Part shown: piece after piece, positions 1-64,000 of the stretch | Layout of the letters: every line of letters begins with the position of its first letter | Position numbering within the stretch: position 1 is the first letter of the stretch | Assembly (NCBI GenBank): GCA_946183145.1 | Contig: CAMGZM010000006.1 | Span: 1-64,000, forward strand | DNA from: an uncultured Fretibacterium sp. | GTDB taxonomy: Bacteria > Synergistota > Synergistia > Synergistales > Aminobacteriaceae | DNA: 64,000 nt | Direction of reading: 5' to 3' | Position numbers and translations under genes: made by a program | The notes under the pieces: generated by a model | Seen by the model: only the letters and a program-made list of their open reading frames with translations | The model's database searches: none | Told to the model about the DNA's origin: nothing

Positions 1-70
1 GGCTCACGGCTCACGGCTCACGGCTCACGGCTCACGGCTCACGGCTCACGGCTCATGGCTCATGATTCAC
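1..70. repeat. Heptanucleotide tandem repeat (GGCTCAC)
   Basis: Seven exact GGCTCAC copies fill positions 1-49. Two GGCTCAT copies follow (50-63), then one degenerate GATTCAC (64-70). The window edge cuts the array, so the total copy number is unknown. Seven is not a multiple of three, and none of the three plus frames contains a stop, so all encode the same cyclic heptapeptide (T-A-H-G-S-R-L). The frame of the next gene is open through the repeat to the window edge. The gene's apparent ATG at 55 arises from a C-to-T change inside a copy. Confidence 0.9.
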
Positions 71-1359
71 GGCCACGGCTAATTTCTTGCTTCTCATATT
101 TGGCAACGTTTCCAGTTCTGAATGTCTTGCTGTTTCCTATTAAAGTTCTCTATCACATTATCAGACATCCCTACAACACGATAATAGCTAACAATGTTCA
201 GCGTCTCAGAAGGATAAAATATCTTCGTCAGGAACAATCTGGTTCATCTCACGGAAAATTTTCATTCTCGCAGGTATCACACTATTATTTCGGCAATGCG
301 GGAGATACTGTGCTGTCAAAATGCGTGAGACTGTGTTTCAGCAAGTTTTTTGACGTAAAAGGATGGAATATGATTTATCCTCATGAAAGATTTACACGGA
401 GAACGACTGACGGAATAAATCATACTAATATGCTGATAATAGGCGGGGGCGGAATGTTCATGCGGGCAAGCAAGGCTGTTGAAGCCAGTGCGAAAGGTTA
501 CAGGACAGGCTGGCAATGGGCACTGACAAAAGAAAGATTAGCGCGGATAAATGTCCCTGTTGCGGTTTTTTCATGCGGCTATAATTTCTTCAGAGGGACT
601 CAGGGTACAGAATTATTCCGTGAAAGCATGGCCGAGCTTGCAAGAAGGAGTGTATTTTTCGGCCTCAGAAATCACGGGAGCGTAAGAGCTTTGCAGAATA
701 TTCTTCCTGAAGAACTCAGAAGCAAGATAACATATCAGCCCTGCACAACGACAATAATCCGTCAGCTTTACGGTGAAAATCTCCCTGAACATCGCGAAAA
801 ATCCGGGAAATGTGTTGCTCTGAACATGGCCGATGATATGTCCTATGAACGTTTCGGCGACAATAAGCAGCTTATTCTTGAGCAGGCAGCAAAGGCAGCA
901 AAAAGAATAGAACAGAAGGGGTACAGGATATTTTACGTCTGTCATTCCGATGCTGATTTGTTCATGCTTCCTTATTTCAGGGCTGAGAATGTATGTTTTG
1001 AAGTCAGAAATTTCACACGTGAACTGCCTTATTCCATCATTGATTTCTATGACAGCATGGATATTGTTATCGGCATGAGAGGACATACACAGCTGATACC
1101 TTTCGGAGTAAACACGGAAATTCTCACGCTCGGTTCTCACGACAAAATGCTTTGGTTTCTTGAGGACATTGACGCTTCAGACTGGTACGTAGAAATGTCA
1201 GATGACCCGGCTAATCTCTGCGACAAGATTCTTGACAGGTTTGAATACATACACGTGAAGAATCCCGGCGAGACTCATGCAAGGCTCATTTCACAGCAGA
1301 AAAAATTGTGGGACATTACACAAAGCAACATGGAATTTCTGCGGGGGATTTTGTCATGA
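55..1359 (+). CDS. Polysaccharide pyruvyl transferase family protein
   Basis: The 434-residue product resembles the polysaccharide pyruvyl transferase family (CsaB-like), whose members add pyruvate ketals to cell-surface glycans. Seen: YFGNAGDTVL near residues 78-87, the glycine-rich LIIGGGGMF near 127-135, and GMRGH near residue 340, where the family has a conserved histidine-containing loop. A hydrophobic stretch at residues 15-35 could associate with the membrane. The start is uncertain. ATG 55 and ATG 62 both lie in the heptamer array, no Shine-Dalgarno precedes them, and the frame is open to the window edge, so the real start may be upstream. The gene converges on recF and their 3' ends overlap by 6 nt. 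The acceptor glycan cannot be inferred. Confidence 0.8.
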   Translation: MAHDSRPRLISCFSYLATFPVLNVLLFPIKVLYHIIRHPYNTIIANNVQRLRRIKYLRQEQSGSSHGKFSFSQVSHYYFGNAGDTVLSKCVRLCFSKFFDVKGWNMIYPHERFTRRTTDGINHTNMLIIGGGGMFMRASKAVEASAKGYRTGWQWALTKERLARINVPVAVFSCGYNFFRGTQGTELFRESMAELARRSVFFGLRNHGSVRALQNILPEELRSKITYQPCTTTIIRQLYGENLPEHREKSGKCVALNMADDMSYERFGDNKQLILEQAAKAAKRIEQKGYRIFYVCHSDADLFMLPYFRAENVCFEVRNFTRELPYSIIDFYDSMDIVIGMRGHTQLIPFGVNTEILTLGSHDKMLWFLEDIDASDWYVEMSDDPANLCDKILDRFEYIHVKNPGETHARLISQQKKLWDITQSNMEFLRGILS

Positions 1360-2370
1360 AAGTTTTATCCCCCCGCATTTCTTTCTTGATGCAAAAGGCT
1401 TCTCAGGAGATGTGATAAATACCTGCCATTTAGTTTTAGCAAGCTCCCTGAATGAAAATTCGCGCCCCTCCGAATCAAGCTCAGCAAAAAAATCATCAAG
1501 CAAAAGAATCGGACTCTTCTTCAGCCTCTCAGCGATTAATTTCCCCGCCGTGATTATCATGTAAAGTATGAGCCTCCGTTTTTGTCCCCGGCTTAAAGAC
1601 TCGGAGGCCGTTTTTCCCTTCTCAGGAATCATTATCGATATGTCGTCATAATTCGGCCCGTAAAGGACTCTCTGCGCGTAAAATTCTCTCTTTGCGTTTA
1701 CTGTCGTCATCTCACGCAGATACTCTTCACCCGATTTTATTCGCGGCAAAAACTCAAGCGCGATTCTGCCCGGAGGAATCATCTTCACGAACTGCGCTAA
1801 AACTTCCCGCCGAATGTCCATAATCCACCCGCCGAGCCTGCAAAATATTATGTCGGTTGACGCGGGATTTTTCCCCTGACGCAATAATGACGAGCGCACG
1901 CGCAACACATTCCTGAAATCAGCGAGCCTCTTTGCGAACGGAGGAACGAACAGCGCGCATAACCTGTCAACAAATAATCTTCTTGCTGACGGTGAGCCAT
2001 CTATGAGACTCAAATTTCCCGTGAGAAATATTATCGACGGGACGTAGAGTCTAAGCTCCGTGAATGACAATGATTTATCGTTAAGCCTGAGTGAAATTCG
2101 TGATGAGATTTCTGCTGTTACGTCAAAATTTTCTTCTCCCGATAATTTTGCGCCGACATAAGCCCGTTTGTTTTGCGACTGCCACGAGATAACGCTTGAA
2201 GTTTTCGTGAAAGCTCCCCAGCCCGTTAATATGCTCAGAGCCTCAAGAAGATTTGTCTTGCCCGTTCCGTTATTGCCGAGAATCAAATTAATACCCGGAT
2301 CCCAGTTTGTCCTAAGATCCGGGCCTGAAAAATTCCTGAAGTTACGTATTATCGTGCTGTCGATTCTCAA
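1354..2370 (-). CDS. recF: DNA replication and repair protein RecF
   Basis: RecF is an ABC/SMC-type ATPase that loads RecA at gapped DNA with RecO and RecR. The 338-residue protein has a RecF-like N-terminus (IIRNFRNF), Walker A GNNGTGKT at residues 32-39, an LSRGQKRRL signature near 258, and Walker B ILLLDDFFAELD near 287. The start is TTG, two bases after the dnaN stop, so the two genes are almost certainly co-transcribed and possibly translationally coupled. dnaN-recF order is standard, but dnaA and gyrB are not adjacent here. Length is slightly below the usual 360-370. Confidence 0.93.
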   Translation of the reverse strand: MRIDSTIIRNFRNFSGPDLRTNWDPGINLILGNNGTGKTNLLEALSILTGWGAFTKTSSVISWQSQNKRAYVGAKLSGEENFDVTAEISSRISLRLNDKSLSFTELRLYVPSIIFLTGNLSLIDGSPSARRLFVDRLCALFVPPFAKRLADFRNVLRVRSSLLRQGKNPASTDIIFCRLGGWIMDIRREVLAQFVKMIPPGRIALEFLPRIKSGEEYLREMTTVNAKREFYAQRVLYGPNYDDISIMIPEKGKTASESLSRGQKRRLILYMIITAGKLIAERLKKSPILLLDDFFAELDSEGREFSFRELAKTKWQVFITSPEKPFASRKKCGGIKLS

Positions 2371-2372
2371 GG

Positions 2373-3647
2373 CTAAAACGGTGTGTCCGACTCGCTGTTC
2401 TCGTTATCGTCTTGCGGTTCGGATTCGGGGGCTGATTCCTGCTCTGGTTCATGCGGTTCTGACTCGTATGACTCAGATTCTGAGTTTTCGCTGAAGTCTG
2501 CTGTCTCTTCTTCCGTGATTGCGTCCTGAGTGCTTAACCTTGCGGGCATGAGCATATACAGGAAATCTTCTGAGCCTTCACGCTTCATTCTGGTCTGTCC
2601 TTCCTCGCCGCTGAACTCTATTACGGCCTGTTCATTTCCCAGAGCCTTCAAGCCGTCCATGAAGTAAGCTACGTTGAAGCCGAGATGCAAATATCCTCCG
2701 TCAATGTTTGCGGTTATCGTCTCGCTTGCGGTGCCAAGTTCAGGAGCGCGGGCGGTGATTCTCAGTTCTCCGTTTGTGTTCAGAGCCATAGCCATAATGT
2801 GGGCGGGGGTAGTCTTTGCGATGATGTCGATTCTTTCGAGGACTGAATATAGATCCTTGCTGTTTATGTGAAGCGTTGTATGTTTGTCGGCGTTTAGTAT
2901 GCGCTCAAATTTCGGGAATGCTGAGTCAATCGCCCTTATTGAGTACTCGGAATCTTCAAGCGCAAACCATGCTGTAGAGTCATCAGCAAGAATAGTAACT
3001 TTGTCTTCTTCACCGCAGGAAGAAAGAGTTTTGCTCAAATCTTTAACGGCCTGAGCGGGCAAAAGTATATCGCGTTCCTTGAGGACTTTACAAGCGGATT
3101 TTGAGAGGGACAATCTTTTTCCGTCAGTAGCTACTGCTATGAGCTGGCCTTCAGACGTTCGCATTAAGCAAGTGCCGAGATATTTCGGGAAATCCTGCGG
3201 CTGTGATGATGCGGAGCTTCCTTCAGCGATTAATTTTGCGAGGGCGTGAGCGTCTATCTCGCATATGATTTCGCCCTCATCGCTTCCGTGAATTTTTGGG
3301 AATGTCTCAGGTGAAATCACGGTGAAACGCATCTTGTTGCTTCCTGCGTTAAGGAGTCCGCGCGCTGAATTTACTTCAAGCACTAAGTCATCAGCGTCTA
3401 ACTTTTTGAGAATTGCGCCAAAAATTGCGGCTGGGATTACGGCTGTTCCGGGTTCGATTACGTTCGCGCCTTTTGCTGTGCAGCGTATTGATGTCTTGAG
3501 GTCTGTTGCTTCTAGAATGATCGAGTTGTCATCTTTGGCTGTAATTAACACTCCGGCTATTGCGTCTTTTGTTGATTTCGCGTCTGATAATTTCTCTGCG
3601 TTCTGCCATGCTTTGAGGAAATCTTGACGTTCAATTTCAAGTTTCAT
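2373..3647 (-). CDS. dnaN: DNA polymerase III sliding clamp (beta subunit)
   Basis: DnaN is the ring-shaped processivity clamp of the replicative polymerase. I place the start at ATG 3647 (MKLEIERQDFLKAW) because AAGGA lies upstream and homology begins there; an in-frame start 54 nt upstream gives a non-homologous leader. The three-fold clamp domain covers about residues 1-375 and reaches the canonical C-terminal patch (YMLMPARL, compare E. coli MPMRL). About 50 further residues follow, very rich in Glu, Asp, Ser and Pro and ending DTPF. The usual length is about 370, so this 424-residue protein carries an extra acidic tail next to the partner-binding pocket. Confidence 0.95.
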   Translation of the reverse strand: MKLEIERQDFLKAWQNAEKLSDAKSTKDAIAGVLITAKDDNSIILEATDLKTSIRCTAKGANVIEPGTAVIPAAIFGAILKKLDADDLVLEVNSARGLLNAGSNKMRFTVISPETFPKIHGSDEGEIICEIDAHALAKLIAEGSSASSQPQDFPKYLGTCLMRTSEGQLIAVATDGKRLSLSKSACKVLKERDILLPAQAVKDLSKTLSSCGEEDKVTILADDSTAWFALEDSEYSIRAIDSAFPKFERILNADKHTTLHINSKDLYSVLERIDIIAKTTPAHIMAMALNTNGELRITARAPELGTASETITANIDGGYLHLGFNVAYFMDGLKALGNEQAVIEFSGEEGQTRMKREGSEDFLYMLMPARLSTQDAITEEETADFSENSESESYESEPHEPEQESAPESEPQDDNENSESDTPF

Positions 3648-3689
3648 GATTAAATTTCCTTTGTGAGATAAAATTTTTGAAAACGTTTT

Positions 3690-3717
3690 ATTATATCTCA
3701 ATGTCTAATGCAGAAAA
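3690..3717 (-). promoter_or_regulatory. Probable dnaN-recF promoter
   Basis: A perfect TATAAT on the minus strand occupies 3690-3695, just past the methyltransferase stop codon. A weak -35 (TTTTCT, 3712-3717) lies 16 nt upstream. The sequence GAAAACGTT occurs on both sides (near 3680 and 3713), including the palindrome AAAACGTTTT, a possible operator. Confidence 0.5.
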
Positions 3718-4291
3718 CGTTAATCCATTTTTGACCCGCAAAATCATTCCTAACGTCCTCAGAAATTTTCAGCTTCACGATTTCGAGTCCTTTAACGCTG
3801 CCGATAATGCGTGTGATTCTCTCCTCGTCAAAATCCGTGTAGTGTCTTCCGTCCCGAATGCCTGAAAAATTCCCGTGCTTGAATGACATGTAGAATATTC
3901 CTCCGTCAATGAGTGAGCGCGACAATCTTTCAACGATCCGCAGAATTTCTCCCTCCTCAAGGTGAAGCAATGACGCTGAAGCCCAAATCCCCGCAAAAAT
4001 TTCACGCGGCGTATATTCCAGGAAATCACAGCAGATGACTTCATGACCGAGAAATTCCCCGGCGATTCTGCAAAGCTCCTTTGAGCCGTCAACGGAGATA
4101 ACTTCACGGCCATATGAGAGGAAATATTTGCTGTCTCTTCCTGAACCGCAGCCGAGATCCAGAATACAGCCGTCAGTCGGGAGGAGTCTCAAAAATTCAT
4201 CGCAAAGCCCGGACATGTCAGCATAAATTGTGCTTTGTGAGTACGATTCGGAGTTGTCGTTGTAATATTGCAGCGTGAGATTCTGAGTCAT
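3698..4291 (-). CDS. Class I SAM-dependent methyltransferase
   Basis: A 197-residue single-domain Rossmann methyltransferase. Motif I is ILDLGCGSGRDSKYF (about residues 43-57), followed by the acidic VDGSKEL at the end of strand 2 and CCDF as motif II. A GGIFYMSFKHG segment sits where the family often has its fifth strand. The substrate cannot be read. The start ATG 4291 has AGGAG about 12 nt upstream. It lies immediately upstream of dnaN in the same direction, but the TATAAT between them suggests dnaN is also transcribed separately. Similar small methyltransferases act on metabolites or proteins; DNA methylation motifs are absent. Confidence 0.75.
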   Translation of the reverse strand: MTQNLTLQYYNDNSESYSQSTIYADMSGLCDEFLRLLPTDGCILDLGCGSGRDSKYFLSYGREVISVDGSKELCRIAGEFLGHEVICCDFLEYTPREIFAGIWASASLLHLEEGEILRIVERLSRSLIDGGIFYMSFKHGNFSGIRDGRHYTDFDEERITRIIGSVKGLEIVKLKISEDVRNDFAGQKWINVFCIRH

Positions 4292-4380
4292 GATTCATTT
4301 TTCACTCCTTTCATGATGAGTCGCAAGCTGAAAAGTAATATACACTTTCTTACTTAGGCACGTGAAATTAATTCTACTGA

Positions 4381-4411
4381 TTACAATACCCCCCCCCCAT
4401 TAACGTATAAT
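4381..4411 (+). promoter_or_regulatory. Promoter with C10 homopolymer in its spacer
   Basis: A perfect -10 TATAAT (4406-4411) lies downstream of a run of ten C (4389-4398). A -35-like TTACAA (4381-4386) is on the other side, giving a spacer of about 19 nt. Spacer-length change through slippage in a homopolymer between -35 and -10 is the known switch of Bordetella fim and Neisseria porA promoters. Both the -35 assignment and the phase-variation reading are inference. Confidence 0.55.
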
Positions 4412-4438
4412 TTCACAAAAGTCAAGGGGGAATTTTAC

Positions 4439-4966
4439 GTGAAAAAGCTGCTGAAAATTTTATGTGCTGTAATTGCGGTGATGGTTCTTTCGTCGGGTGC
4501 GTTTGCGATGACAGATAATCAGCGTTGGGTCTGTCATGGAATTATTCATACTGCGAGTGCTGCCGGTGCAGGATCGGCTGCGGCGTTGGCTCAGGCTCCG
4601 GGAACTGATAACCTTGCTTTAGCTGGCATACTCGGAACAATGACAGTTGGACTTGCAAAAGTATTTGATATTTCATTGGGGCAGACTTCCGCAGAGTCTA
4701 TTGGTGTGAGCATAATTGCTTACTTCGGAGGAACTATAGCGGCTCGCACTGTCTCTCAGTGGATAGCGGGATGGATTCCTTTAGCTGGTAATGCGCTTAA
4801 TGCTGCTACAATGGCGGCATTGATTGAATATGTTGGCTGGACTATTGCGGATGCTTTTGATTCTGGTGAATGGGTAACGTGGAAAATTGCGCTGAGTGTC
4901 TTGACTTTAAATTTAGGAGGCGGAGACACAAAAACAAATCCTCTACCTTCTCCGACGAAGAAATGA
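4439..4966 (+). CDS. Small secreted or inner-membrane protein with Gly/Ala-rich helices
   Basis: The 175-residue product begins with a clear signal peptide (KKLLKILCAVIAVMVLSSG, cleavage likely after AFA). Three hydrophobic, Ala/Gly-rich segments follow (about residues 38-75, 85-125, 145-160), including GWIPLAGNALNAATMAAL. This resembles the hydrophobic DUF697-type helices of some envelope proteins, but I do not recognise a firm family and assign no function. The start is GTG with AAGGGGG about 8 nt upstream. A single-gene unit: promoter with the C10 tract upstream and a terminator straight after the stop. Confidence 0.7.
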   Translation: MKKLLKILCAVIAVMVLSSGAFAMTDNQRWVCHGIIHTASAAGAGSAAALAQAPGTDNLALAGILGTMTVGLAKVFDISLGQTSAESIGVSIIAYFGGTIAARTVSQWIAGWIPLAGNALNAATMAALIEYVGWTIADAFDSGEWVTWKIALSVLTLNLGGGDTKTNPLPSPTKK

Positions 4967-4975
4967 AAAATAAAA

Positions 4976-5005
4976 TCCCCTCTCTGAAATTTCACAGAAA
5001 GGGGA
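4976..5005. terminator. Bidirectional intrinsic terminator
   Basis: Arms TCCCCTCTCTG (4976-4986) and CAGAAAGGGGA (4995-5005) pair around an 8-nt loop with one mismatch. A-rich sequence precedes it and AAAAAATTT follows, so it can serve both the plus-strand small gene and the convergent rluD. Confidence 0.8.
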
Positions 5006-5011
5006 AAAAAT

Positions 5012-5992
5012 TTAATCGTCAAATTCTCCGTCAAAATCCGATTCGTAATCCTCGTTTTGATTCGGCGATTCATTTTCCGTATAGTCAATCGGCTTTCCTT
5101 CATGCAGAAATTTTATGCGCTCCGTGAAGTCAGGCGTAACATTCTTGCGGAACTTCATAGCCTCGCCCGTTACAGGGTGCGTAAATTCCAGCTTCCACGA
5201 ATGAAGATATACCCTTCCGAGTCCCTCGTCATTCGCTCCGTATAACTTATCGCCAACAAGAGGACAGCCCAAAGCCGACATGTGTACGCGGATCTGATGA
5301 GTTCTCCCAGTGAACAATTCACACTCAACGAGGGATATACCGTTCATGCTCCACAAAACTTTGTAGCCCGTTAATGACGGTTTGCCGCCCTCAGCGATAA
5401 TCATCTGCAAAGGGTTATCAGGATTTCTTGCGATTGGCCCGGACAAAATTCCCTCTCGTTTCTCAGGGACTCCATGTACGAGGGCTATATAGTACTTGTG
5501 TACTGTGCGTTCTTTGAACATGGCCTGAAGCTGAGTCAATATTTTCTGCGTACGTGCAACAACCATTAATCCCGATGTCCCTCCGTCAAGCCTGTGAACG
5601 ATTCCCGGGCGTAACCAGTTTGTCATGACTCTTAACTCCGGGTAACGATAGACGAGTCCATTCACGAGAGTGTTGCGCCAATTTCCCGGCGCGGGATGTA
5701 CTACGATTCCTGCGGGCTTGCTGACGACAACAAGATAATCATCCTCATAGACGACCTCAAAATCTACAGGCTCCGCACGCAAGTACGTCATGTTGAGGGA
5801 TTCGGGAATGTCAGCGATAAATTTTTGTCCTGCGGTAACTTTTCGTGAACCCTTTACGCGTTTTCCGTCATCTGTTGAAATTTTCCCTGTCTTTATGAGT
5901 CTTTCTACTGCACTGCGAGTCCTGTCTAACTGTTCAGCGAGAAATTTATCGGCTCTGTCATAATCTCTTTCAGCAAGAATTTCAACCCTCAC
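5012..5992 (-). CDS. rluD: RluD-family 23S rRNA pseudouridine synthase
   Basis: Converts uridines of 23S rRNA to pseudouridine; in E. coli RluD acts on helix 69. The 326-residue protein has an N-terminal S4 RNA-binding domain (about residues 1-60) and the catalytic motif HRLDGGTSG with the essential Asp at about residue 136, followed by TGRTHQIRVHM. The C-terminus adds an acidic tail ending in several Asp. The GTG start overlaps the AAA+ ATPase stop by 4 nt (GTGA), implying translational coupling. RluC- or RluA-type specificity cannot be excluded. Confidence 0.88.
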   Translation of the reverse strand: MRVEILAERDYDRADKFLAEQLDRTRSAVERLIKTGKISTDDGKRVKGSRKVTAGQKFIADIPESLNMTYLRAEPVDFEVVYEDDYLVVVSKPAGIVVHPAPGNWRNTLVNGLVYRYPELRVMTNWLRPGIVHRLDGGTSGLMVVARTQKILTQLQAMFKERTVHKYYIALVHGVPEKREGILSGPIARNPDNPLQMIIAEGGKPSLTGYKVLWSMNGISLVECELFTGRTHQIRVHMSALGCPLVGDKLYGANDEGLGRVYLHSWKLEFTHPVTGEAMKFRKNVTPDFTERIKFLHEGKPIDYTENESPNQNEDYESDFDGEFDD

Positions 5993-8079
5993 AGCTTAAG
6001 CCCCCGAAATGCCGAGTCAAAATCCGCAAATCTCATCACAAAATTATTCATATCACGTTTCAGCGCATTAACCGCCGCACGACGACAAAGCAAAGCAATA
6101 TCACCGCCGGAAAAATTTTCAGTCATGGCCGATAACGTATCAATACTCACATCATCATCAAGAGGCTTTTTCCGCAAAAGTATCGTGAGAATCTCAGCGC
6201 GTGATTTTGAGTCGGGCATGGGCAATTCAAGTTTCAAGTCAAAGATTCCTGACGATAATAATGACTTGTCGATGAGGTCTATACGGTTCGTAGCCGCTAA
6301 AACTGTTACGCCGTTAAGCTCCTCAATACCGCGCATTTCCGCCAAAAACTGGCTCGTGAGTCTTGCTTCTGTTGACGCGAACTGTGAATTTCCGCCGCGT
6401 TCAGGGAATAACGACTCTATTTCGTCAAAATATATTATCGACGGCGCGGCCTGCTTTGCGACTCTGAAAATGTCCTTAAGCGCACGTTCTGACTCTCCCA
6501 AGTAACGCGATAATACGTTAGAGCTTTGTACGCTGATGAAGTTTACGCCGCTTTCATGTGCTAATGCTTTTGCGAGAAGAGTCTTGCCTGTTCCCGATTT
6601 CCCGTAAAGCAATATTCCTCTTGTCGGCTGAATGTCATAACGCCCGTAAATTTCCGCGTGCTTCAGCGGCCATGTTACAGCCTGCATCAATTCTTCTTTC
6701 ACGGAGTCGAGTCCGCCGATGTCATTCAAGGTTACGTCAGGAATCTCAACAAAAACTTCTCTTGTTGCTGACGGCTCAGTCTCAAGCAAAGCATTCATGA
6801 AATGCCGCATACTTACTTCAAGCCCGGCGATTCGTTCGTAGGGAATCTCCTGCGTGTGAAAGTCCACATACGGCAAAATATCCCTCACGCATGACATAGC
6901 GGCTTCCTTTGCGAGTGCTTCAAGGTCAGCTCCTACGAAACCGTGAGACAAGTCCGCGATTCGTTTCAGGTCAACATCATCTGATAATGGCATTCCACGA
7001 GTATGTATGCGCAAGATTTCGAGTCGTCCATTACGGTCAGGAGTCGGGATTGAGATTTCGCGGTCGAATCTTCCCGGCCGTCTCAATGCGGGGTCTAAAG
7101 AGTTGGGAATGTTTGTAGCTCCGATTACGATTAACTGCCCGCGTGATTTGAGTCCGTCCATCAATGCGAGAAGCTGTGCTACGACTCTGCGTTCAACCTG
7201 CTTTTCTCCGCCCATGTCCTCGCGTTTCGGTGCAATCGCGTCAATCTCATCAATGAATATTATCGAGGGTGCGCGGTCTTGAGCTTCCTCAAAAATTTTG
7301 CGTAATCTCTCTTCTGACTCGCCGTAAAATTTGCCGATAATTTCCGGGCCTGAAATGTGCGTGAACCATGCGTCAGTCTCATTCGCAACTGCACGGGCTA
7401 TAACTGTCTTTCCTGTTCCGGGAGGGCCGTAAAGCAACACGCCTCGCGGGGGCTGGATTCCGAGTCGCTCGAAGATCTGCGGGAATCTTAACGGAAGCTC
7501 TATCATCTCACGGACTTTGCGAATCTGTGAGCTTAACCCGCCGATATCCTCATACGTAACTTTGTGAGCGTGCTTAATCTCTAACGGCTTAAGAATGTTG
7601 AGATATGTTGACTTGTTGAGGATTACGACTCCTTCCGGCGTTGTCGCTGTAATCTGGAAATCGCAGACACGAGTCCCGAATAACGTAACACGAATCCGAT
7701 CTCCGATATTCACGGCCTGGCCTTCGAGCATTGAGAGAATGTAGCCTGAATCATTTTCGCGCTGGGATAACTTCACGTCCCCTAAAGGCTGAAGAGTCGC
7801 GCTTCCTGCAAAGTGATACGTGATTGATGACTCAAGGGTAATATTTTCGTCGAGTGATGTTCCGGCGTTTTCGCGTATTAATCCGTCAATCTGAATGATG
7901 CCGCGTCCTGTTTCGCGGTCTCCTGTTCTGATTCGCGCTGGGGTAGATTTCCGGCCTGTAATGAGGACTAAATCGCCGTCCGTGAGATTCATTCCGGCCA
8001 TGTCATCAGGGTGAATGCGTGCGAGTCCCTTCATTGCGTCCCCTGAATATGCTTCGCTGACTTTTAACACTTTCTGCAT
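5989..8079 (-). CDS. Cdc48/VAT-like double AAA+ ATPase
   Basis: A 696-residue homologue of archaeal VAT and eukaryotic Cdc48/p97, hexameric unfoldases that thread substrates through a central pore. An N-terminal substrate or cofactor domain (about residues 1-170) precedes D1 with Walker A GPPGTGKT (218-225) and Walker B IIFIDEID (about 273-280). D2 has GKSGTGKT near 494 and IIYFDEIE. The Walker A Ser in D2 is tolerated by the family. An arginine-rich DPALRRPGRFDRE second-region motif is present in D1; in D2 it is altered to LLSSGIFDLKLE, so D2 arginine fingers may be missing. It overlaps rluD by 4 nt. Such proteins are uncommon in bacteria. Confidence 0.9.
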   Translation of the reverse strand: MQKVLKVSEAYSGDAMKGLARIHPDDMAGMNLTDGDLVLITGRKSTPARIRTGDRETGRGIIQIDGLIRENAGTSLDENITLESSITYHFAGSATLQPLGDVKLSQRENDSGYILSMLEGQAVNIGDRIRVTLFGTRVCDFQITATTPEGVVILNKSTYLNILKPLEIKHAHKVTYEDIGGLSSQIRKVREMIELPLRFPQIFERLGIQPPRGVLLYGPPGTGKTVIARAVANETDAWFTHISGPEIIGKFYGESEERLRKIFEEAQDRAPSIIFIDEIDAIAPKREDMGGEKQVERRVVAQLLALMDGLKSRGQLIVIGATNIPNSLDPALRRPGRFDREISIPTPDRNGRLEILRIHTRGMPLSDDVDLKRIADLSHGFVGADLEALAKEAAMSCVRDILPYVDFHTQEIPYERIAGLEVSMRHFMNALLETEPSATREVFVEIPDVTLNDIGGLDSVKEELMQAVTWPLKHAEIYGRYDIQPTRGILLYGKSGTGKTLLAKALAHESGVNFISVQSSNVLSRYLGESERALKDIFRVAKQAAPSIIYFDEIESLFPERGGNSQFASTEARLTSQFLAEMRGIEELNGVTVLAATNRIDLIDKSLLSSGIFDLKLELPMPDSKSRAEILTILLRKKPLDDDVSIDTLSAMTENFSGGDIALLCRRAAVNALKRDMNNFVMRFADFDSAFRGLKL

Positions 8080-8113
8080 GGATAATCCCTTCGATTTTGT
8101 GAGGTGCTATAAT

Positions 8114-8139
8114 AAAAGCGTCCGGGGAAGCAATCGGAC
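8114..8139 (-). terminator. Intrinsic terminator between small ORF and AAA+ gene
   Basis: On the minus strand GTCCG (8139-8135) pairs with CGGAC (8124-8120) across a 10-nt loop and is followed by GCTTTTATTAT. It would end transcripts coming from the sugar operon or the small ORF before the AAA+ gene, whose own promoter must then lie in the 40 nt that remain or overlap the hairpin. Confidence 0.6.
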
Positions 8140-8210
8140 AAATTGTTTAAGTTTAGCTGCCGGGAGAGGGGGCTAGCCTCAACCAGCAAAACTAAACCAG
8201 TTTTTGGCGC

Positions 8211-8309
8211 TTACTTCTTTAATGAGTTTATGAGGCGGGCGATCGCGTTGATTAATTTCGCAACAGCCTCAAGGAGTTTTACGAGGTCCCTCACAACCCT
8301 CACCCCCAT
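8211..8309 (-). CDS. Possible 32-residue amphipathic peptide
   Basis: From ATG 8309 the minus strand encodes 32 codons to a TAA at 8211. The sequence has a heptad-like pattern of Leu, Ile, Val and Ala alternating with Lys, Arg, Asp, Glu and Asn (for example LVKLLEAVAKLINAIARL), predicting one cationic amphipathic helix ending KK. No good Shine-Dalgarno is visible. In-frame GTG codons at residues 3 and 6 are alternative starts. It lies in the 313-bp gap between the sugar operon and the AAA+ gene, preceded by competing hairpins and followed by a terminator. Small toxins look like this, but chance cannot be excluded; the function is unknown. Confidence 0.35.
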   Translation of the reverse strand: MGVRVVRDLVKLLEAVAKLINAIARLINSLKK

Positions 8310-8310
8310 T

Positions 8311-8368
8311 CTAAGCGGGGAGAAGTTTCTTCCTCTGCGACAACCCCCCGCTTTAGATTGCCGGGGGC
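8311..8368 (-). promoter_or_regulatory. Mutually exclusive hairpins upstream of the small ORF
   Basis: In minus-strand order, arm 1 is GCCCCCGGC (8368-8360), arm 2 is CTAAAGCGGGGGG (8356-8344) and arm 3 is CCCCGCTTAG (8320-8311). Arm 2 can pair with arm 1 or with arm 3, not both. Arm 3 ends two bases from the ATG of the small ORF. The arm 1-2 hairpin also follows the last gene of the sugar operon but has no U tract. The rest of the 8080-8392 gap shows nothing else that I can support. Confidence 0.45.
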
Positions 8369-8392
8369 TTCCCTAATCCGTGAGATACAGTA

Positions 8393-9289
8393 TCACGAAC
8401 TGGCCATTATTCTATCACAGGCATAATATCCCGCTCCTGCAACGCACTTTTCAGGCTCATCATCAGCATAAATTACTCTCAGATTTCCCGCCGGATATGG
8501 CTTGCGAGTCCCCGCAATAATTTCACGGTGAAGAGTCTCGCGAGGAAATCCCTTCATGTTCACGACTCCCCCGCCTATTATCACGTAATCAGGATCAAGA
8601 ATGTTTATCTCAGTTACAGTACACGCCGCAATCATCGCGACAAATTCACGAACAGCCGAATCATTTCCGTGTTCCGTGAAAATTTCTGCGATGTCAGACT
8701 CAGGCCACAATTCACGCCGAATACGCGCAAGATATTTCCCGCCCGCAACATTCTCCATGCACCCAACGAGACCGCAACCGCATGGCTCATCACTCCCATA
8801 AACGGGAATATGTCCCAGCTCGCCCGCGACTCCGTTACGCCCTAAGAGCGGAACTCCGTCAATCATTATCGCGTTGCCTATGCCTGTGCCGAAATATATC
8901 CCGCAAGTTATACCGTCAGCAGGTACATCATACTTCCTCATGTCGTAATAAAGCGCGAATGTTACATCATGCTCGGCAAAAACAGGAACATTCAGACGGC
9001 CTTCAAGATATTCAACGACAGGCAGATTTTCCATGTAGCTGAGATTCGGAGCCTGCAAAATTTTCGTGCGCTCACGGTTGAGAGTCGCGGGGAAACCAGC
9101 CGCAACCGCGTCAAATTCCCGGCCTCCCGCGTAACTCTCTATGAAGTCCGCAACATCTCTCAGTACGTCATCTGATTTCAGTATGCTCTTCACTGGCTGC
9201 TTGCGGAAATCGCGAACATTCCCGGAGTCGTCAGCAAAACCGATCCGAAAATTTGTCCCGCCTATATCGATTCCGATTATGCTATTCAT
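8393..9289 (-). CDS. ROK-family sugar kinase, AlsK (D-allose kinase)-like
   Basis: A 298-residue ROK kinase that would phosphorylate a hexose at O6. The ATP-binding DIGGTN lies at residues 8-13, then ELGHIPV, then the zinc-type CGCGLVGCME near 172. The segment GGGVVNMKGFPRETL closely resembles E. coli D-allose kinase AlsK (GGGVMDMPAFPRETL), and the MGFPA-like AAGFPAT region also matches, so allose or a related ketose or hexose is a reasonable substrate guess. It is the last gene of the sugar operon; its start overlaps the preceding oxidoreductase by 8 nt. Glucokinase or N-acetylmannosamine kinase activity cannot be excluded from sequence alone. Confidence 0.8.
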   Translation of the reverse strand: MNSIIGIDIGGTNFRIGFADDSGNVRDFRKQPVKSILKSDDVLRDVADFIESYAGGREFDAVAAGFPATLNRERTKILQAPNLSYMENLPVVEYLEGRLNVPVFAEHDVTFALYYDMRKYDVPADGITCGIYFGTGIGNAIMIDGVPLLGRNGVAGELGHIPVYGSDEPCGCGLVGCMENVAGGKYLARIRRELWPESDIAEIFTEHGNDSAVREFVAMIAACTVTEINILDPDYVIIGGGVVNMKGFPRETLHREIIAGTRKPYPAGNLRVIYADDEPEKCVAGAGYYACDRIMASS

Positions 9290-10268
9290 CGCCGGGGAAA
9301 ATTATTCCTGCGTTCTTGCGGGCAGTCTCAATTGTTGCTACGTTGCCGAGTGTTACGCCCATGAATGAATATGCAGACTCGTAATCATCACTCAACATTA
9401 AGCGCGCAATCTCTTCAATCTCGTAGTGCCATCTGTCAGCTATGGGCTGTTCGTTGAATGTCTCATCAGAAGTTTTTGTTACGACTCTGACGCTCTTTAA
9501 CCCGTTCGGCTCATCGACATAGATAAATCCTTTTTCGCCCTCAATCGTGAAGTGATTTATGCCCCACGTGTCTTTTGCGCCCGCGTTTGTCGAAACAAAT
9601 CCGTCATATCTCATCACAAAAACGCCGGAAGTGTCGGCGAGTCCGGGGTAAATATTCGGGTAATATTTCGCGCTCTCAGGCCGTCCGAACAATGCAGTGT
9701 TCAGTAATACGTTGTAGAAATTTATATCCATGAGACACCCGCCGGCAAATTCGGGGTTAAAGATATTCGGGCGTTCACCTTTCAGCACTAAGTCATAGCG
9801 GCTTGAGTACTGGCTGTAGTTCGACATCACGAGACGTATACGGCCTATGAGACTCAATTTTTCGCGCAGAAGTCGGAAGTTCGGAAGATAGATTGTCGGA
9901 GCGGCCTCAAAGATGAAGAGTCCTTTTGACTTTGCGAGGGTAAAAAGCTCCTCTGCGTGTGAGAATTTTGTCGTAAAAGGCTTCTCACAGATAACATTTT
10001 TCCCGGCCATGAGAGAAATTTTTGCCTGCTCATAGTGTAATAGATTCGGAGTCGCAATGTATATCGTATTGACTCTCTCATCACTCAAGAGCGCGTTGAT
10101 GTCCGTGTAAATTTTCGGAGCGTTGTAGACTTTTGCGAGGGATTCGGCTTTGTCCTTTGTGCGTGAGTATACAGCTTCAAGCGAAATTCCGTCAGCCTTC
10201 ATCACATTGTCGAGAACCGAATGAACGATAACGCCCGATCCGATTGTGCCGAGCCTTATTGCTTCCAT
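9282..10268 (-). CDS. Gfo/Idh/MocA-family oxidoreductase (second of two)
   Basis: A 328-residue NAD(P)-dependent sugar or polyol dehydrogenase. The N-terminal Rossmann fold begins LGTIGSGVIVHSVL (residues 6-19), and the family's catalytic lysine motif is CEKPFTTK. The C-terminal substrate domain contains GGCLMDINFYNV, as in the dihydrodiol dehydrogenase-like branch. It overlaps the upstream oxidoreductase by 13 nt and the downstream ROK kinase by 8 nt. The two oxidoreductases are clearly different subfamilies rather than a recent duplication, so two successive redox or epimerising steps are plausible. Confidence 0.85.
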   Translation of the reverse strand: MEAIRLGTIGSGVIVHSVLDNVMKADGISLEAVYSRTKDKAESLAKVYNAPKIYTDINALLSDERVNTIYIATPNLLHYEQAKISLMAGKNVICEKPFTTKFSHAEELFTLAKSKGLFIFEAAPTIYLPNFRLLREKLSLIGRIRLVMSNYSQYSSRYDLVLKGERPNIFNPEFAGGCLMDINFYNVLLNTALFGRPESAKYYPNIYPGLADTSGVFVMRYDGFVSTNAGAKDTWGINHFTIEGEKGFIYVDEPNGLKSVRVVTKTSDETFNEQPIADRWHYEIEEIARLMLSDDYESAYSFMGVTLGNVATIETARKNAGIIFPGDE

Positions 10269-11272
10269 GACTTTGCGACCTCCGTAGCAGCTTCAAGAAT
10301 CTCAAGGACTTTCACGACCTCAGAATCTTTCACGCATTTTTCACCGCCGTTTTCGATTGCGTCAATCAAGCTGTCATATATCCGTTCATAGTGAGCGCAG
10401 CCGACCGGGATTTTCTCCGTAACTTTTTCGCCGTCCTTCATGTAGACGAGAGTCCCCCAGCGTGATTCGGGAGCGGGCGATGTGTCGATAATGTGCCGTC
10501 CGATGACTTTCTTTTTGCCGGAATTGTGGATTACGGGCGGTAATGTGAAGCTGCCGTTTGTGCCGTGAAGTGTGAAGCGCGGATAATCGATTAATACACA
10601 CATTGACGTGTTCACGGAGGCTTTTGCGTTCCCGTAGAATAACTCTATGTCGTAATAGTCATCGCCGACACCGGGATGATGTATGCTCCTCACATCGTAG
10701 CGCACGCTGTCGGGCATTCCCAAGAGGCTTATTATCTGGTCGGTTGTGTGAACTCCGAGATTGTAGAGCGTTCCGAGATGATCATACCAGCCGTTTGTCT
10801 TGAAGTAATCGTAATGACTCTCAAGCCTTACGAGACGGCCAATTTTCCCGGAGGCTAATACTTCCTTCAGCGCAAGAAAATCCGCGTCAAATCTCCTGTT
10901 CTGATTCGGCATACAGATTAGCCCCTTCTCCTTTGCGAGCGTGAAAACTTTGCGGGCTTCCTCTGCTGTAGGCGCAAAAGGTTTCTCAATGAGCGCATGT
11001 TTGCCCGCGTTGAGAATCTGTTCAGCGTATGAAACGTGAAATCTGTCGGGCGCGCTCACAACAACGAGATTAATATCCGGGTCATTGAGGACGGACTCGA
11101 AATTTGTCGTGAATGTTATTTCCGGGTAAAACGGCTCATATTCCGCGAACTGCGCTATATCTTCCTCGCGCCTGAAAACGTACTTGACCCGGCAATCCTT
11201 CCTGTGTTCTACGTAGGGTATGTGATACTCCCTCACGCTGACTCCGAATCCTACATACGCAATGTTGAGCAT
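10256..11272 (-). CDS. Gfo/Idh/MocA-family oxidoreductase (first of two)
   Basis: A 338-residue oxidoreductase with N-terminal nucleotide-binding NIAYVGFGVSVREYH and the EKPFAPTAEEA catalytic-lysine region. The substrate domain contains YNLGVHTTDQIISLLG, carrying the conserved His of this group. It looks closest to the YdgJ/IolW type, which act on scyllo-inositol and related polyols, but substrate cannot be assigned. Its SD (GAGGAA) overlaps the end of the ribokinase gene, with 2 nt between stop and start. Confidence 0.85.
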   Translation of the reverse strand: MLNIAYVGFGVSVREYHIPYVEHRKDCRVKYVFRREEDIAQFAEYEPFYPEITFTTNFESVLNDPDINLVVVSAPDRFHVSYAEQILNAGKHALIEKPFAPTAEEARKVFTLAKEKGLICMPNQNRRFDADFLALKEVLASGKIGRLVRLESHYDYFKTNGWYDHLGTLYNLGVHTTDQIISLLGMPDSVRYDVRSIHHPGVGDDYYDIELFYGNAKASVNTSMCVLIDYPRFTLHGTNGSFTLPPVIHNSGKKKVIGRHIIDTSPAPESRWGTLVYMKDGEKVTEKIPVGCAHYERIYDSLIDAIENGGEKCVKDSEVVKVLEILEAATEVAKSWKQ

Positions 11273-11274
11273 GT

Positions 11275-12183
11275 TTATTCCTCCTTAAACTTTTCGTGAA
11301 TTTGTGAAAGTGTTGGCATTGATGACTGAGCACCGATTCCGCAAACTGTAACCGCGCTGCACTTTGTCGCGAATTTTGCAGCCGTGAAGATGTCCATTCC
11401 CTGAAGAAGCGCATAACCGAGTCCGCCGATGTACGAGTCGCCCGCGCCTGTCGTTTCTATTGCGTCAACTTTGTACGGCCTCACGATTTCCGATTTACCG
11501 TCAGCACAAATCACCGAGCCTTGGCCGCCCATCGTGATAACCCATGTGTTATTCATTGATGCTGAAACTTTGAGTCCCTCACGAACAGCATCATCAACGG
11601 AAGCGATTTTCACGCCCAAATATTCGGAGGCTTCAACCTCATTCACGATAACGACATCTGAGAGGGGCAAAACTTCCCGGCGGTCTGTGAATGACGGGGC
11701 GGCGTTGTACAAAACTTTCAGGCCGTAAGACTTTGCTTTTTTCGCGGCGTAAATGTTTACTTCGTGGGGGATTTCATTTTGCAGGATTAATATTTTTGAC
11801 TGACGGAATAATTCCCCGGCCATGTCAATATCTTTCGTGTTAATGTCGTAATTCGCGCCCCTGTTGATTGTCGCAAAGACTCTCCCGTCCTCCAATGCGT
11901 GAACACATCCCATACCGCTAGACACTGAAGACCTTTTCACGTGTGAAACATCGAGACCGTATTTCACAGCTTCAGCAAGCAGAAATTCTCCCATGTTGTC
12001 ATTTCCTACCGCGCCGATCATGAACGTTTTTACGCCTAATTTTGCCGACTGCACAGCCTGATTCGCGCCTTTTCCGCCCGCAGATGTTGACGCTGACTCG
12101 CACGTCATTGTTTCGCCCTCATGAGGCATTCTCTTAACCTTAAGTATGATGTCATAATTCATACTTCCTGCTACAACTATCAT
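11275..12183 (-). CDS. Ribokinase-like PfkB-family sugar kinase
   Basis: A 302-residue PfkB kinase closest in look to RbsK. The start at ATG 12183 (MIVVAGSMNYDI) matches the family N-terminus; GGAGAG lies about 14 nt upstream. In-frame starts at 12204 and 12213 would add 7-10 residues. Motifs: STSAGGKGANQAVQSAKLG (sugar binding) and TTGAGDSYIGG with the catalytic Asp. Together with the ROK kinase the operon has two sugar kinases from unrelated folds. An intrinsic terminator lies just upstream, so this gene and the three after it may be expressed at a lower level than the transporter genes. Confidence 0.88.
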   Translation of the reverse strand: MIVVAGSMNYDIILKVKRMPHEGETMTCESASTSAGGKGANQAVQSAKLGVKTFMIGAVGNDNMGEFLLAEAVKYGLDVSHVKRSSVSSGMGCVHALEDGRVFATINRGANYDINTKDIDMAGELFRQSKILILQNEIPHEVNIYAAKKAKSYGLKVLYNAAPSFTDRREVLPLSDVVIVNEVEASEYLGVKIASVDDAVREGLKVSASMNNTWVITMGGQGSVICADGKSEIVRPYKVDAIETTGAGDSYIGGLGYALLQGMDIFTAAKFATKCSAVTVCGIGAQSSMPTLSQIHEKFKEE

Positions 12184-12211
12184 GTTTTGTTGTTCACTCT
12201 CCATTCTCCAC

Positions 12212-12238
12212 AAAAAACCCCCCTCGCGCTAAAGGGGG
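12212..12238 (-). terminator. Intercistronic terminator in the sugar operon
   Basis: On the minus strand CCCCC, a 10-nt loop and GGGGGG are followed by TTTTTTG. It sits between the permuted binding protein and the ribokinase gene and probably attenuates read-through from the transporter genes into the catabolic genes. Confidence 0.75.
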
Positions 12239-12257
12239 TAAACGTTAATCGTTATGC

Positions 12258-13091
12258 TTACTTCTGCAGAAGCGGCGAGTCAGACAGTGTTACGTAAACA
12301 AGTTTGCTGTCTAAGTAAGGCTCCGTGATGATTGTGTGTTCGGGCCTGTCTTCTGATTCCCAACCCTCGCGGTTTTTGTAGTCTCCTGTCTCTGTCCAGA
12401 AAACTACATCACAGGCTTTTGACTCTAAGCAGATTGCGCGCGCTCCGCTGTGTACGGAAATAAATACCGCGTTCATTTTGAGCCGTTTCGCAATCTCTGA
12501 GACTAACGCGGTATTGAAGCCTATCGGGTCGCCAGCGTCAGCAAAATAATCCATCGGCGGATGATCTCCCGTCAATGCGACTTTGAACGTCATTGCACCG
12601 TCAAAATGTTCGGGCTTCACAGTTTCGGGATATGTTCCGGCTATGCAGTCGTCAATGTATTTCTTCTTCATGGCCGCTAATGTTCCGTCTGATTTCATTT
12701 CCCTGATTGCTGATGAGATTCGCCCGCAAAATTCCGCGTCCTCCTCACGGAGAAGCATCGAAAATTTCACGTTGTACACCGATGTTTTCGGAAGGCCGAA
12801 TACTGCATATTGTTTCGTCCGTGAAATTAGGTAATCAGCTGTGTACTTGTCAATCTCAAGAGCCGCTATTCTTCCACTCATCAACGCCGCAACTATTCCG
12901 TCAAGAGTGTTGAAATACTTGAAACGTGTGAACGGAGTCAGCGAGAAAAACGGCTCTGCAAGATCTGCGTTAAGTGTTTCCTCATCGACTCCAAGTTTCG
13001 TAAGGTGTCCGAGAATCATTTCATTCTCCGCGCCAAAGCACACGCCAGTAACAAGCAACAACTCTAAGACTAAGGCTATGACTCTCTTCAT
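12258..13091 (-). CDS. Circularly permuted family 3-type substrate-binding protein
   Basis: The 277-residue product has a signal peptide (VIALVLELLLVTGVCFGA). Residues about 45-155 look like the C-terminal half of an amino-acid-type (SBP_bac_3) binding protein: FNTLDGIVAALMSGRIAALE and the closing EMKSDGTLAAMKKKYID. Residues about 165-277 look like the N-terminal half: FKVALTGDHPPMDYF, IGFNTALVSEIAKRLKM and ITEPYLDSKLVYVTL. The halves are thus in reversed order. Neighbours are a sugar-type permease and the ribokinase, an odd place for an amino-acid-type fold. Its ATG overlaps the permease stop (TAATG). It may be a sensor or accessory ligand-binding protein; no permease of the matching family is present. 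Confidence 0.7.
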   Translation of the reverse strand: MKRVIALVLELLLVTGVCFGAENEMILGHLTKLGVDEETLNADLAEPFFSLTPFTRFKYFNTLDGIVAALMSGRIAALEIDKYTADYLISRTKQYAVFGLPKTSVYNVKFSMLLREEDAEFCGRISSAIREMKSDGTLAAMKKKYIDDCIAGTYPETVKPEHFDGAMTFKVALTGDHPPMDYFADAGDPIGFNTALVSEIAKRLKMNAVFISVHSGARAICLESKACDVVFWTETGDYKNREGWESEDRPEHTIITEPYLDSKLVYVTLSDSPLLQK

Positions 13092-14062
13092 TATTTCGCG
13101 GCTCTTCTTCTTGCGAGGAAGTTCGCGATGTCCTGCTGTATGAACTCGAAATATGATGCTACTATGATAATGATACCCGTAACGACATACTGCCAGAATG
13201 AGTCAACATTAATGACGACCATTCCGACTCTCAGAACCGCAAGCATTAACGCTCCGACAAACGTACCGAATGCCGTACCTCTTCCGCCCGCCATACGAGT
13301 CCCGCCTATAGCCGCCGCCGCAATTGCGTTAGTCTCATAGCCGAGTCCCGCTGTTGACTCCGCGCTTCCCAGACTCGCAAGCATGATCAATCCCGCAGCA
13401 GCCGAGCAGATTCCGCAGACTATATACGCGACATACTTAACCTTGACGACATTAACGCCCGAAAGTTTCGCGGCCTCTTCATTGTCGCCCACAGCGTAAA
13501 GATAATCGCCCGTCCGTGTGCGCGATAACATTATGTGAATGAGTATGAATATGATTATCATTACTAGGATATACCAGCGTACATTACCGAACATTCTCCC
13601 GTTGAAGATGTTGCGGTATACAGATGGGACTCCTGTTACGGGCATTCCTCCTGTTATGACGTAAGCAATACCGCGATATAACGACATTGTGCCGAGAGTC
13701 GCTATGAACGGCTGAAGTTTCAACCCTGTAACAAGAAATCCGTTGAACGCTCCGAGAACCGCGCCGACCGCAAGACCCGCAAGAATCGCGAGCCAGGGAT
13801 TTATACCCTTCACCGCCATCGAGGCCGTAACGATTCCAGTAATCGCGAACGTACAGCCTATTGAGAGGTCAATTCCGCCCGTGATTATCGCAAACATTAT
13901 CCCCGCGGCTAATACTCCGTTCAAGACCATCTGCTGAAGTATCGTTATGATGTTGCTGACCCGCATAAAGTTAGGGTTCATTACCGTGAAGATTAATCCC
14001 ATTCCGAATGTCGCAAGCAAAACTACTAACTCGCGTTTGTATTTGTTGACAAAATTTTTCAC
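13091..14062 (-). CDS. ABC sugar transporter permease, RbsC/AlsC type
   Basis: A 323-residue polytopic permease of the ribose/allose/galactofuranose family (about 8-10 membrane helices). The family region IIGGIDLSIG-like appears as AIITGGIDLSIGC near residue 60, and AAAAIGGTRMAGGRGT appears near 245, where the family contacts the ATPase. The start is GTG with GGAGG about 10 nt upstream; the region between it and the ATPase stop is only 6 nt. It forms the transporter with the ATPase and the periplasmic protein of this operon. Confidence 0.92.
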   Translation of the reverse strand: MKNFVNKYKRELVVLLATFGMGLIFTVMNPNFMRVSNIITILQQMVLNGVLAAGIMFAIITGGIDLSIGCTFAITGIVTASMAVKGINPWLAILAGLAVGAVLGAFNGFLVTGLKLQPFIATLGTMSLYRGIAYVITGGMPVTGVPSVYRNIFNGRMFGNVRWYILVMIIIFILIHIMLSRTRTGDYLYAVGDNEEAAKLSGVNVVKVKYVAYIVCGICSAAAGLIMLASLGSAESTAGLGYETNAIAAAAIGGTRMAGGRGTAFGTFVGALMLAVLRVGMVVINVDSFWQYVVTGIIIIVASYFEFIQQDIANFLARRRAAK

Positions 14063-14068
14063 CTGTCG

Positions 14069-15571
14069 TTATCCTCCTATAGCATAGTCAAGCATCTGAT
14101 CACTTGTTCCGTATTCCCCGCGATTCAAAACTGCGTTCACTTTTCCCTCGCCCATGACGATAATGCGGTCGCTGAGTCCCATTACTTCAGGAAGCTCCGA
14201 CGATATGACGATGATACTTTTTCCGTTCTGTATCATTTCTTCCATGAGGCGGTAAATTTCGGCTTTTGCTCCGACATCGACTCCCTTTGTAGGCTCATCG
14301 AAAATTATTATGTCAACTTTCGTACTCATCCAGCGCGCGAGAATTACTTTCTGCTGATTTCCTCCCGACATGTTAAGCGTCAAATATTCGGGCTTGTTAG
14401 GATGAATCTCCAGCTCCTTGAAAAAGTGCTCGGCGTTCTTGAGTTTTTTGTCATCGCTCAGGAATCCGAATGCGTTTGCGTAATCCTCAAGGCTTGAGAT
14501 TGAAATATTCTGCGTGTTGCTTGATAGTTTCATGAAGCCCTGAGTCTTTCTGTCTTCAGGAATGAGTCCTATACCTGCCTTCAGAGCCTTTGAAGTGTTC
14601 CATGAACCTGTAGGAATCCTTTTGCCCTTCATGAAAACTTTTCCGCCCGTAATCATGTCAGCCCCAAAAATCGCACGCATTGTTTCAGTACGTCCTGCGC
14701 CAACAAGCCCGAAGAAGCCGAGTATTTCCCCCTTGTGAAGCTCGAATGATACATCCTTGAATCCCGTCGGCCCTGTGAGATTTTCAGCCTTCAGCACAAC
14801 TTCATCACTTGCCATGCAGGGAAGATTACGCGACGCAACAGCACTTACAGCACGACCGACCATCGCATGAATCAATTCATCGCGGGTTGTCTTTGCGACC
14901 TCAAGAGTCGTGATATATTCTCCGTCCCTCATGATTACGGCCTTGTCGCAAATCCTGAATATCTCTTCAAGCCTGTGTGAAACGTAGAGGATTGTTACTC
15001 CCTGTGCTTTAAGCTGCTTGATTACGTCAAATAATGCTTCAGTCTCACGAATCGACAATGACGCTGTAGGCTCGTCAAGTGAAATTATGTTTGACTTGTG
15101 ATATAACGCCCTCGCAATCGCCATCATCTGCATCTGCCCTGACGTTAATTTATCGGCTAATTCCTCGCTCCTGAAGTTGCAGTGCAAATCCGTCAATATC
15201 GCGTTCACATCACGGTGCATTTTCGCGTAATCGATGAAGAATCCTTTTGTCGGTTCATGGCCGAGTGTTACGTTTTGGCCGACCGTCAAATCACGGACAA
15301 TTAATGTTTCCTGATGAACTTTTGAGATTTTCCCTTCAACGATTGCCTGATTCGGATTTCGGAACTGTACCTTTTTCCCGTGAAGCAATACATCGCCTTC
15401 ATATTCGGGGTAAACGCCGTGAAGTATATTGAGGATTGTTGATTTTCCTGCTCCGTTTTCACCGAGAAGGGCTGTTACTTCTCCTTCCTCAACGCTGAAT
15501 GATATATCTTTCAGGACGTGCGCGCCGGGGAAGTGCTTGTTGATTTTCACAAATTCTACTGCCTTAGACAT
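14069..15571 (-). CDS. ABC sugar transporter double ATPase, RbsA/AlsA type
   Basis: A 500-residue fusion of two ABC domains. Domain 1 has Walker A GENGAGKST near residue 40 and the signature LTSGQMQMMAIARAL. Domain 2 has the degenerate GLVGAGRTET in place of Walker A, usual for this family, the signature LSGGNQQKVILARW and Walker B DIIIFDEPTKGVD. I choose ATG 15571 rather than GTG 15577 because GGAG is 7 nt from it. It powers import through the RbsC-like permease. Confidence 0.93.
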   Translation of the reverse strand: MSKAVEFVKINKHFPGAHVLKDISFSVEEGEVTALLGENGAGKSTILNILHGVYPEYEGDVLLHGKKVQFRNPNQAIVEGKISKVHQETLIVRDLTVGQNVTLGHEPTKGFFIDYAKMHRDVNAILTDLHCNFRSEELADKLTSGQMQMMAIARALYHKSNIISLDEPTASLSIRETEALFDVIKQLKAQGVTILYVSHRLEEIFRICDKAVIMRDGEYITTLEVAKTTRDELIHAMVGRAVSAVASRNLPCMASDEVVLKAENLTGPTGFKDVSFELHKGEILGFFGLVGAGRTETMRAIFGADMITGGKVFMKGKRIPTGSWNTSKALKAGIGLIPEDRKTQGFMKLSSNTQNISISSLEDYANAFGFLSDDKKLKNAEHFFKELEIHPNKPEYLTLNMSGGNQQKVILARWMSTKVDIIIFDEPTKGVDVGAKAEIYRLMEEMIQNGKSIIVISSELPEVMGLSDRIIVMGEGKVNAVLNRGEYGTSDQMLDYAIGG

Positions 15572-15593
15572 TGACACGCTCCAATCTGTTAAA

Positions 15594-15626
15594 CAAAAAC
15601 GGGATGCAGTCTTTCACACCCCGTTT
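15594..15626 (-). terminator. Intercistronic hairpin after the binding-protein gene
   Basis: On the minus strand AAACGGGG (15626-15619) pairs with CCCGTTT (15603-15597), then TTGTTT. Located between the solute-binding protein and ATPase genes, it is likely a partial terminator or 3' stabiliser giving excess binding protein, as in many ABC operons. Confidence 0.65.
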
Positions 15627-15639
15627 GCTTTCAACCTTG

Positions 15640-16677
15640 CTATTTCGTGTACGCTGTATCTACCCAGTTGATTATCTCTTTTGCGGGCTTGTTCACGTTG
15701 TCTTTGTCGATTAACGCCTGAGGAGTTGCAACGACATGCGGAACTTTCTGGCCTGCAAGAACTCTCAGAGTGCATTCAACAGCGACCTGCGACATGTAAT
15801 AGGGGAATGAGTCGACAGTCGCATCAAGTTTGCCTTCCTTGATTGACGTATAAGCCTCGCCGATTCCGTCAACACCGACAACAAGAATATCTGCGTCAAC
15901 CTCATCAACAGCCTCAACGACTCCAAGTGCCATATCATCATTGTTGCAGAATATAGCCTTCATGTCAGGGAAACGCATTATCCATGTGGACGCAAGCTCT
16001 TTAGCCCTCTGCCTGTCCCAGTCTGCATTCTGTTTCGCAACGATTTCGAGTCCCGATTTGTGATCCTTTATCCAGTCCTCGAAACCCTGAGTCCTTTCAC
16101 GCGCCGCAAATGCTTTAGCCATTCCGATAACGATTCCGACCTGGCCTTTGTCGCCGAGCTTTTTCGAGATCCATTCAGCCGCTAACTGACCGTTCATGTA
16201 GGCGTTAGGCCCGACGTAGTAATCACAGTTCGCTATGAGTCCATCGTTGACATTGACGACAGGAATTTTTGCGGTCTTTGCGTTGTCGACAGCCGCCGCG
16301 AGATTCGAGTCTGAAATCGGGCTTGCCATTACGGCTTTGACTCCCTGATTCACTGCGTTGTCCATCATTGTCTGCTGGCCTATCTCGTCGCCTTCATCTG
16401 TTGTTGCGTCAACGCGGATATTCACGCCGGAATTTTTCGCCGCAAGATCATAGCCTTCTTTGAGACTGCGCCAAAATTCATTTGAGATTGACTTCATGAT
16501 GGCTGAAAGGTTATGAACATCTTTTACGGGGACTTCTGCGCCCAATTCCGCGCGAACCTGCTCGATTGTCTTTGCGCTGGGATCTGCATCGGGGTTGAAC
16601 TCGTCAGCATATGCCGTGAATACGAGTGCCATTACTGCAAGCACTGCCAAAATTAACGCGGTGTAACTTCTCTTCAT
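15640..16677 (-). CDS. Periplasmic sugar-binding protein, RbsB/AlsB type
   Basis: A 345-residue periplasmic binding protein of the ribose/allose family (Peripla_BP_4). A signal peptide precedes AYADEFNP. The mature part reads LSAIMKSISNEFWRSLKEGY, then ADWDRQRAKELAS and AIFCNNDDMALGVVEAV, segments that match E. coli AlsB (ADWDRIKALDVA, AIYCANDTMAMG) well. An extra 35-residue segment follows the signal peptide before the first strand. SD GGGAGG lies upstream of the ATG. It captures the sugar for the AlsA/AlsC-like transporter. Confidence 0.9.
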   Translation of the reverse strand: MKRSYTALILAVLAVMALVFTAYADEFNPDADPSAKTIEQVRAELGAEVPVKDVHNLSAIMKSISNEFWRSLKEGYDLAAKNSGVNIRVDATTDEGDEIGQQTMMDNAVNQGVKAVMASPISDSNLAAAVDNAKTAKIPVVNVNDGLIANCDYYVGPNAYMNGQLAAEWISKKLGDKGQVGIVIGMAKAFAARERTQGFEDWIKDHKSGLEIVAKQNADWDRQRAKELASTWIMRFPDMKAIFCNNDDMALGVVEAVDEVDADILVVGVDGIGEAYTSIKEGKLDATVDSFPYYMSQVAVECTLRVLAGQKVPHVVATPQALIDKDNVNKPAKEIINWVDTAYTK

Positions 16678-16708
16678 TGTGGTGATTCCTCCCTATGTAT
16701 TTATGCTT

Positions 16709-17656
16709 TCACTTGAACATGTCAAGCACAAGCTCACTGACTTTCACGCCGTCTTTAGCGCGTATTACGTCCGCAATTTTCTCCATGCCTATGCGGTCAA
16801 TTATCCCGTTGATTTTCTCGAACGCGTCAATATTCGCCTGAGTCTCTTTGAACGGGTCTTCACGAATCGGGAACGTGTCAAAGAATACAACTCCCTGATA
16901 GTTATACTTCCTGAGATAATATATGAACTCCAGCGCCAAAACGGGATTCACTGAGCCGAAAATCATCCCGCTGTCCTGCCATCCGTAGCCGTCATTCATG
17001 TGAAGTCCGAAAAGTTTTCCCCTCCGCGCCGCAAGTGCGATTCCGAATGACGGGTTGTCGTGCTTCATTAACATGTGGCAGAAGTCGAGAGTGCAGCCGA
17101 CATTATCCCGCGCAATTTCCTCAAGAAGATACATTGTCATTCCGGTGCTGTCGACCATCGCAAAATTACGTTCCTCGTAGGGCTTGTACTCAATCGATAT
17201 TCTGATCTCCTTTTTGCCCTCTGAACCCGCAGCGTAATCCGCAACATCTCTCACGCCTTCTACAATTTGCTCCCATGCCCGCGAGTAATCCATCTGAAAC
17301 GGGTAATCAAAGCCATCATTCTCAAGCCACAAAGTTACTACAGAGCCGTCAAGTTTTCTGCAAATGTCAACAGCTTCACGGCACATTGTGATAACTTTTT
17401 CGCGTGTTTTGGGATTCTCGTTCGTGAAATCTCCGGGCTTGAAGTCAGCACCACGCCAGCGAACTGCGAGTCCGTTCACGCCCAAATGCTTTTTGCGCCG
17501 GATTATTTCCTCGATGTCATAGCCCGTGAAATGTTCGGGGTAATTGAACTCAAGGTGTGTTATTCCCTTCATGTTCGTGTAGCTGTCTATTGCGTCATAA
17601 ACAGTTGCATTCTTGAACACAAAGGAGTTGAAACGCCCTGCATACTTGAATGACAT
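16709..17656 (-). CDS. Sugar isomerase/epimerase-like TIM-barrel protein
   Basis: A 315-residue xylose-isomerase-like TIM barrel (AP endonuclease 2 superfamily), first gene of the sugar operon. Metal-binding candidates are the Glu of ISIEYKP, the Asp and His of TLDFCHM and the His of LHMND. At the last strand, where relatives usually have Glu, FFDTFP offers Asp. Relatives include D-psicose 3-epimerase and L-rhamnose isomerase, so it likely interconverts the incoming sugar. The exact reaction is not readable. SD AGAGAG lies upstream of ATG 17656, and a good promoter lies at 17712-17741. Confidence 0.75.
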   Translation of the reverse strand: MSFKYAGRFNSFVFKNATVYDAIDSYTNMKGITHLEFNYPEHFTGYDIEEIIRRKKHLGVNGLAVRWRGADFKPGDFTNENPKTREKVITMCREAVDICRKLDGSVVTLWLENDGFDYPFQMDYSRAWEQIVEGVRDVADYAAGSEGKKEIRISIEYKPYEERNFAMVDSTGMTMYLLEEIARDNVGCTLDFCHMLMKHDNPSFGIALAARRGKLFGLHMNDGYGWQDSGMIFGSVNPVLALEFIYYLRKYNYQGVVFFDTFPIREDPFKETQANIDAFEKINGIIDRIGMEKIADVIRAKDGVKVSELVLDMFK

Positions 17657-17711
17657 AGTTTCATCTCTCTTCGGGTGAATAATATTTTATTGTCAAAATT
17701 TGGATGAATGA

Positions 17712-17741
17712 ATATTACACTACGATAACAATTTTTTGCAA
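17712..17741 (-). promoter_or_regulatory. Promoter of the nine-gene sugar operon
   Basis: Minus strand -35 TTGCAA (17741-17736) and -10 TAATAT (17717-17712), spacer 18 nt. The transcript start would be about 50 nt before the isomerase ATG. No operator is evident apart from AT-rich flanks. Confidence 0.65.
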
Positions 17742-17764
17742 GCGTCATTAACGCAGAGACGTAC

Positions 17765-17794
17765 AAAAAATCCCCCCGCCATAAAAACGAGGGG
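17765..17794 (-). terminator. galU operon terminator
   Basis: Minus strand CCCCTCG, a short loop, then CGGGGGG and ATTTTTT, 29 nt past the galU stop. It ends the pyk-cdaA-cdaR-glmM-galU transcript before the sugar operon promoter. Confidence 0.8.
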
Positions 17795-17822
17795 AAATAT
17801 ATTTCACACGCTGTTAATGATG

Positions 17823-18680
17823 TCAGTTATTCTTCACGATATTCATCACGACTTCACGGAGTTCATCATCGTCAAGCGCGAGCTGAATATTTGCGCTCAA
17901 CCATCCCTTTTGAGTCCCGCAATCGAAACGCCGTCCCTCATAGACGACTCCCCAAACGGGTTCACGTTTTGCGAGTTCGCGTATTGCGTCCGTGAGCTGA
18001 ATCTCTCCTCCTGCGCCTGCCTGCTGTGTGTGAAGCAGCGGGAAAATCTCCGGGGATAATACATATCTTCCCATGATGGCGTAACGTGAAGGAGCGTCGG
18101 CTAATTTCGGTTTCTCTATCATGTCATTGATTCGGAAAATTCCCGGCTCTTTCTCCTCGCCTGATGCGATTCCGTAGCGTGATACGTCTTTGTCCTCTAC
18201 ATGCTCAAGTGCTACTACGCTTCCGCCGAGTCTCTCATGTACTTTCACAAGCTGAGACAGAACAGGCACATCACCGACAAATACATCATCAGGGAGAATC
18301 ACGCCGAAATATTCGCCCTTGCAGACAGGCTCACCGCATAATACTGCATGGCCGAGTCCTAAAGGTTCACGCTGACGGATGTACATTATTTCAGCCATCT
18401 CTGAGATTCGAATTATCTTGTAGTAAAGCTCAAGTTTTCCGCGACTCTTCAAAATCTCTTCAAGCTCAAATGAACGGTCAAAATAATTTTCGATTGAACG
18501 CTTTGTACGCCCCGTTATCATAACAATATCTTCACAGCCGGAAGCTAAAGCCTCTTCAACGCCGTATGATATTATCGGCCTGTTCACAAGAGGCAGCATT
18601 TCTTTTGCGATCTCTTTTGTTACGGGCAGAAACCTCGTGCCTAATCCCGCGACAGGAAAAAGGCATTTCTTCACGGTCAT
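17823..18680 (-). CDS. galU: UTP-glucose-1-phosphate uridylyltransferase
   Basis: Makes UDP-glucose from glucose-1-phosphate and UTP in the cytoplasm. The 285-residue protein begins MTVKKCLFPVAGLGTRFLPV with the nucleotidyltransferase GLGTRFLP motif, then TKEIAKEMLPLVNRP, GLGHAVLCGEP and IMGRYVLSPEIF. ATG 18680 is chosen over the in-frame start 21 nt upstream because AGAGGAGAG lies about 9 nt before it. It starts 14 nt after the glmM stop. The ugd gene at the right edge uses its product. Confidence 0.93.
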   Translation of the reverse strand: MTVKKCLFPVAGLGTRFLPVTKEIAKEMLPLVNRPIISYGVEEALASGCEDIVMITGRTKRSIENYFDRSFELEEILKSRGKLELYYKIIRISEMAEIMYIRQREPLGLGHAVLCGEPVCKGEYFGVILPDDVFVGDVPVLSQLVKVHERLGGSVVALEHVEDKDVSRYGIASGEEKEPGIFRINDMIEKPKLADAPSRYAIMGRYVLSPEIFPLLHTQQAGAGGEIQLTDAIRELAKREPVWGVVYEGRRFDCGTQKGWLSANIQLALDDDELREVVMNIVKNN

Positions 18681-18694
18681 AATTTTTCTCTCCT

Positions 18695-20020
18695 CTAGCA
18701 AAATTCTTTGAGCCTTGATGATAATATTGCTGATAATTCTTCAACGGTTTCAAGTTCAGGAGCTTCAACGAGGATTCGTAACAGGGGTTCTGTTCCTGAT
18801 GTGCGTATGAAGATTCTTCCGTTTGTGATTCGTTCTGTGTACTCTGCTACAATAGCATTAACTGAGTCCATGTCAACACTTTCACGCGGACGAATCAGCG
18901 CAAGATTCGTGAGCCTCTGAGGATAACGCCCGAATCTGTCAGCGAGAGTCGAAACATTTTCGCCCAAATCGTGAACAGCATTAAGGAACAGCATCGCCGT
19001 GCATAATCCGTCGCCTGTTGACGTGAAATCGCTCGCTATTATGTGGCCTGACTGTTCGCCGCCGAGTCCTGCTCCTGATTCGCGCATTGTCTCAAGCACA
19101 TATCTATCACCGACAGGGCAGCGGAGAGTCTTTATTCCCTCATCGGAAAAATGTGCTTCAAGTGCCATATTGCTCATGACAGTAACAACAACTTTGTCAT
19201 TTCCCGAAAATTTTTTGAGCCATCGTCCCAATACCCACAGGATAATATCGCCGTCAATGATCCGCCCTTTGTCATCTGAGATTAATACGCGATCCGCATC
19301 TCCGTCAAACGCAAAGCCTAATGACATTCCGTTTTTCACGACATAGCTTGTGAGATTAGCCATGTGCATGACTCCGCAATCACGATTGATGTTGAGGCCG
19401 TCAAAATCCTGTGAGATGATTTTCGTATTGAGCTGTGAAAATTTTGTTGCGTCAACGAGAACGGGAACGCTCATAGCTGAAGCACCGTCAGCGCAGTCAA
19501 AAGCAACGTTATTCATCACGGCTTCAGGGTTAAGGAGCGAGGCAATATGAAGCGCGTAATCCTTCACGAGGCCGGGAGAGTCGTAAACGCGTCCGACATT
19601 GTGAGATGTATTGCGTTCGTCCCGCGACAAAAATTCTTCAACGGCTAATTCTTCATCGTCTGAGAGCTTGCAACCGTCAGAACCCAAAAATTTTATGCCG
19701 TTATACTCTGCGGGATTGTGGGACGCACTGATCACTGCTCCACCGTCAGCACCTAAAACCTTAACCGCATAGCTTACGCCGGGAGTCGGATTTATTCCCG
19801 TCAAATATACTTCTGCGCCTTCCGAACTCATGCCGGAGTAAAGCGCGCCTTCAAGCATTCGCCCGCTCAAGCGTGTATCACATCCGATTACGATTCTTTT
19901 TCCGTGCGTGAAGCGTATGAATGCCCTTCCGAGTCTGAGCGCAATTTCTGGAGTCATGTTGCCGGTGTTGGCGAGGTCTCGTACTCCGTCAGTGCCGAAA
20001 AGTTTACGTTCTTTAGCCAA
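18695..20020 (-). CDS. glmM: Phosphoglucosamine mutase
   Basis: Converts glucosamine-6-phosphate to glucosamine-1-phosphate for UDP-GlcNAc and peptidoglycan. The 441-residue alpha-D-phosphohexomutase begins RKLFGTDGVRDLANTG, has the catalytic phosphoserine loop VISASHNPAEYNG (about residues 96-108), the metal loop FAFDGDADR near 240 and the sugar-binding GGEQSGHI near 320. The start is TTG with GGAGG about 10 nt upstream. The cdaA-cdaR-glmM order is conserved in Firmicutes, where GlmM binds and inhibits CdaA. Confidence 0.95.
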   Translation of the reverse strand: MAKERKLFGTDGVRDLANTGNMTPEIALRLGRAFIRFTHGKRIVIGCDTRLSGRMLEGALYSGMSSEGAEVYLTGINPTPGVSYAVKVLGADGGAVISASHNPAEYNGIKFLGSDGCKLSDDEELAVEEFLSRDERNTSHNVGRVYDSPGLVKDYALHIASLLNPEAVMNNVAFDCADGASAMSVPVLVDATKFSQLNTKIISQDFDGLNINRDCGVMHMANLTSYVVKNGMSLGFAFDGDADRVLISDDKGRIIDGDIILWVLGRWLKKFSGNDKVVVTVMSNMALEAHFSDEGIKTLRCPVGDRYVLETMRESGAGLGGEQSGHIIASDFTSTGDGLCTAMLFLNAVHDLGENVSTLADRFGRYPQRLTNLALIRPRESVDMDSVNAIVAEYTERITNGRIFIRTSGTEPLLRILVEAPELETVEELSAILSSRLKEFC

Positions 20021-20052
20021 ATGTAATCATCCTCCGTTCAAATATGAATATT

Positions 20053-20079
20053 CCCCCTTATAATTCGCGTACAAGGGGG
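20053..20079 (-). terminator. Hairpin between cdaR and glmM
   Basis: CCCCCTT (20053-20059) and AAGGGGG (20073-20079) form a 7-bp stem. The minus-strand tail AATATTCATATTT is only moderately U-rich, so partial termination or RNA protection is more likely than full termination. Confidence 0.45.
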
Positions 20080-20088
20080 AATGAATTT

Positions 20089-21327
20089 TCAGCGTACTGC
20101 TTTTGTGTTTACTGTGATGTTCTGAGGCTCAATGCGCACGATCCTGAATAAATCCTGCGAGGGCATTTCCGTTCTCACTGGAATCGTTGCGGGAGTCATA
20201 AATATGTTCGTCATGTCAGCAAAAACTTTCAGCCCTGCATTTTCGGGGTCAAGGCTCTCAATCAGTGAGGGCTTCCCGTCAACCGTAACAGTAACGCTTG
20301 AGGGGCTGCACTGCCAGTTTTGCGGCGAATCCGTTCCGCGAAGCTCAACAGGAATCCCGCGAATCATTTTCTCCGCATGTGCCTCGCTTAGGTGTATGCT
20401 GACTTTCACGGCTGAAGTGTTCACGAGCGAGACTCCGTTTATTTCCGGCTGCCTTAACGGTGAGACTATAACGCTGTCTTTGTTCATGGCCGAAATCTCT
20501 ATTATCCCGGTGTCAACTGCTTCAACTTTTGCGAGGTCTTCTGCTTTTCCCTCTATCTGTACTTCTGAAGGGTCTGTAACGATTGAGCGGACCTCGTAAT
20601 CTGAGTCCAATTTTCCCGCAAGACGAACGACAACAGGAACTCTTTTTCGCGGCAATCCTCTTGCAATGCTCCCGCTGAATCTCACTTGTGCAGGCTCAAT
20701 TGTTACTGTGCCTTCAAAGGGTTCTGACTGCGAGAATTTTACGGGCATGAGCAAATCATTTCCGGCTTGAAGCTCCTCAACTGTAGGAGTGATTCGGACG
20801 CTTCCGACTTTCGCAACGTCATCCTCTGCTCCCTTTATGCCGACTTCACGCGGAACAATCTCGACTCCCTCGATGTAATGTCCTTCCGGGATATTCTGAG
20901 GGAGAATCGTCTCTACTGTCATAAGCCTCGTAACCTGCCTCACTATGTCAAGAGTCGTCTGTGATGGGAAACATGATACAAGCGTCAAGTTTATGGGCAT
21001 TTCTACATTGATGTTTACGGTGTATCTTTTTCCGGGCAATAAATTTCTCGCGTCAACAAATGCCTTCACGTTATTGTAGTCAAGATTCATCATCTCTTCT
21101 TCAGGGCCTCGGAGTTCAACGTCAACTTCTGACAATTTCCCGCGCAATATTGCCTGTGAATCGAGTCCGCGATATTCGAGGGGACATGTGAATTTGAGGT
21201 TTATATACGCGCTTTCCTCAAGCCCGGTTACGTATACCCACATTAACACGGCGGTTACGATTGAGATCAGCCACAAAGCCCAGGGAGATGTTAATATTTC
21301 GTTGAGGTCAAAACTTTTCAGCTTCAT
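20089..21327 (-). CDS. cdaR: YbbR-domain regulator of diadenylate cyclase (CdaR)
   Basis: A 412-residue membrane-anchored protein with one N-terminal transmembrane segment (SPWALWLISIVTAVLMWVYV) and an extracytoplasmic region made of repeated YbbR beta domains (about four, each with an LRGPEE-, VEGKAEDL- or IKGAEDDV-like end). In Firmicutes CdaR binds and modulates CdaA. Its ATG overlaps the cdaA stop by 4 nt (ATGA), supporting coupled synthesis of the complex. Confidence 0.9.
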   Translation of the reverse strand: MKLKSFDLNEILTSPWALWLISIVTAVLMWVYVTGLEESAYINLKFTCPLEYRGLDSQAILRGKLSEVDVELRGPEEEMMNLDYNNVKAFVDARNLLPGKRYTVNINVEMPINLTLVSCFPSQTTLDIVRQVTRLMTVETILPQNIPEGHYIEGVEIVPREVGIKGAEDDVAKVGSVRITPTVEELQAGNDLLMPVKFSQSEPFEGTVTIEPAQVRFSGSIARGLPRKRVPVVVRLAGKLDSDYEVRSIVTDPSEVQIEGKAEDLAKVEAVDTGIIEISAMNKDSVIVSPLRQPEINGVSLVNTSAVKVSIHLSEAHAEKMIRGIPVELRGTDSPQNWQCSPSSVTVTVDGKPSLIESLDPENAGLKVFADMTNIFMTPATIPVRTEMPSQDLFRIVRIEPQNITVNTKAVR

Positions 21328-22181
21328 TTTACGAGTCCTCCCGCGTCCTGCTCAACTTTCTTAACCCAGAATATATTTGACAGCGCATTAGCAAAAGCCT
21401 TCCAGCCCGTCAAAACCTGTTCGCCCGCAAAGTAATGCCGCAATAATTTTTCGACCTGAAAATCCTTGATGTTCTTTGAGAGTCTTCCCTTTACAGCAAG
21501 TGAGATGTCTCCGCGTTCCTCCGATACGATAATCACAATCGCGTCTGACACTTCAGAGATTCCGAGAGCGGCGCGGTGCCTTGTTCCGTACCATCGTGAT
21601 ATTTCGGGAGCGTCAGCAAGAGGCAGGTAACACCCTCCCGCAATCAGCTTGTACTTGTCGAGAATTAATGCTCCGTCATGAAGCGGGTTGTCCTTCCAGA
21701 AAATAGAGATGATTAATTCCTGCGTGATTTTCGCGTTGAGGTGTATTGCTGTCTCTGTGTAATCGCCGAGTCCTACATTCTGCTGAAACACTAAAAGCGC
21801 GCCTATCTTGTGAGCTTTGAGATAACTTAGCGCGCCCGTGATCTGACTCACTCTGACTTCTGCCTCATCTGATGACATTCTGCGTTTTGCGTAAATTTGT
21901 CCCTTTCCGAGTTCCTCAAGCATTTTGCGTAACTCCGGCTGAAACACAATCGGAATTGCGAGGCTCAATGCAAGAAGAGTCGTCTGCAAAAACCACGTCA
22001 GCAAACGAAACCGCAGAAATATCGCAACACCCAGTAACAGCACAAGTATCAACACACCTTTGATGAGCTGTATTGCCCTCGTTCCAACAAGCACGACAAG
22101 TATACGGTAAATGATGAATGATACGATCGCAATATCAATGAGGCTGCGGAAATTTACGAGATTAACGAGATTCGGGAGCAT
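21324..22181 (-). CDS. cdaA: Diadenylate cyclase CdaA
   Basis: Makes c-di-AMP from two ATP at the inner membrane. The 285-residue protein has three N-terminal membrane helices (about residues 14-80) and a DAC domain with LHDGALIL (DGA at 169-171) and RHRAALG (RHR at 201-203), the two signature motifs. Its ATG overlaps the pyruvate kinase stop (TAATG). c-di-AMP controls potassium and osmolyte transport and, in several bacteria, central metabolism, so coupling to pyk is notable. Confidence 0.95.
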   Translation of the reverse strand: MLPNLVNLVNFRSLIDIAIVSFIIYRILVVLVGTRAIQLIKGVLILVLLLGVAIFLRFRLLTWFLQTTLLALSLAIPIVFQPELRKMLEELGKGQIYAKRRMSSDEAEVRVSQITGALSYLKAHKIGALLVFQQNVGLGDYTETAIHLNAKITQELIISIFWKDNPLHDGALILDKYKLIAGGCYLPLADAPEISRWYGTRHRAALGISEVSDAIVIIVSEERGDISLAVKGRLSKNIKDFQVEKLLRHYFAGEQVLTGWKAFANALSNIFWVKKVEQDAGGLVK

Positions 22182-23950
22182 TACACAACGAGCCTTACGA
22201 CACCGCGATAAACTAATCCCCTTGTGCCGTCAATCGAAACTATATCGTCATCCATCAGAGTCGAAAAAGCATCAGCAACACCGACAATGCACGGAAGGTT
22301 GTAATCCATCGCCAGTGAATTACCCTCAGAGAACAATAACCCGCTCTCAAACAATACAGCTCCGACTTTCGGGAGAACAGGCCGGTATTCCTCGCTCAGC
22401 TGACGAACAACGAGAATACAGCCGGGAGTCGCTTTGTCTATTGCTTCCTGAGGAGTCCGGGCAATGCAGACTTTTCCGGAGGCGTTTTTCTGCGACAAAG
22501 GAGTCCCCGATAAAAGTATCGTTCCTGTTGTGAGGACTTCAACAACGTTTGTTGACCCGGGGCGGCCTACGGGTATTCCTGCGGTGATGACAACAAGCTC
22601 GCCTTCGGGCAAAAGTTTTTCGCGCACGCAAGTTGTTACGGCTTCACGTGCTGCAACGTTTATGTCTGACATTTCGGAGAGCCTCACGGGGTGAACTCCC
22701 CACACTAACGCAAGCTCGCGCCATGTCTGCTGTGAAGGTGTGAGTCCTAAGATGGGGCATTCGGGGCGGTGTTTGCTGATCATTTTTGCGGTTAATCCTG
22801 AACGTGATAATGAGATTATTGCGGGGGCGTTTATCTGTTTTGCGATTAACACTGCTGCTCCTGATACTGCGTCAGGCACGGGGATTCCTTCAAGCTCTAA
22901 AGGATTCTGCTCGTTGTTCTTGTGATTTCCCCAAATCTGCAACTCTTTCTCGGCTCTGTCTACAATCTTCCTCATTGTCGCGACTGCCTGAACGGGATAA
23001 TTTCCTGAAGCTGTTTCTCCCGACAACATTACCGCGTCCGTTCCGTCAAGTACGGCGTTCGATACGTCAGAGGCTTCTGCGCGTGTAGGTCTGGGATTGC
23101 GAATCATCGAGTCGAGCATCTGAGTCGCAACGATAACGGCTTTTCCTCTTACCCGGCACATCTCAATGATTCTCTTCTGGACTAACGGCACATCCTCAGT
23201 CGCAATTTCAACGCCCAAATCACCGCGCGCAACCATTACGCCGTCAACAACATCTACAATCTCCGCAAAATTGTCGACAGCCTGACGAGTCTCAATCTTC
23301 GCAAGAATCTTCATTCCGCTTCCGTATTCACGAATGAGTCGGCGTACTTCTACAATGTCCTGCCGTGTCTTGACGAATGAGACCGCTAAATACTCCATGC
23401 CGTGCTGAATGCCCCATGCAATGTCCTGCTTGTCTTTCTCGCTCAATGCCGGAAGTGTTATGTCAGCTCCGGGAAGATTTATGCCTTTCGTGTTTCGCAA
23501 TGGGCCTCCTACAATCACCTTGCAGGTTACTTCATCGCCTTCAACCTTTTCGACTTCAAGATTCAAAGTTCCGTCATCGATATAGATATTTTGTCCGGGC
23601 TTCACTTCCTGCGCCAAAAGTTTGTAGTTTACCCAGAATTTTTCCGGCGTTCCTTCAAATGCTTCATCACATGATGATATTATGACTTTTGCTCCCTGAA
23701 TGAGCTGAATTTCTCCGTCCTTCATATGTCCCGTGCGAATCTCAGGGCCTTTTGTGTCAAGCAATGCGGCTATAGGTTTCTTCACTGAGCGTTCGACTCT
23801 GCGAATCAGCTTGAGCTTCTTTTCGTGGCCGTCATAATCTCCGTGCGAGAAATTGAGTCGCGCTACATTCATTCCGGCTTCAGCCATTGCCTTTAACGTT
23901 TCGTAGTTGTCGCTTGCAGGTCCGATTGTGCATACGATTTTCACAAACAT
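22181..23950 (-). CDS. pyk: Pyruvate kinase with C-terminal PEP-utiliser-like domain
   Basis: Converts phosphoenolpyruvate and ADP to pyruvate and ATP. The 589-residue enzyme has VCTIGPASDN, the K-containing MEYLAVSFVKTRQD, the signature ILAKIETRQAVDNF and the metal-binding region VMVARGDLGVE. Residues after about 480 form an extra domain like the Bacillus pyruvate kinase extension, related to the mobile domain of PEP synthase. Its usual TSHA histidine motif is absent (FSEGNSLAMDY instead), so it is likely structural. SD GGAGG is 9 nt from the ATG. First gene of the pyk-cdaA-cdaR-glmM-galU cluster. Confidence 0.95.
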   Translation of the reverse strand: MFVKIVCTIGPASDNYETLKAMAEAGMNVARLNFSHGDYDGHEKKLKLIRRVERSVKKPIAALLDTKGPEIRTGHMKDGEIQLIQGAKVIISSCDEAFEGTPEKFWVNYKLLAQEVKPGQNIYIDDGTLNLEVEKVEGDEVTCKVIVGGPLRNTKGINLPGADITLPALSEKDKQDIAWGIQHGMEYLAVSFVKTRQDIVEVRRLIREYGSGMKILAKIETRQAVDNFAEIVDVVDGVMVARGDLGVEIATEDVPLVQKRIIEMCRVRGKAVIVATQMLDSMIRNPRPTRAEASDVSNAVLDGTDAVMLSGETASGNYPVQAVATMRKIVDRAEKELQIWGNHKNNEQNPLELEGIPVPDAVSGAAVLIAKQINAPAIISLSRSGLTAKMISKHRPECPILGLTPSQQTWRELALVWGVHPVRLSEMSDINVAAREAVTTCVREKLLPEGELVVITAGIPVGRPGSTNVVEVLTTGTILLSGTPLSQKNASGKVCIARTPQEAIDKATPGCILVVRQLSEEYRPVLPKVGAVLFESGLLFSEGNSLAMDYNLPCIVGVADAFSTLMDDDIVSIDGTRGLVYRGVVRLVV

Positions 23951-23991
23951 GATTTAGTTTCCTCCCTCTTGAAGTTTTCTATGATGACTGA

Positions 23992-23997
23992 ATTATA
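23992..23997 (-). promoter_or_regulatory. -10 element for the pyk-cdaA cluster
   Basis: A perfect minus-strand TATAAT preceded by CCTG, about 42 nt upstream of the pyk ATG. No convincing -35 is visible 16-18 nt upstream. The rest of the 23951-24146 gap holds only the dnaE terminator. Confidence 0.45.
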
Positions 23998-24094
23998 CAG
24001 GCAAAATATTTTTGTGAGTCTTGATTGTGAGTCAGTATTACTGATTCGTTTTTGACATGGCCGGGTAAAAATTTCACGCGCAAAAAACAAACAA

Positions 24095-24128
24095 AAGTCC
24101 TTCCCCCAAATTTTCAGGAGAAGGACTT
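24095..24128 (-). terminator. dnaE operon terminator
   Basis: Perfect 9-bp arms AAGTCCTTC (24095-24103) and GAAGGACTT (24120-24128), followed on the minus strand by TTGTTTGTTTTTT, 19 nt past the dnaE stop. Confidence 0.85.
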
Positions 24129-24146
24129 AATCTCACGCCGCGAATC

Positions 24147-27100
24147 TTAAGCCGCAAATCCTCCGCTGCCCCCGTAAACTGCAAAGCTGTTCGCAGGAAG
24201 AACGCCAGACAAAGCAGACAATAATTTTCCGCCGTCAGAATTACAGCCCAGATATACACGGCAAATGTCATCGTCATTTTTCAGCTCAAGTATGACTCTC
24301 TCGTTCCCTCTGCATGAGTTGATGACACGCGCAAAGTCCTTCACGTTCGGAATCTCTCCTGTGATTGAGACCGTCAAATATTTCTGCCCGCGTTCGTCAA
24401 GCTCTTCTGACATTATGATTTTGTCCGGCAATAACTGCCCTCTGTCGTCGAGTCTCCCTTCAACAACAAACGCTGTGCCCGGCGTGATAACGTCTTTGTA
24501 CTCCTGCCACGTTTGCGGGAAAAATACGACATCAATATTTGCTTCTGTGTCCTCAAATTGTACTATGCACATCGTATCGCCCTTCTTGGTTTTCTTGGGC
24601 GTGAATGATGCTGCTATTCCTCCTGCAACGGGTTTAACGTTCTCGCTTTTCCAGTCTTTTATCTCTGAGATTGTGCAGTTTGTGAACGCTGAAAATTTTT
24701 CCTGATACGATTCATACGGATGACCAGACATGTAAAGCCCCGTAACCTGTTTCTCGTAATCAAGCCTCGTATGCTCGTCAAATTCGGGAATCTCCGGCAT
24801 ATCAGGTTCAGCGGTTATTGCTTCATCTTCTACAATATCATCAAACATTGAGATCTGACTCGTTTTCCTTTCGGAGTTGACTTTCTGAATCGCCTCCAAA
24901 AATTTTGGCAGTGCGTTCAACAGAGTTGCGCGGGTCTTTTTGAGTCCGTCAAATGCTCCTGCCTTTATGAGATTCTCAAACACCGTCTTGTTCATGAGAC
25001 TCATATCTACACGCTTCATGAAGTCCCACAAAGATACAAATTTTCCGTTAGTGTTGCGTTCTTTCACGATCATCTCTATTGTGTTATGTCCCATTCGGGC
25101 GACTGCACCGAGTCCGAAACGTATAACCTTTCCGACTGGCGTAAAGTTTTCTGTTGACGTGTTAATATCCGGCGGCAATACCTCAATCCCTGAATGCCTC
25201 ACTTCAAGAACGTAATGACCAAGAACATCCCTTTTTGCTTTCATCTGGCTTGTGAGATATGCGGCCATGAACTCAACCGGGAAATTTGCCTTGAGCCACG
25301 CTGTATCGTATGAGATTAGCGCATAAGCGGCGCTGTGAGACTTGTTGAAGCCGTAACCCGCAAACTTTTCTATGTTGTCGAAAATTGATGACGCTGTATT
25401 AGGGTCAATTCCTTTTTCCTTTGCGCCCGACAAAAATTTTTCCCTTTGAGCCTGCATAACCTCAACTTTCTTTTTGCCCATTGCACGCCGCAACAGGTCA
25501 GCTTCTCCCAATGTATAGCCCGCCAGAACTGAAGCGCACTGCATAACTTGCTCCTGATAGAGAATGACTCCGTAAGTCTCACGCAATGTATCTTTGAGCA
25601 ATGAATGAGGGTAAGCGGGTTCTGCTCTTCCGTGCTTGCAGTTGATGTACTGATCGACCATGCCGGACTCTAAAGGGCCGGGACGATACATAGCCAGCGC
25701 CGCAACAAGATCCTCAAAGCGGTCAATCTTCAGCTTCCGCAGCATAGCTCGTATACCGTCGGACTCAAGCTGAAATACTCCCATTGTGTCAGCTTCCTGC
25801 AAAATCTTGAACGTTTTTTCATCATTCACTTCATCGTTCACTTTGTTCATGTCGGGGACTTTTTTCCCGTTGCCCTTGATGTTTGCTAGTGCTTCCTCAA
25901 TTATTGAGAGTGTAGAGAGTCCAAGAAAATCCATCTTGACGAGTCCGAGTTTCTCTACAGGCTCCATAGTGAATTGTGTTACTACCTGATCCGTATTGCC
26001 TTCACCGAGCCTTTTCACCGGCACAATGTCAGTAATAGGAACGGGAGAAATTACGACTCCTGCGGCGTGCTGTGAAGTATGCCGTGCGAGTCCCTCAATG
26101 TTCTTTGCTTTGTCGATAATGTTTCGCGTAACGGGGTCATCATCATATTTCTGTTTCAATTCTGGCGTGTCATCTATTGCCTGCGATAAACTTTTGCACA
26201 TGGCCGGGATGAGTTTCGCTGTATTGTCCATGATTGAGTAGTCCATGCCTAAAGCGCGTCCCACATCTTTCACGGATTGTCGTCCCTTCATGCGCCCGAA
26301 CGTGATAATTTGCGCTACATGATCGCTTCCGTAACGGTCAGAAATATATTTCAGTAATTCATCGCGTCCCTTGTCGGAAACATCGGTATCAATATCAGGC
26401 ATTGAGATTCTCTCAGGATTCAAGAAACGCTCAAAGAGGAGATTATATTTCAGCGGGTCAAGCTCCGTAATTCTCAGAGACCACGCAACGAGACTCCCCG
26501 CCGCAGAGCCTCGCCCCGGCCCTATGGGGATATTACGAGATTTCGCGGCCTTGATTATTCCCGAAACAATGAGGAAGTAATCAGCAAATCCCATCTGCTT
26601 AATGACTCCTAACTCATATTCGAGTCGTTTTGCGTAATCCTCTGGAATCTCGCTACCTCTTGCGTCAAATCGTGCTTTGAGTCCCTCGCGTGCTTTTGCG
26701 CATAAATCATCGTCCGCCGTCATTCCCTCCTGAATGTCGAGGTGCGGAAGAAGATATTTCTTGTGTTCGGGGATAAGTGTTACGTTGCAGCGTTCAGCAA
26801 TTTCGACCGTGTTTGTGAGCGCGTCAGGGACTTCATCACCAAATTTGTCGTACATCTCATCGGGAGTCATCAAGTAGAACTCGTTGCGGTCAAATCCGAA
26901 TGCGTCATCATTATCTGCGTCCGCGTGAGTGTTGATTCGCAGCAAAATTTTGTGCCAGTCAAAATCCTCGCGGTTAAGGTAATGTGAGTCGCAAGTCGCT
27001 ATTAACGGAATGCCTGTAGAGCGTGAAATCTCTATTATCGCTTTGTTGACTCTCTGCTGTTCGTCTAAAGTGTTGGGCATGATCTCAAGGAAGAAATTAT

Positions 27101-27599
27101 CACGTCCCATAACACTGCGGTAATATTCAGCGAGTTCGGTTGCGGCTTGTATGTTGCCTGAAAGAATCATCTGCGGGATTTCGCCTGCGAGACATGCGGA
27201 GCTTGCTATTATTCCCTCGTGGTATTGCTCTAAGAGTCCGTGTTCGATCCGGGGCTTGTAGTAAAAACCCTGAGTATTTGCGATTGAGATTAACTTCATG
27301 AGGTTGTGCCAGCCCGTATCATTTTCGGCGAGAAGTATTAAGTGATTGGCGCGTTTTGAGTCTCGTGATGCGATTCCTTTCGGGGCGACGTAAGTCTCAC
27401 AGCCGAGAATAGGTTTCACGCCTCGCGCTTTGCAGTTCTCGTAAAACTCTACAGCGCCGTACATTACTCCGTGATCCGTCATTGCTACTGCTTTGTTGTC
27501 CCAGCCTGAAACTTTTTCGGCGAGATTCTTTGTGCGTATTGCTCCGTCAAGCAAACTGTATTCTGTGTGAACATGAAGGTGTACAAAATCTTTGCTCAT
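24147..27599 (-). CDS. dnaE: DNA polymerase III alpha subunit
   Basis: Replicative polymerase, 1150 residues. N-terminal PHP domain (VHLHVHTEYSLLDGA, residues 6-20), then the C-family palm with GPGRGSAAGSLV and the catalytic PDIDTDVSDKGRDE (about 405-418), the YQEQVM segment near 690, helix-hairpin-helix FGLGAVARMG, and a C-terminal OB-fold (ITGEIPNVKDF region). The clamp-binding region is not obvious by eye. SD AAAGGAGC precedes ATG. It is 11 nt downstream of dnaX, forming a DUF5714-dnaX-dnaE operon. Confidence 0.96.
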   Translation of the reverse strand: MSKDFVHLHVHTEYSLLDGAIRTKNLAEKVSGWDNKAVAMTDHGVMYGAVEFYENCKARGVKPILGCETYVAPKGIASRDSKRANHLILLAENDTGWHNLMKLISIANTQGFYYKPRIEHGLLEQYHEGIIASSACLAGEIPQMILSGNIQAATELAEYYRSVMGRDNFFLEIMPNTLDEQQRVNKAIIEISRSTGIPLIATCDSHYLNREDFDWHKILLRINTHADADNDDAFGFDRNEFYLMTPDEMYDKFGDEVPDALTNTVEIAERCNVTLIPEHKKYLLPHLDIQEGMTADDDLCAKAREGLKARFDARGSEIPEDYAKRLEYELGVIKQMGFADYFLIVSGIIKAAKSRNIPIGPGRGSAAGSLVAWSLRITELDPLKYNLLFERFLNPERISMPDIDTDVSDKGRDELLKYISDRYGSDHVAQIITFGRMKGRQSVKDVGRALGMDYSIMDNTAKLIPAMCKSLSQAIDDTPELKQKYDDDPVTRNIIDKAKNIEGLARHTSQHAAGVVISPVPITDIVPVKRLGEGNTDQVVTQFTMEPVEKLGLVKMDFLGLSTLSIIEEALANIKGNGKKVPDMNKVNDEVNDEKTFKILQEADTMGVFQLESDGIRAMLRKLKIDRFEDLVAALAMYRPGPLESGMVDQYINCKHGRAEPAYPHSLLKDTLRETYGVILYQEQVMQCASVLAGYTLGEADLLRRAMGKKKVEVMQAQREKFLSGAKEKGIDPNTASSIFDNIEKFAGYGFNKSHSAAYALISYDTAWLKANFPVEFMAAYLTSQMKAKRDVLGHYVLEVRHSGIEVLPPDINTSTENFTPVGKVIRFGLGAVARMGHNTIEMIVKERNTNGKFVSLWDFMKRVDMSLMNKTVFENLIKAGAFDGLKKTRATLLNALPKFLEAIQKVNSERKTSQISMFDDIVEDEAITAEPDMPEIPEFDEHTRLDYEKQVTGLYMSGHPYESYQEKFSAFTNCTISEIKDWKSENVKPVAGGIAASFTPKKTKKGDTMCIVQFEDTEANIDVVFFPQTWQEYKDVITPGTAFVVEGRLDDRGQLLPDKIIMSEELDERGQKYLTVSITGEIPNVKDFARVINSCRGNERVILELKNDDDICRVYLGCNSDGGKLLSALSGVLPANSFAVYGGSGGFAA

Positions 27600-27610
27600 A
27601 TTATGCTCCT

Positions 27611-29356
27611 TTAGTCGTCATCTTCCGGCGATAATTCCTGCGTATCTTCCGTATCATTCTCAGACTCTCCGCTCTCTTTGCGCTTCGTCAAAATCACTTC
27701 AGGACTGAATCCCAGACTCCTTAACTTGCTGACTATGTCCCCAAATGCTGAAGGCGTTTGCTTTGCCGGCTGTGATTCTGACGCGGCCATGATGTTTTGT
27801 GCGTGTGATTCTTCAGCGGGAGTCTCATCAGAAATATTCTCTGTCTTCTTGGCTCGTGAAATTTTCTTCAAAGGCTCAGGAGTAACCGCAATATTTTCCG
27901 GGCAGATATATTCACTCAGTCCGAAACGCAGAATCACATTCCCGTAATCCGCAAACATTCTGGCTAATTCTATTGATGTGCGTTCCTGAGTTAATACCCC
28001 GTAGCAATAACGGTGAGTCATATCAAGCACTAAATCATTTCCCCGCGCGTAAATTTTCGCGTCAAGAACAGCGCAGTAAACCGTAAAATTTTTCTCATGC
28101 ACTGTTTCAAGCACTTTTGCTCTTAATTCGGGGTCTTCAGGCTGTGAAGGCATAACAGGAGCGGGCGTTACGGGTTCGGGGGACTCGGCTTTTGACTCAG
28201 TTTTTGACTCAGTTTCTGCTGACGGGGGAATTTTTGCAGGTGAAATTATCGGTGATGACTCGCGTTTAATGACGGGCGTATCATCTTCACGCTCTAAACT
28301 AAGCATGAACATTCCCAGAAGTATATCTGTCTTCATTCCGATCCGGGCTTCGGTCAAAATTTTCAGTATAGACTTCAAGAGGCGGTGAAGTTCTTCCGGC
28401 TTCCATTTTAACGACTCATCAAGAAGAAACTTTTTCTCAGGCTCAGAAACATCGAGAGAGTCAGAAATATTTTTCCATTTTGAGACGAGCCACAAATCAC
28501 GCACGAGGGAAAATAATTCCTCAAAGACTCTCACGCTTGAAGCTCCCGCGCTGAAAATATTTTTGAGTCCCGCGTAAGCCTCTTCAGGATTCTCACGCAG
28601 TCCCGAAATGAATCTCTCAAACGATGAACGGCTCCCAGCTCCGAAAACTGACTCAACGTTCGCGAGTGTTACATCTCCTGACGCTGAAACCTGCTCAAGA
28701 AGCGATAATGCGTCCCTCAATGCCCCGTCAGCCTGCCGAGAAATTTCCCGCAGTGCTTCAGGCTCAAACGTTATCCCCTCATTCTGACAGACATACTCAA
28801 GCCGTGAGAATATATCATCAGGCGTTATGCTGTGAAAGGGAATGTGCTGGCATCGTGAGCGGATTGTTACGGGGACTTTGTGAGGCTCTGTCGTGGCCAT
28901 GATGAAAATTACGTGTTCGGGAGGCTCCTCAAGAGTCTTCAAAAGCGCGTTGAATGCTCCCTGAGATAACATGTGAACTTCATCAATGATATATATCTTG
29001 TAGCGTGAGTTGAACGGCGCAAGAGTTACATTTTCCTTGAGGCCGCGTATGCTGTCTACACCGTTGTTTGATGCTCCGTCAATCTCTATAACGTCAAGGG
29101 AATCGCCCGCTGTAATTTCCGTACAGTTACGGCATTTTCCGCAGGGTTCAAAGCCTTGCGGGTCTTCACAGTTTATAGCTTTTGCGAAGATTCTTGCGGC
29201 TGAAGTTTTCCCGCATCCCCGCGAGCCTGAGAATAAATACGCATGGCCGACTCTGTTCTTTGCGATTGAGTTTGTGAGGACGCTTACGGCTGCCGACTGT
29301 CCGATAATCCCGGCGAAATTCTGAGGGCGGTATTTGCGGTAAAGTGATACGCTCAT
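27611..29356 (-). CDS. dnaX: DNA polymerase III clamp loader subunit tau/gamma
   Basis: AAA+ ATPase that opens the DnaN ring and loads it on DNA. The 581-residue protein begins with SLYRKYRPQNFAGIIGQ, has Walker A GSRGCGKTSA (about residues 44-53), the four-cysteine zinc site from CEDPQGFEPC to CRNC, DEVHML, and the SRC sensor (TIRSRCQHIPF). After about residue 365 the sequence is Pro/Ser/Glu-rich linker and a poorly conserved tail. No A-rich slippery site for a gamma frameshift product is evident. The ATG overlaps the upstream stop by 4 nt. Confidence 0.95.
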   Translation of the reverse strand: MSVSLYRKYRPQNFAGIIGQSAAVSVLTNSIAKNRVGHAYLFSGSRGCGKTSAARIFAKAINCEDPQGFEPCGKCRNCTEITAGDSLDVIEIDGASNNGVDSIRGLKENVTLAPFNSRYKIYIIDEVHMLSQGAFNALLKTLEEPPEHVIFIMATTEPHKVPVTIRSRCQHIPFHSITPDDIFSRLEYVCQNEGITFEPEALREISRQADGALRDALSLLEQVSASGDVTLANVESVFGAGSRSSFERFISGLRENPEEAYAGLKNIFSAGASSVRVFEELFSLVRDLWLVSKWKNISDSLDVSEPEKKFLLDESLKWKPEELHRLLKSILKILTEARIGMKTDILLGMFMLSLEREDDTPVIKRESSPIISPAKIPPSAETESKTESKAESPEPVTPAPVMPSQPEDPELRAKVLETVHEKNFTVYCAVLDAKIYARGNDLVLDMTHRYCYGVLTQERTSIELARMFADYGNVILRFGLSEYICPENIAVTPEPLKKISRAKKTENISDETPAEESHAQNIMAASESQPAKQTPSAFGDIVSKLRSLGFSPEVILTKRKESGESENDTEDTQELSPEDDD

Positions 29357-30039
29357 GATTTACGGAAAGGGCAGCGAGTCCCTATGCACTGATTGTTACG
29401 GGGGAAATATCTGCACACAACATCACTCTTCAGCATCCCGACTCCGAAATTTTCGCGCACAAAGTCAACCGCCGCCGAAACTGCGAGGAATGAGTCTCTC
29501 TTGCAGCAGCGGGGGCCGCCGATTGTCCCGATGTCATGAAGAGCTTTTGCCGTCATCAAGTGCGATAACCTGAAAGGCTCAACGCTGAGAGGATCTCCGC
29601 CCGTGATGATTGAGATGAATATTCCTGTGCTTATTCCCGCGCCGCAAGCACCCCAATAACCGCACGAACCTCCGGGAACTTCTTTTCCCCGGCTAATCAT
29701 TTCAGCGAGTGAGTCAGCGAGGCTGATATTTCCTCCTGCGTTCCTGTATGCTGTGAGCAATGCCGCTCCCGTCATAACGTGATGTTCAGGGCCGTGCATG
29801 TGGCAGAAAGGAAGCGACATCATTTCACCGAGAACCTCAAAGGGATTCGCCGATGATGATTTGAGACATACATTCATGATTGAGTCGAGTCCGGCCATGT
29901 GGCATTCATTGCAGACGTAATGACCCTGCGAGCATTGAGTCCGGCTTTCTTCCTTCTTGTGGCAGATTGAACACTCCATAATCCCGGCGCGTTCGCAATA
30001 CACAAGAGGGCTGCTGCAAATCAAACATTCTTCACTCAT
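29353..30039 (-). CDS. Cysteine-rich DUF5714-like protein
   Basis: A 228-residue protein I associate tentatively with DUF5714. The N-terminal 60 residues carry CxxC-type pairs (CLICSSPLVYC, CSICHKK, CSQGHYVCNECH) suggesting one or two zinc or iron-sulfur sites. The remainder has PFCHMHGPEHH, GGSCGYWGACGAGISTGI and GGPRCCKRDS, ending RYFPRNNQCIGTRC. The many Cys and His suggest a metal or redox role; no activity is assigned. ATG 30039 is preferred over ATG 30045 because AAAGGG is about 9 nt away. First gene of the dnaX-dnaE operon. Confidence 0.65.
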   Translation of the reverse strand: MSEECLICSSPLVYCERAGIMECSICHKKEESRTQCSQGHYVCNECHMAGLDSIMNVCLKSSSANPFEVLGEMMSLPFCHMHGPEHHVMTGAALLTAYRNAGGNISLADSLAEMISRGKEVPGGSCGYWGACGAGISTGIFISIITGGDPLSVEPFRLSHLMTAKALHDIGTIGGPRCCKRDSFLAVSAAVDFVRENFGVGMLKSDVVCRYFPRNNQCIGTRCPFRKS

Positions 30040-30169
30040 ACGCATTAACCCTTTCTCAAAATTGTTATGGATATTTTCATTGTAACTTTAGCACATTAAA
30101 CGCAAAATTATTTCTGTGTGTTAGAATTTCACAATATTCACATTTTCACGCAAAGGAGCATTTCACATT

Positions 30170-30598
30170 ATGCCTATGCAGATAGGACTTGACGAATTAC
30201 TAGGAATGTTGGTATCACGCGTTGAAGATCTTGCTGTTGACAGTGAGAATCAGAAGAGCCGCTTCAATGTTATGTTCAGAATGTTATACCGCAAGGGACT
30301 CTTCAATGAAAATGACGCTCTTGAAGCAATACGCGAGGAGAACAAAATCCTTCTTGAGCTCGGAATGATTAAAGCAATGCCCGATGAAAAGACTCTCAAA
30401 GCAGCGGCTGATAATCTCATGTTGTGGATTAAGGGCGACGCTAAAGAGATTAAACGCTCAATCGAGGAATTGCAGAAACGTCTTCAGGAAGCAGCCGAAA
30501 AACAGAACAAGCCGCATATAGAGACCGCCCCTGCAGGAGTGCTTAACGAACTGGACAGAATCGGAGCGAATAATCCGGGAAAGAAACTCATACTCTAA
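30170..30598 (+). CDS. Conserved small coiled-coil protein of unknown function
   Basis: A 142-residue soluble, charged, mainly helical protein. Residues 1-70 look like a helical domain (GLDELLGMLVSRVEDLAVD, FRMLYRKGLFNENDALEA); residues 85-115 form a probable coiled coil (KEIKRSIEELQKRLQEAAEK). SD AAAGGAG lies about 10 nt upstream of ATG. I do not recognise the family. It is 4 nt upstream of the sugar dehydratase gene and likely co-transcribed with it. A weak ACGCAA and TAGAAT pair (30100-30127) may be its promoter. Confidence 0.7.
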   Translation: MPMQIGLDELLGMLVSRVEDLAVDSENQKSRFNVMFRMLYRKGLFNENDALEAIREENKILLELGMIKAMPDEKTLKAAADNLMLWIKGDAKEIKRSIEELQKRLQEAAEKQNKPHIETAPAGVLNELDRIGANNPGKKLIL

Positions 30599-30602
30599 AG
30601 AC

Positions 30603-32438
30603 ATGGACTCATTAAAAGACTCGTGGCGCAAAGCTTCAGGACACGGATTAATTGTAGCGGCTCTTGATTTCGTTCTTCTCGCTGTTTCTGTGTACATCGG
30701 TTACGCAATAAGACTCGGAATCATAATGCCGAGCCACATTTATGACTGCATAAGATCCGCCCTGCTTCTTCCTTCTGTGTGTGTCGCTATGTTGTGGATG
30801 GTTGGACAGTACAAAGTGATATGGTTTCACGCAGGCACAGAAGATTATATGTATTTCTTATGGGCGTATGTAGTCTCAGTATCAGCTTTCACTCTCATCA
30901 ACGGCATCACACAATTCGCAGTATTTCCCCGAATATCATTAACAATATCATTCTTGACAGGGTTATTCCTTTGCGGAGGATTGCGATTTTCATGGCCGAT
31001 GATGAAATCGATTCATGTCCGCCCTAACTCTGAGATAAAACGCGCGCTCATAGTCGGAGCAGGTGAAGCGGGCTCATTGCTTGCGCGTGATTTGATGAGG
31101 GGAGACTCTGAGATTTACCCTGTCGGATTCGTTGACGATGATTCTACGAAGGCGGGACATCAGATTTCAGGGCTGCAAATTTTCGGGAAAACTTCAGACT
31201 TGCGCGAGATCGTAAAACGTGAGGAAATAAAAATAGTGCTGATTGCTATACCGTCAGTAAGCGGAAGAAAGAAGCGCGAAATTTACGAGATGTTAGCCCC
31301 TCTTAATGTGAAAGTGAGAATACTTCCGAGCTTGAGGGAATTAGCCGGGGGAAAAGTCTCAGTCTCAGGATTACGGCAGGTGAAACTTGAGGATCTTCTA
31401 GGCCGCGAACCAGTGAGAATAAATCTTGAGTCCTCAATGAACTACGTTAGGGGAAAACGCGTGCTCATAACAGGCGCAGGAGGCTCAATCGGAAGCGAAA
31501 TCGTGAGGCAGGTAATCCATAATGAGCCGTCAGAAGTTATTGCGCTGGGTCATGGCGAGCAGTCTATATATCTTCTGATGGAGTCGCTTAACCGTGAGGG
31601 CGTGAAAATTCCCGTTCATCCCGTAATCGCTGATGTTGCTGACGAGATAGCAATATCAAATCTTTTCGCAAAGCACAAGCCGCAGGTAGTCTTTCACGCC
31701 GCCGCACACAAGCACGTTCCCTTGATGGAGTTCGCGCCCCGCGAGGCAATGAGGGTTAATGACTTGGGTACACGAACAATCGCAAAATCCGCCGGAAAAT
31801 TCAACGCTGAACGTATGGTCATGATTTCGACGGACAAAGCCGTAAACCCTTCCAGCATTATGGGAGCGACAAAACGACTCGCCGAGAAAATTCTCGAACG
31901 TGAGCAGAGGAATTATCCAGAGACAAAATATATGGCCGTTCGTTTCGGAAATGTTTTAGGGAGCCGGGGAAGCGTCATACCCAAGTTTGAGCAGCAAATA
32001 GCATCAGGAGGCCCGGTAACTGTAACTCATCCCGACATGAAGCGGTACTTTATGCTTATCCCTGAAGCTGTGAGCTTAGTGATTCAGGCGGGCGCGTTAG
32101 GTCATGGCGGAGAATTGTTTGTGCTTGACATGGGCGAGCCTGTAGTGATTCGTGAGATGGCTGAATTGCTGATACGTCTTTGCGGCTATGAACCCTACAA
32201 GGACATTCAGATTACGTATACGGGGATAAGGCCGGGCGAAAAGTTGTATGAGGAACTATTTTACGATGAAAACTCGGTGAACGGGACTCTTCATCCGAAA
32301 ATTTTTGTCAGCAAAATAAAAATGGGAGACCCTTCACACGATACTGACATTGACACGAACCTTGAATACGCGCTCCGTTATCCCGACGAAGCATTGAGCA
32401 TCCTGAAAAAATTAGTCCCTGAATTTACGCACGAATAA
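30603..32438 (+). CDS. Membrane nucleotide-sugar 4,6-dehydratase (PglF/WbpM/CapD type)
   Basis: A 611-residue protein of the family that converts UDP-GlcNAc to UDP-4-keto-6-deoxy-GlcNAc, first step towards bacillosamine, QuiNAc or FucNAc. Four N-terminal membrane helices (about residues 17-110) precede a CoA-binding-like Rossmann domain (ALIVGAGEAGSLLARDL, near 148) and the SDR domain (VLITGAGGSIGSEIVRQV near 285). The catalytic STDKAVNPSSIMGATK carries the Thr-Asp-Lys triad of the membrane-bound class. It ends at a terminator. It fits with the GT2, pyruvyl transferase-like, galU and ugd genes in supplying surface glycans. Confidence 0.9.
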   Translation: MDSLKDSWRKASGHGLIVAALDFVLLAVSVYIGYAIRLGIIMPSHIYDCIRSALLLPSVCVAMLWMVGQYKVIWFHAGTEDYMYFLWAYVVSVSAFTLINGITQFAVFPRISLTISFLTGLFLCGGLRFSWPMMKSIHVRPNSEIKRALIVGAGEAGSLLARDLMRGDSEIYPVGFVDDDSTKAGHQISGLQIFGKTSDLREIVKREEIKIVLIAIPSVSGRKKREIYEMLAPLNVKVRILPSLRELAGGKVSVSGLRQVKLEDLLGREPVRINLESSMNYVRGKRVLITGAGGSIGSEIVRQVIHNEPSEVIALGHGEQSIYLLMESLNREGVKIPVHPVIADVADEIAISNLFAKHKPQVVFHAAAHKHVPLMEFAPREAMRVNDLGTRTIAKSAGKFNAERMVMISTDKAVNPSSIMGATKRLAEKILEREQRNYPETKYMAVRFGNVLGSRGSVIPKFEQQIASGGPVTVTHPDMKRYFMLIPEAVSLVIQAGALGHGGELFVLDMGEPVVIREMAELLIRLCGYEPYKDIQITYTGIRPGEKLYEELFYDENSVNGTLHPKIFVSKIKMGDPSHDTDIDTNLEYALRYPDEALSILKKLVPEFTHE

Positions 32439-32445
32439 CAGAAAT

Positions 32446-32480
32446 CCCCCCTGCCATTCACGACAAGGGGGAAATTTTTA
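32446..32480. terminator. Bidirectional terminator between dehydratase and pgsA
   Basis: CCCCCCT (32446-32452) pairs with AAGGGGG (32465-32471), followed by AAATTTTTAT on the plus strand. The two flanking genes converge on it. Confidence 0.8.
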
Positions 32481-32486
32481 TCCCTT

Positions 32487-33047
32487 TTATCCTGTGATAA
32501 TTCTGCTTCCCGCTATGAGGTAATCCATTCCGCTCCAGACCGTGAGAATCATTGCAATCCACATCAGAATCATTCCGCCGGGGATATTCAGTATCAGCAT
32601 GATTAACGCGATAATCTGGCATACTGTCTTCAGCTTCCCGCCTTTTGACGCGGCAATCACAACACCTTCAGCAGCAGCGACGAGACGCAGCCCCGTAACA
32701 ATAAATTCACGCGTGATTATCACCATCACAATCCACGCAGGAAGGCGGCCAAGCTCAATTAACGCAAGCATAGCCGCAATAACAAGCACTTTGTCAGCAA
32801 GAGGATCTATGAATTTCCCCAGTGTCGTAACAAGTTTGTACTTCCTCGCTATATAGCCGTCAAAAGCATCCGTGATTGACGCAACTATGAACACCGCCGC
32901 AGCTAATACATCTCCCCAGCTAACATCAGGAAGACCCGAAATTACAGGGGTATGTATTCTCAGTGAGAGAAAAAGCAGCACTAACGGCGCGAGAAATACA
33001 CGTATAAGGCTCAATGTGTTAGGAACGTTGAAGATTTTTGACTTCAT
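32487..33047 (-). CDS. pgsA: CDP-diacylglycerol-glycerol-3-phosphate 3-phosphatidyltransferase
   Basis: Makes phosphatidylglycerol phosphate from CDP-diacylglycerol in the inner membrane. The 186-residue protein has about five membrane helices and the CDP-alcohol phosphotransferase signature DAFDGYIARKYK through TLGKFIDPLADK (DG..AR..G..D..D). ATG 33047 is chosen; the in-frame GTG at 33059 lies inside the SD GGAGGTG. It follows the dnaJ-like gene by 42 nt in the same direction. Confidence 0.92.
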   Translation of the reverse strand: MKSKIFNVPNTLSLIRVFLAPLVLLFLSLRIHTPVISGLPDVSWGDVLAAAVFIVASITDAFDGYIARKYKLVTTLGKFIDPLADKVLVIAAMLALIELGRLPAWIVMVIITREFIVTGLRLVAAAEGVVIAASKGGKLKTVCQIIALIMLILNIPGGMILMWIAMILTVWSGMDYLIAGSRIITG

Positions 33048-33089
33048 AACTATTATCACCTCCGGGAGTTGAGGAAAATTATAGCCTCT

Positions 33090-33965
33090 TTAGCCTTCAT
33101 TCGCTATTTTCTGCCACAATTCTTTTTGCTTTGCGTTAAGATGGCGGGGAATTTCTATTCTCACTCTCACAAATAAATCTCCGTTCGTCCCGTCGCGTTT
33201 TGGCATTCCTTTTCCGCGCAGTCTCAGCTTCTGGCCGTCCTGAATCCCCGGAGGCATCTTCACAGAAACTTCACCCGCAAGAGTCTCAACCGTCAAATCT
33301 TTTCCGAGTACTGCATCATAAACAGGCACTTTCATTTCACGTGTCAGATCGTAGCCGTTAAGCTCGTAAACTGAGTCAGCCGCGATATGTATTGTTAGGT
33401 ACAAATCTCCTCCCTTTTCTGATTTCCCGCGTAATTTCAGCTCTGTTCCTTCCGTTATTCCTTTTGGGATATTCACGCTTTGTGTTTTTCCGCCGATTCT
33501 CATGCTGAATTTTCCGCCCCTGAATGCGTCTTGAAGCGTTAATGTTATGTCCGCTCTGCTGTCTCTTGACATGGGATGATGATACGATGACGATGAACCG
33601 CCGAATATGTCGCCGAAATTCCCGAATCCCCCAGCGTTTCCGAATAACGTCTGGAAGAAGTCGCTGAAATTCCCCCCGCCAAAATCTACATGCTGATAAT
33701 TTCCTGATGAACCCCAGCCCGGAGGGGGCGTGAAATCCTGCCCCTGCTGCCAGTTCATTCCGAGTGTGTCATACTTTGCGCGTTTTTCGGAGTCCTTCAG
33801 AACTTCATACGCTTCATTAATCTCCTTGTATTTTTCTTCCGCGCCCGGCTCTTTGTTCACATCGGGGTGATATTGCTTTGCTAGTTTTCTGTAAGCCTTC
33901 TTGATTTCGTCTGTCTTTGCGTCCCGTGATACTCCCAGAATTTTATAGTAGTCTTTGTACTGCAT
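33090..33965 (-). CDS. DnaJ-class co-chaperone without zinc finger (CbpA type)
   Basis: A 291-residue Hsp40 that would stimulate DnaK ATPase. J domain at residues 1-70 with HPD at 33-35 ([11 protein letters not shown]), a Gly/Phe-rich linker (about 90-130: [17 protein letters not shown]), then the two C-terminal peptide-binding domains ([36 protein letters not shown]). There are no CXXCXGXG repeats, so it is CbpA-like rather than canonical DnaJ. No CIRCE operator was found upstream; a housekeeping-type promoter is at 34006-34033. Confidence 0.9.
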
Positions 33966-34005
33966 ACATTAATTCACTTCTTCCGTTTTTATTTTTCGCT
34001 GACTA

Positions 34006-34033
34006 ATTTTAACCTTGAGTTTATATTTTGCAA
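34006..34033 (-). promoter_or_regulatory. Promoter of the cbpA-like and pgsA genes
   Basis: Minus strand -35 TTGCAA (34033-34028), 16-nt spacer, -10 TAAAAT (34011-34006). The same hexamers and spacing occur before tRNA-Leu, and nearly the same before HU. Confidence 0.7.
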
Positions 34034-34043
34034 CACTCAAAAC

Positions 34044-34072
34044 AAAAAGAGCCTCCCATTTCTGAGAAGCTC
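34044..34072 (-). terminator. Terminator of the surface-protein operon
   Basis: Minus strand GAGCTTCTC (34072-34064) pairs fully, allowing G-U, with GGGAGGCTC (34057-34049), then TTTTTG. It lies 21 nt past the stop of the 1605-residue gene. Confidence 0.8.
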
Positions 34073-34093
34073 CGTTTGAGATTTGCTGTGATT

Positions 34094-37000
34094 CTAATGC
34101 GTAATGCGTTTGCGTTTTGCCATGAAGATTATTGCGACTGAAGAGAGAACCGCGCCGAATGATTCGCAGCCGCCTCCTCCGCTTGAGCCGCTAACTCCGC
34201 TTTCTGCCTCTGTGTTAATGTCTGTGTTCGTGCCTGTGTTTGTGCCTGTTTCAGTCGTTTGTGATGACGCAGGTTTTCCGGCCATGAACATAGCACCGTA
34301 AATTCTGCCGTCTTTGCCTTCACCGTCAGGGACAATCAACTTTCCGTCTACTATCTGCGGGCCGTTGTACGATGACGCAATGCTTGTTGCTGACGCTGTA
34401 ACGTTCGCAAGATAGGCTGTGAGTTCCGCGCTGAGTCCTTTTCCGCCGTCCGCTGTTGTGAGCTTCAATGCTCCTGCTGACATTGCTTCTGACGCTTTCA
34501 CGCCGCCCGAACCTATTACAGGCCATGACGAATTTACGCCCTTGAAGTCTGTGCGAATCGCTGAGAATACTTCATCAGCAACAGAAGGAGTCAAAGTTTT
34601 TCCGGCCATGTTGTAGCCTAATATGCTCTGCAATTCTGAGCCGCTGAATGTCCACGAGTAAACCAGCGGGAATATTGCGCCTTCATTAAGCCCGGTGAAG
34701 TTTATGTTCACTCCTGCTTTGCCCGATGTGAGCGCGTAACCGTCTGAAGCTGAATATGTCTTTAACGTGTTGAACGTGAGCGAATTGTCCGCAATTGTCG
34801 TAACCTGCGAGGCCGTAACATTACCCCAGATGCTCGCAAAACTTGAGCGGAATGATGACGAGTTTACAGACGATGAATTTACGTCCGCAAGCTGAAGCGA
34901 TATGTCGTACTCCGTCAGCTGCTCAACATAACCCTGCAAGTAATCCATGAGAGTCGGCGATGTGTTGAGATAACTGTACGTGTATTCCGTAACTTTTATC
35001 GGCTGGCTGTCTGATAACTGTGCGCCCGATGAATTGCTCCTCAATGTCTTGACCGTTATTGTTACGTAAGTATTTCCCGGCGTGAAGCTCAATACTGTTA
35101 TGTCGCCCGTATCTTTGTTGATGCTGATGATGTTGGGCTTGTCGCTTGACCATTCTACAGGCTCTTCATTCTCACCATTTCCGCCGAGTGCTGTGCGTCC
35201 GTTCGTGTAGTAGACTTTTGCGATGAGGCTTGCTGTTTGTCCCACGCGCCGCAGATTGTTGGGTATTCCGCTCATCTCAATACGTGAAATCGTGTACGCC
35301 GCTAATGTCTTGTCCACAGAAATTATATTTGTGTCGTCATTGAAACATGCTCCTATGTCAAGCAGTATTTGCGCTGTTGTCGGGTATCTTGTTACGCCGC
35401 GTTCATCAATTTCGGGGAATCTCGTTCGCTGTTCGTAAGGGATAATGTTTGTCGCACGGTCTGCAATAGGCAGTGCAACATCCTCGCTTAACATTAACGT
35501 CATGAGCCTTGAACGTGTTGAAAGTGTGCTGCCCAAATACGGCGGTATATCGCTTCCCAGATCTGAGCGGGCGTTTACGGCTAATATATTTCCGCTGAAG
35601 AATGTTTCTTTTGTCCACGCTGTTGTTGATGGGTACGGTGTTCTGTCCGATGCGTTTCGTGTTACTGAGTAGAAATCTGTTACGCCGCTTCCTGTGCTGT
35701 AGACTCCTATGCGGTTATAGCCTCCTGATGTTACAGTTCCGTCTGACCATACATCCGCTACATTTCCGTCATTGCCGACTAATATTGTGCCGAGAAGTAC
35801 TAGTGTGCTTCCGTCGCCTACGTATATAGCGCCTCCGTTTGCCTGGCATGTGTTGAGGGTGAATGTGCAGCTTGTTACGTTTGTTGTGTCAGCGCAGTGA
35901 ACAGCGAGTCCCGCGCCGCCGGGGTTGCTTTGTGTCGCGCCGTCTATGTGGTTGTCGTAGAATGTGCAGTTTGTTACGGTGATTTCCTCGTGCTGTATTG
36001 GCTGTGCCGCTAAATATGCTCCGCCGCCCTCGCCTGTGTTGCCGCTGTTGAGTACGAGCCTGTTGCCGCTGAATGTGCATCTGCTTAATGAGATGTCATT
36101 TGCTACAACGTATAATCCTCCGCCGTTGCCTGCCGCGCCTGACGTAACATTTTCCTGAAGCATTGATGTTGTCATCGAGAATGTTGCGTAATTATTCGGG
36201 TCGCTGCTGTTCTGGTTGAAGTATATCGCGCCTCCTGAACGCCAGCTTTTGTTCTCGCGGAATAAGCACAGCTGTATGCTCAGTGTACCCTGTGCGTAAA
36301 CTGCTCCGCCGTCAAGTTTTGTGCTGTTGTTGTTCCTGAATGTCGATGACGTTATCACTGACCTGCAATAACCCTGAAGTGATACCGCGCCCCCGTTGCC
36401 TGAAGATGTGCTGTTTGTCGCGAAAAATGAGTTTGTTACGGTAACATTTGAGGCTTCCGCGTATAATGCTCCGCCCCCGTCTACTGCGCTGTTGTCGTTG
36501 AAGGTCGTATCCGTTACTGTCATTTCACCGCCTAATGAATATGCAGCTCCCCCGCCTAATGTCGCAGTGTTGCCTGTAAATATCGACTGAGTGAGAGTGA
36601 GTTCACCGAGCGCGTACAATGCTCCTCCGCCCTGATGATTTCCCGTTCCTGTGCTTGAGTTTGCGCCGTTTGAGCCGAAATCAGAACTTACCGCGACGAT
36701 ATTCATAGCCCAGACCGCGCCGCCTGAGCCTTCAGAAAGCTGATTGCTGACTGATGAATTATTCAGCGTGATTTTTGCGTTGTTCGAGGCCGCTAATCCT
36801 CCGCCCGTTGAAGCTGTGTTCTCTTCGGTCTGAGTGAAGCTCTCAAAAATTATGTCTGATGAATACGAGCATAATCCCCCACCGTAATAAGCCGCTTTGT
36901 TCCCGCTGAAAGTATATTTTCTCGTTGTGCCTATTGTTACGGGTGATGATGATGATCCTGCTATGTATATTCCGCCTCCGCTGCCTGTTGTTGTTGAAAG

Positions 37001-38911
37001 GCTGTCGGATTTCGCTGTCGTATTGCTCTCGAAATATATTGTGCCTTCCGGGAGCTGTGAAGATTCTGCAATCCATAACGCGCCCCCGTTGCCATCATTC
37101 GCCGTATTCGCCCTGAATGTTACTGTCGGCTCAAATGTCATTGTGCTGTAAGACTCGGCGTAAACTGCTCCTCCTGAATAGTTAGCTGTGTTACGGCTGA
37201 ATACTGCTTCACTTTCTCCCGTAATGTTGAGTGCTGTCTGACCTCTTCTTGTTGCCGCGAGATATACAGCCCCGCCATAATTCGCGATGTTGTTGGTGAA
37301 AGAAGCAGCCCCGCTCACAGTTACGGAAGCACCTCCGCCCGCGAGAATTGCGCCGCCTATGCCAGTATTCGCGGCATTCCCGGAAAATTCTGACGCTGAG
37401 CTTGTGATTGTGATTGCTACCCTGTCGCCTGATGCGTAAATTGCGCCCCCGCTGCCCTCAGTCACAGTATTAGCTGTGAAGCTGAGACTGTCGCCCGTGA
37501 GATTCACTCTTGAGCCCGCGCCCGCATAAATCGCGCCGCCGTCATTCGACACAACATTTTCCGCGAAGGTTACGCCTGTTCCGCTTACGTTCACAGTTCC
37601 GGAAGAGATGTATATTGCTCCGCCGTAATCCGCTCTGTTCTCCGTGAAGCCTGACTGCGCTCCCGAAATTGTTGTTGTTCCTCCAGCGATGTATAACGCA
37701 CCGCCGTTTTCCGCAATGTTCGGTGAAGCGTCCGTTAATGTGTTGAATGTTACGTTAGCTCCGACAGTGAGACTTGATGATGAATATATTGCTCCTCCGT
37801 TTGTTGATGTGTTGTTCGTGAAGGAAGTGTTAGCGAGATTGATGCTTCCTCCTGTGAGAGAGATTGCGCCGCCTGAAACTGAAGTATTGCCGCTGAATGA
37901 TGCTCCTGAAATCGTTATTGTGCCGCCAGTTGATGACAAAGCACCGCCGTAATTATCCGAGCCGCAGTTCGTGAAAGTTGCAGACATTGTTACAGTTCCG
38001 CTTGCTGAAGCGAGTCCGCCGCCCCTCTCTGAAACTGTGCATGACGTGAATGAAGTACCCGTAATCGCAAATGTGCCAGTTCCGGCGAAATAGATTCCTC
38101 CGCCATTGCCTGAAGGAGCTACGCATGATGTGAATGAAGAATTTGTTACCGACAAAGCCCCGGAGCCTTCTGCGTAAATTCCGCCGCCGTTCACAGATGT
38201 ATCACACGCCCTGAAAGTACAGCCCGTGAATGTTCCTGAAGCGTCAGACAAAAGCGAAACGCCCCCGCCGCTTTCTGTTGCGTAACAATCCCTGAATGTG
38301 CAGCCCGTGAATGTTGCCGAGCCTCCGTTGACCGTAACGCCTCCGTCTGATCCTGAGCCTGTGAACGTTATCCCGCTGAATGTTACTGTCTGGCCCGCCG
38401 TGATGAAATGCCTTTGTCCTGAACCAAGCGTGAGAATCGCAGGTGTTGCGGTGAATGTGATTGTCGTTATCGTTGAGTATTGCGACAAATCAACCTCGTA
38501 ATCTATTGTGCCTGTAGTGATTGAGACATTAACGGCTGACATTGCTGTGAGTGAAGCGTCATAAGCTATGTCATATTCAGACTCGTCAATATATCCCGTG
38601 TAGTTGTTCTGTATATATTCCTGAGGGTTCAAAGCAAAAGACAGCGCGCCCGATGTGCCATCACCGACAACCTGAAATGTGTAGTTTGTCCCCGAAACTG
38701 CCGGGAATGTTACTACACCTCTTTGTTCTGGCTGAGTCTCGTTGCCTTCCTCGTCATATTGTGCAGGTACATACGGAGTTGTAATTTCAGGATCGGGAAT
38801 AAGCTCCGTGCCTGTAACGTAAAGTGTTGCTGCTGTAGTGTCAGCTCCGAATGACATGGCCGGGGAAAAAACCGCAAGTGTTACGGCCAAAAGCGCAAAA
38901 ATTTTCCTCAA
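34094..38911 (-). CDS. Giant Pmp-like beta-helix surface protein with Synergist-CTERM signal
   Basis: A 1605-residue exported protein. A signal peptide (KIFALLAVTLAVFSPAMSFGA) is followed by a long run (about residues 150-1100) of right-handed beta-helix repeats with GGAIY/GGALY and FxxN/FxxC motifs, such as GGAIYASGD, ENGGALYIAGG and GGGIYFAGTG, like chlamydial polymorphic membrane proteins. A Big-type segment (WSSDKPNIISINKDTGDITV) and an unknown C-terminal domain follow. The last residues, SGSSGGGGC plus a hydrophobic helix and KRKR, match the Synergist-CTERM sorting architecture. The start is TTG 38911: AAGGAGG is 8 nt upstream, and the longer frame would put 23 residues before the signal peptide. 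Likely a surface adhesin or coat protein; no ligand is known. Confidence 0.85.
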   Translation of the reverse strand: MRKIFALLAVTLAVFSPAMSFGADTTAATLYVTGTELIPDPEITTPYVPAQYDEEGNETQPEQRGVVTFPAVSGTNYTFQVVGDGTSGALSFALNPQEYIQNNYTGYIDESEYDIAYDASLTAMSAVNVSITTGTIDYEVDLSQYSTITTITFTATPAILTLGSGQRHFITAGQTVTFSGITFTGSGSDGGVTVNGGSATFTGCTFRDCYATESGGGVSLLSDASGTFTGCTFRACDTSVNGGGIYAEGSGALSVTNSSFTSCVAPSGNGGGIYFAGTGTFAITGTSFTSCTVSERGGGLASASGTVTMSATFTNCGSDNYGGALSSTGGTITISGASFSGNTSVSGGAISLTGGSINLANTSFTNNTSTNGGAIYSSSSLTVGANVTFNTLTDASPNIAENGGALYIAGGTTTISGAQSGFTENRADYGGAIYISSGTVNVSGTGVTFAENVVSNDGGAIYAGAGSRVNLTGDSLSFTANTVTEGSGGAIYASGDRVAITITSSASEFSGNAANTGIGGAILAGGGASVTVSGAASFTNNIANYGGAVYLAATRRGQTALNITGESEAVFSRNTANYSGGAVYAESYSTMTFEPTVTFRANTANDGNGGALWIAESSQLPEGTIYFESNTTAKSDSLSTTTGSGGGIYIAGSSSSPVTIGTTRKYTFSGNKAAYYGGGLCSYSSDIIFESFTQTEENTASTGGGLAASNNAKITLNNSSVSNQLSEGSGGAVWAMNIVAVSSDFGSNGANSSTGTGNHQGGGALYALGELTLTQSIFTGNTATLGGGAAYSLGGEMTVTDTTFNDNSAVDGGGALYAEASNVTVTNSFFATNSTSSGNGGAVSLQGYCRSVITSSTFRNNNSTKLDGGAVYAQGTLSIQLCLFRENKSWRSGGAIYFNQNSSDPNNYATFSMTTSMLQENVTSGAAGNGGGLYVVANDISLSRCTFSGNRLVLNSGNTGEGGGAYLAAQPIQHEEITVTNCTFYDNHIDGATQSNPGGAGLAVHCADTTNVTSCTFTLNTCQANGGAIYVGDGSTLVLLGTILVGNDGNVADVWSDGTVTSGGYNRIGVYSTGSGVTDFYSVTRNASDRTPYPSTTAWTKETFFSGNILAVNARSDLGSDIPPYLGSTLSTRSRLMTLMLSEDVALPIADRATNIIPYEQRTRFPEIDERGVTRYPTTAQILLDIGACFNDDTNIISVDKTLAAYTISRIEMSGIPNNLRRVGQTASLIAKVYYTNGRTALGGNGENEEPVEWSSDKPNIISINKDTGDITVLSFTPGNTYVTITVKTLRSNSSGAQLSDSQPIKVTEYTYSYLNTSPTLMDYLQGYVEQLTEYDISLQLADVNSSSVNSSSFRSSFASIWGNVTASQVTTIADNSLTFNTLKTYSASDGYALTSGKAGVNINFTGLNEGAIFPLVYSWTFSGSELQSILGYNMAGKTLTPSVADEVFSAIRTDFKGVNSSWPVIGSGGVKASEAMSAGALKLTTADGGKGLSAELTAYLANVTASATSIASSYNGPQIVDGKLIVPDGEGKDGRIYGAMFMAGKPASSQTTETGTNTGTNTDINTEAESGVSGSSGGGGCESFGAVLSSVAIIFMAKRKRITH

Positions 38912-38913
38912 CG

Positions 38914-40884
38914 TTAATCCCTCCTTGCACGAATCATAGCTATCAACGACAAAGCGAGAATGCCCGCGATTGATGAGCATCCGCCGCCGCCTGATGAACC
39001 TCCGACTCCCTGATCGCCTGTTTCGTCGTCAATGTCAATGTTTATGTTGGTGTTGCTGTTTGCGTAATTGTCCTGCCATCCTGAAGGAGCGACGAAGAAT
39101 GTCATGTTCCATTTGTTGTCTAATGTTCCGTCCCTGATGACAATATAATTATTCTGCTGTGATACGGAATTATCCGGCACTATGCTTAATTCCGGCCTTA
39201 CACCGTCCCTTGTTCCGTCCATAAGCATAACGATGAAACTTATCGTAAGAAGCCCGCTGTAATTGTCCTGCGTGAGTCTTCCGCGATCCTCGTCAAGAAA
39301 TACTTTCACAAGCTCGTTGTAATATCCCTTTGAGTTAAGCTCCTGAGTCAGATTCCAGACGTTATTGTCGCCCGCACGTAGATACAAATCGTATTTATTC
39401 GCGAACATGTCCTCAATGCGTCCAGTGTTGCGCCAGACTTTGAGCATCTCATTCCACCAGGCATTATCGCCGATTAACGTTACAGGAATGTTGAACGTAA
39501 TATGAAGCGGGAGTATTCCTTCTGAGTCATCGCCTCTAACGCTTGAGGGTATATTCTGGTTGACCGTGAAGTACTGAATGACATCATCAGCTATAACATT
39601 GCGTGAAATTGAGCTTGCAGAAAATATTGTTATCGTAGGAACTGCAACAGTAGCCGCGCCGTTTGTTACCGCTGAAACAGTGCTGTAGAAATTCGTGCTT
39701 GCGAGTCTCGGCTGGAATGCTGTTACCTCGAAAAGATTGAACTGTCCTTCCTGCGCCGGATACCTGTATGTCTCGCCCAAAGTTTTCCCGTAAATTATCC
39801 TGTGATTGAGGCTCAAATCATAGTCGCCGTAATTCGGAGTGTCTACGGGGAAAAGGTGAATGGGAGTCTTGTTCTGCTCGTTGACATTGTAGCGTCTGTT
39901 GTAGACCGTAACAAGTCCGGGTGCAATGTTGCTTTCAGACGCAAGGAGAAATTCACGCGGGATATTCGTTGTTCCCTGAGGGCGGAAAATGTCGAACTTC
40001 CACGCGCTTGGGGGGACTGTACCGCCGGTGCTGTCAGGGTATCTTGCCGCGTAACGGTATGATGTGTTGTTCGCGATTTCTGTTGTCAGGTAATATTCTA
40101 TCCTCGTGTTGTCCGTGTTAAGGTCATCAACTGGAATGAATACCCATTGATTTCCGCCTGTTGTCTTGCTCTGGTTCATTGTCCATGTCGAACGGTCATA
40201 AGCGATAATATTCCCTGAAGGCCCGGTTGAGTCTCTCAGTGCCATTCTCACAACGAGGGGGGCTTGACCGTCTGCCGCTGTACCTGAGTAAACGTTTGAG
40301 ATCACCATCGGGCGCGTTATTGCCTGTGAAGGTGAGTAGGCTGGATTCTGCTGGAACATGAAAGACTGTATCACAGTGTCGTATTTGTTCCTGTCGTTTT
40401 GCCGCGCAATCTGGTAATGATAGTTTTTCCATTCTGACGTGGTATTGTTCGACTGATCCGGCTGTTTAGTGTCAATATACGGTGTCATGTTCTCGTTGAC
40501 GATAGTATTCACTCCTAAATTCGGCGTGCTTACGTCAAAATCAATTGCCTGCGATCGCATTCCCATATCAAATTCTCCCTGGCCTTCTGAGAGAACAAGA
40601 AAGAATGTCTGCAAATTTCTGTCTGAAACTGTATTAACAGAATTTCCGCTTAACACGTTAAGTATCGCCGTGCCTGAAGTGAGAAGATCCGCAGAAATAT
40701 TCACAGGCTCAGAATATGACGCTCCGAATGTGTCATTTGTGTCGTTGATGACCATCCATTGAGAGCTTACACCGCTCGGGCCGGGAAGATCGTCAAACTG
40801 ATAATCCGCGCTGCAAATCCCCGCCGCAAAAACCGTAACCGCAATGACGCAAAACAAAAACGCGGCCTTCCTTAATCTGTACAA
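38914..40884 (-). CDS. Exported protein with Synergist-CTERM signal
   Basis: A 656-residue protein with an N-terminal signal peptide (KAAFLFCVIAVTVFAAGICSA) and the C-terminal GSSGGGGC, hydrophobic helix and RARRD tail. The body is Asn/Thr/Tyr-rich, beta-predicted and not recognised. The start is TTG with AGGAGG 8 nt upstream. It ends 2 nt before the TTG of the giant beta-helix gene, so the pair is surely co-expressed. No repeats are visible, in contrast to its partner. It may be a second surface component or assembly partner; that is inference only. Confidence 0.75.
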   Translation of the reverse strand: MYRLRKAAFLFCVIAVTVFAAGICSADYQFDDLPGPSGVSSQWMVINDTNDTFGASYSEPVNISADLLTSGTAILNVLSGNSVNTVSDRNLQTFFLVLSEGQGEFDMGMRSQAIDFDVSTPNLGVNTIVNENMTPYIDTKQPDQSNNTTSEWKNYHYQIARQNDRNKYDTVIQSFMFQQNPAYSPSQAITRPMVISNVYSGTAADGQAPLVVRMALRDSTGPSGNIIAYDRSTWTMNQSKTTGGNQWVFIPVDDLNTDNTRIEYYLTTEIANNTSYRYAARYPDSTGGTVPPSAWKFDIFRPQGTTNIPREFLLASESNIAPGLVTVYNRRYNVNEQNKTPIHLFPVDTPNYGDYDLSLNHRIIYGKTLGETYRYPAQEGQFNLFEVTAFQPRLASTNFYSTVSAVTNGAATVAVPTITIFSASSISRNVIADDVIQYFTVNQNIPSSVRGDDSEGILPLHITFNIPVTLIGDNAWWNEMLKVWRNTGRIEDMFANKYDLYLRAGDNNVWNLTQELNSKGYYNELVKVFLDEDRGRLTQDNYSGLLTISFIVMLMDGTRDGVRPELSIVPDNSVSQQNNYIVIRDGTLDNKWNMTFFVAPSGWQDNYANSNTNINIDIDDETGDQGVGGSSGGGGCSSIAGILALSLIAMIRARRD

Positions 40885-40907
40885 ATTAATTCCTCCTATA
40901 AATATAT

Positions 40908-43145
40908 TTATCTCTCACGTGTTCTGTGAGGTCTTGCACTTCTTCTTGATGCTCTGTCGCCTCTTCCTGTTGATGATGTTGATGTTGATGATGACTCCTG
41001 CCTTGATGTTCTCCGTGAAGCTCTTGCTGATTTCCTTTCTTCCTGCTGTGTTTCGGGCTGTGATTCTTGCGGCTCTTCGCGGTTAAGTTCCTCGTCTGTT
41101 GGGACTGGTTTCGGCTCTGGTTCGGGCTTCTTGACGGGCTTGAAGGGTTTGAACGTCAAATCAGCCGTAATCATTGACAGACAGCGCAGGGGATTTTCAC
41201 GGGCATAACGCGAGAAACAGCCGATAATTTTCCGCGCAAAGTCTGAATACTTCTTATCTTCAGCGAGAAACGCAAGCTCAGTCAATGCCATAACCGCAAG
41301 CGCATTCATTGAGGGCAGAGAATTCATATCCTCAGGAGTCTTCATGCGTGCAAAAATATTCGGCTCATCTGATGACATGAAGAGTCCGCTGTTCTTTTCG
41401 TCCCAGAAATTTGACGTGAGAATGTCCGCGAGAGTCTGCGCAGTCTTCAGCCAGTCCGACAACTGTTTTTCACCAGCTCCGAAATGTTTTGCTGACTTGT
41501 ACAGCTCAATTATTCCCCAGAGAAAATACGCGTAATCCTCTGCTGTTGCCTCAATGCTTGTTTTTCCGTCAATCCATTTCCGCGACCATGTGCCGCCTTT
41601 GTTCGGGAAATTTTTTGTGATGAAGAGCGCAGAACGTTCCGCAATATCGCGCCATTCAGGAACCTCAAACGAGACTGAAGCATGAGACAATGCCCCAATC
41701 ATTAAGCCGTTCCAGTTCATGAGAATCTTGTTGTCGCTTCTGAGGGGATAACGTTTGTCCCGGTAATCAAGCAGAATTTTACGCGACTCGTACAATCTCT
41801 GACCTACTTCAACGCCCTTGATGCCGTAACGCCGAGCAAGCTCCGTAACCGTTGAAGCCTCATAGAGAATATTCCAGCTCATTTGAGACCCGGCCAATTC
41901 ACTCCCGAAATTACCAGACGGCAATACAGCATAAGCAGCGCAGAAGAGTCCCGCGTCCCCTTCCGGCAAAAGTGATTTGATTTCGTTCTCGTTCCACAAG
42001 TAATAGCGTCCTTCACCGTCTGGCGTATCTCCGTCAATCGCTGACCTGAATCCCTGTGAATATGATGTGCTGTCAGTAAAATCTTTCGTCAGAGAAAATA
42101 TTATGTCCTCAGCGAAAAGCCTGTGAAAACTATTCTGCATGAGCCTTTGAGACATTGAAGCCGCAAGCAATAACATAGCATTATCACACAACAGCTTCTC
42201 GAAATGAGGTACAAGCCACTGTTCATCGACAGAGTAACGCGAGAATCCCCCGCCTAAATGATCGTGAATGCCTCCCCGCCACATTCGCCGCAATGTTATA
42301 TCCGTCATCGTGAGCGCGTCTGACTTATCACGCTTGCTTGCGCCGGAATCCTCTTCAGCCTGTTTCAGGAGAAATAACAGCTTGTCATGCTCCGGGAATT
42401 TTGGCGACGTTCCGAAACCGCCCCAGCGTACATCAAATATCGAGCGCATGTCATTCAACGCCTCATACGCCGTGAATTTTCCGATTCTGCCTGATGACTT
42501 GTATTTTTCCCCGGACAAAATGCTCAATCGTTCCTTCACCATTTCCGCAAGATCATTCGCTGAACGTTCGACATCATTTCGCTGCATGTGCCATAACCAT
42601 TTGACTCGCGGCAAAAGTTCCGTTATGCCCGGCATTTGTCCTGTTGTGCGTTTGGGAAGCCATGTTGTGCAGAAAAACGGCCTTCCCTCAGGCGTGAGAA
42701 AAATATTCAGCGGCCATCCTGCGCTCCCGTTCTGGACTCGGCAAATTTCCATGAACAAATTATCGACTGTCGGCAATTCTTCACGGTCAACAAGAATCGG
42801 TATGCAAATCTCGTTGAGCATTCCCGCAACTTCTGAGTCGCTGAAACAATCACGCCCCATGACAGCGCACCAGTGATCCGAGCTGTAACCGACCGACAGG
42901 AACACCGGCATATCATTAGCCCTCGCCGCCGAAAATGCTTCATCACCCCATGCGAACCAGGCTACAGGGTCTTTAGCGTGCTTCAAGAGATACGGACTCG
43001 ATTCACCCGCCAAATGATTCGCCGGGACAAATTGCTTCTTCTGCTTTTGCGGTGATAATTTTGACGGTGAATATGTTTCCTCTGTGTATTCCCCGTAAGC
43101 CGCAAGAGGCCCTAAATCACTTAACAGCGTATTAGCAGGTGCCAT
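40908..43145 (-). CDS. DUF255/YyaL-type thioredoxin-fold protein lacking the CXXC
   Basis: A large cytoplasmic protein of the spermatogenesis-associated 20/YyaL family: an N-terminal thioredoxin-like domain and a C-terminal (alpha/alpha)6 barrel like that of glycosidases. LAGESSPYLLKHAKDPVAWFAWG matches over the usual start, with about 45 extra residues before it. The canonical GYSxCHWCHVM is GYSSDHWCAVM here, so the first Cys of CXXC is Asp (about residue 90) and only one Cys remains. After residue ~680 a tail rich in Pro, Glu, Gln, Ser and Arg (RASRRTSRQESSSTST) is extra. The start is uncertain (ATG 43145 or TTG 43157, both overlapping the HAD gene). Confidence 0.8.
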   Translation of the reverse strand: MAPANTLLSDLGPLAAYGEYTEETYSPSKLSPQKQKKQFVPANHLAGESSPYLLKHAKDPVAWFAWGDEAFSAARANDMPVFLSVGYSSDHWCAVMGRDCFSDSEVAGMLNEICIPILVDREELPTVDNLFMEICRVQNGSAGWPLNIFLTPEGRPFFCTTWLPKRTTGQMPGITELLPRVKWLWHMQRNDVERSANDLAEMVKERLSILSGEKYKSSGRIGKFTAYEALNDMRSIFDVRWGGFGTSPKFPEHDKLLFLLKQAEEDSGASKRDKSDALTMTDITLRRMWRGGIHDHLGGGFSRYSVDEQWLVPHFEKLLCDNAMLLLAASMSQRLMQNSFHRLFAEDIIFSLTKDFTDSTSYSQGFRSAIDGDTPDGEGRYYLWNENEIKSLLPEGDAGLFCAAYAVLPSGNFGSELAGSQMSWNILYEASTVTELARRYGIKGVEVGQRLYESRKILLDYRDKRYPLRSDNKILMNWNGLMIGALSHASVSFEVPEWRDIAERSALFITKNFPNKGGTWSRKWIDGKTSIEATAEDYAYFLWGIIELYKSAKHFGAGEKQLSDWLKTAQTLADILTSNFWDEKNSGLFMSSDEPNIFARMKTPEDMNSLPSMNALAVMALTELAFLAEDKKYSDFARKIIGCFSRYARENPLRCLSMITADLTFKPFKPVKKPEPEPKPVPTDEELNREEPQESQPETQQEERKSARASRRTSRQESSSTSTSSTGRGDRASRRSARPHRTRER

Positions 43146-43782
43146 CCTTCTCAGCAATCCCGATTAATTCGCTCAGTTCGTCAATGCTTTTCCACGCTCC
43201 CAACAGCTTGAAGTCCTCGTGCGTGAAATTGCCCTTTGTGATTCCGATTCCCCGTACGTGCGCGCTAATCGCCGTAATAATATCTAGGTCAGCATCGCCA
43301 ACGTAGACAGTCTCAGACTGTGAAACGTTCATATGACTCATCAGTGCGTTCATCATGGCCGGGTCAGGCTTGTACGCTAAATGCCCGTAAGGTTCCTCAG
43401 CTCCCACAATAACATCAAAATACACATCAAGCCCGGTATGCTTCAATGCGCTTGAAGGATGCTCACGGTTCGACAGCACAGCGAGCTTCAAGCCCATATC
43501 GTGAAGACGCGTAAGAGTCGGAATCGTGTCAGGGAATGGCTTAATCAGTTCACGTTCAAGCCTCTCACTTTGCGAACGGTAGAGCTTAATCCATTCGGGG
43601 CGGTAATCTCCTAACAACCCCTCGCAGAATGTCGGAATCGGTGTCGCAATGTACTTCATCGTGAGTTCGTGAGAGACAAGCGGGAGTCCTTCATGCTCTG
43701 CAACGTAATTGAAGCCGGCCATGATCGCATAGCTTGAGTCTACAATCGTCATATCGTGGTCAAATACCATAAGTTTTATCAC
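43132..43782 (-). CDS. HAD-family phosphatase, Gph-like
   Basis: A 216-residue haloacid dehalogenase-type phosphatase. Motif I is VFDHDMTIVDS (nucleophile and acid Asp as DHD), then VLSNRE (motif II), the lysine in AYKPDP (motif III) and YVGDADLDI (motif IV). The cap domain is the helical C1 type, so small molecules such as phosphoglycolate or a sugar phosphate are likely substrates. GTG 43782 is preferred because the in-frame GTG 43794 lies inside the SD AAAGGAGTG. Confidence 0.82.
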   Translation of the reverse strand: MIKLMVFDHDMTIVDSSYAIMAGFNYVAEHEGLPLVSHELTMKYIATPIPTFCEGLLGDYRPEWIKLYRSQSERLERELIKPFPDTIPTLTRLHDMGLKLAVLSNREHPSSALKHTGLDVYFDVIVGAEEPYGHLAYKPDPAMMNALMSHMNVSQSETVYVGDADLDIITAISAHVRGIGITKGNFTHEDFKLLGAWKSIDELSELIGIAEKDGTC

Positions 43783-43799
43783 TCGATGAATCACTCCTT

Positions 43800-44204
43800 T
43801 TAACGCCTGAAACTGTTGCCCATGTTCCTCAATGTCTCGTTGCGGTTCTGAACATTAAGGTGAGTATCTGTTCCTGATGATGATACCCAGTATGATTTTG
43901 CGTGTGTTGAAAGCGTGCTTACCCAGTTAATTCCGAACATCTCAAGTATCATTGTTACGCCCAAGAACAGCCACACAAGCACCGCAAGTATAGCAATGAT
44001 TCTCAGCGAGGCCGATATAGTTCTGTCTGCTGACTCTTCGAGCTTCTTGACTTCGCGCTCGGCTTCTTTCTTTTCATCGCGTGTCATTTCTTTTTCGCCG
44101 CGCCTTATGCTGAATATCTGCCAGAGGCTCGCGCCGCCTAATGCCCATTGATAGAGTCCAATTAGGAATATCGTTGCGCCTATGAATGCAAAAAGTGTAA
44201 CCAT
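43800..44204 (-). CDS. Small two-helix membrane protein of unknown function
   Basis: A 134-residue protein with membrane segments at about residues 2-25 (TLFAFIGATIFLIGLYQWAL) and 68-92 (IIAILAVLVWLFLGVTMI) separated by a highly charged cytoplasmic stretch (GEKEMTRDEKKEAEREVKKLEE). ATG 44204 is chosen; the in-frame GTG at 44213 lies inside the SD GGGGGTG. First gene of a likely five-gene operon leading to the CTERM surface proteins. No family recognised. Confidence 0.7.
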   Translation of the reverse strand: MVTLFAFIGATIFLIGLYQWALGGASLWQIFSIRRGEKEMTRDEKKEAEREVKKLEESADRTISASLRIIAILAVLVWLFLGVTMILEMFGINWVSTLSTHAKSYWVSSSGTDTHLNVQNRNETLRNMGNSFRR

Positions 44205-44245
44205 GAAGTTCACCCCCTGTTAAACTGTGCGGAATTTTATTGTGA

Positions 44246-44253
44246 TATTATAG
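44246..44253. promoter_or_regulatory. Overlapping divergent -10 elements
   Basis: The 8 bp TATTATAG core gives TATTAT (44246-44251) for the plus-strand cbiL and TATAAT (44253-44248 on minus) for the leftward operon. The plus-strand start point would fall within about 5 nt of the cbiL ATG. No convincing -35 for either direction. Confidence 0.5.
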
Positions 44254-44261
44254 CCCTCACC

Positions 44262-44957
44262 ATGAAAAATTTTACTCACTTAATCATTGCGGGAGTCGGA
44301 CCGGGCGACTTGGGACTCATTACTCTTAAAGCGATTCGCGAAGCTCTATACTCCGATATGATTCTCGTACCGCGCTCAAAGATTCATGAACAGGGACTCG
44401 CTGAGAAAATCATAGCTCATTATTTGCCGTCCCGAAAATTGACTCCGATATTATTTCCCATGACTCGCGATTCGAATCAACGGGACGAAATCATACTCTC
44501 ACAATTAGAGTCAATACGGCGTGAAATTGAGTCGTCTGAAGAAATATTTTTCCCCGTAATCGGAGACTCTGTTCTATATTCGACAGGCGCATACTTGATC
44601 GAGGCGATGAAGAAAATTACTGCGGTTGACGTTCGCTTCATTCCGGGAATTTCGGCTCATTCGTTAGCGAGTTCGTGTGCAAAAAGATTCCTTGCGATGT
44701 CGGACGAAATTTTGACGATAATCCCCGGCACAGCTTCCCCCGAAAAGATTTCAGCGGCCCTCGAACATTCAGACTCGATAGCAATCTACAAGCCTTCAGC
44801 GATTCGGGATATTAAGCGTTATGTTGACCCTGAGAAATTCCGCGTGATTCTGCGTGTTGATTTCGCCGGGATTCCTGAGAGGGAGAAAATTTTTGACGGA
44901 GAGTCCGCGCTTGAAGGCATTGACGAATATTTGTCGGTGATACTCCTGAAGAAATGA
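44262..44957 (+). CDS. cbiL: Precorrin-2 C20-methyltransferase
   Basis: SAM-dependent methylation of (cobalt-)precorrin-2 at C20 in cobalamin ring synthesis. The 231-residue tetrapyrrole methylase begins with HLIIAGVGPGDLGLITLKA, the glycine-rich SAM loop, followed by GDSVLYSTGAYLIEAM and IPGISAHSLASS. No other cob or cbi gene is in the window. Upstream space (about 48 nt to the divergent gene) is too short for a cobalamin riboswitch. No SD precedes the ATG. Its end overlaps the next gene by 4 nt. Confidence 0.85.
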   Translation: MKNFTHLIIAGVGPGDLGLITLKAIREALYSDMILVPRSKIHEQGLAEKIIAHYLPSRKLTPILFPMTRDSNQRDEIILSQLESIRREIESSEEIFFPVIGDSVLYSTGAYLIEAMKKITAVDVRFIPGISAHSLASSCAKRFLAMSDEILTIIPGTASPEKISAALEHSDSIAIYKPSAIRDIKRYVDPEKFRVILRVDFAGIPEREKIFDGESALEGIDEYLSVILLKK

Positions 44958-45838
44958 ATGATTTGCTGAGGGGAGAAATTTATCTTACTGCTGAAATCAT
45001 TACAGGTCTGCTCATTGCTGAAGTAATTTTGCGGCTGAAAATCCCTGACGCAATCATGAAACATTTTGCGCCGAAAAATATCCCTCCTGTAACGGCTCTT
45101 GCTGTAGCGGTTAGCGCGGGATCGTCAAAAGCTGGCGCGGCTGTAATATCATCATCGCTTTCACGCGGGGAAATCAGCGAGGCTTCTGCTTTGTGGTCTG
45201 TCTTGATGCTCCCTTTGCCGTCATATTTGCGCCGGTGGCCGTCAACATTCGCGCTGTCTCTTGGCATGGCCGGAAAAGCCGGGGGGATATTCGCGGTATC
45301 ACTTCTTGCGAGGAGCATATTACGATTCATGATTGCCCTTCACTTTCTGAGACGTGAGAACCGCAACAAGACTTTTCAGACTCATAACGCCGATTCATTC
45401 CCGAAAGCACGAAATTATTTCACCCTTCATTCACTCACAAAAACGCTTCCTATTGCGTGGATATTCTTTGCGCTTGCGTATATTCTTGTGCCGTTTGCTG
45501 ATGGGATTATGCGGGAAATTTTTGCTGACGGTGATACGTTCCTTCCTTTAGCGGGATGGGCTGTATCTGCTGCGAGCATCGGCCATGTGAACGCGGCTTT
45601 GTCGATTGCGGGAGGTGCTATTCATTCGGGAGAATTGAGCGTGAGTCAGGGAGTATTTTCGCTGATATTGGGATCGGGACTCGGAACTGTTACGAGAATT
45701 TTGCGGCAGAACGCGGGATATTACTACGGACTTTTTGACGGACGGACAGCGACTCGAATGCTGATGATGAACTTTGCTACAATAATTCCGTTAATCGTGA
45801 TAAATTTGATTTTTGCGGGATTAGCTTTATCATTATGA
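44954..45838 (+). CDS. Polytopic membrane protein, gate (nucleoside-recognition) like
   Basis: A 294-residue membrane protein with about eight predicted helices in two similar halves. The first half carries AVAVSAGSSKAGAAVISS and PSYLRRWPSTFALSLGMAG, the second AAGWAVSAASIGHVNAAL-type Gly/Ala segments and GLGTVTRILRQNAGYYYGLF. The pattern is like the gate domain of archaeal and bacterial nucleoside-recognition proteins, but the match is by eye only. Overlaps of 4 nt with cbiL and with the GGDEF gene show one operon, hinting at transport linked to corrinoid synthesis or to the signalling gene. Confidence 0.6.
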   Translation: MNDLLRGEIYLTAEIITGLLIAEVILRLKIPDAIMKHFAPKNIPPVTALAVAVSAGSSKAGAAVISSSLSRGEISEASALWSVLMLPLPSYLRRWPSTFALSLGMAGKAGGIFAVSLLARSILRFMIALHFLRRENRNKTFQTHNADSFPKARNYFTLHSLTKTLPIAWIFFALAYILVPFADGIMREIFADGDTFLPLAGWAVSAASIGHVNAALSIAGGAIHSGELSVSQGVFSLILGSGLGTVTRILRQNAGYYYGLFDGRTATRMLMMNFATIIPLIVINLIFAGLALSL

Positions 45839-47331
45839 ACATGAATACCAACACGATAAACATATACGTTACAGGGAAGAATCTTGCGGGAATATTGTCG
45901 TCAGTATCGCCGCCCGCCGGAATGACTTGCAATGTTATAACGCTTGAAGCCGGAATGCACATTAACGCGCAGGCCGTGAATGTATTTGTGCTGAAGAAGA
46001 TTCCTTCACGAAAAATTGACGGAGCAAAATATATTCTCTGCTCAAAGTCTCACACCGAATTAACCGCCGATGAACTTAACATGCTTTATGATTTATGGCC
46101 TGAACCTTTAACGCCCTCTTTGCTGAAATTCTATTACCGAAAACTTTTAGAGAGAATACAATCCGAACAGCTTAACACTTCAGAAGGCATTGAACACCAG
46201 AAACGCATAATCGAAATGGCGAGGCAGGATTACCTTACGGGCCTCGCAACACGCTGGTATTTGCAGGAATATATACGCCGTAATCAGGACGAACAGAACG
46301 TAACGTGTATATATTTAGACCTTGACAACTTCAAGAAAGTGAATGACACATACGGGCATCAGGCGGGGGACAGGGCATTAGCTGCGACGGCTGAAATGAT
46401 GCAGCAGAAATTCTCCGATGGTTTTTGCGCTCGCATGGGCGGTGATGAGTTTATGATTGTGCTTCTGGGACTGCGCGAGGCTTCCGACGTTGAGCGAAAA
46501 GTCAGCGCATTCATGGCCGGGCTTATGGAATATTACGCGGGCACAAAGACAATGCGGGCATTATCCGTAAGCGCGGGTATTGCACAGAAGACTCACGGGG
46601 ACTCAAAGACTATAGACAGGCTGATTCACGAGAGCGACATGGCACTTTACGAGGCGAAAAAGTCCGGGCGCGCCTGCTGCAAAATCTACAGTGCTTCAAT
46701 GGACGAACAGAGAGAGCCGGAAAAAAATCCCAGCGATGAAACAGAGTCAGCGAGAAATTACTACCTTGTAGACTACGAGAATGTGAAAAATCACGGGCTT
46801 AACGGCATACAAGACTTGAAGGGCGACAACGTAATCTGCATATTCTACAGCCGCAACGCTCCGGGGAACTTCACGCTTGACCTTCACCGCCAAATCAGCG
46901 AGGCAAACGCGGAAATAGTGTACTTGAAGGTTGAAGTCGGCACAAAAAACGCGCTTGATTTTCAGCTTGCCTCATACTTGGGTAAAATCATCGCTGAGAA
47001 TCACGGAAGAAAGTGCAATTACTTCATTGTGTCAAACGACCGGGGATATTTGAGCCTTGTACCGTTTTGGCACGAGGGAAATATAGATATTGAGGTTATT
47101 GGGGATTTGTCGGGGGCAAGAATTTTTGTTGACAGGGACGAAATAGCCGCAAAAGTTTTTGAGCTTACGGGAGACCCTGATGACGCGGGTAATATTGCGG
47201 ACATAATCATAAACCATCACACAAGAACAGAAATCAACAGCGCGCTGCAAAAGCATTACAGGAACAACGAGAAATCAACACAAACGTATCACGCAATAAG
47301 ATCACTGATCGAACACAAGCGGGGAAGGTAA
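45835..47331 (+). CDS. GGDEF diguanylate cyclase fused to a PIN/NYN-like nuclease domain
   Basis: A 498-residue soluble protein. Residues 1-115 form an alpha/beta region that looks like a degenerate receiver without an obvious phospho-Asp. Residues 128-285 are a GGDEF domain: DYLTGLATRWYLQEYI, LDLDNFKKVND, an intact GGDEF at 202-206 and ALYEAKKSGR. No RxxD inhibitory site is at the usual distance. Residues 308-425 resemble PIN/NYN-type metal-dependent RNases: YYLVDYENVKNHG (D313), ALDFQLASYLG (D375), FIVSNDRGYLSL (D402). The combination suggests nucleotide synthesis or sensing tied to RNA cleavage. It overlaps the upstream gene by 4 nt and ends at a terminator. Both activities are inferred. 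Confidence 0.8.
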   Translation: MNMNTNTINIYVTGKNLAGILSSVSPPAGMTCNVITLEAGMHINAQAVNVFVLKKIPSRKIDGAKYILCSKSHTELTADELNMLYDLWPEPLTPSLLKFYYRKLLERIQSEQLNTSEGIEHQKRIIEMARQDYLTGLATRWYLQEYIRRNQDEQNVTCIYLDLDNFKKVNDTYGHQAGDRALAATAEMMQQKFSDGFCARMGGDEFMIVLLGLREASDVERKVSAFMAGLMEYYAGTKTMRALSVSAGIAQKTHGDSKTIDRLIHESDMALYEAKKSGRACCKIYSASMDEQREPEKNPSDETESARNYYLVDYENVKNHGLNGIQDLKGDNVICIFYSRNAPGNFTLDLHRQISEANAEIVYLKVEVGTKNALDFQLASYLGKIIAENHGRKCNYFIVSNDRGYLSLVPFWHEGNIDIEVIGDLSGARIFVDRDEIAAKVFELTGDPDDAGNIADIIINHHTRTEINSALQKHYRNNEKSTQTYHAIRSLIEHKRGR

Positions 47332-47338
47332 AAAAAAC

Positions 47339-47363
47339 GCCCGGCACTCTCAAAGCACCGGGC
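47339..47363. terminator. Terminator between GGDEF-PIN gene and TerB-like gene
   Basis: GCCCGG (47339-47344) and CCGGGC (47358-47363) with an A-run on the left (47331-47337) and AGAAATTTT on the right; the flanking genes converge. Confidence 0.75.
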
Positions 47364-47377
47364 AGAAATTTTCCGTG

Positions 47378-49264
47378 TCAATTCGTCTTGAAAAGAAGCG
47401 TCATGAGATTCAGAACTTCTTTTCCCCAATCGCTTGCAGTTTTCACGGAGTCTTCCTTGCTCATCTCTTCATCTTCCCTCAAGTGCATAACCTCGCACAA
47501 GATAGAGTTCACTTCAGGATTTCCCCCGTAACCAGGCATGAAGCTCACGGCGTGCAGAATTAATCCCTTTATGGATTTCCGTTCTTCCTCAGAGAGCCAC
47601 GAGCAGAGAAAATCCCCGTAATAATCCGGGCCGTATTGTGTCGGAAGGTTCAGGGGCTTCTGCGCTTCAAGCCTCATATTGTCGTCATCACTAAGCGCAA
47701 AGTAATCATTCATTCTCCGTCTCAATGGCTCAAACACAATCTCTTCATCAGCAGCAATTGACGCGCAAATAAATTCCAGTATGAACGATGCAACACGATA
47801 TGACTGCGACAACTGAGTCCCTAAAGGAAGCTCCGTGAAAAGTATTTTGTCGTTCCAGTTGTAATCGCGTCCCGAAATTCCCAGATCCGGAATTATCTGC
47901 CAGCCTTCAACCTGCGCCGTGTCAACAATTGCTTTGCGTTCCTTGCCTGTTAATTTCGTTTCGGGTGAAATGCTGAACTTCATCAGCTTGCCGAGATTCC
48001 CAAGCGTCGCGATTAACGGCAGCTCGCTTCCTTCCGGCCTCAATGTGTTGATGAAGCCTTCAAAGTCGGGGCGTTCCTCAATTTTTGCGAGATCGGGAAC
48101 TTTTTCGGGGGGCTTGTTCGCCTGCAAAAATACCTCCCATGAGTCGACAAGATTCTTGAAGATCGACAAGTCCGCAAAGAAGTCGGGAATTTCTACGGAC
48201 TCATTTTCTTTCTTGCTGAGTGATACAGAAGGGTTTGAAGGCTTGTAGGAAACTTTCAGCGTGCTCTGAGGCTTTAAGAGTATCAATCCTCCCTTGCAAA
48301 GTTCCTTGTAGATAGGCGTGAATTTCTGCAACGCTTCTTCAGAGTGATTGATTTTCGGCTGGCCTTCTCGCTGAAGTTTTGCTGACGTTCGCACAACGGT
48401 GAAAGCTACTGCTGACGGCAATGGGAGCATAGAATTTGCGTAAGAGTTGAGGAGAATATCAAGCAGGCCTTCAGGGACGGAATTTAGTTTTTTGCACAAC
48501 GCTAACAAATCTTCATCGGGAAGCCATACTTTTATCGCGAGCCACGTTATGAATCGTATCAGGTTATCCCTGAGAGTGTCCCAGCGAATCAACAGCGGCA
48601 AAAGCCTGAAAGCCTCATTGATGCACATTCCCAAGTCTAATTTGTCGGCTATAGTTCTGCGTTCGATCCCGTAAAGCCATATTGCCGGATAACATACATG
48701 TAACGGAGGCTGAATCCTCGCGCCCGCAAGCCACGTGAGATATATACCGCGCTGTAACGGTGTCATTGCCGCGTAAGACTCTGCACCGTCAGCAGGAAGA
48801 GCATCACCCTTCTGCGGGAACTCTACAGGCAGCGTAACATCAATACATGAAGGCTCAGGGGTAGACGCTTCACCGTTCGACCAGTAAGCAGCCGGGCCGG
48901 GCACAACGACATTCCCGACCTGAATATGTCCCGTCCTCCCGCACCATCTGAGGAGATTCACTTGCGCTTGAGCCTGCTTTTTGGGTTCAGACGAGAGTCC
49001 GTAGGGGGAGTCTTCTCCTGCCGGTGCCTGTGCTGAATATGTAGCACCTGCCGCGCGTCCGGGGTCTGTTACGGGCTTTGCTGAGAGAACAACGCCGGAG
49101 TCATCATCATCCTCCATTATCTCGACATCGGGGAGGTCTAACGCCTCAGGAGGGATTACGGGCGGGGGAGTCTCTTCTGTTTCGGGGGAATTTCGTTTTG
49201 ACTGCTGACGGAGGAACGCTCCCACAGCTACAGCTACGAACAAGCCTATTACAAGGTAAATCAT
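47378..49264 (-). CDS. Membrane-anchored TerB-N domain protein
   Basis: A 628-residue protein with one N-terminal membrane helix (MIYLVIGLFVAVAVGAFL), a 90-residue Pro/Glu/Asp-rich linker (EDDDDSG), then a TerB-N-like domain: NLLRWCGRTGHIQVGN, EPSCIDVTLPV, TPLQRGIYLTWLAGARIQP and YGIERRTIAD. The C-terminal part (about 450-628) may be the matching TerB-C region. Such proteins are linked to tellurite or stress islands, with unknown biochemistry. ATG 49264 begins directly at the membrane helix, 17 nt after the preceding gene; a longer in-frame start at 49348 would overlap that gene by 65 nt and is disfavoured. Confidence 0.7.
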   Translation of the reverse strand: MIYLVIGLFVAVAVGAFLRQQSKRNSPETEETPPPVIPPEALDLPDVEIMEDDDDSGVVLSAKPVTDPGRAAGATYSAQAPAGEDSPYGLSSEPKKQAQAQVNLLRWCGRTGHIQVGNVVVPGPAAYWSNGEASTPEPSCIDVTLPVEFPQKGDALPADGAESYAAMTPLQRGIYLTWLAGARIQPPLHVCYPAIWLYGIERRTIADKLDLGMCINEAFRLLPLLIRWDTLRDNLIRFITWLAIKVWLPDEDLLALCKKLNSVPEGLLDILLNSYANSMLPLPSAVAFTVVRTSAKLQREGQPKINHSEEALQKFTPIYKELCKGGLILLKPQSTLKVSYKPSNPSVSLSKKENESVEIPDFFADLSIFKNLVDSWEVFLQANKPPEKVPDLAKIEERPDFEGFINTLRPEGSELPLIATLGNLGKLMKFSISPETKLTGKERKAIVDTAQVEGWQIIPDLGISGRDYNWNDKILFTELPLGTQLSQSYRVASFILEFICASIAADEEIVFEPLRRRMNDYFALSDDDNMRLEAQKPLNLPTQYGPDYYGDFLCSWLSEEERKSIKGLILHAVSFMPGYGGNPEVNSILCEVMHLREDEEMSKEDSVKTASDWGKEVLNLMTLLFKTN

Positions 49265-49283
49265 TGAGAATTGCGCCTGCTTT

Positions 49284-50168
49284 CTACAAGATTTCCATCT
49301 GGAATTTCTCCAGCATGTAGGCGGGGTTATATGACATTTTCGCTTCACGGAGTCCGGGTTCGCCCATATCCTCCTCGCGGTTTACCCACGTATATTTTTG
49401 GCACTGTTCTTTCAGGAAAATATTGTTGATTGCCTGATAGCTTCCGGCATATTCGGGAATAGCCTTCTCAAAACGTATATCAATATTTTCGCCGTCAAGC
49501 TCTTCTGCGATCGTGTACGCTACAATTTCCCCGTCAACTTTCAGCATACCGCCCGAAAGCCTGAAATCCTCCCAGCGGTCAAACGCATTCTGTATAGCAA
49601 TGTCCTCGCCCGCAAGCGACTCGGCCTCGTCAGGTGTCATTGTGAGTACTCTTTGAGCGCGCCATTTCTCCTGAAAGCTCATCACTTCCGCAAAGTCATT
49701 CGGCGTTATCGGGTAATAGTCCCATTCATAGCCCGTCAGGAATGCCCGGACTCTGTTGCGTTTGTGCGCGTATGATTTTCCCTTCAGCGCAATCATGTCC
49801 TTCACCGCGTAAACATATTCGTGCTGGTCTCTGTCTTCCGTGAATCTGAGCCGTGAATTTCCCGCAAGAATTTCCTTCACTTTCGCCGGAACATCATACA
49901 CAATATCCCCCGGCTGAAAGTCGCATAATATTTTCTCCCAGTCCGTAACAGCGTCCCAATTTCCGCACGGCCCGAACATTCCCGGCAATGGCCCTCCAGA
50001 TCTCAGCCAGATAATATTTCCGTCAGACTCTGCGAACTCAACCGGGTATGCGTGAGACCATGACCACAAGCAGAAGAACGAATATTCCGCGTAATGCACG
50101 GGCGATGACTCGTAAAAGCGCGTGTAAATGTCTTTGTCCTGCCATGTTAATTTTCTGAAGTCAAGCAT
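49284..50168 (-). CDS. DUF2156 (phosphatidylglycerol lysyltransferase C-terminal-like) protein
   Basis: A 294-residue soluble protein with the double GNAT-fold pattern of DUF2156: AEYSFFCLWSWSHAY near the start, a central LKGKSYAHKRNRVRAFL stretch, GEIVAYTIAEEL and NREEDMGEPGLREAKMSY at the end, where the family has its NxEEDxGxxGLRxxK motif. Relatives include the lipid aminoacylating domain of MprF, but this one lacks membrane helices and the substrate is unknown. ATG 50168 has AAAGGA about 11 nt upstream. It lies between HU and the TerB-like gene in the same direction, separated from HU by a terminator. Confidence 0.8.
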   Translation of the reverse strand: MLDFRKLTWQDKDIYTRFYESSPVHYAEYSFFCLWSWSHAYPVEFAESDGNIIWLRSGGPLPGMFGPCGNWDAVTDWEKILCDFQPGDIVYDVPAKVKEILAGNSRLRFTEDRDQHEYVYAVKDMIALKGKSYAHKRNRVRAFLTGYEWDYYPITPNDFAEVMSFQEKWRAQRVLTMTPDEAESLAGEDIAIQNAFDRWEDFRLSGGMLKVDGEIVAYTIAEELDGENIDIRFEKAIPEYAGSYQAINNIFLKEQCQKYTWVNREEDMGEPGLREAKMSYNPAYMLEKFQMEIL

Positions 50169-50191
50169 GTGAAATTTAATCCTTTCTGCAC

Positions 50192-50225
50192 AAAAAAAGC
50201 GGCTCTCATTTTTACTGGGAACCGC
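50192..50225 (-). terminator. HU gene terminator
   Basis: Minus strand GCGGTTCCC (50225-50217) pairs with GAGAGCCGC (50207-50199), one mismatch and one G-U, followed by TTTTTTTG. It sits just before the DUF2156 SD. Confidence 0.8.
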
Positions 50226-50252
50226 CTTCAAGTCTTGGTGATTAATGCGTTT

Positions 50253-50546
50253 TTATTTGCTGATAGGTGCATCAACAACGCTGTCTTTGAGGTCTTTGCC
50301 CGGACGGAAAACGGGTACTTTCTTCGCGGGGATAACGACAACTTTCGTGGGATCCTGAGGATTTCTTCCCTCTCTTGCTGCCCTCTCTCTTACCTCAAAT
50401 ACTCCGAAGCCTACGAACGTGCATTTGTCGCCCTTTGCGAGCGCGCCCTGAATCTGTGCGAAAACTTCATCTACTACAGGCGCAACGTCCTTCTTGCGTA
50501 TTGTGAGCTTGGCTGTGATTGCGTCAATAAGTTCTGCTTTTGTCAT
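50253..50546 (-). CDS. hup: HU-family DNA-binding protein
   Basis: A 97-residue histone-like protein that bends DNA as a dimer. MTKAELIDAITAKLTIRKKD opens the helical body, FVGFGVFEVRERAAREGRNP forms the conserved strand and start of the DNA-binding arm, and KVVVIPAKKVPVFRPGKDLK closes it. Length is typical (90-98). SD AGGAGGTG is ideally placed, and a promoter and terminator make it monocistronic. Confidence 0.95.
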   Translation of the reverse strand: MTKAELIDAITAKLTIRKKDVAPVVDEVFAQIQGALAKGDKCTFVGFGVFEVRERAAREGRNPQDPTKVVVIPAKKVPVFRPGKDLKDSVVDAPISK

Positions 50547-50576
50547 GTTTTACACCTCCTGTGAAGAGTTTTCTGC

Positions 50577-50604
50577 ATTTTATCAGCTTTCATGAATTAT
50601 GCAA
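50577..50604 (-). promoter_or_regulatory. Promoter of the HU gene
   Basis: Minus strand -35 TTGCAT (50604-50599), 16-nt spacer, -10 TAAAAT (50582-50577); the leader is about 25 nt and includes the SD. Confidence 0.7.
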
Positions 50605-50640
50605 TATGTGAGTGCGCTGTTTTACAGGGTTTTTTACTGT

Positions 50641-51630
50641 TTAGTCGCGTACCCTCATAAGATAACGCCTGTAAATCTTTGAGAACATGTGAAAAAACCC
50701 CGGCCCCAAGTACGTCATCAATGCTGCAAGCCTTTCACGTTTCCTTGCGTGAGGGTCAAAGAGAACTTCACGGCGGTATTTCTTCATTTCCTCCCAGACC
50801 TTCATACGTTCTTCTTTGTGGTCATACGGGAGAAGGAAATATGTTGACCTGTTCACGCTGAATGCACGCGATGCCGCCGCAACTCTCAGTGCCGGACATT
50901 TCTCGCAGATCTCGCTGTAAAGCTGACGAGATACTAAAATACATGATAGCATTTTAGGGGAATAGTTTTGACGCGTTATACTGCCATACCTTAGCCTGTA
51001 GCCGTACAATTTCTCGCTCGTGAATGCTACCTTACTGCTCTTCAGTAAAATACGGTAAGCTGTGGCTAGGTCTTCATAGTAAAGTCCAACAGGGTATTCA
51101 ATGCCCTCAATCACTGCGCGCCTGTAAATTTTTTCACATGCTGACGTGCTGAATATTTCCTCCTGATAAAGCATTCTTCTTATTGCATCGTCCGCATCAG
51201 TACAGCCTGTATATATTTCCTCTCCAGATTTGGTTTCAAAAGGTACTGCATTATAAAATGCTACACAAGATCCTGCTGCCATATCAGCCCCGTATTTTTC
51301 CATAACATTCATAAGTTCTTCAACGAAATTCGCCTTGATTACATCATCGCTGTCAACAAATATTATATATTCCCCGTGAGACCTCGACATTCCGTAATTC
51401 CTCGCGTCAGAGAGTCCGCCGTTCTCTTTGTGGTAAACGGTTATTCGGCTGTCATTCCTCGCGTACTCATCGCAGATTTCTCCGCATTTATCCGGCGAGC
51501 CGTCATCAACAAGTATTATCTCAAGATTCTTGTATGTCTGATTGATTATGCTGTCGACACATTCACGCAGGTATTCTTCAACTTTGTATATCGGGACGAT
51601 AACGCTGACAAGTTCCCCGCCGCTGCTCAT
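50641..51630 (-). CDS. Glycosyltransferase family 2 protein
   Basis: A 329-residue GT-A glycosyltransferase. LVSVIVPIYKVEEYLRECVD opens the fold, ILVDDGSPDKCGEICDEY binds UDP, ENGGLSDARNYGMSRSHGEY follows and FVDSDDVI is the metal-binding DXD. The C-terminal third is basic and less conserved (RRYLMRVRD at the end). ATG 51630 with GGAGG 6 nt upstream is chosen; the longer frame adds 29 non-homologous residues. Likely builds a capsular or lipopolysaccharide-type chain. Single gene with its own promoter. Confidence 0.88.
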   Translation of the reverse strand: MSSGGELVSVIVPIYKVEEYLRECVDSIINQTYKNLEIILVDDGSPDKCGEICDEYARNDSRITVYHKENGGLSDARNYGMSRSHGEYIIFVDSDDVIKANFVEELMNVMEKYGADMAAGSCVAFYNAVPFETKSGEEIYTGCTDADDAIRRMLYQEEIFSTSACEKIYRRAVIEGIEYPVGLYYEDLATAYRILLKSSKVAFTSEKLYGYRLRYGSITRQNYSPKMLSCILVSRQLYSEICEKCPALRVAAASRAFSVNRSTYFLLPYDHKEERMKVWEEMKKYRREVLFDPHARKRERLAALMTYLGPGFFHMFSKIYRRYLMRVRD

Positions 51631-51661
51631 ATATTCATCCTCCGTAAAAATATTTTTTGTG

Positions 51662-51670
51662 AGTATAGCA
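51662..51670 (-). promoter_or_regulatory. Extended -10 for the GT2 gene
   Basis: Minus strand TGCTATACT (51670-51662), an extended -10 of the TGnTATAcT type, 31 nt upstream of the ATG. No clear -35, as expected for extended -10 promoters. Confidence 0.45.
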
Positions 51671-51718
51671 TAACAGAAAACATTATGTACCACGCATGAG
51701 GCACTAACACTTTTCATG

Positions 51719-51747
51719 TTGTAGAATCTTCAAAGAAATCCTAATAT
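51719..51747 (+). promoter_or_regulatory. Promoter of the OB-fold and RpiR genes
   Basis: -35 TTGTAG (51719-51724), 17-nt spacer, -10 TAATAT (51742-51747). The start point would lie near 51754, directly before the SD GAGGGTGAT. Confidence 0.55.
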
Positions 51748-51767
51748 CATTATAGAGGGTGATACCG

Positions 51768-52334
51768 TTGAATTTCTCAAACACAGTAACAATCTCAGGA
51801 CTCATTCATCACCTGAGCAAAAAGAATCATTCATATTTTCCGTTCTCAATACGCCACGAAAATTTATGGAGAGACGGAACAACGCGCAAAGATTTTCTCA
51901 GCGCAAGAGCATTCAGCAAAGACCTTCAGGAAAAACTCTCAGCCCTTGATGAGAACACGCCCGTAAAAATCACAGGCATATTGCGATCGTCAAAAGGCAG
52001 CGGAGAAATGTATCTTGATGTCAGAAGCGCGGAAATACTTCCCGAACTCGGCCAGCTCATAAACACCGTAACACTTTCGGGAGCCGTTCACGTCATCAAG
52101 GCAAAAAACGAGGGCGAAAACGCAACAGGGAAATACACGCGCTTTGCAGTGAGGCAGGAAGACCCCGAAAAGGGACGCGATTTTATCGTCGTGCGAGTCT
52201 ATGATGACGACAATAATGTGATGCGCGGGATATTGGCCGGAAAAAGCGACAATGACCCCGTAACAGTCGAGGGCACATTGAGATCATCACGGGGAAGCGG
52301 AGAAAATTACGTAAGGTGCGGAAAACTAGAATAG
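51768..52334 (+). CDS. Tandem OB-fold (SSB-like) protein
   Basis: A 188-residue protein made of two similar halves. The first starts NTVTISGLIHHL and ends TGILRSSKGSGEMYLDVRSA; the second starts NTVTLSGAVHVI and ends EGTLRSSRGSGENYVRCGKL. Each half has the five-strand OB pattern of SSB/PriB proteins, so single-stranded DNA or RNA binding is likely. It is not the canonical SSB: the acidic DDDIPF-type tail is absent. I choose TTG 51768 because SD GAGGGTGAT is about 7 nt away; an in-frame GTG at 51759 is within the SD. The RpiR gene follows after 12 nt. Confidence 0.7.
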   Translation: MNFSNTVTISGLIHHLSKKNHSYFPFSIRHENLWRDGTTRKDFLSARAFSKDLQEKLSALDENTPVKITGILRSSKGSGEMYLDVRSAEILPELGQLINTVTLSGAVHVIKAKNEGENATGKYTRFAVRQEDPEKGRDFIVVRVYDDDNNVMRGILAGKSDNDPVTVEGTLRSSRGSGENYVRCGKLE

Positions 52335-52346
52335 CGAGATGATTTT

Positions 52347-53216
52347 ATGGACATTCAGCGGCTTGAAGACAAGATACGCGGAAAACTGAACAACTTTCCG
52401 GCAAAAACAAGAAGAGTTGCGGAATATATTTTAGGCAATTCGCCGGAGATAGCTTTTCACTCAATAAGCGAGACGGCAGAAAAATTGTCAGTCTCACGCG
52501 CACAGCTGGTACGTGTTGCAAGAATGCTGGGTTTCAGCGGATATGCTGACCTGAAGAACGCTCTCAAGAAAAAACTTCTTAAGCAGGTAATACCCTCGTC
52601 AGCAGACTCAATACATGGGAATACATCTGACACCGCGCTTGAAATATGCCGGACTGAACACGCGAATATAGATGAGACTTACAGGAATTTCACGCTGAAC
52701 CGTGAGGAGATTCGCAAGTTCTGTTTGTCAGCGGCTGCTTCAGACTCTATATACTGCATGGGCTGGGGAATATCGTCAATGCCGGCTGAATGGCTTTACA
52801 CGCGCTTTGCGGAATTGGGACTCAAAAGTGTGTTGATGCGCCGGGGATCTTTGTCGCTCACTGAACAGGCACGCTCAATCGGTGAGAATGACATGCTGAT
52901 AGTGTGCGAGCTTCCCAGCTACGTGATAGAGGTAACGGAGGCGGCAGAGATTACGGCCATGCGTGGCATACGTGTAGTGTCAATAACAGACAGCCCGGCC
53001 GCGCCAGTGTGCGAACATTCGTCAATACATTTCTACGTTGCGGACAATTCGCAGCTTTTCGGGAGCAGCCTTATCGGTTCAATGTTTGCTGTTCACGTAC
53101 TGACATCAATACTCGCCAAAGAAATGGGCAGTGAGGGAAAACGCGCGCTTGAGGAACAGAAAGAAGGACTCACGGACGAGCGAATATATTATCCTTCATA
53201 CGGCCTGAGATATTGA
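52347..53216 (+). CDS. RpiR-family transcriptional regulator
   Basis: A 289-residue regulator with an N-terminal HTH_6 domain (RVAEYILGNSPEIAFHSISE through LSVSRAQLVRVARMLGFSGY, about residues 20-65) and a C-terminal SIS sugar-phosphate-sensing domain (SDSIYCMGWGISSMPAEWL, DMLIVCELPSYVIEVTEA, VVSITDSPAAPVC). Members typically control sugar catabolism; E. coli AlsR/RpiR represses the allose genes. The allose-like operon here is 35 kb away, so a link is only a suggestion. A strong terminator follows. Confidence 0.85.
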   Translation: MDIQRLEDKIRGKLNNFPAKTRRVAEYILGNSPEIAFHSISETAEKLSVSRAQLVRVARMLGFSGYADLKNALKKKLLKQVIPSSADSIHGNTSDTALEICRTEHANIDETYRNFTLNREEIRKFCLSAAASDSIYCMGWGISSMPAEWLYTRFAELGLKSVLMRRGSLSLTEQARSIGENDMLIVCELPSYVIEVTEAAEITAMRGIRVVSITDSPAAPVCEHSSIHFYVADNSQLFGSSLIGSMFAVHVLTSILAKEMGSEGKRALEEQKEGLTDERIYYPSYGLRY

Positions 53217-53228
53217 GGCAAGAAAAAA

Positions 53229-53263
53229 CCCCTCCGGCGTAAAAATCCGGGGGGGCAAATTTT
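53229..53263. terminator. Terminator between rpiR-type gene and rpoC
   Basis: CCCCTCCGG (53229-53237) pairs with CCGGGGGGG (53247-53255, one G-U), followed by CAAATTTTTTTT. The opposite side has AAAAAA, so it can also end rpoBC transcripts. Confidence 0.85.
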
Positions 53264-53271
53264 TTTTGCGG

Positions 53272-56200
53272 TTATGATACGAAAATGTCTCCGCTTTCGA
53301 TTGGTGTTACGTTTTCAGATGAGTCTTGTTTGTCCTGCCTGAAATTGTATCTCGGTCTCGGCCTGCTGTCTGACCTGTAAGCGATTTTCCTGAATGCTTC
53401 TGCTCCAGTTCCTGCCGGGATGAGATGGCCTATGATTACGTTTTCCTTGAGGCCGCTTAAAGGATCCATTTCGCCTTTTACCGCCGCGCCTGCAAGTACC
53501 TGCGCTGTCTGCTGGAATGAAGCTGCACTAAGGAAGCTGTCAGTAGCAAGAGCCGCTTTAGTGATTCCGTGAATGAACGGCCTGCACTCCGGGAACTCGC
53601 GCATTCTCTGGACGAACGTATATTCGCGTATGAGGTGAACTATTTCGGGCTTTGATGTTGATGCTCTGACCCAAATTTTTGCGGGATTTCTTGATGCGAT
53701 TTCGGCAATTGCTTCCGCTCTGAGTTCGAGTCCGCCTGTGATGTGAATTTTTCCGTCATCATCTGAGGCATGAGAGTCAGACTCTTCACCGTCAATGTCA
53801 TAATTCACGTTCTTGACGGCTGATTCTGTATCGTTCTGTGATTCTTCCGGCTCATTCATAAATTCCGCGCTGACAAAAATTTTGTTCCTGAGCTTTGATG
53901 CAAGAAGTTTCCTGAGAATGTCATCGCGTGTTATGCAGAGTACTTCCTCGCCGCTGTCAAACTCTATCTGCTGAGTTTCACCCTTTGCGAGAGCGTCAAG
54001 GTCTTCAGGAGTTGCGGTTCTGCCGGAAAATTCTCCGTCCTCGTAAATATCTTTGCCGGAAATCTCCATAGCGTCGAGTGCTTTGCGTATTCCGTCAACA
54101 ACATCAATTTCTTCAACCGCGCTCCACACAAAAATATCGCGTGCAGCCGCCTGCGTAATTTCCGGTGCGTTTACGGGAGTGATTAATGAGTCCTTTGCAG
54201 CAATGACTCTTTTGCCGTCTTTCTTGGGGATTGAGATTTCTTCTGCAAGCCATCCTTTATTGATCAGCGCGTCAAGGTTTTCACGGTGCCTGATTCTTAC
54301 GACAACGGGATCTCCTGAAGTTATCTTCTTCAAGTCTTCGCGACCGAGGTTGACATTCTTCCTGATTTTGAACTTAGGAGTCTTAATGTCGCGTACGCTT
54401 CTTGCCTGTAACATTCTCTTTCTGAATGCTGCCTTGCCGATTATGACATCAATCTCTGATCCTTCATGCGAGATCGTGAAGCCTTTGACCGTAACGCCGG
54501 GTGTCAAAACCTTGCGTATAAACTCTTCTGTTATCGGCTGGCCTATATACTCGTCAAAACTTTCATCGGGCCTGTCAAGCGAAAAAAGAATATCCCCCGC
54601 TAAATTCTCGACAGCGACTCTTATGCGCCTTTCGTTGTCATTGCGGATTTCCTGCTCAATTTTTGCTACGTCATCTTCCCAAATCATATCGCCCGCAACA
54701 AATGATGTGTCGCCTTCCTCTATGACCCGTACTTTGTTCAGGGGCGCGACTTTTCGGAGTATGACTTCTATGTGCTTGTTGTTTATGCTTACGCCCTGAG
54801 AGTGATAGACGTACTGAATCTCATCGACAAGCATTTTCTGTACTGCGTTGATTCCCTCGACTTCAAGCAGCTGCTGAGGGTCAATGCTTCCTTCAGTGAG
54901 CGGAGTGAGTTTGCTTACTTCCATTCCGACCTCTACGCCCTCTTTGATGTCCTGCCCTGAAGGTATAGCGTGAGTGATAGTTTTCTCTTCTCCGTCGTCC
55001 GTAATGCCCTCGATGATGACTTTTCGTTTTCCTTCTGTGATTATCTCTTTGATGTGGCCTTCAATCCCTGCGAGTATGCAGACTTTACGCGGCCTTCTTA
55101 CCTCAAAGAGCTGTTCAATTCTCGGAAGACCCTGCGTTATGTCTTCAGCCGAACGGACTCCGCCTGTGTGGAACGTTCTCATTGTGAGCTGTGTGCCTGG
55201 TTCGCCGATTGACTGAGCCGCGACGACTCCAACAGCCTCACCGATAGGAACGAGTTTGCGCGATGAAAGGTCATGGCCGTAACATTTCTGGCAGACTCCC
55301 TTCTTCAATGCACAAGCTAACGGGCTGCGTACCCATACTTCATTTATTCCGGCGGCCTCAATTTTGCGTGCTAATGCTTCTGTGATTATGTCGCCTGACT
55401 TAACGATGAGTTCACCGTTTGCGCTTATGTCATGAAGTGATGTGCGTCCTGCGATTCGTTCAGCGATTCCGATCATGGTTTTGCCCTCGCTGATTAACGG
55501 CTCAATTTTGATTCCCTTGTCTGTTCCGCAATCGTGCTCAGTGATGATTAAGTCCTGCGAAACGTCAACAAGCCTTCGAGTCAAGTAACCTGATTTCGCG
55601 GTACGTAAAGCGGTGTCAGCTAGTCCCTTTCTTGCGCCGTGAGTCGATATGAAGTACTCAAGCATATTCATTCCCTCGCGGAAATTCGCCGTAATCGGGT
55701 AGTCTATCGTTTTTCCTGTAGGGTCGGCCATGAGTCCGCGAATGCCCGCCATTTGTCCGAGCTGTCCTTTTGAGCCTCGCGCCCCTGAGTCAACCATCAT
55801 ACGGACGGGGTTGTCTTTGCTCATGTGAGCCTCTATGCTGTCTGCGATGTCTTTTGTTGCCTGACCCCATAATTTGCTCTTCTGGTCAAGATACTCGTCA
55901 TACGTCAGGAGTCCCATCTCGTAATTTTCTTTTGCTACGGAATCTTCTGCTTCAGTTGCGCGTGTAATCTCTGCTTTTTCGTCAGGGATTCTCACGGCCT
56001 GAACTCCGAAACTGATTCCGCTTCTTGCTGCCCAGTGATAGCCGAGCGATTTTATTTCATCAAGCATTTCAACGACTCCGGGCCTGTCTACTTTGTCGTA
56101 AGCGTCATCGAGAAGTGAGCCTATTTTCTTTTTGCCTAACTGTTCATTGACGAATCTTAGAGGAGCGGCAATTTTTGTGTTGAACATTACGCGTCCCGGA

Positions 56201-58497
56201 CTCGTCTCGAAAAATACGGCGTGATGATTTCCGCTGACTTCCTCAAAACTGTTTACGATTACAGCCTCGTTTCCGTCAGAAAATTTCCTGCGCCCTTTGG
56301 GATGGCCGAAAAGTTCGGGATTCTCTTTGAGCCAGATTCTTGCGTTTACGTGAACAGTTCCGTGTGAGATTGCCGACAAAACATCATCCATGCTCATGAA
56401 GTGCTGACCGTCTCCCTTGAGTCCCTCGCGCATGTCGGTAAGGTAGTAAACGCCTAACACTATGTCTTGCGTCGGAGTAACCACGGGTCTTCCGCTTGCG
56501 GGTGAAAGGAGGTTGTTTGCTGACAGCATGAGGAGCCTTGCTTCTGCCTGAGCCTCAATGCTTAACGGAACGTGTACGGCCATCTGGTCGCCGTCAAAAT
56601 CCGCGTTGAATGCAGTACAAACCATAGGGTGAAGCCTGATTGCTTTTCCCTCCATAAGCACGGGTTCAAATGCCTGAATGCCGAGACGGTGAAGAGTCGG
56701 TGCGCGGTTGAGCATTACGGGGTGATCTTTGATGATGTTTTCGAGAATCTCCCAGATCTCGCCGCCGCCCTTTTCGATTCGTCTCTTTGCGTTTTTGACG
56801 TTAGGAGCGAGTCCGCCTTCAACGAGCCTGCGAATCACAAACGGCTTGAAGAGTTCCAACGCCATCTGCTTAGGAAGTCCGCACTGATATATTTTGAGCT
56901 GAGGGCCTATGACAATAACAGACCGCCCGGAATAGTCTACGCGTTTTCCCAAAAGATTCTGGCGGAAACGTCCCTTTTTCCCGCGCAATAAATCCGTGAG
57001 GCTCTTCAATGGACGATTGCCAGCACCTAATACGGCTTTTCCGACTCTGCCGTTGTCGATTAGAGCGTCAACACATTCCTGTAACATTCTCTTTTCGTTG
57101 CGGATAATTATTTCGGGGGCATTGAGCTGCTGCAACTTTTTGAGCCTGTTGTTACGGTTGATGACTCTGCGGTATAAGTCGTTGAGGTCGCTTGTTGCAA
57201 ATCTTCCTCCGTCAAGCTGGACTAACGGCCGCAAATCAGGCGGGATTACGGGAAGCACGGTTAATATCATCGACTGAGGCTTTGAGTCGCTCTTCCTGAA
57301 ATCCTCCACAACCTGAAGGCGTTTGATGAGCTTTCGTTTCTTCTGGCCTGTTGTGTCTGCTATCTGCTCCCTTAAAGAGTCAGCGAGAAAATCAAGATCC
57401 AACCTGTTAATCAACGCTAATACGCCGTCCGCGCCAATTCCGGCCTGGAATTTCTTTTCACTCTCTGCGTCATATGCGCTGCAAAGTTTCTGCTGATGCT
57501 CAAAGATAACATCACCCTGTTCAAACGGTGAATTACCCTGAAGAATTACGAGGTGGCAGGGATCATCAACAACAAGATTGCACTGCTCATACTCTCTGCT
57601 TTCAGCGTTTTCGGGGAATAATTCCGGGTAAAGCTCATGTGCCTTCTTTAGCTCGCTCTCGGATAATATTTTTCCCTTTGAGATTTCCTGACCGTCAACT
57701 TGTGCCTTGAATGCTCCTGTAACTATGAACGCGTCATTGTTTCCTTTTTTGGCACGCTCTGCACTTTCGGGAGCTTTTGAGGCCGGAACAATCGCACCCG
57801 CTGAAAGCCCTAATTCTTCGCTGTCTTCTGTGAGGACAAATGCGGGTTCAGCCCTTACGCTGTCATCTCCGTATTCAGTCTTGTACTTTGAGAGCTGTTC
57901 CGCTGAAATTATGTCGCCTGTGCTTATGGGGATAACGTGAACTTCATCAAGCATATACGCTTTCTCGCACCTGAAATCGGGGTCGTAATGCTCGTGAATC
58001 TTCATCTCAGTAGCAGCTATAACAGCACCAACAGGAACTATATCCGGCCTGCTTGTAGCTGTAACTTTGTAGCCTTTCTCAGTCTTCTTGAGGGGAGCAA
58101 AGTATATTACGCGCTCAAGGTCTTTTGCACTCGTCCCAAGAAGAAGGCTTAACCTGCTGGGTATTCCGCGCAAGTACCAGATGTGAACGACGGGGACGGC
58201 CAAATCAATATGTCCCATTCTTTCACGGCGGACTCTGTTGTCTGTAACTTCTACACCGCAGTGTTCGCAGATTACGCCCTTGAACTTAGGGCCGGAACGT
58301 TTGTATTTTCCGCATTTGCACTCGTAGCTTCTTGTCGGGCCGAAAATGCGCTCGCAGAATAACCCGTCTGTTTCGGGTCTCAATGTTCGGTAATTTATTG
58401 TCTCCGGCTTGAGTACTTCACCTTTTGAGATTGCGTGTATTCTTTCAGGAGTTGCGAGTTTGATTCTTACGCCTGTTATTTCTTTTCTCTTGGCCAA
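53272..58497 (-). CDS. rpoC: RNA polymerase beta' subunit
   Basis: A 1741-residue beta' subunit, long compared with about 1200 in Bacillus and 1407 in E. coli. The N-terminal zinc ribbon has Cys 60, 62, 77 and 80 (CKCGKYKRSG, CEHCGVE). The catalytic loop is NADFDGDQMAVH and the second zinc site is DCGTDKG plus CALKKGVCQKC. About 175 extra residues lie between VIYFAPLKK (132) and FQAGIGADG (350), where Thermus carries its nonconserved domain, and another acidic insertion precedes GITKAALATDSFLSAASF. The start is TTG, 2 nt after the rpoB stop. Confidence 0.96.
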   Translation of the reverse strand: MAKRKEITGVRIKLATPERIHAISKGEVLKPETINYRTLRPETDGLFCERIFGPTRSYECKCGKYKRSGPKFKGVICEHCGVEVTDNRVRRERMGHIDLAVPVVHIWYLRGIPSRLSLLLGTSAKDLERVIYFAPLKKTEKGYKVTATSRPDIVPVGAVIAATEMKIHEHYDPDFRCEKAYMLDEVHVIPISTGDIISAEQLSKYKTEYGDDSVRAEPAFVLTEDSEELGLSAGAIVPASKAPESAERAKKGNNDAFIVTGAFKAQVDGQEISKGKILSESELKKAHELYPELFPENAESREYEQCNLVVDDPCHLVILQGNSPFEQGDVIFEHQQKLCSAYDAESEKKFQAGIGADGVLALINRLDLDFLADSLREQIADTTGQKKRKLIKRLQVVEDFRKSDSKPQSMILTVLPVIPPDLRPLVQLDGGRFATSDLNDLYRRVINRNNRLKKLQQLNAPEIIIRNEKRMLQECVDALIDNGRVGKAVLGAGNRPLKSLTDLLRGKKGRFRQNLLGKRVDYSGRSVIVIGPQLKIYQCGLPKQMALELFKPFVIRRLVEGGLAPNVKNAKRRIEKGGGEIWEILENIIKDHPVMLNRAPTLHRLGIQAFEPVLMEGKAIRLHPMVCTAFNADFDGDQMAVHVPLSIEAQAEARLLMLSANNLLSPASGRPVVTPTQDIVLGVYYLTDMREGLKGDGQHFMSMDDVLSAISHGTVHVNARIWLKENPELFGHPKGRRKFSDGNEAVIVNSFEEVSGNHHAVFFETSPGRVMFNTKIAAPLRFVNEQLGKKKIGSLLDDAYDKVDRPGVVEMLDEIKSLGYHWAARSGISFGVQAVRIPDEKAEITRATEAEDSVAKENYEMGLLTYDEYLDQKSKLWGQATKDIADSIEAHMSKDNPVRMMVDSGARGSKGQLGQMAGIRGLMADPTGKTIDYPITANFREGMNMLEYFISTHGARKGLADTALRTAKSGYLTRRLVDVSQDLIITEHDCGTDKGIKIEPLISEGKTMIGIAERIAGRTSLHDISANGELIVKSGDIITEALARKIEAAGINEVWVRSPLACALKKGVCQKCYGHDLSSRKLVPIGEAVGVVAAQSIGEPGTQLTMRTFHTGGVRSAEDITQGLPRIEQLFEVRRPRKVCILAGIEGHIKEIITEGKRKVIIEGITDDGEEKTITHAIPSGQDIKEGVEVGMEVSKLTPLTEGSIDPQQLLEVEGINAVQKMLVDEIQYVYHSQGVSINNKHIEVILRKVAPLNKVRVIEEGDTSFVAGDMIWEDDVAKIEQEIRNDNERRIRVAVENLAGDILFSLDRPDESFDEYIGQPITEEFIRKVLTPGVTVKGFTISHEGSEIDVIIGKAAFRKRMLQARSVRDIKTPKFKIRKNVNLGREDLKKITSGDPVVVRIRHRENLDALINKGWLAEEISIPKKDGKRVIAAKDSLITPVNAPEITQAAARDIFVWSAVEEIDVVDGIRKALDAMEISGKDIYEDGEFSGRTATPEDLDALAKGETQQIEFDSGEEVLCITRDDILRKLLASKLRNKIFVSAEFMNEPEESQNDTESAVKNVNYDIDGEESDSHASDDDGKIHITGGLELRAEAIAEIASRNPAKIWVRASTSKPEIVHLIREYTFVQRMREFPECRPFIHGITKAALATDSFLSAASFQQTAQVLAGAAVKGEMDPLSGLKENVIIGHLIPAGTGAEAFRKIAYRSDSRPRPRYNFRQDKQDSSENVTPIESGDIFVS

Positions 58498-58499
58498 GT

Positions 58500-61400
58500 C
58501 TAAATATCCCCCTCTCTGCTGCTTTCAGGGTCGTCAAATATCCCGGAAATATCTGCTCTCTGATTGTTGTCGTCAAGCATCATTTCTTCTGTCATGTGGG
58601 CTAAATCCTCCGCTGTAGGCTCATCGCTTCCGAAAAGGGCATCAGCAATATCTGACGGGATTTCGGTCTGCTCACTCTGCGCGGGTTCTGAGAGAATATC
58701 CGTAACGGATGATTCATCCTCCGACTGTGATTTTCCGCGCGGCTTCCTCTGCTTTCTGGGTGATGAGAAAATCTCCGGCGGCTTTCCCATGAACGCGGGT
58801 CTGTCATCGTCCTCCATCGGTATATCTCCGTGCGTGCCGTCATCAAACGTAACTTCAACATCGAGTCCGAGTCCCTGCAATTCTTTCACCAAGACTCTGA
58901 AACTCTCAGGGACTCCCGGCTTTACGAGGCTCTGCCCCTTAACGATTCGTTCATACGTTTTATCGCGCCCGCGTATGTCGTCAGATTTCACCGTAAGAAT
59001 CTCCTGCAAGACGTTAGCCGCTCCGTAACCCTCTAAAGCCCAGACCTCCATCTCTCCGAATCTCTGTCCGCCGAACTGTGCTTTTCCTCCTAAAGGCTGC
59101 TGCGTTATGAGACTGTAAGGCCCTGTAGAGCGCGCGTGAATTTTATCGTCAACAAGGTGATTCAGTTTCAGCATGTACATACAGCCGATTGTTACCTTTT
59201 TGTCCATCGGCCTGCCTGTTCTGCCGTCGCGAATCGTAATCATTCCGTCTTCTGTCAAATCGGGATATTTCTTCTCCGCAATCTTCCTCATCTCGGAAAA
59301 TATTTCGTTCTCGTTCGCACCCTCAAATACAGGTGTTGAGACATGCCAGCCATTATTGAGCGCAACGAATCCCATTATCGTCTCAAGAACCTGGCCGAGA
59401 TTCATACGGCTCGGAACGCCAAGCGGGTTTAACACGACATCAACGGGAGTCCCGTCCGGCAGATAGGGCATATCCTCAACAGGGAGAACACGACTCACGA
59501 CTCCTTTGTTGCCATGACGGCCGGCCATTTTGTCGCCGACTGTGATTTTCCTGCGCTGTGCTACGTAGACTTTCACAGAACGTATTACGCCTGATCCTAA
59601 CGCTTCGGGGCTGTTGCGCCTGTCCATCTGTTTTACTGCTACGACTTTTCCCCATGAACCGTTAGGGAGCTTCAACGAGTTATCGCGGACTTCACGAGCC
59701 TTTTCACCGAAAATTGCGCGCAACAATTTCTCTTCGGGAGTCTGGTCTGACTCTCCTTTGGGCGTAACTTTTCCGACAAGAATATCTCCTGCTGAAACTT
59801 CCGCGCCGATTCGGATTATTCCCCCGTCATCAAGATTACGCAGCATATCTTCTCCCACGTTCGGAATGTCGCGGGTAATCTCTTCTGCTCCTAACTTTGT
59901 CTCGCGGGCTTCTATCTCGTACTCTTCTATGTGGATTGATGAGAATTTATCTTCCTTCACAAGATTCTCACTCAATAATATTGCGTCCTCAAAGTTATAG
60001 CCTTCCCAAGGGACAAACGCGACGAGTACATTATGGCCGAGCGCAAGTTCTCCGTTCTCGATTGCCTGACCGTCAGCGATAATATCACCCTTCTTGACCT
60101 CTTCACCCTTACGGACTAAGGGACGCTGATGAATCAATGTAGACTGATTTGAACGCCGGAACTTTATCATGTCATAAGTACGTTCACGGCCTTTTGCGTT
60201 GCGTATCTTTATGCAGTCTGCGTCAACATATGTTACTGTTCCGTCATCCTTTGCTGTGATACATGAGCCGGAGTCGCGCGCTATTCTGCTTTCGATTCCT
60301 GTTCCGACTCTCGGTGCTTCTGGGACTAAGAGAGGGACTGCCTGACGCTGCATGTTTGAACCCATCAAAGCCCTGTTAGCGTCATCATGTTCAAGGAAGG
60401 GGATTAACGCTGTTGACGGTGAGACTATCTGACGCGGTGAAACGTCCATATAGTCAACCATATTAACGGGCATGGTAACAATTTCGTCAGCGTGCCTTGT
60501 GGGGCATGAATCGCCCGCTATCGTTACTCCGTCTGCTTCAAGCTCAGTATTTGCCATTGCGACATAGCTCTTGTCCTCGTCATCGGCTGAAAGGAGTTTT
60601 ATTTCATCGGTCAATTTTCCGTCTTTCACTACACGGCGGGGAGTCACCAAGAATCCGTGAGAGTTGAGACTCGCATATGTCGTAAGTGATGAAACGAGTC
60701 CGATATTCGGGCCTTCTGGTGTCTCTATTGGGCAGACTCTTCCGTAGTGCGTATAATGTACATCTCTTGCCTCAAATCCGGCTCTTTCACGGCTCAATCC
60801 TCCCGGCCCCAACGCTGAAAGCCTCCTGCGGTGCGTAACTTCTGCAAGGGGGTTAGTCTGATCCATGAACTGCGAGAGCTGGCCGGAACCGAAAAATTCC
60901 CTCAGACATGCCGCTATAGGACGTACGTTAATCAGTTCGCGCCCGGTTACCTCATCAAGATTCGGGATTGTCGTCATTCTCTCACGCACGATTCTTTCCA
61001 TCCTGAGAAGTCCGATTCTTACTTGATTCTGCAGCAATTCTCCGATTGAGCGGACTCGCCTGTTGCCTAAGTGGTCAATGTCATCGCTTTCTTTGTCCTC
61101 AGCCTTCATAGCAAACATTTCTTTCACGATTGCTACAACGTCCTCAAGGCTGATTAAACGCTCATCCTCTGAGATGTCCATTCCCAAACGCCTGTTCAGC
61201 TTATAGCGTCCTACACGGCCTAATGTGTAACGCCTAGGATCCTGCAATAAGCTCCTGAAATAGTCCCGTGCGTTCTCGATTCTACCAAGCTCATTGGGCT
61301 TCAGACGCTTGAAGATGTCCTTGATTGCCTCATCGGGATTCTCTGTAGTCTCACGCGAAAGAGTACGGGCTAATGCCGGTTCCATGTCGTAAACGCTGAT

Positions 61401-62219
61401 TCCCGCTCCTTCTGAGTTATCCGCGTTGTAGAGCCTCGCTATATGCTCCTCATCAAGAAGAGTCCCCCGTCCTACTATCAATACTCCCCTGTCATCATAT
61501 ACATCTTCGGCGGCCATGTACCCTTTAAGATCCGTGTTATATTCCCTGAATACTGTATCAATTCCGAGAAGCTCTATTATATGATCGTTATTCTTTGCTC
61601 CTAATGCTTTGAGAAGAAGCGTTACGGGAAGTTTCTTCCTGTTATCGATATTTGCTGTAACTAATTCTTTTTCCGACTCAGGCATCGCGAAATCAAGCCA
61701 CGCGCCACGGTCTGGAATCAATTTCGCCGAGCAGCCCTCAGCATTATGTGTGAAATATATTCCGGCTGAACGCGCAAGCTGATTTATCACTACACGCTCC
61801 GTGCCGTTGATTATGAACGTCCCCCGGTCTGTCATTACGGGGAAATCTCCGAGAAATATCTCTTTCGACTCTTTGCTTTCCTGCTTCTTTGTGTTCGTGA
61901 GACGAATTATCGCCTTTATAGGACGCGCCCACGTCATATCCTTCTGCCGTGCTTCTTCTTCCGTTATTTTGGGTTTGTCAATTGAATAGCTCAGAAACTC
62001 AAGCGCAAATGTTCCGTCATAACTTTCTATCGGGAATACTTCCTCTAATAATTCCTGAAGCCCCTGCGTTTTCCTTTCTTCCGGCAAAACATTGTCCTGA
62101 TAAAACCAATGATAAGAATCTCTCTGTACACCTATCATATCAGGCATATCAACTAAATCACGAGCGCGGCCGAAAGTGTATCTCTTCCTGGTCTTGCTGA
62201 TTGGCACAAATTCAGGCAT
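58500..62219 (-). CDS. rpoB: RNA polymerase beta subunit
   Basis: A 1239-residue beta subunit. Rifampicin-region sequence [25 protein letters not shown]-type is intact ([15 protein letters not shown]), with [27 protein letters not shown] and the C-terminal [19 protein letters not shown]. The C-terminal 100 residues are an additional acidic, Ser/Glu-rich tail. ATG 62219 with SD GGGAGG about 7 nt upstream is chosen; an in-frame start 57 nt upstream lacks one. The genes normally upstream (rplK-A-J-L) are absent; a tRNA gene is there instead. Confidence 0.97.
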
Positions 62220-62267
62220 TTTATACCTCCCCTGATGGTCTGGCTTTGCTTTTGGTGCAATGACGCA

Positions 62268-62295
62268 TGATAACAAAAGGATATAACCATGTCAA
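62268..62295 (-). promoter_or_regulatory. rpoBC promoter
   Basis: Minus strand -35 TTGACA (62295-62290), 16-nt spacer, -10 TTATCA (62273-62268). A TATAAT at 62311-62306 could be a second, upstream promoter. The tRNA gene may also read through. Confidence 0.55.
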
Positions 62296-62336
62296 GCAAA
62301 ACACGATTATACCCTCATTAACTTTCATTCTTATTA

Positions 62337-62420
62337 TGCCCGAGAGAGGACTCGAACCTCCACGAACTTGCGCCCACTAGAACCTGAATCTAGCGCGTCT
62401 ACCAATTCCGCCACCCGGGC
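62337..62420 (-). tRNA. tRNA-Leu (anticodon CAG)
   Basis: 84 nt. The acceptor arm GCCCGGG pairs with CTCGGGC plus discriminator A. D arm: GGTAGACGCG. The anticodon stem CTAGA/TCTAG encloses loop TTCAGGT, giving CAG. A variable arm TGGGCGCAAGTTCGT-type stem-loop marks a class II tRNA, and GGTTCGAGTCC is the T loop. CCA is not encoded. It reads CUG codons. It precedes rpoB on the same strand. Confidence 0.95.
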
Positions 62421-62445
62421 GACTGATTTTTTCAGCGCGGAAGTA

Positions 62446-62473
62446 ATTTTATCAGCCTATGAATTTTTTGCAA
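62446..62473 (-). promoter_or_regulatory. tRNA-Leu promoter
   Basis: Minus strand -35 TTGCAA (62473-62468), 16-nt spacer, -10 TAAAAT (62451-62446), about 25 nt upstream of the tRNA 5' end. Identical hexamers and spacing to the promoter at 34006-34033. Confidence 0.75.
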
Positions 62474-62691
62474 CCCCTTTCACATTTGTGTGCTTAGTGC
62501 TAAAGACTCAAAAATTAATCGGCATTGAAGAGTCAAAAACATCAAAAACGAATCGAGTCCGGCGGGAAAAAATTTCGGTTTCATTCTGACATTTTTATTC
62601 TCACAACATCAAATTCAAACTGGCTGAAAAATTATCAAGTGTATAATTCACAACTGTATATCCCAGAAATTCAAGAGGGTGTTTTGTTTTC

Positions 62692-64000
62692 ATGAAAATT
62701 GCTGTGATTGGTACGGGTTATGTAGGACTTGTTACGGGTACTTGCCTAGCTCGTTACGGGAATAATGTAGTCTGTGTTGATGTTAATGCAGAGAGAGTCG
62801 AGAATCTCCGAAAAGGTATCGTGCCATTCTATGAACCTGGCCTCGAAGAAATGATGAAGCGCAACATGAGCGAAGGGCGGCTGTCATTCACAGAATCAAC
62901 AGCAGAATCCCTCACAGGCACGGAGGCTTGTTTTGTCTGCGTTGGGACTCCTCAGAATCCCGACGGAAGCGCAAATATGTCCTATATTGATAGCGCGGCT
63001 CATGACATCGGCGCGGGAATGTCCGATAACCTTCTTGTTGTCGTGAAGTCTACAGTCCCGGCAGGAACTAACAAGAGAGTCCGCGAGATTATTGCATCAG
63101 AGCTTGAAGCCCGGAATGTTCCTCACAAATTATTCATGGCCTCGAACCCGGAATTTCTGCGCGAGGGATCATCACTGAATGATTTTCTTGAGCCTGACAG
63201 GGTTATTATCGGCGCGGACTCACCTGAAGGAAGGAGAATACTTGAGGAAATATATTCATTCCTTGAGCCGTCAAAACTAATCTTCATGGATACGGTGTCT
63301 GCTGAAATGTCGAAATACGCCGCGAATGCCATGCTCGCAACACGTATATCATTCATGAACGAGATAGCCGGAATCTGTGAGCATGTCGGCGCAGATGTCG
63401 AAAGCGTAAGAAGAGGAATCGGACTCGATGAGAGAATCGGCAGGAAATTTCTCCGGGCCGGGTGCGGTTACGGCGGTTCATGCTTCCCGAAAGATGTACG
63501 GGCATTGCGTGATTTCGCACGGGCGGCAGGTTATGAGCCTCAAATACTTACAGCCGTTGACGATGTAAACGAACGCGCAAAAGCGGCCATATTCATAAAG
63601 CTGTCAGCAAAATTCGACTCTCTCGCCGGAAAAGTTATAGCCGTCTGGGGATTGTCATTCAAGCCGAAAACTTCCGACATACGAGAAGCCCCCGCGCAGG
63701 TGTTAATACGTTCGCTTCTTGAGGCAGGCGCAAAAGTTCAGGCTTCAGACCCGCGCGCAATAGATGAAACACGCTCGGTTTTGGGTGAAAGAAAAGGACT
63801 CGTATACGTCTCTGATATGTACGACGCTGTGAACGGTGCGGACGCTCTTGCAGTAATGACAGAATGGGACATCTACAGAAAGCCCGATTTCAGTCGCATG
63901 AAAAAATTGATGAACACGCCGCTGATTATTGACGGAAGAAATCTCTATTCACCCGATGAAATGAAACGTAAAGGCTTCATGTATATATCAGTAGGAAGGC
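62692..64000 (+). CDS. ugd: UDP-glucose 6-dehydrogenase (3' end outside window)
   Basis: Oxidises UDP-glucose to UDP-glucuronate with two NAD+. 436 codons are visible with no stop; the last residues MYISVGR lie near the usual C-terminus, so only a few residues are missing. The N-terminal Rossmann motif is MKIAVIGTGYVGLVTGTC. The catalytic cysteine motif is GCGYGGSCFPKDVRAL, and VWGLSFKPKTSDIREAP starts the UDP-binding domain. An AGAGGG lies about 12 nt upstream of the ATG and a TATAAT at 62642-62647. The other part of the 62421-62691 gap holds the tRNA promoter and nothing else I can name. It consumes the product of galU. Confidence 0.92.
   Translation, partial: MKIAVIGTGYVGLVTGTCLARYGNNVVCVDVNAERVENLRKGIVPFYEPGLEEMMKRNMSEGRLSFTESTAESLTGTEACFVCVGTPQNPDGSANMSYIDSAAHDIGAGMSDNLLVVVKSTVPAGTNKRVREIIASELEARNVPHKLFMASNPEFLREGSSLNDFLEPDRVIIGADSPEGRRILEEIYSFLEPSKLIFMDTVSAEMSKYAANAMLATRISFMNEIAGICEHVGADVESVRRGIGLDERIGRKFLRAGCGYGGSCFPKDVRALRDFARAAGYEPQILTAVDDVNERAKAAIFIKLSAKFDSLAGKVIAVWGLSFKPKTSDIREAPAQVLIRSLLEAGAKVQASDPRAIDETRSVLGERKGLVYVSDMYDAVNGADALAVMTEWDIYRKPDFSRMKKLMNTPLIIDGRNLYSPDEMKRKGFMYISVGR

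What the first reader, a model, noticed from the sequence alone, without database searches (positions are those of the whole stretch)
45835..47331. Predicted diguanylate cyclase fused to a PIN/NYN-like RNase domain
An intact GGDEF (202-206) is followed on the same chain by a domain with the PIN/NYN acidic pattern: VDYENV with D313, ALDFQL with D375 and SNDRG with D402. A degenerate receiver-like region precedes both. I know of no described protein that couples a cyclic dinucleotide synthase directly to an RNase-like domain. It could cleave RNA under control of the GGDEF product or use GGDEF as a nucleotide sensor. The gene overlaps a membrane protein and cbiL, so the input may be related to corrinoid or nucleoside status.
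Basis: partly seen in the sequence, partly recalled or inferred. Interest (0 to 1): 0.8.

Follow-up and report, generated by a model that had tools for sequence, protein, structure and literature searches.

The report
c-di-GMP synthase fused to predicted RNase
In a group of gut Synergistaceae bacteria from grazing mammals, an enzyme that makes the signal molecule c-di-GMP is joined on one chain to a predicted RNA-cutting domain of the PIN/NYN family, an architecture I found in no other bacteria searched, suggesting that a signal and its RNA-cleaving output may be built into one protein.

Summary
Confirmed. Window 45835-47331 (+) encodes 498 aa: a degenerate receiver-like domain, an intact GGDEF (PF00990, E 1e-32), a disordered linker, a PIN7-family PIN/NYN domain (PF18475, 88.5 bits against a cut-off of 34) and a helical tail. 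The cyclase's GTP/metal residues and the PIN acidic residues (D313, D375, D402, plus E315/N316) are invariant in relatives; the inhibitory I-site is absent. The fusion is real: 12 genomes of the genus carry it (one with an internal stop); in 4 more the same two genes lie in tandem at the same site; most others have only the cyclase. It was not seen elsewhere among 188 Synergistota, about 1,090 sampled Bacillota genomes, or the 80 closest PIN7 loci of GTDB. PIN7 probably came from rumen Bacillota. In the window's lineage the PIN module alone looks exchanged: DNA identity to a close relative falls from 84% to 65% over exactly that module and recovers downstream. No PilZ protein or c-di-GMP-I riboswitch was found in the genus, so a built-in RNase output is attractive. 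Coupling, substrate and RNase activity are untested. Caveat: the PIN model matched no solved PIN structure, but did match predicted viral NYN proteins.

The parts
45835..47331 (+). Whole fusion gene: pseudo-receiver, GGDEF, PIN7, helical tail (498 aa)
   Evidence: orthologous fusions in 11 other genomes of the genus, one with an internal stop
45835..46164 (+). Receiver-like domain (residues 1-110) lacking the phospho-acceptor Asp; probably a non-phosphorylatable input or dimerisation module
   Evidence: Foldseek match to WspR/PleD across REC and GGDEF; family alignment
46222..46671 (+). GGDEF diguanylate cyclase domain (residues 130-279), active-site residues present, I-site RxxD absent
   Evidence: PF00990 E 9.9e-33; invariant D162, K167, N170, D179, G202-F206, K275
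46669..46746 (+). Disordered, fast-evolving linker (residues 279-304)
   Evidence: pLDDT below 50; length varies among orthologues; pN/pS 0.46-0.90 over residues 286-306
46753..47094 (+). PIN7 (PIN/NYN-like) predicted nuclease domain (residues 307-420)
   Evidence: PF18475 88.5 bits; invariant D313, E315, N316, D375, D402; model pLDDT 87
47095..47328 (+). C-terminal four-helix tail (residues 421-498), also present in stand-alone PIN7 proteins
44954..45838 (+). Upstream membrane protein of unknown family, stop/start overlap of 4 nt with the fusion gene; conserved neighbour in most of the genus
44262..44957 (+). cbiL-like precorrin-2 C20-methyltransferase gene, first gene of the likely operon
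   Evidence: PF00590 E 3e-27; TIGR01467 148.8 bits, under its 163.25 cut-off

Best explanation
This is a bifunctional signalling protein. Shown by sequence: a REC-like domain that cannot be phosphorylated in the usual way, a GGDEF domain with the residues needed to make c-di-GMP and no I-site feedback, and, on a flexible tether, a PIN7 domain with the conserved acidic residues of a metal-dependent RNase. Inferred: the pseudo-receiver/GGDEF part dimerises in response to a signal or partner, makes c-di-GMP, and the same dimerisation (or the locally made c-di-GMP) brings the two PIN domains into a cutting state, so that an RNA-cleavage output is switched together with the cyclase. The PIN7 gene was acquired next to an existing cyclase gene, worked with it from the tandem position, was then fused, and its module was later exchanged between lineages, perhaps changing RNA specificity.
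For: Domain hits, invariant catalytic residues, WspR-like fold of the N-terminal part. In 17 of 19 PIN7-bearing genomes of the genus the PIN7 gene lies at the cyclase locus: 12 fused, 4 in tandem, 1 separated by an insert. Fused PIN7s form one clade, 99/95. Purifying selection on both domains, relaxed in the linker. Two EAL proteins in the window genome and in most of the genus, but no PilZ (0 of 16) and no c-di-GMP-I riboswitch (0 of 23). The NYN RNase of a type III CRISPR locus is an active Mn2+-dependent ssRNA nuclease (PMC11346440).
Against: No activity has been measured. The linker is disordered and pTM is 0.39, so no allosteric contact is predicted. About half of the genus keeps the cyclase without PIN7, and three genomes keep PIN7 away from it or separated, so neither strictly needs the other. 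PIN7 elsewhere has no consistent GGDEF neighbour. The PIN model matched no solved PIN structure at E below 1e-3.
Confidence: 0.42

Rival explanations
1. Two independent enzymes joined by read-through of tandem genes. Cyclase and RNase keep separate jobs; the fusion only fixes stoichiometry or co-expression.
For: Tandem unfused pairs at the same locus (G017, G032, G035, G094); disordered linker; cyclase often present without PIN7.
Against: The fusion has been kept through much divergence in 12 species, and PIN7 stays physically linked to this one cyclase in 17 of 19 genomes.
Confidence: 0.33
2. The PIN7 domain acts on short RNA made in c-di-GMP turnover (pGpG) or on c-di-GMP itself, so the protein limits its own signal.
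For: Nuclease next to a cyclase without an I-site in genomes with few c-di-GMP genes. NrnA shows that dedicated short-RNA nucleases serve bacteria lacking Orn (PMC9757072, abstract seen).
Against: Stand-alone PIN7 is common where no cyclase is adjacent; exchange of the PIN module would be odd for a fixed substrate. pGpG nucleases of the genus were not surveyed.
Confidence: 0.08
3. The unit is a conflict (defence or toxin-like) system in which the cyclase part senses stress and the exchangeable PIN domain is the effector, by analogy with Cas10-type signalling and PIN/NYN effectors.
For: Precise exchange of the PIN module in the window lineage; patchy presence; probable acquisition from Bacillota.
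Against: No PADLOC family match except a weak CARF hit (E 0.018); housekeeping-like neighbours (cbiL, Na+/H+ exchanger); GGDEF residues are those of a c-di-GMP synthase; only one clear exchange seen.
Confidence: 0.12

Closest known systems
WspR/PleD-type REC-GGDEF diguanylate cyclases
   Same: REC-GGDEF order and fold, c-di-GMP-type active site
   Different: Receiver cannot be phosphorylated canonically, no I-site, extra C-terminal PIN7 domain
Stand-alone PIN7 (PF18475) proteins of gut Bacillota
   Same: Same roughly 190-aa PIN7 plus helical tail, 36-48% identity
   Different: Not fused to GGDEF; longer versions carry disordered C-terminal extensions instead
NYN/LabA-like RNases (PF01936), including the CRISPR-associated NYN
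   Same: Acidic motif pattern; sub-threshold NYN hit here, above cut-off in the G006 orthologue (28.7 bits); hhalign P 8.4e-6 over 52 columns; fold match to predicted viral NYN proteins
   Different: Distinct Pfam family; no CRISPR context; fused to a cyclase
Type III CRISPR Cas10 signalling
   Same: A GGDEF-type palm making cyclic nucleotides that switch on separate RNases (established knowledge)
   Different: Here a canonical GGDEF predicted to make c-di-GMP, RNase on the same chain, no CRISPR neighbours seen

Membership tests
GGDEF diguanylate cyclase | Profile match with intact GGDEF motif | tested here: met
   PF00990 113.6 bits, cut-off 23.8; GGDEF invariant in 18 orthologues
GGDEF diguanylate cyclase | Metal and guanine-binding residues (PleD D327, K332, N335, D344 equivalents) | tested here: met
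   D162, K167, N170, D179 invariant; PleD numbering from memory
GGDEF diguanylate cyclase | Makes c-di-GMP | not testable with these tools
   needs an enzyme assay
PleD/WspR response regulator | Phospho-acceptor Asp in the receiver | tested here: not met
   position is K/G or similar in the family; filed only as receiver-like
PIN7 (PF18475) | Score above gathering cut-off | tested here: met
   88.5 bits against 34; 10 of 10 fusions in A1 match
PIN/NYN superfamily | Conserved acidic residues on three motifs | tested here: met
   D6, D68, D95 (plus E8, N9) invariant in 59 sequences
PIN/NYN superfamily | PIN-like fold | tested here: inconclusive
   alternating strand/helix Rossmann-like order in the model; no solved structure at E below 1e-3; viral NYN/dsRNA-binding and LabA-like models among top matches
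PIN/NYN superfamily | Metal-dependent RNase activity | not testable with these tools
   needs an assay

The most novel reading that the evidence does not exclude
A one-chain second-messenger RNase: c-di-GMP synthesis (or cyclase assembly) directly gates a PIN/NYN nuclease carried on the same polypeptide, with an exchangeable nuclease module setting the RNA target, in a genus where no PilZ receptor or c-di-GMP-I riboswitch was found.
Probability: 0.33. Interest if true: 0.85.

Novelty: new variant of a known kind. Interest (0 to 1): 0.62.

Why it matters
c-di-GMP outputs are usually separate receptors. A cyclase carrying its own predicted RNase would tie second-messenger synthesis directly to RNA decay, and the genus offers stand-alone, tandem, fused and module-swapped forms for testing how such coupling arises.

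Tried and rejected
Assembly or annotation artefact: rejected, since 11 other genomes carry the fusion. General GGDEF-PIN7 association: not found; only 2 of 68 non-Synergistaceae loci had a clear GGDEF gene within 4 kb (L054, L081), which I judge near chance. GGDEF fusions among long PIN7 frames elsewhere (G471 and Negativicutes, about 340-530 aa): extensions are disordered or helical, no GGDEF. Two separate fusion origins (G023 apart in the GGDEF tree): a single clade is not rejected (AU p 0.23). PIN-tree conflict by AU test alone: G000, G030 and G022 as one PIN clade is not rejected (p 0.26), so module exchange rests on the DNA-identity and synonymous-distance break. The intended Bacteroidia survey returned the same genome set as the Clostridia survey, so Bacteroidia remain unsurveyed. 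Plasmids: one stand-alone PIN7; phages: none. Rfam on the locus: none.

Full report
Observation. The ORF at 45835-47331 (+) reads 498 aa. Pfam finds GGDEF at 130-279 (E 9.9e-33) and PIN7 (PF18475) at 311-414 (E 5.1e-25, 88.5 bits, cut-off 34); NYN is sub-threshold.

Anatomy. AlphaFold (18 orthologues) gives a receiver-like fold at 1-110, helices 94-149, GGDEF, a disordered stretch 279-304, the PIN domain and four tail helices; pTM is 0.39, so domain placement is not predicted. Foldseek matches WspR and PleD across REC and GGDEF. The receiver lacks its phospho-acceptor Asp in the whole family, and the I-site RxxD is absent (F193, G196 instead), whereas the GTP and metal residues are invariant (PleD mapping from memory). 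The Asp at position 179 suggests c-di-GMP rather than a hybrid dinucleotide (inference from known Hypr GGDEF enzymes).

PIN identity. The PIN7 model (59 sequences, pLDDT 87) has the alternating strand/helix order expected, with the acidic residues after strands 1 and 4 and at the start of helix 3. It found no solved structure at E below 1e-3, which is a real caveat. Predicted viral proteins with NYN, dsRNA-binding and LabA-like annotation were among the top matches, probability up to 1.00. The NYN profile scores 28.7 bits (cut-off 24.2) on the G006 orthologue, and hhalign against NYN proteins of the order aligns the GKNAxD and SxDxxF motifs (P 8.4e-6, probability 83%). I take the domain as PIN/NYN superfamily.

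Distribution. GTDB loci of the same genus are titled Synergistaceae/Synergistales MAGs from goat, sheep, red deer and reindeer. Of 19 genomes of the genus with PIN7, 12 are fused (including G002 with one internal stop), 4 have tandem genes at the same site (G017, G032, G035, G094), one (G027) has an insert between them, and two (G013, G025) have PIN7 elsewhere. Many others have only the cyclase. Outside the genus, 26 of the Synergistota genomes searched have PIN7 in frames too short for a fusion or without GGDEF. PIN7 over cut-off was seen in 16 of 391 genomes of the Clostridia set, 2 of 399 of the Trichococcus class and 23 of 300 of the Veillonellaceae class; the longest frames that were fetched had disordered or helical extensions and no GGDEF. 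The 80 best loci of GTDB showed fusions only in Synergistaceae. More distant relatives (517 in all) were not all inspected.

Evolution. In the PIN7 tree the genus is nested in Bacillota, next to Lachnospiraceae (98/94), apart from other Synergistota; fused PIN7s form one clade (99/95) and unfused ones another (99/84). In the cyclase tree 11 fusions form a clade (99/99) and G023 falls outside, but one clade is not rejected. This fits acquisition of PIN7 next to the cyclase, one fusion, and many losses.

Module exchange. Between G000 (window) and G022, DNA identity is 72-85% through cbiL, membrane gene, REC and GGDEF, 62-67% across the PIN module and tail, and 79-91% in the downstream gene; G000 against G030 shows no such drop. 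Synonymous distance doubles at the same boundary (REC 0.58, GGDEF 1.01, PIN 2.1), so this looks like replacement rather than selection on protein. G000 and G030 PIN modules group with G023 (99/94), although the AU test does not exclude the alternative. G022 keeps a PIN like that of other fusions (77% DNA identity to G002 and G010).

Context. The genus has few cyclases, usually two EAL proteins, no PilZ in 16 genomes and no c-di-GMP-I riboswitch in 23. Other receptors (c-di-GMP-II riboswitch, MshEN, degenerate EAL) were not tested. The locus is cbiL, a membrane protein and the cyclase, overlapping by 4 nt; downstream is often a Na+/H+ exchanger but a TerB_N gene on the opposite strand in the window. 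PIN7 elsewhere has no recurring partner.

Literature. Full-text searches for GGDEF with NYN domain, PIN domain or nuclease terms returned no description of such a fusion among open papers; subscription papers, and one PIN classification paper that I tried to open, were not readable.

Conclusion. The architecture is real, conserved and, as far as tested, restricted to one genus. Functional coupling is likely but unproven; simple co-expression of two enzymes is the main rival.

Noticed in passing
L027:1498-2748 (-), genome G009: The cbiL-like methyltransferase is fused directly to the GGDEF domain (417 aa), without the membrane gene and receiver-like domain between them: a second, different fusion involving this cyclase.
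   Followed up: partly
L004, genome G002: The fusion carries one in-frame TAA inside the PIN7 domain; pseudogene or assembly error.
   Followed up: partly
window 44954-45838 (+): Polytopic-looking membrane protein with no Pfam or NCBIfam match, conserved between cbiL and the cyclase in most of the genus.
   Followed up: no
L055, L062, L069, L144, L188-L196: Stand-alone PIN7 proteins of Clostridia and Negativicutes with long, often charged and disordered C-terminal extensions.
   Followed up: partly
L112:3885-4778: Viral-contig PIN7-like protein in which the C-terminal helical unit appears twice, suggesting that the tail is an independent domain.
   Followed up: no
L054:4591-5601: Membrane GGDEF gene directly downstream of a stand-alone PIN7 gene in an Erysipelotrichaceae MAG; may be chance.
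   Followed up: no
window 34094-38980 (-): Large secreted-looking repeat protein (1628 aa, beta-helix-like repeats, C-terminal SSGGGGC-type sorting signal); a neighbour at 38914-40884 (-) ends in a similar signal.
   Followed up: no
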